A stretch of DNA of 32,637 nt from contig CAIKXA010000030.1 in NCBI GenBank assembly GCA_903831295.1, positions 1 to 32,637 of the forward strand. Direction: 5' to 3'. Below, in pieces: positions 1 through 32,637 of this stretch; the first letter of the stretch is position 1, and each line of letters begins with the position of its first letter. The translations under genes and the position numbers were made by a program. The notes below the pieces were generated by a model. The model was not told the origin of the DNA, did no database searches, and saw only the letters and a list, made by a program, of their open reading frames with translations. Source of the DNA: an uncultured bacterium. Its GTDB lineage: Bacteria; Planctomycetota; Phycisphaerae; Phycisphaerales; SM1A02.

Positions 1-21
1 ACTGCTGTCTTAGACATGTGG

Positions 22-97
22 AAATCCTTTCCAGGATTTAATGTCATTCGGCGTCCGCCGAATGACGAGGTTGCGAATGTCCGCCAACGTAGGCGGA
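22..97. repeat. Cluster of three small stem-loops
   Basis: Three consecutive inverted repeats lie within 76 bp. The first pairs AAATCC (22-27) with GGATTT (34-39). The second is a perfect 11-bp stem, GTCATTCGGCG (43-53) with CGCCGAATGAC (56-66), with a 2-nt loop. The third pairs TCCGCC (80-85) with GGCGGA (92-97). No gene is visible around them, and the left neighbour lies outside the window. They could be a terminator or structured tail of an off-window gene, or a short intergenic repeat family. Confidence 0.5.
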
Positions 98-103
98 ACA
101 AGG

Positions 104-393
104 CACATATTACAGGTCACACGCTTTGAATCAAGGGTTAGCAGGGATAAAAGTGAGCGTTTTTGCCCTGTTTGAGCAACTTTTGCGTTAAATATGGTCG
201 GAAACTAGCAAAAATCACGACTTTTTGCTCTTGACAACTGAAAAGCAGCCGCAACTCAACAATCACTGTCCGCTGCCGCAGTGCACTGTGTGCGCTAAAA
301 ATCGCTTGGAAAAATACCGCGGCTGGAAATTTGAAATATGAAATTGCCACAAAGCGAAATAAAAATTGGTCGTATGATTTTCACTGCGCATGT
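104..393. other. Intergenic stretch, no gene recognised
   Basis: This stretch is relatively AT-rich. It holds only short open frames without family resemblance, plausible start sites or Shine-Dalgarno sequences. I see no RNA gene. It separates the ugd terminator from the left window edge. Confidence 0.4.
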
Positions 394-423
394 AAAAAAA
401 CGCGCGGAAAATTCCGCGCGTTT
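394..423 (-). terminator. Rho-independent terminator of ugd
   Basis: The stem pairs AAACGCGCGGAA (398-409) with TTCCGCGCGTTT (412-423) around a 2-nt loop. On the minus strand it is followed by a run of T (complement of the A run at 394-400). It lies 24 bp past the ugd stop codon, the expected place for an intrinsic terminator. Confidence 0.8.
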
Positions 424-446
424 GAAATGTAAATTCACTCACGCAA

Positions 447-1793
447 TCATGTACGGCTCTTGGCCGCTCCACGCACTGTGGCGCGTCCAATGGAAACATA
501 ATCAAAGCCATGTTCCTGCATGGAATGTGAGCGGTACAAATTTCGCCCGTCAAAAATAAGCGGCGCGCTCAGCAAACTTTTCACGCGGTCCCAATCAGGC
601 GAGCGAAAGTCGCTCCACTCTGTGCACACCACAAGCGCGTCGGCGCCTTCGAGGCATTGGTACATATCCGCCGCAATTTCAACGCTTGTCATTTCGCGCG
701 ACAAATGTTCAAGCGCGACTGGATCAAACGCGCGCACGCGTGCGCCAGCCTTGATGGCTCGTTCCATCAGCGCGATCGAAGGCGCTTGGCGAATGTCATC
801 GGTGCGCGGCTTGAAGGCCACTCCCCAGAACGCCAACTTCTTGCCGCTCAGGCCGCCCGTAAATTCCTTCTCAATCTTTTGCCAGAAATGTCCGCGTTGA
901 TCTTGGTTCACTTCATGAACGCTGGCATTCAGTTTGCAATCAAATCCAACTTCTTTGCCCATGCCCACAACCGCAAGCGTGTCCTTGGGAAAACAACTTC
1001 CGCCATAGCCAAGGCCGGGATACAGAAACTGGTTTCCAATGCGGCGGTCGGCGCACATGCCTTCGCGGACATTGTTAATGTCGGCGCCGTAGCGCTCGCA
1101 CAAATTCGCGATCTCATTGATGAAACTAATTTTGCACGCAAGCATTGCGTTGCTGGCGTACTTCACCATTTCCGCGCTGCGAACATCCATGATGAAAATC
1201 GGATTGCCTTGGCGCACGAACGGTTCGTACAACTCGCGCAATATTTCGCCGGCATGCTCGCTTTCCACACCGCACACCACGCGGTCGGGCTTCATGAAGT
1301 CGCCAATCGCGTCGCCCTCTTTTAGAAACTCGGGATTGTCGGCAATGTGAAACGCAATCTTGGTGCGGCCGCGAATTGCGTCGCGCACCTTGTGGCTGGT
1401 TCCCACGGGCACGGTGCTCTTGACCACGATCACTTTGCTCTTGGCGGTGGGGCCGATCTTTTCAAGCTCCTCGGCAATGTCCTTGGCAACGGCCAGCACA
1501 TATTGCAAGTCAGCGCTTCCGTCCTCACCGCTGGGAGTACCCACGCAAATGAAAATGACATCGGCGTGGCGGTATGCAGCAGACTTGTCCGTTGTGAATT
1601 GAATGCGTTTGGCGGCAATATTCTTGGTCAACATTTGGCTTAGACCAGGTTCGTAAATAGGGCTCTCGCCGCGGCGCAACATGTCAATCTTCTTTTGGTC
1701 AACGTCCAGGCACAACACGTCATTGCCGGTATCGGCAAAGCAGGCGCCCGTGACCAATCCAACATATCCAGTGCCGACCATGGTGAGTTTCAT
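447..1793 (-). CDS. ugd: UDP-glucose 6-dehydrogenase
   Basis: The enzyme oxidises UDP-glucose to UDP-glucuronate with two NAD+, in the cytoplasm, feeding exopolysaccharide or cell-surface glycan synthesis. The 448-residue product has the usual bacterial length. Residues 1-30 carry the NAD-binding Rossmann fold (GTGYVGLVTGACFA). The central domain contains the NPEFLKEGDA segment near 163, and GYGGSCFPKD near 262-271 holds the catalytic cysteine C267. The C-terminal UDP-binding domain has AFKPRTDDIR. The chosen ATG is preceded by AGGAGC about 7 nt upstream, a good ribosome binding site. It reads alone, with ogt upstream on the same strand about 200 bp away and a strong terminator behind it. GDP-mannose dehydrogenase is a relative, but the motif set fits UDP-glucose dehydrogenase. 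Confidence 0.95.
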   Translation of the reverse strand: MKLTMVGTGYVGLVTGACFADTGNDVLCLDVDQKKIDMLRRGESPIYEPGLSQMLTKNIAAKRIQFTTDKSAAYRHADVIFICVGTPSGEDGSADLQYVLAVAKDIAEELEKIGPTAKSKVIVVKSTVPVGTSHKVRDAIRGRTKIAFHIADNPEFLKEGDAIGDFMKPDRVVCGVESEHAGEILRELYEPFVRQGNPIFIMDVRSAEMVKYASNAMLACKISFINEIANLCERYGADINNVREGMCADRRIGNQFLYPGLGYGGSCFPKDTLAVVGMGKEVGFDCKLNASVHEVNQDQRGHFWQKIEKEFTGGLSGKKLAFWGVAFKPRTDDIRQAPSIALMERAIKAGARVRAFDPVALEHLSREMTSVEIAADMYQCLEGADALVVCTEWSDFRSPDWDRVKSLLSAPLIFDGRNLYRSHSMQEHGFDYVSIGRATVRGAAKSRT

Positions 1794-1994
1794 GCAGATG
1801 CTCCTAAATGAAGATTGACGAAAATTGTGAAAGTGCAGGGCAATTCAAACAAACACGAGTGAAGAGATACAAGTTGCAATGCAAGTGACAAAAACAAGTC
1901 CACAGAGGATAGCTGCCTCATATGTCGGCGCAAATGCGCCACGACTTTCATGCGCACTCGCAAATGATCACAGTTTTTGCGACAAAACTATTCA

Positions 1995-2450
1995 CTATTT
2001 TGCAGGTTGCGCCTCAGGTTTCCACCCTTCACGCTTGAGCAGCCAAACTTTCAACTTCATTTCCTTCCCGCGCGGGTTGTCGCTGCCAGAAAAACCACCA
2101 AGACCATTGGCGGCCACAACGCGATGGCATGGCACGATCATTGGAAGAGGATTGCGCCGCATGGCTTGACCGGCCGCGCGAACCGCAAGAGGCGATCCCG
2201 CCGCAGTCGCAAGCCATCTATATGTGCGAGTTTCGCCAGCAGGAATGCTGCGGCAGGCCCGCCAGCAACGTGCAAAGAACGGACTGGCTTTGGGCGTGGC
2301 AATTCCCGAAAAACTCACCCGCTTGCCCAAGATATTTTGTGCGATCAACTTCGCCGCACGCCGCGCCACGGCAGCGTCCATGCGCAAACTATCAATCACA
2401 ATGTCACCAGCTGCCGTGGGTACTTTCAGTTTCATACCTAATTTGTACAT
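1995..2450 (-). CDS. ogt: Methylated-DNA--protein-cysteine S-methyltransferase
   Basis: This suicide DNA-repair protein transfers the alkyl group from O6-alkylguanine to its own cysteine. The 151-residue frame has the diagnostic active-site motif PCHRV, with acceptor C108 in MIVPCHRVV. A winged-helix segment (IPAGETRTYRWLA, 69-81) inserts into the DNA, and the GGFSG turn sits at 118-122. There is no AraC-type N-terminal half, so it is the Ogt class and not Ada. The start is uncertain: ATG at 2450 has no clear ribosome binding site, and an ATG five codons in, at 2435, follows an AGGT and begins with MKLKVP. The region downstream of the active site (EGWKPEAQPAK) is an ordinary short tail. The gene appears monocistronic. 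Confidence 0.9.
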   Translation of the reverse strand: MYKLGMKLKVPTAAGDIVIDSLRMDAAVARRAAKLIAQNILGKRVSFSGIATPKASPFFARCWRACRSIPAGETRTYRWLATAAGSPLAVRAAGQAMRRNPLPMIVPCHRVVAANGLGGFSGSDNPRGKEMKLKVWLLKREGWKPEAQPAK

Positions 2451-2487
2451 ACTTGATCAATAAAATGTCCTGCTGCAATCCCGCGTC

Positions 2488-2581
2488 GCAGAAAGGGTGG
2501 CACCACAAGCGAGTTTAGCACCCGCGCGAGCCCCGCTCGCGTGGGGTGCGTTGTCTGAGCGACTGGTGCCACCCTTTCTGC
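2488..2581 (+). repeat. Dispersed palindromic element, copy 1
   Basis: The outer arms GCAGAAAGGGTGGCACCA (2488-2505) and its exact complement (2564-2581) enclose a core of about 58 bp. The core is nearly identical to the cores of the copies near 25.2, 31.0 and 32.5 kb. Inside the core, GCACCC..GCGAGC pairs with GCTCGC..GGGTGC. The outer arms differ from those of the other copies but remain perfectly complementary. The inner stem carries G-C where the other copies have A-T. The element lies between ogt and the glyA upstream repeats. Confidence 0.85.
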
Positions 2582-2657
2582 AAAGCGTTCACTTGCCTGC
2601 AAATCGTTTCACTTGCTTTCAAAACGTTCACTTACCTGCCAAGCGTTCACTTGCCCG
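2581..2657. repeat. Four tandem 19-20 bp repeats upstream of glyA
   Basis: The units begin at 2581, 2600, 2620 and 2639, with consensus close to CAAAGCGTTCACTTGCCTG. A fifth fragment (CCAAGC) begins at 2658. Units differ from one another at only a few positions. The array ends about 40 bp before the glyA start codon, so it occupies the promoter/leader position. It may be a cooperative protein-binding array or decayed tandem duplication; I cannot tell which. Confidence 0.8.
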
Positions 2658-2699
2658 CCAAGCAAATTGGCAGCGCCAAAGTGAAGCTACTATTACGCC

Positions 2700-4010
2700 A
2701 TGAGCAACGCCGCCGCATCGCATGCAAACTCCGCTATTCCCCTTGACGCGCTTTCGCAAGGCCTTCTTGATTTGTTACAAGAGCAGGATCCAACCGTGGC
2801 CGCCATCATGGCGCGCGAAGCCGATCGCCAAGCCACCACGCTTGAATTGATCGCCAGCGAGAACCATGTTTCAACCGCCGTCATGCACGCGGTGGGTTCG
2901 TGGATGACCAACAAGTATGCGGAAGGTTATCCCGGCAAGCGCTACTACGGTGGCTGCGCCCATCACGATGAAATTGAAAACCTAGCCCGCGACCGCGCCA
3001 AGCAATTGTTCGGTTGCAATTTTGCAAACGTGCAACCACACTCCGGCGCAAACGCAAACATCGCAGCGTTCATGGCCATCATGGATCCAGGCGACACGGT
3101 GTTGAGCTTGCCAATTAAAAGCGGCGGTCATTTAAGCCACGGACTCAAGCCAAATTTCTCCGGCACGTTTTACAAGATCGCCGAGTACGGTCTTGATCCA
3201 AAAACTGAATTACTTGACTACGACGCCATTGAGCGCGCCGCCGTAGAGAGCAAGCCAAAGGTGATTATTTGCGGCTATTCCGCCTATTCCCGCGTGATTG
3301 ATTTTGCGCGCTTTCGCGCTATTGCCAACAAAGTTGGCGCGCTGCTTATGGCGGACATCGCCCACATTGCGGGTCTTATTGCAACTGGCGTGCACCCAAG
3401 TCCGTTTCCACACGCGCATGTTGTGACCACCACCACGCACAAGACATTGCGCGGTCCGCGTGGCGGATTAATTCTGACCAACGACCAAGACATAGCGACC
3501 AAGATTGATCGCAAAGTTTTTCCGGGCAGTCAAGGCGGACCACTCATGCATGTCATCGCGGGCAAGGCTATTGCTTTTGGCGAGGCTTTGAAGCCAGAGT
3601 TCACAACCTACAGCAAGCAAGTGGTTGCCAACGCGAAGGCGCTTGCGGCCGCCATGCAGTCGCACGGTTACAGATTGTGCACCGGCGGCACCGACAATCA
3701 TTTAATGCTGGTTGATTTGCGTCCGCGTGACGCGTCGCTCACTGGCGCCGACGCCGAGAAGTGGCTGGAAGACGCGGGCATAATTGTGAACAAGAACGGC
3801 ATTCCAAATGATCCGCGTCCGCCATTACAGACCAGTGGATTGCGTTTGGGTACTCCGGCGTTGACCACGCGCGGTTTGCGCGAAGGTGAAATGAAACAAG
3901 TCGCCGCGTGGCTTGACCGCGTGATGATTTCAAAGGGTGACGTAGCGGTGAGCGGGGCAGTTCGCGAGGAAATTCGCGCTTTTTGCGCTAAATTTCCGCT
4001 GCCGCACTAA
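2700..4010 (+). CDS. glyA: Serine hydroxymethyltransferase
   Basis: This PLP enzyme interconverts serine plus tetrahydrofolate with glycine plus methylene-tetrahydrofolate, the main source of one-carbon units. The 436-residue product is slightly longer than the usual 410-420, with an extra N-terminal stretch of about 25 residues. Family signatures are TLELIASEN (47-55), NKYAEGYPGKRYYGG (71-85), HSGANAN (114-120), DIAHIAG (219-225) and VVTTTTHKTLRGPRGG with the PLP lysine K248. The C-terminus has the NGIPNDPRPP segment. The start is an ATG just after the tandem repeat array, with no strong ribosome binding site; a leaderless or weakly initiated message is possible. It converges with the RCC1/FN3 gene, whose stop is only 12 bp away. 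Confidence 0.95.
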   Translation: MSNAAASHANSAIPLDALSQGLLDLLQEQDPTVAAIMAREADRQATTLELIASENHVSTAVMHAVGSWMTNKYAEGYPGKRYYGGCAHHDEIENLARDRAKQLFGCNFANVQPHSGANANIAAFMAIMDPGDTVLSLPIKSGGHLSHGLKPNFSGTFYKIAEYGLDPKTELLDYDAIERAAVESKPKVIICGYSAYSRVIDFARFRAIANKVGALLMADIAHIAGLIATGVHPSPFPHAHVVTTTTHKTLRGPRGGLILTNDQDIATKIDRKVFPGSQGGPLMHVIAGKAIAFGEALKPEFTTYSKQVVANAKALAAAMQSHGYRLCTGGTDNHLMLVDLRPRDASLTGADAEKWLEDAGIIVNKNGIPNDPRPPLQTSGLRLGTPALTTRGLREGEMKQVAAWLDRVMISKGDVAVSGAVREEIRAFCAKFPLPH

Positions 4011-4022
4011 TTGCATTTAGAT

Positions 4023-5342
4023 TTATTTTCGCCAGCCTGTAACGCCAAAACTCAAGGCACTGGTTCCGGCTTCCATGCTTGAAGCTTTCACAAAATAAGT
4101 GTATTTGGTTTTGGAAGCACCAGTGAAGTCGGTGAAGGTGTTGGAAGTTGTGGTTCCAATGTGTATCGCGGCTGATCCATTGACTGCGCGGAACACAAAA
4201 TAACTTGACGCACCAGAAACTCCGCCCCATCGCACGGCAACTTGATTGGTGAATGACCCGTTGCTCGCGGTTAAATTTGTTGGAGGTGGAGTTCCTTGAA
4301 TAGCAAGGGAGAAAAAGTCTCCGGCAGCGACCGACACGCACGTGCCAAGATTGGTGGGCACGGTGGATTGCCCCGATGTATTTAATCCCCAAGCGACAAC
4401 CAAGCCATCGCTTTGCAAAGCCAAGCTATTGCCAAAGCCCGCGGCGGTTTGAACGCAATTGAAAATTGTTTGCGGAACATTGCATTGTCCATATGTGTTG
4501 GATCCCCAAGCGATCACTCGTCCATCTGCGCGAAGCGCCAGCGCATGATCGCCGCCTGCAGAAATTTGCTTGCAATATCCCAAGCTTTTACGCACCCAAT
4601 ACATCCCAGATCCAGCAACACGCTCGTTGGCGGGACCGCATTGACCCGAACCGTTGAAGCCCCAAGCAGCAATAAAACCCGTGGTTTGCAGCGCCAATGA
4701 AAAATTGGCTCCACCCGCGATTTGCGTGCAAGTTCCAAGCGCGCTTTTGGTCCAGATTCCAAAGTAGCCCGTGTTCTCCGCTGGAACTCCACATTGACCG
4801 TAAATGTTGTATCCCCACGCGGCAACGATTCCATTTTGCCTAATGGCCAAAGTGTGGTTCGCTCCCGCGGAAATTAATTTGCAAGGTCCAAGACTTTTTG
4901 TCTTCACCCACGCCGCGCCGTTGACGCTGTTGTAGTCGTTGGTTCTTCCGCCAACGCGCTCAAGATTGTTGCCACATTGACCAAGGGAGTTGTCTCCCCA
5001 CGCGACCACGATTCCATTTTGTCGAATTGCCGCGGTGTGATTTGTGCCGGCTGTCACTTGAGTACACGCGCCAAGATTCAGCGGGACATTGCATTGACCT
5101 TGTTGATTGCTGCCCCATGCGATCACGGAATTGTCGTTGCGAAGAGCAACCGTCTGATTGCCGCCGCCGTCGACTTGTTTACATGCGCCCAAATTTACGG
5201 GCACGTTGGTTTGTCCAAATCCGTTGTAACCCCAAGCCGCCACCGTGTTCTCGCCGCGGGCGTTCACGGTGGATGCAGTGCAAATGAAAGCCATTGCGAA
5301 GGAAATCAGAACTTGGATTTGCCAATTTGCATTTCGCTTCAT
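4023..5342 (-). CDS. Secreted RCC1-repeat propeller with fibronectin III domain
   Basis: A protein of about 439 residues. The start chosen is the ATG at 5342 (MKRNANWQIQ...), because it begins a normal Sec signal peptide (hydrophobic VLISFAMAFICTAS, ending near NARG). An in-frame extension to 5420 adds no recognisable signal. Next come seven RCC1-type repeats of the form (V/I)xAWGxNxxGQC..vP, each ending in a (H/S)xALR/Q segment, enough for one complete seven-bladed propeller. Three blades carry longer loops. A C-terminal fibronectin type III-like domain follows (PPPTNLTASNG ... YTYFVKASS). No cell-wall or PEP-CTERM anchor is visible, so export is likely but final location is unknown. The partner or ligand is unknown. 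It is a distant relative of the two larger RCC1 proteins near 26 and 29 kb. Confidence 0.85.
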   Translation of the reverse strand: MKRNANWQIQVLISFAMAFICTASTVNARGENTVAAWGYNGFGQTNVPVNLGACKQVDGGGNQTVALRNDNSVIAWGSNQQGQCNVPLNLGACTQVTAGTNHTAAIRQNGIVVAWGDNSLGQCGNNLERVGGRTNDYNSVNGAAWVKTKSLGPCKLISAGANHTLAIRQNGIVAAWGYNIYGQCGVPAENTGYFGIWTKSALGTCTQIAGGANFSLALQTTGFIAAWGFNGSGQCGPANERVAGSGMYWVRKSLGYCKQISAGGDHALALRADGRVIAWGSNTYGQCNVPQTIFNCVQTAAGFGNSLALQSDGLVVAWGLNTSGQSTVPTNLGTCVSVAAGDFFSLAIQGTPPPTNLTASNGSFTNQVAVRWGGVSGASSYFVFRAVNGSAAIHIGTTTSNTFTDFTGASKTKYTYFVKASSMEAGTSALSFGVTGWRK

Positions 5343-5514
5343 GGTGTTGCCCAAGTATGTCGCCGAGAGCGCATGAAAGCAAGGAAATGAATTGATATTT
5401 AGGCAGTTGTGAGGTTGCAACGGGCGGTAACTTTCAACACAGACTTCAGATTGGGACGTGAACGCCGCGCGAGAAATTTTTCCGTGGCTCCATCAAATCC
5501 AAATCAAATCTAAA

Positions 5515-6591
5515 TCAAAGCACTTCAATGCGCTGGGCAATGTCGCGGGTTTCAAGCGCCATGACTAATTCTTCCATGTCGCCCGCGAGCAACTTCTGCA
5601 AGTTGAACGATTGCTCCACGCGGTGGTCCACCGCGATGTTGTCCTTGTAGCGGTATGTGCGAATTTTCTCCGCGCGCTCGCCGCCGCCAATCATGTCGCG
5701 TCGCAACTCGCCGCGCTTGGCCGCCGCGTCCGCAAGACGACGCTCATGCACTCGCGCGCGAAGCAACCGCCAGGCCTTGTCGCGATTTTGCAATTGACTG
5801 CGCGTCTCCTGCATGCGCACTTCAATGCCGGTTGGTTCGTGGATCAAATGCACGGCCGTCGCGACCTTGTTCACGTTTTGTCCGCCTGGACCTTGCGCGG
5901 TGGTCAGGATTTCGCGCACTTCGGCGGGATCAACTTGCGACTCAACTGTTTCGGGTTCGCTCAGCACCGCCACTGTCGCGGTTGATGTGTGGATGCGTCC
6001 CGCGGCCTCCGTGGCCGGCACGCGCTTCACTTGATGCACGCCACTCTCGTAGCCAAGCGTGTTCCAACAACCTGTTCCTTCAATGCGAATAATGGCGTGC
6101 GTCACGCCGCCCGCATCGCCATGTTTGATTTCCATTTCGTCCCATTGCCAAGCGTGAAGTTGCGCGGCAAGGCGATACATTTGCAGCAAATCGCCAGCCC
6201 AAATCGCGGCTTCAAGACCGCCCACGCCGCAGCGAACCTCCAGAATGAGGCTGCCAATGGCGCGATCATCGGCCATCACCAGTGTGCGGATGAGCGCCTC
6301 CATGCTGGCGTCGCGCGCTGTTTGCAGCCCGTGAATTTCGCCGCGCGCCATGGCCGCGATGTCAACGTCCGTGTCCTTGGCAAGCAATTCGCACTCGCGC
6401 GCCTCGCGCTCCAAGCGCCGCCATTGGCGCAAATTTTCAATTAAGGGTTGCGCAGCGGCGCGCCGTTGTGAAAGCACTTTCACCTTGCGGTGATCGGAAA
6501 TTATTTCGGGATCGGAAAGTTGTCTTTCATCATTTTGAAAGTTGGCCTCGATCTCGTTTAGTTTTTCTAGAAGCCTGGGCGATGGTTGCAT
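5515..6591 (-). CDS. prfA: Peptide chain release factor 1
   Basis: A class I release factor that recognises UAA/UAG and triggers hydrolysis of peptidyl-tRNA. The 358 residues match the family length. The codon-recognition loop has VPATEAAGRIHTS, and the PAT tripeptide (192-194) is the RF1-type P-x-T, where RF2 has SPF. The catalytic GGQ is at 236-238 in GPGGQNVNK. The usual RF1 motif AGTGGDEAA is here CGVGGLEAA (121-129), with Leu for Asp. The GGQ flank QNVNKVATAV also differs from the common QHVNTTDSAV, so this is a divergent RF1. The ATG has no obvious Shine-Dalgarno. It lies downstream of rpmE, a common arrangement, but a terminator hairpin sits between them. No prmC/hemK gene follows, although it often does in other bacteria. 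Confidence 0.92.
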   Translation of the reverse strand: MQPSPRLLEKLNEIEANFQNDERQLSDPEIISDHRKVKVLSQRRAAAQPLIENLRQWRRLEREARECELLAKDTDVDIAAMARGEIHGLQTARDASMEALIRTLVMADDRAIGSLILEVRCGVGGLEAAIWAGDLLQMYRLAAQLHAWQWDEMEIKHGDAGGVTHAIIRIEGTGCWNTLGYESGVHQVKRVPATEAAGRIHTSTATVAVLSEPETVESQVDPAEVREILTTAQGPGGQNVNKVATAVHLIHEPTGIEVRMQETRSQLQNRDKAWRLLRARVHERRLADAAAKRGELRRDMIGGGERAEKIRTYRYKDNIAVDHRVEQSFNLQKLLAGDMEELVMALETRDIAQRIEVL

Positions 6592-6720
6592 ACGATTTGA
6601 TTTACGATCGAAATATTTTGCGCGTTGCGGTGAATGATGAACGCAATGATTGGTTATGAATGAAACTTGGCTTAGAAACGCGTATCAACAACGGATGAAG
6701 TGCGCGCGTAAAATCAGCGT

Positions 6721-6758
6721 GTGAAAAGAAACAGCCGCGCTGGTGAGAGCGCGGCTGT
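6721..6758 (-). terminator. Intrinsic terminator/attenuator between rpmE and prfA
   Basis: A perfect 11-bp stem, ACAGCCGCGCT (6731-6741) with AGCGCGGCTGT (6748-6758), encloses a 6-nt loop. On the minus strand it is followed by the pyrimidine-rich TTCTTTTCAC. It lies just after the rpmE stop, so it probably ends or attenuates rpmE transcription before prfA. Confidence 0.78.
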
Positions 6759-6779
6759 GACAAATTTCCAATTGAGTAA

Positions 6780-7067
6780 CTACTTCTTCTCTGGTTTGGC
6801 GGCGGCAGGCTTGGTTGCAGGTGCTTTGGCAACTTTTGCATCCTTGTCGCCTTCCTTCTTGAAGTATTCGCCAGCAAACTTCTTTTGGAAGCGTTCAACG
6901 CGTCCCAAGGTGTCCACGAACGACTTTTGGCCGGTGTAGAACGGATGCGAACCCGACCATACTTCAACATTCATTTCAGGAACGGTCGCGCCGACGGTCA
7001 ACACATGTTGGCCACGAAAGTTCACTTTACAATCTGCGTACCACTTTGGATGAGTTTCTTTTTTCAT
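6780..7067 (-). CDS. rpmE: 50S ribosomal protein bL31
   Basis: A small large-subunit ribosomal protein of 95 residues. The family core is clear: KKETHPKWY at the N-terminus, then CKVNF, the VEVWSGSHPFYTGQ segment (35-48) and GRVERFQKKF. Only one cysteine (C13) is present and no CxxC pair, so this is the zinc-free (C-minus) form. The last 23 residues are a Lys/Ala/Pro-rich tail beyond the usual end. The ATG is preceded by GGAG about 7 nt upstream. It precedes prfA on the same strand, separated by a terminator-like hairpin. Confidence 0.93.
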   Translation of the reverse strand: MKKETHPKWYADCKVNFRGQHVLTVGATVPEMNVEVWSGSHPFYTGQKSFVDTLGRVERFQKKFAGEYFKKEGDKDAKVAKAPATKPAAAKPEKK

Positions 7068-7203
7068 TGGTTGCTCCGAGGGACGAAGATCTTAGCGGTT
7101 TTGCCGCGCAAACTCAAGGGGTGCAAGCATGTCCAATTTCAAACGCCAACATTGCTAGGAAAGTGGCGGTTTTTCACGAGTTGGGTATGCTTGCCTCTCC
7201 GAT

Positions 7204-7276
<73 letters not shown>

Positions 7277-7286
7277 TTTTGGAAGG

Positions 7287-7325
7287 AACCGCATCCAAGC
7301 CCAGCTTGTGGTGCGGTTTTCTTTT
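7287..7325 (+). terminator. Intrinsic terminator after tRNA-Asn
   Basis: An imperfect stem pairs ACCGCATCCAAGC with GCTTGTGGTGCGGT around a CCA loop. It is followed on the plus strand by TTTTCTTTT, and it begins about 11 nt after the tRNA end. Confidence 0.75.
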
Positions 7326-7334
7326 GGCGTGAAT

Positions 7335-8828
7335 CTATTGTATTGCGGCGCATGCTTCCTCGCCCAGGCCCGCCATCACATGCGCTTTTAATTCCGCCGT
7401 GAGTTGCTCCGTGAGTTCGGTTTTCTCCTTGGACAAATCTTTCTTCTCGCTCAAGTCATCAACAAGATTGAACAGTTGCGTATTTTTTGTATCCCATTCA
7501 TAGACAAGCTTGTAGTCGCCTTTGCGGATGGCGGATTGTGGATGCGGCAACTCCACGGGTTGATGCCACACCATGCGATCAATGCTTCGCTTCACTTTTC
7601 CGGCGCCGCTATTTTGCAGCACGGTTTTCCAACTGCCACCTTCGGCGCCCTTGGGCAACGCGGTGTTCGGCGCGGCGAAATCAAGCACTGTTGCAAGAAT
7701 GTCGTAACTGATCACTGGTTCGTTGCAATACGTCGCGCCGTGAATGCCAGGGCCGGCAACAATCATCGGAACGCGCAGGCCGCCCTCGCCCAAATTACCT
7801 TTGCCGCCACTCAGAATTTCCGTGCGCCCGCCGTTGTCGCTCATATAAATGATGAAGGTGTTGTTGGCGATACCAAGCTCGTCAATTTTTTTCATCAGCG
7901 TGCCTACGCACGTATCTAAGTCTTGCGTCATGGCCGCCATCATGGCGCGATCATTTTTTGCATTTTCTTTTCCTGGCCCATTCCCCGGTCCTTTGCCCGC
8001 ACCTTTACCCGAGTCTTTCGCCGCATCATTGCCAACACCATTGCTTGTGCTTTTTAAGTTGTCATATTTTTTCAGCGTTTCGGGCAACGCTTGAGCCGGC
8101 GCATGAACCGCGTAAAAGGAAATTTGCAAGAAGAACGGATGATCCTCCTTCACTTGCGTGGCCATGAAATCACATGCGCGCCGAGTGAGGCTGAGTGAAA
8201 GTTTTGGATCGGCTGGATCTTTCGATTCGCCAGTTTGATTTTGCGTAATGCCATCGCTTTGGTCGTAGCCCAATTCCGCGGGCTTCATGGGCCATTGCCA
8301 TTTGCCAAGGTGCGCCGCGCGATACACGGGGTTTGCGCGCTTGAGCGAATTGGCAAGTGAATCCGTGAGTGGCATGGACCAATTGGTGGATGCTTTGGTC
8401 GGCGCGTTCAGCGTGGTGGTGGTGCGTCCAGCAAGAATGGCGGCGCGGGAGCATTCGCATTTTGGATGCGCGGCGTACGCCTGTGAGAAAACCATGCCAC
8501 GCTCCGCAAGTTTTTCCGTGTTGGGCGTGTTGAAATTTTTGCCCTTGCTGAAATCTTTTCCAGCGATCATTTCCACGGACAAGCCAGCCCAACTTTGGTC
8601 ATCCGCCAAGATAAAAAGAAAGTTTGGCGGCGCTTGCGCGGGTGTTGTGGTGGCCGTGGTTTGCGCAACGGCGCCCCAAGCCAACAACAATATCAGCAGC
8701 AAAGTCAATAAAAAAGTGGGCGCGAAATTTGACGTAGCGCACGAGGCTAGGCAAGTGATCGCGCGGGTAGGTTGTTGTAACTTCATGTCAATCATTCGTG
8801 TTTCATTGATTGAAGGGACTTGCAACAT
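7335..8828 (-). CDS. Secreted sulfatase-family hydrolase with atypical active-site motif
   Basis: A type I sulfatase/alkaline-phosphatase-superfamily enzyme that would cleave sulfate esters outside the cytoplasm; the substrate is unknown. A strong hydrophobic segment (LLTLLLILLLAWGAVAQ, about 41-56) is a signal peptide or anchor. The first ATG at 8828, and in-frame ATGs at 8795 or 8786, are all possible starts. Metal ligands are visible as D76 D77 in ILADDQSW and as SDNGG later; HLGKWQ and GEGGLRVPMIVAGPG are also conserved. The nucleophile region reads CECSRAAILAGR (124-135): C124 has the CxPxR spacing to R128, but the proline is replaced by cysteine. A low-complexity Gly/Lys/Asn linker lies in the middle. 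No maturase or carbohydrate genes lie nearby. Confidence 0.87.
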   Translation of the reverse strand: MLQVPSINETRMIDMKLQQPTRAITCLASCATSNFAPTFLLTLLLILLLAWGAVAQTTATTTPAQAPPNFLFILADDQSWAGLSVEMIAGKDFSKGKNFNTPNTEKLAERGMVFSQAYAAHPKCECSRAAILAGRTTTTLNAPTKASTNWSMPLTDSLANSLKRANPVYRAAHLGKWQWPMKPAELGYDQSDGITQNQTGESKDPADPKLSLSLTRRACDFMATQVKEDHPFFLQISFYAVHAPAQALPETLKKYDNLKSTSNGVGNDAAKDSGKGAGKGPGNGPGKENAKNDRAMMAAMTQDLDTCVGTLMKKIDELGIANNTFIIYMSDNGGRTEILSGGKGNLGEGGLRVPMIVAGPGIHGATYCNEPVISYDILATVLDFAAPNTALPKGAEGGSWKTVLQNSGAGKVKRSIDRMVWHQPVELPHPQSAIRKGDYKLVYEWDTKNTQLFNLVDDLSEKKDLSKEKTELTEQLTAELKAHVMAGLGEEACAAIQ

Positions 8829-8888
8829 GGAAAAATTCTGCGGATGGCACGGGGGCGTCTGAGTGCTGAATGTGCATGCAAAGCCATG

Positions 8889-9740
8889 CTATTTACGCGC
8901 GATAATTTCAAGCACTGTTGGCGTGAGCATGATGGACTGCGGATCTTGTTCAGCGCGGGCAAGTTCGTCAAGAACATTCGCGGCGAATGCGTTGTCTATG
9001 TGGCCTAATTCAACAAGTCTCGGCAAATATGTGCGTATAAATCCCGCTGGCCACTGCCACAGTGGTTCATGTGGGCGCGCCGAGCGCGCGATGGGCTTGA
9101 TGGAAACGATTTCAAAATCTTGCTGACGCAATTCTTTCAGCAGTGTTCCTGCGATGTTGGCGTTGCCGCCGCGGGCGCGGAAGCTTTCCATTGCCGCTTG
9201 GGTGAAAGAGTCAATGCCAGGCGTGGATGGTTGTAATCCGTATGTTTCGTAATGCACATATTCATGGAACACCGCAACGCCGCCGGCGCGCAGCGAGCCG
9301 TGAATGCTGCGAACTAAGGCGCCAACGTCCGCCACAAACATGCAAACCCATCGGCACCATGCGGCGTCAAACCCTGCCCCGGCGCTCACAAGTGGAATAT
9401 CCTCGTGCATCAAGTCAACAATATGAACATTCACATTGTTTAAGCCACGAGCGTTCGCTTGGTCTTTCACCTCTTGCACAAATTTGCTGGAAATTTCAAC
9501 CGCGGTCACATGGCCAGTGGCGCCAACAATTTCCGCAAGATCCATGGTTGCAAATCCAGGACCCGCGCCCACATCCACAACACTGCTGCCAGCGCCAATC
9601 CCCGCACGTTTCCATGCGTCAAGAACAAATTCGCGCCACAAGGAATGCTGCATGCCAAGTCGGGCGTGCTCGTCGTTGTGGGTGCCTAGCACATAGTCAG
9701 GTTTGTGCGGAATGTTGTTTGAATCGTTCAGTTGCGACAT
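8889..9740 (-). CDS. Class I SAM-dependent methyltransferase
   Basis: About 283 residues from the ATG at 9740 (MSQLNDSNN...). This start is preferred over 9800 because the longer form overlaps the start of the divergent lipoprotein gene and adds no conserved sequence. The SAM-binding motif I is VVDVGAGPGFATMD (near 54-67), followed by an acidic motif II (VTAVEIS) and a motif IV region (FDAAWCRWV). The C-terminal third has aromatic-rich segments typical of small-molecule methyltransferases. The substrate cannot be predicted. It is divergently arranged with the Dabb lipoprotein gene and lies just upstream of the sulfatase gene on the same strand. Confidence 0.88.
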   Translation of the reverse strand: MSQLNDSNNIPHKPDYVLGTHNDEHARLGMQHSLWREFVLDAWKRAGIGAGSSVVDVGAGPGFATMDLAEIVGATGHVTAVEISSKFVQEVKDQANARGLNNVNVHIVDLMHEDIPLVSAGAGFDAAWCRWVCMFVADVGALVRSIHGSLRAGGVAVFHEYVHYETYGLQPSTPGIDSFTQAAMESFRARGGNANIAGTLLKELRQQDFEIVSIKPIARSARPHEPLWQWPAGFIRTYLPRLVELGHIDNAFAANVLDELARAEQDPQSIMLTPTVLEIIARK

Positions 9741-9782
9741 GACGCTAATCGTAAGGCAAATCAATGAGGTATCGTGCTGCGC

Positions 9783-10208
9783 ATGAACAGAATTCAACAT
9801 GCCGTGGTGGTAATGAAGAATGGATTTCTAACGTGCGCCTTCGCCTGCATGTTGAGCGCGTGCGCCGCAAGTGGTGGCGCAAACACCAACGGGGGCAAGA
9901 TCACATCTGAGCATGTGCAACATTTAGTTTTTGTCACGCTGGTAAATCCTGCCGATGCCTCCGCTATGAAAGCTGATTCCGACGCGGTTCTCCCACACAT
10001 ACCCGGCGTTCTGAATTACGCGTGCGGTCCACACATTGATGTGGGCCGTAAAAATATTCGACAAGATTATACGCTTGGCATCCTGGTGGAATTTTCCAAC
10101 GTGGATGCGTACCGCGCCTATCAGATCAACCCCGAGCATGTTGCGTTGATCAAGAAATGGAAACCAAAGTGGTCCAAATCGGAGATGTTTGATTTTGGCG
10201 CGCCGTAA
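9783..10208 (+). CDS. Dabb-domain (stress-responsive alpha/beta barrel) lipoprotein
   Basis: The N-terminus is a lipoprotein signal: FLTCAFACMLSAC with lipobox L-S-A-C. The mature domain begins VQHLVFVTLVNPAD..., includes VLNYACGPHID and ends with VDAYRAYQINPEHVALIKKWKP, which fits the dimeric alpha/beta-barrel (Dabb) family. Dabb domains are usually cytoplasmic, so an exported lipid-anchored version is noteworthy. Function is unknown. Possible starts are GTG at 9774 (GAGG 4 nt upstream), ATG at 9783 or ATG at 9813; all give the same mature protein. The 3' end overlaps the MFS transporter start by 20 bp, implying translational coupling. Confidence 0.78.
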   Translation: MNRIQHAVVVMKNGFLTCAFACMLSACAASGGANTNGGKITSEHVQHLVFVTLVNPADASAMKADSDAVLPHIPGVLNYACGPHIDVGRKNIRQDYTLGILVEFSNVDAYRAYQINPEHVALIKKWKPKWSKSEMFDFGAP

Positions 10209-11463
10209 CCGCCGCCCACTTCCAAGGTCGCTCTGGATTCTTGGTGCGATCAGTCTCTTCGCCGACCTTGCCGGTGAGATGACTTATCCGTTGCTGCCAC
10301 TCTTTGTCACGGGCGTGCTTGGCGCCAGTCCTGTTGCGCTTGGTTTGATCGAGGGCTTTGCTGAAGCAATTGTCAGCGTTATGCGCGGTCTTACAGGGTA
10401 TTACAGCGACGCCACGGGCCATCGAGTGCGCTGGGTTCGCCGTGGATACGCCATCACATTCATCGGAAAAATTTTCGTCATGGCCGCAACGCATTGGAGC
10501 TTTGTTTTGTGCGGCCGCACACTTGATCGCATTGGCAAGGGTGTTCGCGGCGCTCCGCGCGACGCGTTGATTGCGGAAAGCGTCGCGTTTCAAGATCGCG
10601 GCCGCGCGTTTGGATTTCACCGCGGCGTTGATTCACTTGGCGGGGTTGGTGGCGCGCTTATCGCCGCGGGGATTCTTGCATGGATGATCGGATCGCGCGC
10701 GGCAACTCCGCAGGACGCGCCGCAATTTCGCGTGATCTTTGCTATCGCTGCGTTCTCCTCAAGCATTGCGTTCTTGATGACTTGGCTTATACCGAACACG
10801 CCGTCGATTCAAGTGGAGCAGCGCAAAAAAGATTTTGCGAAGTCGACGGGTGTTCCATATGGAAAATCATTTTGGGTGGCCATGAGCGCGATGGTGTTGT
10901 TCATGCTGGGAAACTCAAGCGACACATTTCTTTTATTGCGCGCGCTTGATCTAGGCGAGTCGCCGGTGAAATGCGTGTTGCTGTACGCATTGTTCAATGC
11001 CACATACACGGCTGCCAGTTATCCAATGGGTTTGCTTAGTGATCGCTATGGTCGTTGGCCAGTGTTGGCAACGGGATGGGCGATTTATGCCTTAAGTTAC
11101 GCAGGTTTTGCGATGCTTGGCCGCGACACGGCGTGGATTTTTTGGGGACTCTTCGGCTTGTATGGCGTAAGCGTTGCATGCACGGAAGGCACGGCGCGCG
11201 CCATGATCGTGGACTACGCGCCAAAAGAGCGCGTGGCTTCCGCGCTTGGATTGTTTGGTTTTTTTCAAGGCGCCGCGGTGTTGATCGCCAGCGTAGTGGC
11301 TGGAATTTTGTGGAGTTACGGACTTCCATCAATCGCCTTCTGGATGGGAAGCGGTTTCGCGGTCGCGGCGCTGGCTATTTTGCCGTGGGTGCCTGGTCGA
11401 GTCACGCCGCCGCCAGTGGACCCTGTGTTACAGGGAAGCGAGAGATTGACCTCCGACTCTTGA
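10189..11463 (+). CDS. MFS transporter
   Basis: About 424 residues with twelve predicted hydrophobic segments, a major facilitator superfamily permease in the inner membrane. MFS signatures are present after TM2 (GLTGYYSDATGHR) and in the second half (GLLSDRYGRWPV). The block DRIGKGVRGAPRDAL near 110-125 is typical of a widespread, uncharacterised MFS group. The substrate is unknown. The reading frame opens with TTG at 10189, 4 nt after a GGAG, inside the last codons of the Dabb lipoprotein gene, so the two are probably co-translated. The start codon is the least certain part. It converges with the protease gene downstream. Confidence 0.87.
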   Translation: MILARRNRRPLPRSLWILGAISLFADLAGEMTYPLLPLFVTGVLGASPVALGLIEGFAEAIVSVMRGLTGYYSDATGHRVRWVRRGYAITFIGKIFVMAATHWSFVLCGRTLDRIGKGVRGAPRDALIAESVAFQDRGRAFGFHRGVDSLGGVGGALIAAGILAWMIGSRAATPQDAPQFRVIFAIAAFSSSIAFLMTWLIPNTPSIQVEQRKKDFAKSTGVPYGKSFWVAMSAMVLFMLGNSSDTFLLLRALDLGESPVKCVLLYALFNATYTAASYPMGLLSDRYGRWPVLATGWAIYALSYAGFAMLGRDTAWIFWGLFGLYGVSVACTEGTARAMIVDYAPKERVASALGLFGFFQGAAVLIASVVAGILWSYGLPSIAFWMGSGFAVAALAILPWVPGRVTPPPVDPVLQGSERLTSDS

Positions 11464-11500
11464 ACGCAGGGCGAATTGAATGATCGACAGATGAATAAAT

Positions 11501-13732
11501 TTAAGGGCAAGTGCCAAAGTTGGCCAACAGACCGCCAAGATCGTCGCTGTTGACAACGTTGTCACCGTTCAAATCTGAGACGCATGGGAAGACAACGCAA
11601 TCACCAAATTCCCCAAGCATTTTGCCCAAATCCGCGCTGTTTACTTCGTTGTCTCCATCCAAGTCGCCTAGGCAAGGAACAATTTCGCTCAGGCGCAAAG
11701 TGCCCGCGCCGCCCACATTGGCGGTGCTGCCAACACGGATGTACCAAGTGCTGCCCGCAGTTACGGCCCATGTCACGCTACTAGTGGTCGCGGAGCACGC
11801 GTCGTTGTTACACGCTATTGAATCGGCCGAACTTGTTGGACACGACGCACCGGGATACACGACAAGGCGAGTGTCGAAACTCGCTAGCCCGCATGTTGTG
11901 GCCGTTGCATCGCCCGTGATTGGCGCGGTGTATTTCATCCACACATCCTTGTTCATGCTTGTTCCGCCATCGCAACCCGCTGCAACAGCAAGCGCGCTGT
12001 TGGTGGCGTAGGTTGTGTTAAACGCGGCGTCGCCGTTTCCAATCAAAGTCGCGCCGGCGCATTCGTTATTCGCTGGAGCGGGGACAGTCACGGAATAACT
12101 AAACGAGTAATCATTGCGCGTATCGCTGTACAAGAACACGCGCATAAGAATGGTGCTGCTTGAAGTGGTATTGGTGTAGGTGAATGAATCATTGTTTACT
12201 CGGCCACTGCGAGAAACCAGCGCTGTCCCGCCGCATGTGGAGAAAAGTTGCGTGTCAATGTCGCCATTGCTGTGCGTGAAAGTCTGGTTAATTGTCACTG
12301 TTCCTGTTGGTGGAACCGTAAGCGCGTACCAGTCCTCATCAAGACGCTTGACCACCAGCGCTGTGTAAGTGCCAGCGGCAACCGCCTTGGCGGCGGCGCA
12401 ACTGTCATTGGGTTCTTGCACGTCGTCGGTTCCGGCCGCCAGCGAAGTTGAGAATCCGCCCGCGTTGACCGCGTTGTCCCATCGACCGTATCCATCCTTG
12501 CCTGTTAACAAAGTGCAACTACTGGATCCACATGTCAACACGCCATACATTTTTTTGTCGCTGTCTTGATAAAGCGCACTGCCTGAAGATCCACCTTCGG
12601 TCACGCCGCTGTACCACGACACGGTTGACCATTGGGTGCTCGTTCCACAAATGCTAGAAGCCGCTGCTTTGTTGCAGAATGAAATTGTCATTTCGCGGCC
12701 ACCTGGGTGATGGATTCCAGTCGATGCGGTACCCGTTGCTGGATTCGTGGACATCCATCCAGCCCAATACGCGGTGGTAGGCAAAGTGGCACGAATTTGC
12801 AGCAGGGTGCAATCGGTTGTCAGATATGTCTTCACCAAGTCCGAACCCACAACGTTGGTGGTAGTTCCATTTGCACCGTTACAAGTTAATGAGCGGTAAT
12901 TGAACACGAACTGGCAACTGTTGGCTTCGCTCTGAATGGAAATACAGTGATTTGCCGTGGAAAAGTAGGGGGTTTCATCCGCGGCGTTGGTGGCCATGAG
13001 TTGACCAGAGCACAAGTAACTGCTTCCACCGCTTGTGAAAGTCATGCGCGCGGCGGCGTTGGATTCATTGGCCCAAGTTGGAAAGCAGACAGGGTCTTGA
13101 TCGCAGGTAGCCTCCTGCGCTTCTACTGCAAAAATTTCTCGGTAGCCGTGGGTGTAGTCCACGCTTTCAAATGGAAGTTCTTGCGAGTTGCTGCTGTCTG
13201 GAACAAACCATTCAATACGACTTGTTTCTCCAGGCGCGAACATGCCCCACGCTTCGCCGTTTTCAAATTCGCCGCGGGCTTCGATGGGACCAATCACGCC
13301 TTCGCCATTTCCTGAAATAAGATACAGTTTTTCGCCTGGCGCCAGCATCACTCCTGAAAGATGCAGACGATTGAAAGTTGCGCCCATACCAGTTATTTCA
13401 AGCCGCCATACACGGCCACCATCCACATTCACCCATTGACCGTCACCAATGGTCGCCAAGACTTCTTCGGAAACTCCAATTCGCATTGGTGCAGGTTGCG
13501 CGGTGCGCTCATCCTCTTGAAGCACCTCGAAGAGATCAATATCTGCAAGCACCAAAGTTGGCGCTGGCATAAATCCAAGACCGAGTTGTTGAGTTGGGTA
13601 GCCCTCGATTGGCTTTGGTTCATTCAGCGGAGTGATCGGTCCGTGACCAGAGGCATCTGCGAACAACGAGGCAGTGATGCAAGAGCAAAGAATTGTGGCC
13701 AATGACGCTGATACGCAGATGTGGCTTTTCAA
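11501..13732 (-). CDS. Secreted trypsin-like serine endopeptidase with PPC and dockerin-like repeats
   Basis: 743 residues starting at a TTG codon. Residues 1-25 are a signal peptide. The N-terminal region (about 30-205) resembles the propeptide part of lysyl-endopeptidase-like proteases. The S1-type catalytic domain spans about 210-425, with His262 (STANHC), Asp307 (TTDCTLL) and Ser383 (EGGSSGSALY), plus many cysteines for disulfides. Two beta-rich modules follow: a pre-peptidase-type domain beginning DDVQEPNDSC and a second beginning NECAGATLIG. The C-terminus has two EF-hand/dockerin-like repeats (DLDGDNEVNSADLGKML and DLNGDNVVNSDDLGGLL) that should bind calcium. It is likely exported and self-processed. 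No cohesin gene is visible. It converges with the MFS gene with 37 bp between stops. Confidence 0.88.
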   Translation of the reverse strand: MKSHICVSASLATILCSCITASLFADASGHGPITPLNEPKPIEGYPTQQLGLGFMPAPTLVLADIDLFEVLQEDERTAQPAPMRIGVSEEVLATIGDGQWVNVDGGRVWRLEITGMGATFNRLHLSGVMLAPGEKLYLISGNGEGVIGPIEARGEFENGEAWGMFAPGETSRIEWFVPDSSNSQELPFESVDYTHGYREIFAVEAQEATCDQDPVCFPTWANESNAAARMTFTSGGSSYLCSGQLMATNAADETPYFSTANHCISIQSEANSCQFVFNYRSLTCNGANGTTTNVVGSDLVKTYLTTDCTLLQIRATLPTTAYWAGWMSTNPATGTASTGIHHPGGREMTISFCNKAAASSICGTSTQWSTVSWYSGVTEGGSSGSALYQDSDKKMYGVLTCGSSSCTLLTGKDGYGRWDNAVNAGGFSTSLAAGTDDVQEPNDSCAAAKAVAAGTYTALVVKRLDEDWYALTVPPTGTVTINQTFTHSNGDIDTQLFSTCGGTALVSRSGRVNNDSFTYTNTTSSSTILMRVFLYSDTRNDYSFSYSVTVPAPANNECAGATLIGNGDAAFNTTYATNSALAVAAGCDGGTSMNKDVWMKYTAPITGDATATTCGLASFDTRLVVYPGASCPTSSADSIACNNDACSATTSSVTWAVTAGSTWYIRVGSTANVGGAGTLRLSEIVPCLGDLDGDNEVNSADLGKMLGEFGDCVVFPCVSDLNGDNVVNSDDLGGLLANFGTCP

Positions 13733-13872
13733 TGTGGATCTTTCTAGGTGTGGCTAATTGCGAAGACTGGGACTGCGTTTAATTTAGGGGCAATAAGAGC
13801 GGTTGCAAGTGAAATTTGCAATAAAATACTAAGTTCAAGCGGGTTTGCGGACCTTGCGTGTGTTGCGCAATC

Positions 13873-14193
13873 TCACATCAGTTCGGCGGCGGCCGCGACG
13901 AAACATTTCTGCATCTCAGCGCGGATTTCTGCTTCGGTTGCATGCACTCCGCGCGCCTTCAAGTCGGCGTGGATTTTGTGTTGCACATCCATGTCGCCAG
14001 GGGTCTTCAAGTCCGCGCGAACTAATTCGCTTGTGTACTGGGCAATTTCCTCAGCGGTCATTTTGCACTTCGCGCCAACCCAAGCGGCCAACATTTTGTC
14101 GCGGCGAGCCTCCACCTTGAAGCGAAGCTCAGCGTCATGCGCGAATTTTTTCTCAAAGCTCTCTTCTCGTTTGTTGAATCCTGATCCAGACAT
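13873..14193 (-). CDS. DUF1476 family protein (ATPase inhibitor zeta-like)
   Basis: 106 residues, the normal length of PF07345/DUF1476. The family signature is plain: FNKREESFEKKFAHDAELRFKVEARRDKMLAAW at the N-terminus (7-39). It continues with the helical VRADLKTPGDMDVQHKIHADL and the C-terminal VHATEAEIRAEMQKC. Members in Alphaproteobacteria include the zeta subunit that inhibits F1F0-ATPase, in which the N-terminal segment enters F1. The gene has a strong ribosome binding site, AAGGAGAT, 7 nt before the ATG. No ATP synthase gene is nearby. Whether this copy inhibits ATP synthase is not known. Confidence 0.85.
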   Translation of the reverse strand: MSGSGFNKREESFEKKFAHDAELRFKVEARRDKMLAAWVGAKCKMTAEEIAQYTSELVRADLKTPGDMDVQHKIHADLKARGVHATEAEIRAEMQKCFVAAAAELM

Positions 14194-14249
14194 GGTGCGA
14201 TCTCCTTTGTGGTTTTAAAGTCTAGCCAAATTTAAATATTTGTCGTGAA

Positions 14250-15074
14250 TTATTTGGCTTCGTTCAAAGCCTTGCGCAGCGTGGCGGCGTCGGCCGCTGG
14301 TTTGGGCCATTTCAAGTCGAGAGATTGAAGTGTCTTCAACAGAATTTCGCTGACAAGCAGGTTGCGAAACCACTTTTTATCGCTGGGAATAACAAACCAC
14401 GGCGCGTGTTTTTCGCTGGTGGCCGCAAGCGCGTCATGAAATGCATCCATGTATTCGTTCCAGAATTTGCGCTCGGCTAAATCCGCTAGATTAAATTTCC
14501 AGTTGCGCTGAGGTTCATCAATACGGCTTTGCAGGCGCTCAAATTGCTCATCCTTTGAGATCAGTAGGAACAATTTCACAATGGTGGTGCCCTCATTCGT
14601 AAGCAACTTCTCAAAATTATTGATGTCCTCGTAGCGGCGCTGGCAGGTTTTGTCGTCGATCCATTTGTGCACGCGCGTAATTAGCACGTCCTCATAATGG
14701 CTGCGGTTGAACACGCCAATCATTCCCTTGCCAGGGCACGCCTGATGCACGCGCCATAAATAGTCGTGGGCCAGTTCAATTTTCTCGGGCTTCTTGAAAG
14801 ACTTCACGTACACGCCTTGAGGATTCATGCAACTAAAGACATCGCGGATCACGCCGTCCTTGCCCGCGGTGTCGATACCCTGAATCACAATCAACAAGCC
14901 GCGCGAACTATCCGCAAATAATTTGTATTGCAGTTCTGAAATCGCTTTTAGATTTTCTTGAAAGATGGGCAGCATCGCCTCGCGCGTTAGGCCCTCGTCA
15001 TCATTGGTCTTCCAATCCTTCAAATGCAGTTTGGATTTTGGATCAACTTGAAATTTGGAAAGATCGATGGACAT
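14250..15074 (-). CDS. ppk2: Polyphosphate kinase 2 (PPK2 family)
   Basis: It transfers phosphate between polyphosphate and nucleotides, usually making ADP or ATP (or GTP) from polyphosphate, in the cytoplasm. The preferred start is the ATG at 15074 (MSIDLSKFQVDP), giving 274 residues; frame extensions to 15119 or 15191 are possible. Walker A is GIDTAGKDG (66-74), the PPK2-type P-loop. The segment FNRSHYEDVL (122-131) carries the Walker B/lid region, followed by ITRVHKWID. The single-domain size fits the class I or III short form. No polyphosphatase or ppk1 is nearby. The gene is divergent from the methyltransferase at 15168. Confidence 0.92.
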   Translation of the reverse strand: MSIDLSKFQVDPKSKLHLKDWKTNDDEGLTREAMLPIFQENLKAISELQYKLFADSSRGLLIVIQGIDTAGKDGVIRDVFSCMNPQGVYVKSFKKPEKIELAHDYLWRVHQACPGKGMIGVFNRSHYEDVLITRVHKWIDDKTCQRRYEDINNFEKLLTNEGTTIVKLFLLISKDEQFERLQSRIDEPQRNWKFNLADLAERKFWNEYMDAFHDALAATSEKHAPWFVIPSDKKWFRNLLVSEILLKTLQSLDLKWPKPAADAATLRKALNEAK

Positions 15075-15167
15075 TGCTTTGTTTCTCGTGTTTTTATAAG
15101 CGGTTTTGCTTGCGTTCATGCAAGGATAATCAACTTGCACCTTGGTGTGGGGAAGTAGCATCGCCAT

Positions 15168-15848
15168 GTGTCGCAAGCGGATGGAAATCAATCCTTGATC
15201 AATGAAAGCATGTGCCGCGTGTGCTTGCGCAATTCACTTGCGCCGTTTTTGAGCAAGGACGGCTTGAACTATCTGCGATGTTCCCAATGTCAAGTCACGT
15301 TGGTGTCCGTGACGCAATTGCCAAGTCACCAAACGCAGTTGCAGAAATATCAACAGCATGAGAATGATCCGCTTGACGCGCGCTATCGCGAATTTTTAAA
15401 TCGCTTGGCGGCGCCGTTGCTTGCAGTGTTGCCTCCCAATCAAGTTGGGCTTGATTTTGGTTGTGGTCCGGGACCTGCGTTGGCGGACATGCTTTCTCAA
15501 GCAGGACACTCCATGCGCCTATACGACCCGTTCTTTTTTCCAGACGCCACCGTGCTTGATCAACAATTTGACTTTGTCACTTGCACGGAAGTGGCGGAAC
15601 ATTTTCACCAACCGCACGCTGAGTTCACGCGCATGGTTGGATTGTTGAAGCCAGGTGGGCTATTGGCGCTGATGACAAGCTTTCAAAATGACGACAGCCG
15701 CTTTGCCGATTGGCACTATCGCCGCGATCCCACGCATGTCACTTTCTACCGGCAGGAGACATTTCATTTCATCGCGGGGGAGTTTGGTTTGACATGTGAA
15801 ATCCCCAGCAAAAACGTTGTATTTCTAAGAAAAAAATCGGCGGATTGA
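15168..15848 (+). CDS. Methyltransferase with N-terminal zinc ribbon
   Basis: 226 residues from a GTG start; the ATG at 15210 (MCRVCLRN...) is an alternative. Two CxxC pairs (CRVC and CSQC, about 20 residues apart) form a likely zinc ribbon. The SAM site is GLDFGCGPGPALADML, and the motif FVTCTEVAEHF plus LLKPGGLLALMTS identify a Methyltransf_11/23-type fold. The HYRRDPTHVTFYRQETF segment is characteristic of this group. The substrate is unknown. The gene reads away from ppk2 and precedes the small PspC-domain gene by about 100 bp. Confidence 0.85.
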   Translation: MSQADGNQSLINESMCRVCLRNSLAPFLSKDGLNYLRCSQCQVTLVSVTQLPSHQTQLQKYQQHENDPLDARYREFLNRLAAPLLAVLPPNQVGLDFGCGPGPALADMLSQAGHSMRLYDPFFFPDATVLDQQFDFVTCTEVAEHFHQPHAEFTRMVGLLKPGGLLALMTSFQNDDSRFADWHYRRDPTHVTFYRQETFHFIAGEFGLTCEIPSKNVVFLRKKSAD

Positions 15849-15945
15849 TGGGCGTGCTTGTGAAGTTGCAACAGAAACAATAACGCTCTTGCGCTACCTT
15901 GCACTTGCATGAATCAAAACTCACACATCCAAGAAATGAGGCTCC

Positions 15946-16125
15946 ATGTACCGCTCCAATGATCGAATTATTGCCGGCGTGTGTGGCGGTATCGCTGAGC
16001 AACTTGGGTGGTCCGCCAACCGCGTGCGACTCGCGTATGTGATCCTCTCAATTCTGAGCGCTGCTTTCCCTGGAACACTGGTCTATCTCGTCTTGTGGTT
16101 TCTCATGCCAGAGCGTTCACGGTAG
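15946..16125 (+). CDS. Small PspC-domain membrane protein
   Basis: A 59-residue protein that I translated by hand. It begins MYRSNDRIIAGVCGGIAEQL, the PspC-family opening in which R/K-I-AGVCGGIAEYL is the signature. It continues with one hydrophobic segment (VILSILSAAFPGTLVYLVLWFLMP, about 32-55). The ATG follows GAGG with a 4-nt spacer. PspC-domain proteins take part in membrane-stress sensing in enterobacteria; stand-alone versions of about 60 residues are common and poorly characterised. No pspA is nearby. Confidence 0.88.
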   Translation: MYRSNDRIIAGVCGGIAEQLGWSANRVRLAYVILSILSAAFPGTLVYLVLWFLMPERSR

Positions 16126-16343
16126 TGATCGCGCGAATCACATGACGCCATGAAGCCATTGCCACGGCGGCTTTGTCTTGATTGCATTTGAAACACACGC
16201 GCGAAGTGGTTACGCTTACAAATTGATGGTCACGTCGATTCCGTTGGCGCGCTCTGTCGCGCATGCAGAATTAACACAATCTGAATTTTTCAGAAGTGTT
16301 GGCTATCGCTCTCGCCCCAAAATTTCAAATGGAGATCGTTCAC

Positions 16344-17057
16344 ATGCTGAATGAAATATTGATTGATATGCGCCCGGAAATTTTGCTTCGCATTGGGCTT
16401 ACGCTTGTGGCTGGATTTATTCTGGGTATTGAGCGCGAGCGCCATGGCCGCGCCGCGGGTTTACGCACCACGCTGCTTGTAAGCCTTTCCGCTTGCGCTG
16501 TGATGATTATTTCCGACTCTTTCTATGTGAAAAGTTTGGCCTTGGTGGGCACCGCTCCAGCGTGGCATCCAGATCCAGCGCGACTTGCCTCGGGCGCGCT
16601 TTCTGGCATGGGCTTCTTGGGCGCTGGCGTGATCATTCGACAAACTAGTCACATTGTTCGCGGCGTCACCACCGCAGCCACGCTGTGGTCGGCCACCGTG
16701 ATCGGGCTGGCGTTTGGTTCGGGCGCTATTGGTATTGGCTTGCTTGCTTCGGTCGCGTCCATTGTGATTTTGTATTTGCTTCCAATTATTGAATCCAAAA
16801 TTCAAGATGATTGGTACGCGGACTTTTCGGTCAATCTAAAAGATGGCGGAGTGGATGTGGATGACATCTTGAAGGAGCTCAAATCATTTTCAATCAAGAT
16901 CAAGAGCCTTGATATCCAAACTTCACAGGAGCAACCGCGACAGCGCATGACCTTTCATCTGAAGTTTAAAAAGTTTGACTTGGTTCGCTTTCCCGTGAAG
17001 GTGAGCGAGCGCATCGGTCAAATGCCTGGCGTGCAAGACACGCATTGGCATGCGTGA
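16344..17057 (+). CDS. MgtC/SapB family membrane protein
   Basis: About 237 residues from the ATG at 16344, which has GGAG 9 nt upstream; the frame is open to a GTG at 16296. The membrane half carries the family signatures LGIERERHGRAAGLRTTLLV and SGMGFLGAGVIIR. Four to five hydrophobic segments fill the first 150 residues. The C-terminal cytoplasmic part (from about DDWYADFSVNLKD) looks like an ACT-type ligand domain, as in MgtC. The family is linked to magnesium limitation and virulence in pathogens, but its members elsewhere have no settled role. I see no Mg-responsive leader. Confidence 0.9.
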   Translation: MLNEILIDMRPEILLRIGLTLVAGFILGIERERHGRAAGLRTTLLVSLSACAVMIISDSFYVKSLALVGTAPAWHPDPARLASGALSGMGFLGAGVIIRQTSHIVRGVTTAATLWSATVIGLAFGSGAIGIGLLASVASIVILYLLPIIESKIQDDWYADFSVNLKDGGVDVDDILKELKSFSIKIKSLDIQTSQEQPRQRMTFHLKFKKFDLVRFPVKVSERIGQMPGVQDTHWHA

Positions 17058-17122
17058 GTACAGATGTCGGCGGTCATTTTTTTCTGCATCCATGCCGCCA
17101 CGTGTGCGTTAGAATCTTTCAA

Positions 17123-18211
17123 ATGAAGTGGCTTGTTTCTTTATTGTTCTTGGCAATCGCAAGTATTGATCGCTTTGGCTTTTGCGCTAGCGAACCAAGT
17201 TCCATATTTTCAAATCAAGAGCTACGCGTGGCTGTCATTTACAGCCCTCCATTTTCAATGGAGAAAAGTCCTGGGGTTTACACGGGTTTTTCGGTTGAAT
17301 TGTGGGAAAAACTGGCCACTATGCTGAAGTTGAATTACGTGTACGTCCCTTGCTCAACGATGCCGGAATTGATGCAGAAGCTTGAATCCAGTCAAGTGGA
17401 TGTCGCGGTGACGAACATGGTTGTGACCAGTTCAAGGCTGAAGCTGATCGATTTCACGCAGCCCTATTTCAACGGCGGACTTCGCATCATGGTCAACGCG
17501 GATCGTCGATTTACTTTCGCAAAATTCTATGAGGCCTTGGATAAATACGGATACATCGAAATTTTCTTGGTGTTTGCGGGCATCTTGCTGGCGTTGACCT
17601 ATATTGTGACGTTGTTTCAACGACGATTGACCAAGGACTTTCCCCAGCGTTGGCACGAGGGGCTCGCCGATTCTTTTTATCATGTCATGTCCGTTGCCAT
17701 GAATGGCAAGACCAACTACGCGGCAAAGACTGGCGCGTTGGGCAAAGTGCTTGCGGGAATATGGTTGATGTGCGGAGTCGCGGTGGTTGCCTACATCACA
17801 TCAAGCGTCACCAGCATCATGACATTGAACAAATTGAAGAATGAAATCAATGGCGCGGAAGATTTAAACGGCAAGCTTGTCGGAGTGATGAAGGGCACGG
17901 CGGCTGAGGAATTCTGCCAAGTGCACCAGATGTATGTGAAGGCATACACCGACCCCAAGGTTGCTGTTTCCGATTTGATCAATCATCAAATCCAAGCCAT
18001 TGTTGGCGAGGCGGCAAGTTTGCAGTACTACGACAAAATGCATCCCGAACTTCCGATCACTGAGGTTGGCTCAGTATTTAGCGATGAAAAGTACGCCTTT
18101 GGGCTGCCAAAAAAGAGTGATTTACGCACCGAATTGAACATCGGTTTGTTGATGTTGCAGGAGGATGGGTTCCTTCACGATTTGCAACTTCGATACTTCG
18201 GTGATCCTTGA
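17123..18211 (+). CDS. Prokaryotic ionotropic glutamate receptor-like channel
   Basis: 362 residues from ATG 17123, which opens a clear signal peptide (MKWLVSLLFLAIAS...FCAS). The order is ligand lobe S1 (about 32-126), membrane helix M1 (146-165), pore loop (184-203), M2 (205-233) and lobe S2 (244-361), the GluR0 layout. In S1, TSSRLKLIDFTQPY has R105 where iGluRs bind the alpha-carboxylate of amino acids. In S2, E296 (VGEAA) lies where an acidic residue contacts the amino group. M2 contains YITSSVTSIMTL, which resembles the eukaryotic gating motif SYTANLAAFL. The pore loop (MSVAMNGKTNYAAKT) lacks TVGYG, so potassium selectivity as in GluR0 is not supported. It probably assembles as a tetramer in the inner membrane; ligand and ion are unknown. 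Confidence 0.87.
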   Translation: MKWLVSLLFLAIASIDRFGFCASEPSSIFSNQELRVAVIYSPPFSMEKSPGVYTGFSVELWEKLATMLKLNYVYVPCSTMPELMQKLESSQVDVAVTNMVVTSSRLKLIDFTQPYFNGGLRIMVNADRRFTFAKFYEALDKYGYIEIFLVFAGILLALTYIVTLFQRRLTKDFPQRWHEGLADSFYHVMSVAMNGKTNYAAKTGALGKVLAGIWLMCGVAVVAYITSSVTSIMTLNKLKNEINGAEDLNGKLVGVMKGTAAEEFCQVHQMYVKAYTDPKVAVSDLINHQIQAIVGEAASLQYYDKMHPELPITEVGSVFSDEKYAFGLPKKSDLRTELNIGLLMLQEDGFLHDLQLRYFGDP

Positions 18212-18218
18212 TCGCAAC

Positions 18219-18241
18219 GATGCGGCGCCCTGGCGCGCATC
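18219..18241. terminator. Possible bidirectional hairpin between convergent genes
   Basis: GATGCG-CGCC pairs with GGCG-CGCATC around a CT loop, with one bulged G. It lies between the channel stop and the cutC stop, which it touches. No T run follows on either strand, so intrinsic termination is doubtful. Confidence 0.35.
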
Positions 18242-19031
18242 ACCGCGCGGGATTCATGCTGGAGTGAAGAAGTCGAATCTCATCAATGTTGAACACGCCA
18301 CCGCGCCGACATGAGGCATGCAAGTGTGGCGATACGGACATGAACTGCGCCGCGTTTGATGCGCGCACGCCTCCGCCAGGAACAATCTCAACTGGGTCGC
18401 ATGCGCCGGCATTTTTTATTTCAGCGCCAGATTTCATCCGCGTTGCAACATTTATATTTGCAGCGGCCTGGGCGTTCAAGGAATCGTTGCGCAGAACGGC
18501 GAGTCGTTGCTCAATAGTTGCGGACGCGGCGTCCCAACCCAACACGCCAGCGGTAACAACGCGTTTCATGCCCAGCGCGGTGATGTCGCGCATGCCGCGC
18601 GCGCGGTCGGTGATCAAATCAAATGTCCGCAGGAACGCAACTTCAAGTTTCAAAGCGCGGGCCAAATCGGCAAGTTCACCACATGCGTTCATGTCAACAT
18701 TTCCATCCGCTTGAAGCAGGCCAATCGCCACGGAATTTGCGCCCGCGGCGGCCGCCGCCTGTATTTCTTCTTTGGATGCGTCCATCACACTCTTGTTTGC
18801 CATAAATGATTCAATCGTGAGCGTGAGCGGGGAATGCGCAAAGCGCGGGCGAATCATGACCACAAGATGCGTGTCCACAACAGATCGAATGCGCTCCACC
18901 ATGCGCATGTTCGGAGTCCAACCTTCGCTTGGCAAGTCATCGCATAGTTCTAGACGAGTGGAAAACGGCGCGGCAAGAACCGCGGATTCCGGCGAGTCAA
19001 CAGGAACTTCTAGCGAGCATCGCGAGGGCAT
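18240..19031 (-). CDS. cutC: CutC family protein
   Basis: 263 residues with the CutC/TIM-barrel signatures: LEVPVDSPESAVLA, RLELCDDLPSEGWTPN (27-42), VVMIRPRF (58-65), ANSVAIGLLQADGNVD and the phosphate-site-like EIVPGGGVRASN. The start is ATG at 19031, which overlaps the aminotransferase stop as TGATG, so translation is coupled. CutC was named for copper tolerance in E. coli, but that phenotype has been traced to the small RNA MicL made from the cutC 3' region, leaving the protein's activity open. Here it closes a pyrimidine-degradation operon. No metal-binding cysteine/methionine cluster is visible. A role in this pathway is inference from coupling only. Confidence 0.88.
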   Translation of the reverse strand: MPSRCSLEVPVDSPESAVLAAPFSTRLELCDDLPSEGWTPNMRMVERIRSVVDTHLVVMIRPRFAHSPLTLTIESFMANKSVMDASKEEIQAAAAAGANSVAIGLLQADGNVDMNACGELADLARALKLEVAFLRTFDLITDRARGMRDITALGMKRVVTAGVLGWDAASATIEQRLAVLRNDSLNAQAAANINVATRMKSGAEIKNAGACDPVEIVPGGGVRASNAAQFMSVSPHLHASCRRGGVFNIDEIRLLHSSMNPAR

Positions 19032-20398
19032 CAAACACTTGCCAACGCTTGATCAAGCACGCCAATAATAAATTCAGCGTCGGCGCTGTTGATACACATG
19101 GGCGGTTTAATGCGAAGCGTGTTGCCAAACAATCCGCCCTTGCCGATGAGAAGTCCAAGATCCTTGCACTTCTCAAACACGGCGGCGCATTCTTCCTTGG
19201 CTGGCTCCTTGGTGGTTCTGTCTTTCACCATTTCAATGCCAAGCATCAAGCCCATGCCGCGCACTTCGCCAATGAGTGAATGTTTTTCCGCCAACTTGGC
19301 GAAGCCCGCTTTCAATTGTGCCCCAATTTTCAGGCAATTTGCCTGCAAACCTTCGCGTTCAATCACGCGCAACACGGCGCGGCCCTGCGCACATGAAACT
19401 GGATTGCCACCGAATGTGTTGAAGTGAATTCGGTTGGCGATGCTCTTGGCAATAGCTGGCGTGGTCACCACCGCGGCAAGCGGGCAACCATTTCCAATGC
19501 CTTTGGCCATGGTGACAATGTCGGGCGTTACGCCTTGAGTTTCAAATCCCCAGAAGTGCGTGCCCGTTCTTCCAAAGCCGGCTTGCACTTCATCCGCGAT
19601 GCACAAACCACCAGCGGCGCGCACATGCTCGTAGGCATTTTTCAAATAGCCATTGGGTAACACAACGGTGCCGCCCACGCCTTGAATGCTTTCCGCGATG
19701 AACGCGCCCACTTGCCCAGATGTTCCAAATTGAATCAGGCTCTTCACATCAAGCGCGTACTTGCGGCCAGCGTCGGGGTCGTTTGCGCTAAATTGTCCGC
19801 GGTAAGTGTCTGGCATCACGGTGTGTTGCACACCAAATCCGTGGGGCACATTGAACTTCCATGTGTGGTGCGAAGTGAGCGCCATGGCTCCAGGACTTCC
19901 GCCGTGATATGCGTTTCGCAGGGCAATTACGTCATAATTGCCCGTCGCTGCGCGCGCCATGGTGATGGCTAAATCGTTGGCTTCGGAACCGGAGTTCACG
20001 AAGTAGCACACCTTTAAATCGCCCGGCATCTTCGCGGCGAGCTCTTTGGCAAACAGCGCAACTTGTGGATTTAAATAAATCGTGGTGGTGTGCACGATGG
20101 TTTCTTGTTGCTCAATCGCCGCCTTGGTCACTTCAGGATGGCAATGACCAACACTCACCGTGACAATTCCGCCAATGCAATCCAAGTAGCGGCGGCCGTT
20201 GTTGTCGAACAAGTATTGCGCCTTGCCCTCGACAATCATGATTGGATTTTTGTAGTAGTGAAAAATCGCCGGCGATAGAAATTGTTTGCGCATGGCAAGA
20301 ACTTCTTCAGGGGATGGACCGGTGTATGGCTTGGGTGTGTAGGCGAATGGTGGAAGTTGCATTTGATGTGGTGTGTTGATGTTGGAAAGTGTGGTCAC
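19031..20398 (-). CDS. AGXT2-like class III aminotransferase (beta-alanine/beta-aminoisobutyrate type)
   Basis: 455 residues. The fold-type I class III signatures are NSGSEANDLA (135-144), the ESIQGVGG segment, IADEVQAGFGRTG (267-279, D269 binding the PLP nitrogen) and DIVTMAKGIGNG with the PLP lysine K299. The sequence pattern, including IVTVSVGHCHP, HFNTFGGNPV and LRIKPPMCI, is that of alanine-glyoxylate aminotransferase 2. This enzyme also uses beta-alanine and D-3-aminoisobutyrate with pyruvate or glyoxylate as acceptor. Beside dihydropyrimidinase and a semialdehyde dehydrogenase, it most likely converts beta-alanine and beta-aminoisobutyrate to the semialdehydes. It lies 41 bp after the permease stop and is coupled to cutC. 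4-aminobutyrate aminotransferase is the main alternative. Confidence 0.9.
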   Translation of the reverse strand: MTTLSNINTPHQMQLPPFAYTPKPYTGPSPEEVLAMRKQFLSPAIFHYYKNPIMIVEGKAQYLFDNNGRRYLDCIGGIVTVSVGHCHPEVTKAAIEQQETIVHTTTIYLNPQVALFAKELAAKMPGDLKVCYFVNSGSEANDLAITMARAATGNYDVIALRNAYHGGSPGAMALTSHHTWKFNVPHGFGVQHTVMPDTYRGQFSANDPDAGRKYALDVKSLIQFGTSGQVGAFIAESIQGVGGTVVLPNGYLKNAYEHVRAAGGLCIADEVQAGFGRTGTHFWGFETQGVTPDIVTMAKGIGNGCPLAAVVTTPAIAKSIANRIHFNTFGGNPVSCAQGRAVLRVIEREGLQANCLKIGAQLKAGFAKLAEKHSLIGEVRGMGLMLGIEMVKDRTTKEPAKEECAAVFEKCKDLGLLIGKGGLFGNTLRIKPPMCINSADAEFIIGVLDQALASV

Positions 20399-20439
20399 GG
20401 TTTAAGCATAGTTACTCAAAGCGCGTTGAGGAAATCACG

Positions 20440-21954
20440 TCAGCGAGTCATAGGCTTATTGGCAATGTGCAGTGGTTTGATGGCGCGCAGCACGCCGTAC
20501 ACCGCAAACGCAACGCCAAAGCCCACGAACCAGGAATAGTTGTACAAGTTCATCCAAAATGGACCAACGGTTGCCGCGTCGAGCACCTTAATCGTGCCCA
20601 GGAATCCTGGAATATTCGGGGCAATTCCCGCTGTCAGCGCAAGAATTGCCGTCACGCTGAAGCCGCCGTGGTAGCGGTACTCGCCCTGGTGGTGGTACAG
20701 GTCTTGCAAGTTCAACTTTGTGCGTCGAATCACAAAGTAATCGCAAATCAGAATGCCGCCGATGGGGCCAAGCAGGGCGCTGTATCCAACTAGCCACACA
20801 AAGATGTAGCCCGACGGATCGGCGATTAGTTTCCAAGGCATCATCAGAATGCCAATCACGCCCGTGATCAATCCGCCGGTACGAAACGAAATGGCACGCG
20901 GCGCCAAGTTTGCAAAATCATTTGCGGGGCTCACCACATTCGCCGCCAAGTTGGTGGCAAGCGTTGCAATGCATAGCGCCACCATGGCCACGATCAACAC
21001 AACGGGGTTCTTAAATTGCATCAACACATTGACCGGATCCCAAATGGCCTTGCCGTAAATAATCGTGGTGGCGCTGGTCACGGCCACTCCAATAAATGCG
21101 TACAACGCCATGGTGAGTGGCAAGCCCGCGAATTGTCCCACCACCTGATCGCGTTGCGTGTGCGCGTAGCGCGAGAAGTCTGGAATGTTCAGCGACAGCG
21201 TGGCCCAGAATCCAATCATGCCGGTAAGCGCTGGAAAGAAGAAGGAATAAAATTGTCCGTCTTTGGGTTGTCCTGGCGCGAACGCGGAAGGTTGCGCCAA
21301 GATGGGGCCAAAGCCTCCGGCCGCGTCGTACGCCCACCACAGCAACGCAATTCCAAGAATGATTAACAGCGGCGCCTTGATTTGCAGCAAAATGCGAATG
21401 GAGTCAATTCCGCGGTAAACAACATACATATTGATGCACCAGAAAAATATGAAGCACGCGAATTGCGGCAAAGTAATGCCCAAAGCGGTCGCCCATGTTG
21501 GATCAATCAGAGCCGGAAAAAATGTGGAGCCGATCTTAAATATTGCCTCGCCACCAATCCAAGTTTGAATGCCAAACCAACCGCACGCAACCACAGCGCG
21601 CATGAGGGCGGGAATGTTGGCGCCAAGAATTCCAAATGACGCGCGGCAAAAAACTGGAAATGGAATTCCATATTTTGTTCCCGCGTGCGCATTCAGCACC
21701 ATAGGAATCACAACGATCAAGTTTCCCAGGAACACTGTGAATATGGCTTGCGACCAATTCATGCCGCCTTCAATCAGCGACGAGGCCAGCATGTAGGTTG
21801 GCACGCACGCCGCCATGGAAATCCACAGAGCGGCAATGCTCCATGTTCCCCATTTGCGCTGTGACAGTGAAACTGGCGCAAGGTCGTCGTTGTATAAGCG
21901 AGAGTCTTCAATGCCATTCATTGCGAAGGCATAATCTGTATTTTTGTTGTTCAT
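20440..21954 (-). CDS. NCS1 family nucleobase/hydantoin/allantoin permease
   Basis: About 504 residues from ATG 21954; the frame extends seven codons to a TTG. Around twelve hydrophobic segments are present. NCS1 signatures are NDDLAPVSLSQRKWGTWSIAALW at the N-terminus, YGIPFPVFCRASFGILGANIPALMRA, and WFGIQTWIGGEA, which contains the Trp residues that stack on the ligand in Mhp1. The ligand class is uracil, hydantoin, allantoin or cytosine. The neighbouring dihydropyrimidinase suggests uracil, dihydrouracil or a related pyrimidine. It works at the inner membrane by sodium or proton symport. It sits 119 bp after the dihydropyrimidinase stop, on the same strand. Confidence 0.9.
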   Translation of the reverse strand: MNNKNTDYAFAMNGIEDSRLYNDDLAPVSLSQRKWGTWSIAALWISMAACVPTYMLASSLIEGGMNWSQAIFTVFLGNLIVVIPMVLNAHAGTKYGIPFPVFCRASFGILGANIPALMRAVVACGWFGIQTWIGGEAIFKIGSTFFPALIDPTWATALGITLPQFACFIFFWCINMYVVYRGIDSIRILLQIKAPLLIILGIALLWWAYDAAGGFGPILAQPSAFAPGQPKDGQFYSFFFPALTGMIGFWATLSLNIPDFSRYAHTQRDQVVGQFAGLPLTMALYAFIGVAVTSATTIIYGKAIWDPVNVLMQFKNPVVLIVAMVALCIATLATNLAANVVSPANDFANLAPRAISFRTGGLITGVIGILMMPWKLIADPSGYIFVWLVGYSALLGPIGGILICDYFVIRRTKLNLQDLYHHQGEYRYHGGFSVTAILALTAGIAPNIPGFLGTIKVLDAATVGPFWMNLYNYSWFVGFGVAFAVYGVLRAIKPLHIANKPMTR

Positions 21955-22073
21955 AAAGTTCTTATGTATCGGCAATAACTTCGCCGCTCATTGAGGCAAT
22001 TTATTATGATTGACGCCAGAAAAAACGAACCAACCCAAATCCAATTGGGGGCGGCTTGCGTGATGCGGGCTGA

Positions 22074-23456
22074 TTAAAAGTGGCTGGGCTTGCGCTTTAA
22101 AAATTGCCCGTGGGTGGTTGAACCCACAAACTTTCCGTCGCGCACGGCGATCTCGCCGCGCACCGTGACCACGCTTGCTCGACCCTGAATCTTCCAGCCT
22201 TCAAAAGCGCTGTAATCCACGTTCATTGCCTGTGTTTTGGCGCTGATCACGCCACGGTAGTCGGGGTCAAACACCACCAAATCAGCGTCGCTGCCAACGG
22301 CAATCGCGCCTTTGCGTGGATACAAATCAAAGGTCTTCGCCACATTGGTGCTGGCGGTCTTCACCATTTGTTCCAAAGTAATTTTTCCTGGCACCACGCC
22401 GTAGCTATACAGCAAATTCACGCGCTCCTCGAGCGATGGAATGCCGTTGGGAATTTTGGTGAAGTCATGCGCGCCCATTGATTTCTGTTTTGCAAAATCA
22501 AATGGCGCGTGGTCGGTTGCAACCGTGTCAATGTCGCCACTAGCAAGGCCGCCCCAAAGCACGGATTGATTTTTCACGTCACGCAGCGGGGGCGACATGA
22601 CAAACTTGGCGCCCTCAAAGTTTGGAAGCTCGGCGTAACTTTTGTCCAACACAAGATATTGAATCAGTGTTTCAATGCTCACGCGCACTCCGCGAGCGCG
22701 GGCGCGCAGAGCCTCATGCAAAGACTCGGCGCAACTTAAGTGCACAATGTACGTCGCGGCGCCAGTCAACTCGGCGAAGGTCATCAGGTGGTGAACGCCT
22801 TCAGCCTCCACAAGCGGGGGACGACTTTCATGATGTTGCGCCGGATCGGTCTTGCCAGCGGCCAGCAATTCTTTGCAGCGCTCCGACACAAGCGTTTCGT
22901 TTTCACAGTGCGCCGTAACAATTAGACCGTGGCTCTTGGCAAATTTAAGCGTGTTGTACAGCTCGGCATCGTCAATCCCAAACGCGCCTTTATAAGCCAA
23001 AAACACCTTCAAACTGCTTATGCCACGCGCCACAATTTCTTCCAGCTTCGCCGCCGTGGTGGCGTCGAATTTGGTCACGCCCATGTGAAATGAAAAGTCG
23101 CACGCGGATTTTCCCACGGCGTTTGACATCCACAAATCAAACGCCTCAAGCGGATCATCGGCGCGCGACGGGCAACACATTTCAATCAGCGTGGTGGTTG
23201 CGCCAACCAGCGCGGCGCGACTTGCGGTTTCATAAGTGTCCTTGGCGAACGCGCCCATGAACGGCAAGTAAATGTGGACATGTGGATCAATGAAGCCAGG
23301 AAAAACATATTTGCCTTTGGCCTCGATCACGGTGGCGCCTTCGGGCGCGGTCAAGTTTGGACCAATGGCGGTGATGGTTTCGCCCTTGCAAAAAATGTCC
23401 GCGACAAAGCGTTTGCTATCCGTCACAATTTCGCCGCCGCGAATAAGAATGCTCAT
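22074..23456 (-). CDS. hydA: Dihydropyrimidinase / D-hydantoinase
   Basis: 460 residues of the cyclic amidohydrolase family. The enzyme opens 5,6-dihydrouracil or dihydrothymine to N-carbamoyl-beta-amino acids. Binuclear metal ligands can be placed: H59 and H61 in DPHVHIY, carboxylated K150 in SLKVFLAYKG, H183 in TAHCEN, H239 in IVHLS and D315 in ATDHAPF. The stereochemistry-gate region follows H61. Length and order match D-hydantoinase/dihydropyrimidinase better than allantoinase or dihydroorotase. The ATG is preceded by AAGGAAA. It follows the semialdehyde dehydrogenase gene by 86 bp. Hydantoin hydrolysis is the alternative activity; operon context favours dihydropyrimidines. Confidence 0.92.
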   Translation of the reverse strand: MSILIRGGEIVTDSKRFVADIFCKGETITAIGPNLTAPEGATVIEAKGKYVFPGFIDPHVHIYLPFMGAFAKDTYETASRAALVGATTTLIEMCCPSRADDPLEAFDLWMSNAVGKSACDFSFHMGVTKFDATTAAKLEEIVARGISSLKVFLAYKGAFGIDDAELYNTLKFAKSHGLIVTAHCENETLVSERCKELLAAGKTDPAQHHESRPPLVEAEGVHHLMTFAELTGAATYIVHLSCAESLHEALRARARGVRVSIETLIQYLVLDKSYAELPNFEGAKFVMSPPLRDVKNQSVLWGGLASGDIDTVATDHAPFDFAKQKSMGAHDFTKIPNGIPSLEERVNLLYSYGVVPGKITLEQMVKTASTNVAKTFDLYPRKGAIAVGSDADLVVFDPDYRGVISAKTQAMNVDYSAFEGWKIQGRASVVTVRGEIAVRDGKFVGSTTHGQFLKRKPSHF

Positions 23457-23542
23457 GTTGATTTCCTTGTGTCAGTTGGCCAACAATTTAAAAAATCACA
23501 GATCAAACATTGCGCGTGCGCAAAGCGGCGCTTGGTGGCGAA

Positions 23543-25039
23543 TTACTTGCGCCACACATCGCCCACATTGCCGCCGAACCAACGCGTTGAAACAACTTTC
23601 TGTTGCGTGAAAAACTGCACGCCCTCGCGGCCCTGAATGTGCAGGTCGCCGTAGAAAGATTCATCCCAACCGGTGAACGGGAACATGGCCATGGTGGCGG
23701 GCACGCCCACGTTAATGCCAACCATTCCAGCCTTCACGCGTTGCTTAAACTCGCGGGCGGCGTTTCCATTTTGGGTGAAAATTGCCGCGCCATTGCCGTA
23801 ATTTGAGCGGTTGGCCAATTCAATCGCCATGTTCAAATCGTCCATGCGCATCACGTTCAGCACTGGGCCAAACACTTCCTCCTTGGCAATGTGCATTCCA
23901 TCCACAACATGATCCACAATTGTCGCGCCCACATAAAATCCCTTCGGCGCGTCGGCAATCTTCACGCCGCGACCATCGCAAATTACTTTGGCGCCTTCCT
24001 TCTCGCCGCTGGACACCAAGCTTGTGACCTTGTCTCGATGCGCGGCGGTGATCACCGGACCCATGTCTGGTTGAGCCACGCGATCAGTTGGACCAACGCG
24101 AATGTTGCGCGCCGCTTCAACAAGCGACGGCAACAATTTGTCAGCGGCCGCGCCCACAGTAAGAGCGGTGGAGCCAGCCATGCAGCGCTCGCCTGCGCAA
24201 CCGAAAGCCGCCGTTGAAAGCGCCTCCACAGTCTTGGGCATGTCGGCGTCGGGCATGATCACAATATAATTTTTGGCGCCGCCGTTGGCTTGCACGCGCT
24301 TGCCATGCTGCGTTCCAGTTTCGTAAATATATTTCGCAATCGGAGTTGAACCTACAAACGAAATCGCCTTCACCTTTGGATGGCGCAGCAATGTGTCCAC
24401 GCATTCGCGGCCACCGTGCACCAAATTCAACACGCCCTTTGGCAAGCCAGCTTCGTGCAGCAACTCAACCAGAACGTTCGCGGTTAAAGGAACCTTCTCG
24501 CTGGGCTTCAAAACAAAGGTATTTCCGCAGGCTAAAGCCACTGGGAACATCCACAGCGGAACCATGGCCGGGAAATTAAACGGAGTGATTCCCACGCACA
24601 CGCCAAGCGGTTGATTCATGGTTTCGCAATCAACGCCGCGCGCAATCTCAAGCGTGTCGCCCATCAGCAGCGACGGAATGCCGCACGCATATTCAATGTT
24701 CTCAATGCCACGAAAAATACTTCCGCGCGCCTCCACCATTGTTTTGCCATGCTCGCGCGAAACGCATTTGCACAAGCGGTCAAAGTTTGCCTCGACCAGT
24801 TGGCGATACTTAAAGAACACGCGCGCTCGCTCCATGGGCGGCGTGTCGCGCCACGCTGGAAACGCGGCGTGCGCGCTTTCAACGGCTGCGTTCACTTCGG
24901 CGGCGCCACCAGCGGGGCACTCGGAAATCACTTCGCCAGTTGATGGATTGAACACTGGCGTGGACGCGATATTTGGTTGGATCCACTTGCCGTCCAAGAA
25001 CATTGGACACGGAGTAAGAGCGGTCATTGTTGCGGACAT
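23543..25039 (-). CDS. mmsA: CoA-acylating (methyl)malonate-semialdehyde dehydrogenase
   Basis: 498 residues from ATG 25039, chosen because AAGGAAA lies 5 nt upstream; the frame is open to 25081. It is an aldehyde dehydrogenase with catalytic C286 in GCAGERCMAGS and with NGGAKNY (252-258). The usual general-base Glu is replaced here, typical of the CoA-dependent methylmalonate-semialdehyde dehydrogenase branch. FNFPAMVPLWMFPVALACGNTFVLKPSEK is the cofactor-binding block. It converts malonate semialdehyde to acetyl-CoA and methylmalonate semialdehyde to propionyl-CoA. These are the end products of uracil/thymine degradation through beta-alanine/beta-aminoisobutyrate, so it fits as the first gene of this operon. 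Valine or inositol catabolism is the usual alternative. Confidence 0.93.
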   Translation of the reverse strand: MSATMTALTPCPMFLDGKWIQPNIASTPVFNPSTGEVISECPAGGAAEVNAAVESAHAAFPAWRDTPPMERARVFFKYRQLVEANFDRLCKCVSREHGKTMVEARGSIFRGIENIEYACGIPSLLMGDTLEIARGVDCETMNQPLGVCVGITPFNFPAMVPLWMFPVALACGNTFVLKPSEKVPLTANVLVELLHEAGLPKGVLNLVHGGRECVDTLLRHPKVKAISFVGSTPIAKYIYETGTQHGKRVQANGGAKNYIVIMPDADMPKTVEALSTAAFGCAGERCMAGSTALTVGAAADKLLPSLVEAARNIRVGPTDRVAQPDMGPVITAAHRDKVTSLVSSGEKEGAKVICDGRGVKIADAPKGFYVGATIVDHVVDGMHIAKEEVFGPVLNVMRMDDLNMAIELANRSNYGNGAAIFTQNGNAAREFKQRVKAGMVGINVGVPATMAMFPFTGWDESFYGDLHIQGREGVQFFTQQKVVSTRWFGGNVGDVWRK

Positions 25040-25122
25040 TGGATTTCCTTGAAAAGATGCGAGAAAGCAGTCTATCTGCATTGCGCTTTTAGTTAAAGAG
25101 GTTGATGTGGGGGGGCAGATGG

Positions 25123-25165
25123 CTTGCGATGCGGAGTGATGTTGGGTGCTATCAGTCTGCTGCGT
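25123..25165 (-). repeat. Degenerate half-copy of the palindromic element
   Basis: About 40 bp (CTTGCGATGCGGAGTGAT then GGGTGCTATCAGTC) aligns with the outer-arm side of copy 2, 70 bp to its right, in the same orientation but with several changes. The core and second arm are missing. It looks like a decayed older insertion upstream of mmsA. Confidence 0.55.
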
Positions 25166-25197
25166 AAATACAAAGGCCCCGGCGCGCAGATTGTTTG

Positions 25198-25346
25198 CGA
25201 TGCTGCGTGATCATGGGTGCTACCAGTCGCTCAGACAACGCACCCCGCGCAAGCAGGGCTTGCGCGGGTGCTAAACTCGCTTGTGGTAGCACCCATGATC
25301 ACTCCGCGCGAATTAGTTCGGGCCTTGTGGGGCTCGGCATTTACTT
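25198..25346 (-). repeat. Dispersed palindromic element, copy 2 (inverted)
   Basis: The outer arms GTGATCATGGGTGCTACCA (25207-25225) and its exact complement (25284-25302) surround the shared core. Relative to copy 3 the orientation is reversed. The arms differ from copy 3 by a G/C swap that is matched on the opposite arm. Homology with copy 3 continues outside the arms on both sides: GCAGCATCG on one, and on the other a near-palindrome around CGAACTAATTCG and then AAGTAAATGCCGAGCCC. Total shared length is about 149 bp. It lies downstream of the two RCC1 paralogues and upstream of mmsA. Confidence 0.88.
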
Positions 25347-25411
25347 TGTGCAACAATTTTTAAACTTGCGGTGGCGTGAAACTATTTGCGTGTGCGCCAA
25401 CGTTTACGTTG

Positions 25412-27361
25412 TTAACGCATTTGCTGGTCGCGCGGCTTGTTGGCGTGTTCGGTTACAGGCGCAGGCGCGCCCCAAGTCACGGGGCCAAATTTGCTCAACA
25501 GGCCTCCTAGATCCGAACTATCAATAGTGCGATCGTGATTAAAGTCGCCAAAGGGCGGATCTATTTCTAACCAGTACAGAAGCAAAATCCCCAAATCGTT
25601 GGAGTCCACAAAGCCGTCCAGGTCAAAGTCGCCTTTGTCGTATTGACATTGGTCAGGGTGCGTATCAAGGTCATCGTCTGGCGCGCCCATCGCAATGTCG
25701 AATGAATCAAGTTCACCGTTCAGGTTGCAATCAAGCAAGGGGTTCTGATTCAATTCGCAGGCGTCAAGCAACGCGTTGCGGTTGCGATCAAGCACAGGAT
25801 TTGCGCCAATGTCGCGCGTGTCAAGCAACCCGTTGTTGTTGCAGTCGCCGCTTTCGCCAATGCCCACATACTTGAGTTGCACCGTCATATAGCCAGTGCC
25901 GCATTCGCTGGCCGCAACCGCAGGCGCGGGCAGCAGCGTGATGGTGAGTTGCCCAACCGCAACAGCGTTTGCGAACGTTGCAAACGGAATTTGCACGGTG
26001 GCGGTGCTAATGCCTGCGCCGGTGGAGCAATTCACGCCGCCATTTTCAAACACACGCTGAATGGTGACGCCGTTTAGTTTCACGGTAAGAAATTCATTGC
26101 TTGCGTCAAAGTCGCCTTTGGCGGAAATAACAACAGGCACATCCGCAAAGTTGTCAGGCATAACCAAGTTGGTGAAGGTTGTGCTTACGGCAACATTGGC
26201 GGTTGGCACCCCAAGTGACGCAGATGTGATGTCGTATTCAATGGCGCCTTGGCAAGTGTCTGGCACTTGATCGTGGTTCAGGTCTGGCAGGGCAAAATCA
26301 CGAATTTCAATGGCATCGTCCGTACTATTGTTGTTGCAATCAGCAAATGGTGTTTGGATAGCAAAACAGACGTCTCGCCCGGCGGCAATCTTTGTGCAGT
26401 AGCCCAAGTTTGAAGGTTGCGCATCAGTATTCATACTGCCCCAACTCAGAACAGAGCCATTGTTTTTAAGAGCGATGGAAAATGAGATGCCGCATGCGAT
26501 AGCTGTAACGCCTGAGTTGGCAGCAGCAGGAATGTTGCATTGACCGTTAGGGTTGCTACCCCAGACAAGCACAGCGCCATCTTTAAGAGCAATGGTGTGG
26601 AAGTAACCACCCGCGATAGCACTCACGTTTGTAAGCGCGGCAGGTGGAATATTGCACTGCGAATAACTGTCATTACCCCAAGCTAAAACCGCGCCATTTT
26701 TAATCGCAATAGTGTGTTCATATCCGCAAGCAATTGCCGACACGCCTTGCAAAACAGTTCCCATGATCTGAACAAATTGTCCCTGCGGAGTGGTCGTAAT
26801 GGGTAATCCGTTTGAATTTGTGCCTAGACTTTGACCGTAGTTGTTCTCGCCCCAACCTACTACCGACCCACCTTTGAGAGCGATGGAATGAAATCCATCG
26901 GCCGCGATAGCGTTAACGCCGGAGTTGACAGTAGGAGGAATGCTGCCGTATAAGTCAGTCCCCCAAGCTAGAACGCCACCATCTTTAAGAGCGAGGTTAT
27001 GATAAAAACCACACGCGATTGCAGAAATACCTGATTGGGCAGCAATTGGAACTGCATATTGACCATAATTATTATTTGCGTCATTCCCCCAAGAAAGAAC
27101 GGCACCATTTTTAAGAGCGATGGTGCGTGCGTAATTGCCCGCTATAGCAGAAACGCCGCTTAGAGCAGCAGCAGGAATGTCGCATTGACCGAAGTAGTTG
27201 TTACCCCAAGCCGTGACAGCACCAGTGGTTTGCGCACACACACCCGCCACACATCCAAAAACTCCAGCGCACACCGCAGCAAATCGCAGCATGCCTGTAA
27301 TGTCAGTGAATGTTAAAAAACGTGTAGCAAAGAATGGTCGTGCGGTATTAGAAAAGTTCAT
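25412..27361 (-). CDS. Secreted RCC1 propeller protein with C-terminal EF-hand pair (paralogue A)
   Basis: 649 residues. The start at 27361 has GGAGG 7 nt upstream. It begins a long signal peptide whose hydrophobic core (FAAVCAGVFGCVAGVCA) ends near residue 43, with an extended n-region of about 24 residues. Seven RCC1-type repeats (about 48-345) make one complete propeller; the fourth holds a longer loop. An Asp-rich linker leads to a beta-rich domain (about 380-505, beginning DITSASLGVPTAN). More Asp/Asn-rich calcium-type repeats follow, then two dockerin-like EF-hands (DFDLDGFVDSNDLGILLL and DFNHDRTIDSSDLGGLL) and the tail APVTEHANKPRDQQMR. No sorting signal is recognised. Binding partner is unknown. 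It is the tandem paralogue of the next gene. Confidence 0.88.
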   Translation of the reverse strand: MNFSNTARPFFATRFLTFTDITGMLRFAAVCAGVFGCVAGVCAQTTGAVTAWGNNYFGQCDIPAAALSGVSAIAGNYARTIALKNGAVLSWGNDANNNYGQYAVPIAAQSGISAIACGFYHNLALKDGGVLAWGTDLYGSIPPTVNSGVNAIAADGFHSIALKGGSVVGWGENNYGQSLGTNSNGLPITTTPQGQFVQIMGTVLQGVSAIACGYEHTIAIKNGAVLAWGNDSYSQCNIPPAALTNVSAIAGGYFHTIALKDGAVLVWGSNPNGQCNIPAAANSGVTAIACGISFSIALKNNGSVLSWGSMNTDAQPSNLGYCTKIAAGRDVCFAIQTPFADCNNNSTDDAIEIRDFALPDLNHDQVPDTCQGAIEYDITSASLGVPTANVAVSTTFTNLVMPDNFADVPVVISAKGDFDASNEFLTVKLNGVTIQRVFENGGVNCSTGAGISTATVQIPFATFANAVAVGQLTITLLPAPAVAASECGTGYMTVQLKYVGIGESGDCNNNGLLDTRDIGANPVLDRNRNALLDACELNQNPLLDCNLNGELDSFDIAMGAPDDDLDTHPDQCQYDKGDFDLDGFVDSNDLGILLLYWLEIDPPFGDFNHDRTIDSSDLGGLLSKFGPVTWGAPAPVTEHANKPRDQQMR

Positions 27362-27420
27362 GTTCAGGCCTCCAAAATGTTGCGCCCCGAAATGGAAAGA
27401 CCGGAAGGCCCTGTGACGCG

Positions 27421-27449
27421 ATAGCAGTATGACGCCATACCCATGTCAA
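27421..27449 (-). promoter_or_regulatory. Sigma70-like promoter of RCC1 paralogue A
   Basis: On the minus strand TTGACA (27449-27444) is followed, after 17 bp, by TGCTAT (27426-27421). An AT-rich stretch lies upstream. The distance to the ATG is about 60 bp. The same layout and leader recur in front of paralogue B. Confidence 0.6.
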
Positions 27450-27605
27450 AGCAAACAAAATCTTGTAATTAAATACAAGTAAAAGTGGGGGGTATTTGCA
27501 TTCACTTCACCCAATACTTGCATGCTATATCTACGCAGATCACCACGCGCGAAACAAATCTGCATCGCCGTGAAACTATTTGCGCGTGCGCCAGCGTTTG
27601 CGTTG

Positions 27606-30600
27606 TTAGCGCATTTGCTTGTCGCGCGGTTTGTTGGCGTGTTCGGTCACAGGCGCGGACTCGCCCCAAGTCACGCGCCCAAAGTTGCCCAACATTGCTC
27701 CTAGATCCGAGCTGTTAATAATCTGATCATTGTTAAAGTCGCCAAATGGCGGATCAATTTCCATCCAATACAAAAGCAAAATCCCCAAGTCCTTGGAGTC
27801 CACAAAGCCGTCCAGGTCTAGATCGCCCTTTGCCATTTCGCAGGCGTCGGGTCGGCCGTCACTGTCGTCGTCAATTGCGCCGGCACCAACATCGCAGGTG
27901 TCAATTATTCCGTTGGCGTCGCAGTCAAGCGAAGCGTCTGCCTCCATGTCGCAACTGTCGGGAATGCCGTTGAGATTGCAGTCGGCAACGCCTTCAGCCA
28001 AATCGCAAGTATCAATGCGGCCGTTTCTGTTGCAATCAAGCGCGGCGTCGTCAACAATTTCGTATTGATCAATGAACATGTTGCCGTCGCAGTCAAGCGA
28101 TGGATTCAGCAGAATGTCATACACATCCAGCACGCCGTTGCTGTTGCGATCAAGCACTGGGTTGTCCAAGATGTCGCAGGTGTCGGGGCGATGGTTGTTG
28201 TTGAAGTCTTTGTTTTCGCGTATGGCAATGGTGTGGTAGCCACCGCCCGCGATAGCGGTGATACCCGAGTTGGCGGCATCAGGAATGGTGCATTGACCGT
28301 TGCCGTTGTTACCCCAAGCCAGAACGGCGCCACCTTTAAGAGCGATTGTGTGGTAACGACCGCCCGCGATAGCGGAAACTCCCGATTGTGCAGCAGCCGG
28401 AATGTTGCATTGACCGTAGCCGTTGTAACCCCAAGCAAGAACAGCCCCATCTTTAAGAGCAATGGTGTGGTAAGTACCGCCCACGATAGCGGTGATGCCA
28501 GTCAGAGTAACGCCATTGATTTGCACTGGAACATTTCCAATGGCGCTAAAATTAGTAATTGGATTTCCACTGCCATCTGTTCCCTTGCATTGTCCATCGC
28601 TGTTGTAACCCCAAGCTAGAACGGTGCCATATTTAAGAGCGATGGTGTGGTAGGCACCACCCGCAATAGCGGCAACGTCGCTTAGAGCAGAATCAGGAAT
28701 GTTGCATTGACCGAAGTAGTTGTAACCCCAAGCCATAACTGCACCATTTTTCATAGCGATACTGTGTTCGTCCCCGCACCCGATAGCCGTAACACCACTT
28801 TGAGCATTTGATGGGATATTGCATTGACCGTTGCCATTACTGCCCCATGCCAATACTGCACCATTTTTAAGAGCAGTTGTGTGTCCGTAACCACCCGCGA
28901 TAGCTGCGACGTCGCTGAAAGCAGTGGCAGGAATATTGCATTGCCCATCGCCATTGTTACCCCATGAGAAAACTGATCCATTTTTGATAGCAACTGTATG
29001 AATTATGCCACATGCGATTGCTGTAGGTCCTGAGTTCGCAGCAGCAGGAATGTTGCATTGACCAGAATCGTTGTTGCCCCACAAAACAACGCCACCCGCA
29101 TTCGCTGTATCACAAAAATCCAACGTGCCATTGCTATCGCAATCTAAACCAGGCGTGTCCAAAATTTCATAGGTGTCAATGAACTTGTTGCCGTCGCAGT
29201 CAAGCGCGCTGTTGACCGAAATGTCGTAGGTGTCCAACTCGCCGTTGTTGTTGCGATCAAGCAGGGGGTTGTCACGAATCTGGCACGCATCAAGCTGGCG
29301 ATTCAGGTCGCGATCAAGCGCGGCGTTTGAATAAATTTCCGCCAAATCCCACACCGTGTCGCTGTTGCAATCCGCGCCCGGGGTAAGTCCCTGAAATTGC
29401 AATTGCATGGTGGTGCTGCCGTCGGCGCATTCGCCCGCGGTGACATACGGCGACGCAAGCAGTGTTATTTTCAGTTCGCCCGCCGTAGCGTACTGCGCAA
29501 ATGTTGCCTTGGGAATTGTTAGCGTGACTGTGCTGACGCCGCCATTGGTGGCGTTTGTGCAGTTAATGCCTGTGCTGTTGGTGTTGTCAAAAATGCGTGC
29601 GTATGTAATGTCATTCAGTTTCACCGTAAAAAATTCGTTGGCGCTGTCAAGGTCGCCCTTCACGCGAATTGTGAGCGTGGCGTCGGTGTAGGTTGGGTAC
29701 AGGTTGGTGAAGGTGTTGCTGTACGCGGTGTTGGCGGTTGGCACGCCTAGGTTTGCGGTGGTGATATTGAATTGATCAATGCCTTGGCAGGCGTCTGGAA
29801 TCTTGTCCGCATTTTGATCAAGCGCGCCATAGTCGCGAACATCAATGTTGTCGGCGATGCCGTTGTTGTTGCAGTCAAATTCATACTCGACATAAACCAT
29901 GCCATTTGCCCCGTTGCCACCAGCCCATCGAGTTGAAGAAGATTGGTCATATCCGCCCGCACCGCCGCCAGCTCCATAACCGTAGCCACCAAGACCACTA
30001 AATGATTGAATTCCATCACTAGCTTTAGGACCAAGCCCGTTCATCAGTATTCCGCCGCCACCGCCACCACCCGAATGTGAAGAGCGACCACCAGCTCCTC
30101 CAAATCCTGGAGTTAATTGATTGTGAATAAAAGAGTTGAATGTGGAAACAAAGCTTGCGCCTTGCCCAGTACCCGGAGTATTTGAGCATCCGCTTCCGTA
30201 ATTTCCAGCAGATCCACCTGATCCACCAGAGGAACCAGGATTGCAACCTCCACCACCGCCACTACCACCATTCCACTGGCCTGTCACTATGCCGCCACCA
30301 TTTGCTATTAAGAAATTCCCAAATCGAGAATCAGTCCCAGATGTCAAACCAGTAATGTCATTGTTGCCAATGGAAGTTAGACCTCCATTTCCACCGCGTC
30401 CAACTGAAACTGAAATTTGAAGGCCAGGTGTTACATTAAAAGTGCCTTCGCTGACGAATCCTGATCCGCCACCGCCTTGGTGCCCGTTTGCTCCGCCGCC
30501 ACCTCCACCTATGGCGATTACATGAATTTGAGTAACGCCACTCGGTACTGTTAATAAATTACTTTCATTAGTGAAGATCACAAACGAGTCAACATTAGCC

Positions 30601-30761
30601 TGACTTGCCACCGCAACCATCGGCGCAGCCAACAACGCGGCAAGCGCGCACGCCTGCGCCGCGCTCATTGCGCGCGTGGAAAAACTTGGGCGCTTTGCAC
30701 AAACGGCGCGTGCGGCAAAAACAGAAATAGAGTGTGCAAATGAACGGGTCGCGTTGATCAT
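27606..30761 (-). CDS. Large secreted glycine-rich / RCC1 / EF-hand protein (paralogue B)
   Basis: 1051 residues. The start at 30761 has GGAGG 8 nt upstream and gives an unusually long signal peptide of about 53 residues (core ACALAALLAAPMVAVASQA). Order of parts: a glycine-rich domain (about 80-295, runs of G interrupted by short strands), a beta-rich domain also found in paralogue A (about 330-458), and Asp/Asn-rich repeats of the DCDxNxxxDxxDI type (462-553). Then come seven RCC1 repeats forming one propeller (about 557-853), more Asp-rich repeats (to about 985), two dockerin-like EF-hands and the tail APVTEHANKPRDKQMR. Calcium binding is likely. Adhesive or matrix roles are plausible but unproven. 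The repeat DNA is highly self-similar, so copy number may vary. Confidence 0.88.
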   Translation of the reverse strand: MINATRSFAHSISVFAARAVCAKRPSFSTRAMSAAQACALAALLAAPMVAVASQANVDSFVIFTNESNLLTVPSGVTQIHVIAIGGGGGGANGHQGGGGSGFVSEGTFNVTPGLQISVSVGRGGNGGLTSIGNNDITGLTSGTDSRFGNFLIANGGGIVTGQWNGGSGGGGGCNPGSSGGSGGSAGNYGSGCSNTPGTGQGASFVSTFNSFIHNQLTPGFGGAGGRSSHSGGGGGGGILMNGLGPKASDGIQSFSGLGGYGYGAGGGAGGYDQSSSTRWAGGNGANGMVYVEYEFDCNNNGIADNIDVRDYGALDQNADKIPDACQGIDQFNITTANLGVPTANTAYSNTFTNLYPTYTDATLTIRVKGDLDSANEFFTVKLNDITYARIFDNTNSTGINCTNATNGGVSTVTLTIPKATFAQYATAGELKITLLASPYVTAGECADGSTTMQLQFQGLTPGADCNSDTVWDLAEIYSNAALDRDLNRQLDACQIRDNPLLDRNNNGELDTYDISVNSALDCDGNKFIDTYEILDTPGLDCDSNGTLDFCDTANAGGVVLWGNNDSGQCNIPAAANSGPTAIACGIIHTVAIKNGSVFSWGNNGDGQCNIPATAFSDVAAIAGGYGHTTALKNGAVLAWGSNGNGQCNIPSNAQSGVTAIGCGDEHSIAMKNGAVMAWGYNYFGQCNIPDSALSDVAAIAGGAYHTIALKYGTVLAWGYNSDGQCKGTDGSGNPITNFSAIGNVPVQINGVTLTGITAIVGGTYHTIALKDGAVLAWGYNGYGQCNIPAAAQSGVSAIAGGRYHTIALKGGAVLAWGNNGNGQCTIPDAANSGITAIAGGGYHTIAIRENKDFNNNHRPDTCDILDNPVLDRNSNGVLDVYDILLNPSLDCDGNMFIDQYEIVDDAALDCNRNGRIDTCDLAEGVADCNLNGIPDSCDMEADASLDCDANGIIDTCDVGAGAIDDDSDGRPDACEMAKGDLDLDGFVDSKDLGILLLYWMEIDPPFGDFNNDQIINSSDLGAMLGNFGRVTWGESAPVTEHANKPRDKQMR

Positions 30762-30823
30762 GGCTCAAGCCTCCAAGATATATGCGCCCCGAAATGGAAA
30801 GACCGGAAGGCCTGTGTAGCGCA

Positions 30824-30852
30824 CAGGCAGTATGTCACCATAAGCGTGTCAA
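30824..30852 (-). promoter_or_regulatory. Promoter region of RCC1 paralogue B
   Basis: TTGACA lies at 30852-30847 on the minus strand, in the same position as in paralogue A. The corresponding -10 is a weaker TGCCTG. The leader to the ATG (about 60 bp, containing CTTCCGGTCTTTCCATTTCG) is almost the same in both paralogues. Confidence 0.45.
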
Positions 30853-30941
30853 AGCAAACAAATTATTTTAATTAAATACAAGTAAACGTATGGGGAGTAT
30901 TTGGCAAATTCACGCTGAAACGCTTGCAAAAATGTCTCGCG

Positions 30942-31101
30942 AAGTAAATGCCGAGCCCCTAGGGCGCGAACTAGTTCGCGCGTAGTGATCATGGCTGCTA
31001 CCACAAGCGAGTTTAGCACCCGCGCAAGCCCTGCTTGCGTGGGGTGCGTTGTCTGAGCGACTGGTAGCAGCCATGATCACGCAGCATCGAGTGTTGTCTG
31101 G
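30942..31101 (+). repeat. Dispersed palindromic element, copy 3
   Basis: It contains an 18-bp perfect palindrome GCGCGAACTAGTTCGCGC (30964-30981), then the main hairpin. That hairpin has outer arms GTGATCATGGCTGCTACCA (30985-31003) and its exact complement (31062-31080), and an inner stem GCACCC..GCAAGC / GCTTGC..GGGTGC. The part 30974-31101 is identical to copy 4 over 128 bp. The whole is about 149 bp homologous to copy 2 in the opposite orientation. It separates RCC1 paralogue B from the YhcG-type nuclease gene. Confidence 0.9.
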
Positions 31102-31233
31102 GCGGGTGGGGCAAAATTAATGCGGCGCGGAAAGTTGAGTGCTCAATGGCATCGGGCATTCGCCATTGTCTCCTTATAAATCTGCAAGAAAAACTGCTGC
31201 AAATGTGAAAGTGCTCCCGCGCTGTTTCTAGAG

Positions 31234-31260
31234 TGGCTTGGCTCGCACGCGTACAAGCCA
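31234..31260 (+). promoter_or_regulatory. Inverted repeat upstream of the nuclease gene
   Basis: TGGCTTG (31234-31240) and CAAGCCA (31254-31260) are perfect inverted half-sites 13 bp apart, about 53 bp before the nuclease start codon. The spacing fits a dimeric repressor operator or a small hairpin. No regulator gene is adjacent, so self-regulation or a distant factor would be needed. Confidence 0.35.
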
Positions 31261-31313
31261 ATCATTGAACGCGTCAGCAAGCAATTCATAAACAATTCAG
31301 CAGGGAGGCAAGC

Positions 31314-32483
31314 ATGGCAAAGGTAGGGAAGAAGAAGCGCAAGCCAGCAGTGGCAACGGCCGCGCTGAAGCATGTAGGGGCGAAAGAGAATGTGAAAGCC
31401 AAGGCGAAAGAGAAGGCGAATGACTTTGGAAAGGGCAAAGCATTTGACAAGGTCCAAGGCATCGTCCCAGACAGCACTCCAGCCAGCGTCAGCTTTGATG
31501 TTGTGTTGGGACTGATTCAGGCGGCGCGGGCGCGCGCGGTGACAGCGGTCAACACAACGCTGATTGAGTTGTACTGGAGCATTGGTCAATACATAAGTCG
31601 CAAGGCCGCAAAGGATGGGTGGGGCACGGGTACGGTGGCGGAATTATCGCGCACGATTCAGCGCAAGTACCCAGGAATGACGGGGTATTCCGCGAGCAAC
31701 TTGTGGCGAATGACCCAGTTTTATGAGATGTATTGTGAGCAGCCAAAACTCGCACCACTGGTGCGAGTTTTGTCGTGGACGCATAACTTGATCATTTTGA
31801 GCCGCTGTAAGGGCAAAGAAGAACGCGAATTTTATTTGCGATTGACTGTGCGCGAGAAGTGGGTCAAGCGAGATTTGGAACGTCAAATTACTGGCGCACT
31901 GTTCGAGCGCACCGTACTCGCACCGCCGAAAATGTCCGCGGCGTTGGCTGGCGCGCATCCAGAAGCGGCGGCCATGTTCAAGGACAGTTACTTGGTGGAG
32001 TTTCTTGAATTGCCGCGCGACCATTCGGAACCGGACTTGCAGCGCGGGCTGCTTGAGAAACTGAAACGCTTTCTTATAGAGCTTGGCCGCGACTTTAGTT
32101 TTGTTGGCAGTCAATATCCGCTGCAAGTTGGCGGGCGTGACTTTGCGCTTGATTTGTTGTTCTTCAATCGCGCACTGAATTGCCTAGTGGCCATTGAATT
32201 AAAGATTGGCGAGTTTGAGCCCGAACATTTGGGCAAGATGGAATTTTATTTGGAGGCACTTGATCAATGCGTGAAGAAGCCGCATGAGAATCCGTCGATT
32301 GGCGTGTTGTTATGTGCTACCAAGGATCGCAAGGTGGTCGAGTTTTCCTTGCGGCGCGCAATGTCACCGGCGTTGGTGGCGCAGTATCAAACCAGTTTGC
32401 CAGACAAGCAATTGCTGCAAGACAAACTGAATGAGTTTTTTGAGTTGGAGGAGCAACAATCTGAAATGGATCGCGCGAAATAA
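31314..32483 (+). CDS. YhcG/DUF1016-type PDDEXK nuclease
   Basis: 389 residues, with a strong ribosome binding site (GGGAGG, 6 nt before the ATG). The first 50 residues are Lys/Ala-rich and basic, an extra DNA- or RNA-binding tail not usual for the family. The DUF1016 N-terminal helical domain spans about 60-200 (TLIELYWSIGQYIS, GYSASNLWRMTQFYE, LVRVLSWTHNLIILSRCK). The PD-(D/E)xK nuclease domain spans about 225-350: D280 in DFALDLLFF and E295-x-K297 in AIELKIGEFEPEHLGKMEFYLEALD. YhcG-type proteins are predicted nucleases seen in many accessory regions and near restriction systems; targets are mostly unknown. It is the only gene between two identical hairpin elements. It contains an internal 14-bp inverted repeat. 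Confidence 0.9.
   Translation: MAKVGKKKRKPAVATAALKHVGAKENVKAKAKEKANDFGKGKAFDKVQGIVPDSTPASVSFDVVLGLIQAARARAVTAVNTTLIELYWSIGQYISRKAAKDGWGTGTVAELSRTIQRKYPGMTGYSASNLWRMTQFYEMYCEQPKLAPLVRVLSWTHNLIILSRCKGKEEREFYLRLTVREKWVKRDLERQITGALFERTVLAPPKMSAALAGAHPEAAAMFKDSYLVEFLELPRDHSEPDLQRGLLEKLKRFLIELGRDFSFVGSQYPLQVGGRDFALDLLFFNRALNCLVAIELKIGEFEPEHLGKMEFYLEALDQCVKKPHENPSIGVLLCATKDRKVVEFSLRRAMSPALVAQYQTSLPDKQLLQDKLNEFFELEEQQSEMDRAK
31744..31772. repeat. Perfect palindrome inside the nuclease gene
   Basis: CAAAACTCGCACCA (31744-31757) and its exact complement (31759-31772) are separated by one base, giving a 29-bp near-perfect palindrome in the coding sequence for PKLAPLVRVL. The second arm ends in TTTTG, so on the plus strand it resembles a small intrinsic terminator. 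Confidence 0.8.
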
Positions 32484-32509
32484 GAGGTTGCCTCAAAAGG
32501 GGCGAGTAC

Positions 32510-32637
32510 GTTCGCGCGTAGTGATCATGGCTGCTACCACAAGCGAGTTTAGCACCCGCGCAAGCCCTGCTTGCGTGGGGTGCGTTGTCTGAGCGACTGG
32601 TAGCAGCCATGATCACGCAGCATCGAGTGTTGTCTGG
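32510..32637 (+). repeat. Dispersed palindromic element, copy 4
   Basis: Identical over 128 bp to copy 3. Outer arms are GTGATCATGGCTGCTACCA (32521-32539) and its complement (32598-32616). It begins 26 bp after the nuclease stop codon and reaches the window edge, so its right boundary is unknown. To the left, the 18-bp palindrome of copy 3 is replaced by a related but shorter GCGAGTACGTTCGC. Confidence 0.9.

Follow-up and report, generated by a model that had tools for sequence, protein, structure and literature searches.

The window analysed here, the whole stretch of 32,637 nucleotides, ends with a gene for a YhcG-type nuclease enclosed by two direct copies of a long hairpin repeat. Related hairpins are scattered over the same genome and those of relatives, and their direct copies bracket other genes as well. 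We consider it moderately probable that they form an ancient family of mobile elements, folded and without coding capacity, and that genes between direct copies are one-gene cassettes, with YhcG, HigBA and FGE-sulfatase genes as cargo. If the hairpins mobilise cargo, they would provide a route for defence and toxin-antitoxin exchange within this bacterial family that needs no plasmid, phage or recognised transposase, and their conserved loop would be a handle for finding the mobilising enzyme.

The hairpin repeat and its copies

Self-comparison of the window revealed an identical direct repeat of 128 bp (30974-31101 and 32510-32637). As the first-pass annotation had stated, no plausible gene other than YhcG lies between the two, and further members of the repeat family lie near 2.5 kb and, inverted, near 25.2 kb (Table 1). 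Its 58-nt core was also recovered, as a 58-nt spacer flanked by 19-bp arms. Homology between the upstream copy and the 25.2-kb copy reaches leftward to 30928. The downstream copy, whose first arm follows the YhcG stop codon by 37 nt, is truncated at the contig end. Another contig of the same assembly (C54) opens inside this repeat, its flank being different, and in the relative G011 YhcG is directly followed by the gene found on C54. The second copy is therefore real, and C54 is very probably the continuation of the window. A segment of 5.9 kb with two RCC1-repeat genes and inverted copies at its ends is extra in the window's own genome (G000) and absent from G011.

Table 1. Positions of the hairpin copies and associated features (window coordinates unless a locus is named)
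Feature	Position	Strand	Remarks
Hairpin element F2, upstream copy	30963..31101	+	arms 30985-31003 / 31062-31080
Hairpin element F2, downstream copy	32499..32637	+	arms 32521-32539 / 32598-32616; exact part 32510-32637
F2 copy, inverted	25198..25331	-	far side of two RCC1-repeat genes
Solo F1 copy	2492..2577	+	arms GCAGAAAGGGTGGCACCA; methylguanine-methyltransferase-like gene on one side, serine hydroxymethyltransferase gene on the other
Pair of RCC1-repeat paralogues flanked by inverted element copies	25412..30761	-	missing at the matching place in G011
YhcG / DUF1016 PD-(D/E)XK nuclease gene, type A, 389 aa	31314..32483	+	Pfam domains; lysine-rich N-terminal tail
In-frame palindrome within the YhcG gene	31744..31772	+	13-bp arms, 3-nt loop
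HigBA toxin-antitoxin pair enclosed by direct hairpin copies	L244 1741-2993		G104, rplQ-pheS interval

Each copy forms a long hairpin, in which a variable outer stem of 18-19 bp is followed by a nearly invariant asymmetric internal loop and an inner stem. Three stem families with a common core are present in the own genome, namely F1 (GCAGAAAGGGTGGCACCA), F2 (GTGATCATGGCTGCTACCA), to which the window's repeat pair belongs, and F3 (ATAAAAGAAGTTGCCACA). Across two genera, 26 distinct sense copies show pairing in 362 of 364 cells of the outer stem, and 11 of the 14 pairs have changed on both sides. This alignment (genera g1 and g26) was fitted to the model after antisense, cut and duplicate rows had been removed from 77. 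Its rows were chosen by the motif GCGAGTT, thereby excluding one G009 copy with GTGATTT, so the constancy of the left loop block is partly due to selection. The right loop block (TTGTC.GAGC..CTG) shows no variation in 18/18 copies of an alignment that includes this G009 copy.

The covariance model found 20 full copies in the own genome (E <= 1.8e-16; 2.48-Mb assembly, 84% complete), and a 21st is truncated at the end of contig C22; these numbers rule out chance. Among 81 genomes (own plus 80 relatives), the repeat occurs in 11, of which 10 belong to the 16 of the genus and one, G040, to another genus. A broader model detected it in 13 of 151 family genomes (seven of g1, four of g26 and two of g66, the last with one weak match apiece). 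Judged by these matches, the repeat family spans at least two genera.

The surroundings of the copies resemble the element itself. In 13 of 34 cases the left 80-nt flank is similar to the core's left half, and in 20 of 36 the right 80-nt flank is similar to its right half; four control comparisons gave 0 or 1 such resemblances. Since the flanks match the element halves in order, new copies apparently inserted into older ones close to the tip and in the same orientation. The stricter proposal, in which each copy occupies the tip of an older hairpin that is still intact, was rejected, because pairing between the two flanks beats that of swapped flanks in just 3/29 copies; older hairpins have thus mostly decayed, or the nesting reading is incomplete. 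Target-site duplications were not detected: in 29 copies, whose ends are not sharply known, the longest words common to the native flanks did not exceed those common to swapped flanks. One 23-base pattern of the element core, searched against viral contigs, was not matched exactly in any of them.

YhcG genes and their linkage to the hairpins

The nuclease belongs to the YhcG / DUF1016 family, with DUF1016_N (149.5 bits) and YhcG_C (191.8 bits) both above the curated Pfam cut-offs. These were the only two Pfam domains at E<=0.001, and the domain of Rpn, the recombination-promoting nuclease, was absent. An NCBIfam search gave no match, nor did the PDB hold a sequence relative at E<=1. An aspartate and the (E/D)LK residues are retained in eight aligned YhcG proteins of the genus, and we take them to be the expected PD-(D/E)XK site with a predicted catalytic role. 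The basic N-terminal tail recognised earlier is indeed lysine-rich, with 14 K/R in the first 45 residues, and has a pLDDT below 50 in the structure model (overall pLDDT 72.9, pTM 0.42). Foldseek with this model returned matches of low TM-score to the nucleases Cas4, AdnA and MGME1. The protein also matches the PADLOC candidate defence family PDC-S02 (HMM, best E 3.8e-132) and is possibly encoded by a phage-defence gene. A cargo role suits such a gene, and YhcG is, on the sequence comparisons made here, probably an exchangeable passenger. DUF1016 genes appear as cargo or passengers of integrative conjugative elements in a passage of PMC4316617, and one is drawn on a prophage gene map in PMC11341870.

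A search with PF06250 detected nine YhcG genes in 5 of the 16 genus genomes, all five of them among the ten with repeat copies, and a tenth gene, truncated by the contig end, adjoins a copy on C15 of G000. An intact copy adjoins seven of the ten genes (G000 C30, C22 and C15; G007 C89, C142 and C1; and the fragmentary gene on G013 C32). In three cases copies lie on both sides (G000 C30, G007 C89 and, with one copy cut, G000 C22). Element and gene share the same orientation in 7/7 cases, and the distance from the stop codon to the downstream hairpin is 37-59 nt in 4/4. The rough chance that at least three of the four own-genome YhcG genes would lie beside one of the 21 copies is 2.6e-5, assuming one gene per 1.1 kb. 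Taken together, the positions indicate that the linkage is real within the genus.

The three genes without an intact adjoining copy are those on G000 C7, G004 C50 and G011 C163. By eye, a decayed copy lies downstream of the first, and in G011 the element's right flank of ~30 bp occurs twice around YhcG; G004 C50 retains half an arm. We rejected the latter two loci as empty sites and regard them as more likely losses, because both have kept pieces of the element. In G004 the hairpin is missing as by deletion at a CCC repeat, with the half arm left (L090 4060-4330 compared with L085 3240-3560). The conserved synteny without repeats that was named as counter-evidence to a nuclease-driven element was thus found only in part, G011 keeping YhcG at its locus with no intact repeats but with apparent remnants of them.

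Outside the genus, the linkage did not recur. The idea that hairpins generally accompany YhcG was rejected for other taxa, where they are present at 10 of 69 loci and beside 30 of 270 control genes (p 0.41; the 69 are those with flanks long enough among the best 80 YhcG loci from bacteria and archaea). The expectation that YhcG genes lie near copies more often than chance stood within the genus; in other taxa there was no such excess of hairpins near the gene. Two weak PF06250 matches outside the genus among the 81 genomes (G050 and G052) were both in genomes without a repeat match. Separately, direct repeats with a score of 18 or more flank 6/69 other-taxa YhcG genes and 3/282 control genes. 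Two such genes lie between long repeats, one of 93 nt and 98% identity (L194 4572-4664 / 5963-6055) and one of 51 nt and 96% (L185 4774-4824 / 6092-6142).

The YhcG gene itself contains a palindrome (Table 1). Perfect in-frame palindromes with arms of 8-15 bp and a loop of 3 or 5 nt were found in 72 of 85 YhcG genes (78 of the best 80 other-taxa loci, two partial ones being left out, and 7 of the genus), compared with 74/1700 synonymous shuffles and 25/393 other genes. They mostly occupy one site, the centre preceding the next tryptophan codon by 18 nt in 48/65, and that of the window's gene encodes a predicted helix (residues 144-152) of the modelled N-terminal domain. The sequence varies and palindromy stays, as there are 38 different loop-proximal 8-mers among the 72. 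Type A YhcG genes of G000 and G011 differ mainly around the palindrome (about 31630-31920, compared with L089) and at the very 3' end, with 0-3 differences in other 30-nt blocks. Small palindromes beside type C YhcG closely resemble the in-gene one (L090 4253-4279; L085 1929-1955). Flanking palindrome copies as a YhcG target were rejected as too few, with 5/135 resembling that of their own gene and 17/1350 in comparisons with other genes. The palindrome is a trait of the nucleotide sequence in a family of nucleases that is widespread.

Cargo between hairpin copies and its possible movement

Type B YhcG together with both its hairpins is 93% identical across 1748 bp between G000 C22 and G007 C89. 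The neighbours differ, with KilA-N and EAL genes in the former and an FGE-sulfatase gene in the latter. Contig C15 of G000 represents the FGE locus of the G007 type; it carries a hairpin and the first part of YhcG, 98.7% identical over 157 aa to G007, the remainder lying beyond the contig end. With type B and a hairpin on both C22 and C15, the assembled sequence places type B at two loci in G000, an arrangement that a strain mixture in the assembly could mimic. The EAL locus holds type D in G007 and G013 and type B in G000 C22. An interval between aldehyde-dehydrogenase and dihydroorotate-dehydrogenase-like genes contains type A YhcG in G000 and G011, and only remnants of the element, recognised by eye, in G009 and G015. 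The extra 5.9-kb RCC1 segment of G000 is placed in this interval too. The first-pass annotation had proposed a nuclease-linked mobile unit. Linkage above chance and type B with its hairpins at differing loci speak for such a unit, but not for the nuclease as its spreader.

The hairpin bracket also forms around other cargo without a detected YhcG, as seen in G104 of a sister genus, where two direct copies enclose genes for a HigB-like toxin and for an HTH protein, presumed to be the HigA antitoxin, between rplQ and pheS. The repeated unit is ~300 bp on each side and longer than the hairpin (by eye, the exact insertion junctions being coarse). For this place 13 genomes were searched and ten relatives fetched, one of them too short; 9/9 informative relatives were without the HigBA gene or element, and the flanks in G040 are 89-94% identical. 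Of the signs of movement suggested at the outset, target duplications and empty sites, the 29 copies gave none of the former; for the latter, these nine relatives show the absence of one cassette at a single site.

FGE-sulfatase genes are bracketed by hairpins on G000 C61 and G007 C159. The element upstream of such genes is oppositely oriented (twice on C61, and on C15, C89 and C159), unlike in the YhcG and HigBA cases. Among the 60 neighbour proteins of 38 copies, YhcG (6 proteins) and FGE-sulfatase/SUMF1-like proteins (7) recur at different sites; another cluster is the window's RCC1 pair, and eight clusters with one protein per genome were assumed to represent orthologous sites. Paralogue-like FGE-sulfatase neighbours with the element between them were observed in G000 (L035 4224-8194), as were, in G014, two adjacent genes alike in their first 30 residues and separated by the element (L093 1278-3558).

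We propose that a putative trans-acting strand-transfer enzyme would act on the folded hairpin strand, reading it via the nearly invariant internal loop, and that a gene between two direct copies would be carried along as a cassette. Ordinary recombination between copies may add cargo swaps, duplications and deletions. The fold, the bracketing, type B at differing loci, the presence or absence of HigBA and the shared orientation of element and YhcG are all consistent with this scheme. Against it stand the failure to find a moving enzyme (Y1 was absent from the 11 copy-bearing genomes), the lack of a detected target-site duplication, the reversed elements upstream of FGE-sulfatase genes, and the over-representation of YhcG and FGE-sulfatase, which a neutral carrier alone does not explain. 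The scheme is read from draft assemblies, in which the type B pair of G000 may reflect a strain mixture and the HigBA junctions are coarse.

It is rather unlikely that the hairpins have no dedicated mobiliser and are instead dispersed stretches of RecA-type homology and permissive landing sites for accessory genes. Adjacent paralogues with elements between or around them (the FGE genes of C61, the RCC1 genes of the window and the G014 pair), the different YhcG types at the EAL locus and the CCC-repeat deletion in G004 would all follow from such recombination. However, it leaves unexplained the spread of copies to 20 sites, the nested copies, and the HigBA cassette at a place where nine relatives have neither gene nor element.

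The first-pass annotation had held that the nuclease recognises, cuts or spreads the hairpin, with solo copies as non-autonomous derivatives of its element. By analogy with homing endonucleases, YhcG would cut the tips of older elements and new copies would be made there by repair. This is improbable as the source of the copies, and we retain it because the bias towards YhcG is real. The intact copies beside seven of ten genus YhcG genes, the confinement of YhcG to copy-bearing genomes, the missing Y1 transposase and the ordered match of flanks to element halves, as tip insertion would give, are in its favour. On the other hand, the first kind of counter-evidence named at the outset was found, as copies are abundant in genomes that, as far as draft assemblies with a possibly missed YhcG allow, are negative for PF06250: G014 (13 copies; an assembly of 8 contigs), G040 (13) and G104 (6), each 97% complete. 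The same holds for G002, G005, G009 and G015 (73-95% complete), and 6/6 copy-bearing genomes of genera g26 and g66 gave no YhcG match. HigBA is bracketed likewise with no YhcG, flank pairing is mostly not in excess of that of swapped flanks, and YhcG genes of other taxa show no excess of nearby hairpins. The idea that YhcG handles or spreads the hairpin was thus unsupported, and that of solo copies as its derivatives, given copies and bracketing without YhcG and no other-taxa enrichment, gained no positive support.

A regulatory role of the repeats as terminators or structured RNA, with incidental spread, is very improbable: the predicted RNA fold is very stable (-56.5 to -68.7 kcal/mol in 13 copies), but among the 26 copies for which the genes on both sides were called, these genes are divergent in 11 cases and convergent in 3 (orthologous sites counted apart), unlike what a terminator needs, the nesting and cargo bracketing do not suit it, and the window has no Rfam match at gathering score except a tRNA.

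Comparison with known systems

Among open-licence PMC papers (preprints being outside this scope), we found no report of the repeat, of a link between YhcG and hairpin repeats, of DUF1016 self-mobility or of the in-gene palindrome. The nuclease shares both Pfam domains and the PD-(D/E)XK residues with other YhcG / DUF1016 nucleases (PDC-S02); it differs in its lysine-rich tail, and placement between hairpins is seen only in this genus.

Like REP, BIME and REPIN sequences with their RAYT (TnpAREP) transposases, the elements are short, multicopy, imperfect intergenic hairpins with conserved unpaired features and sometimes a linked gene. They are longer, about 100-140 nt, and their direct copies bracket whole cargo genes. 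An actual REP/RAYT system was rejected, since the Y1 (HUH) transposase, searched for as the Y1_Tnp domain, was detected in 0/11 copy-bearing genomes; two Y1 hits, in G003 and G006, were both in genomes without a repeat match. PMC8266576 and PMC1525189 describe REP sites as landing places for insertion sequences as well.

With MITEs and composite non-autonomous elements the repeat shares its non-coding, inverted-repeat and multicopy nature and the ability to bracket cargo. Assignment as a MITE was rejected because no target-site duplication was found in the 29 copies, given their imprecise element ends. The stem varies and the internal loop is conserved here, whereas a typical terminal-repeat element has the reverse pattern of conservation.

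Integron cassettes carry a folded site 3' of one gene in the same orientation, which places direct repeats around the gene. The attC core-box consensus is RYYYAAC...GTTRRRY, and attC sites were rejected because neither the RYYYAAC nor the GTTRRRY box was present on either strand of six element sequences. The elements here also differ in that solo cassettes are scattered and not in arrays. It is unlikely, though conceivable by analogy, that they represent integron-analogous cassettes on an unrelated folded site, with a free outer stem and a loop read by a putative single-strand recombinase. Its dispersed one-gene cassettes, an equally tentative part of this analogy, would comprise a defence-type nuclease, a toxin-antitoxin pair and surface-type proteins in at least two genera. 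The likeness lies in the single gene or toxin-antitoxin pair, the folded site at its 3' side and the presence or absence of the cassette at one site.
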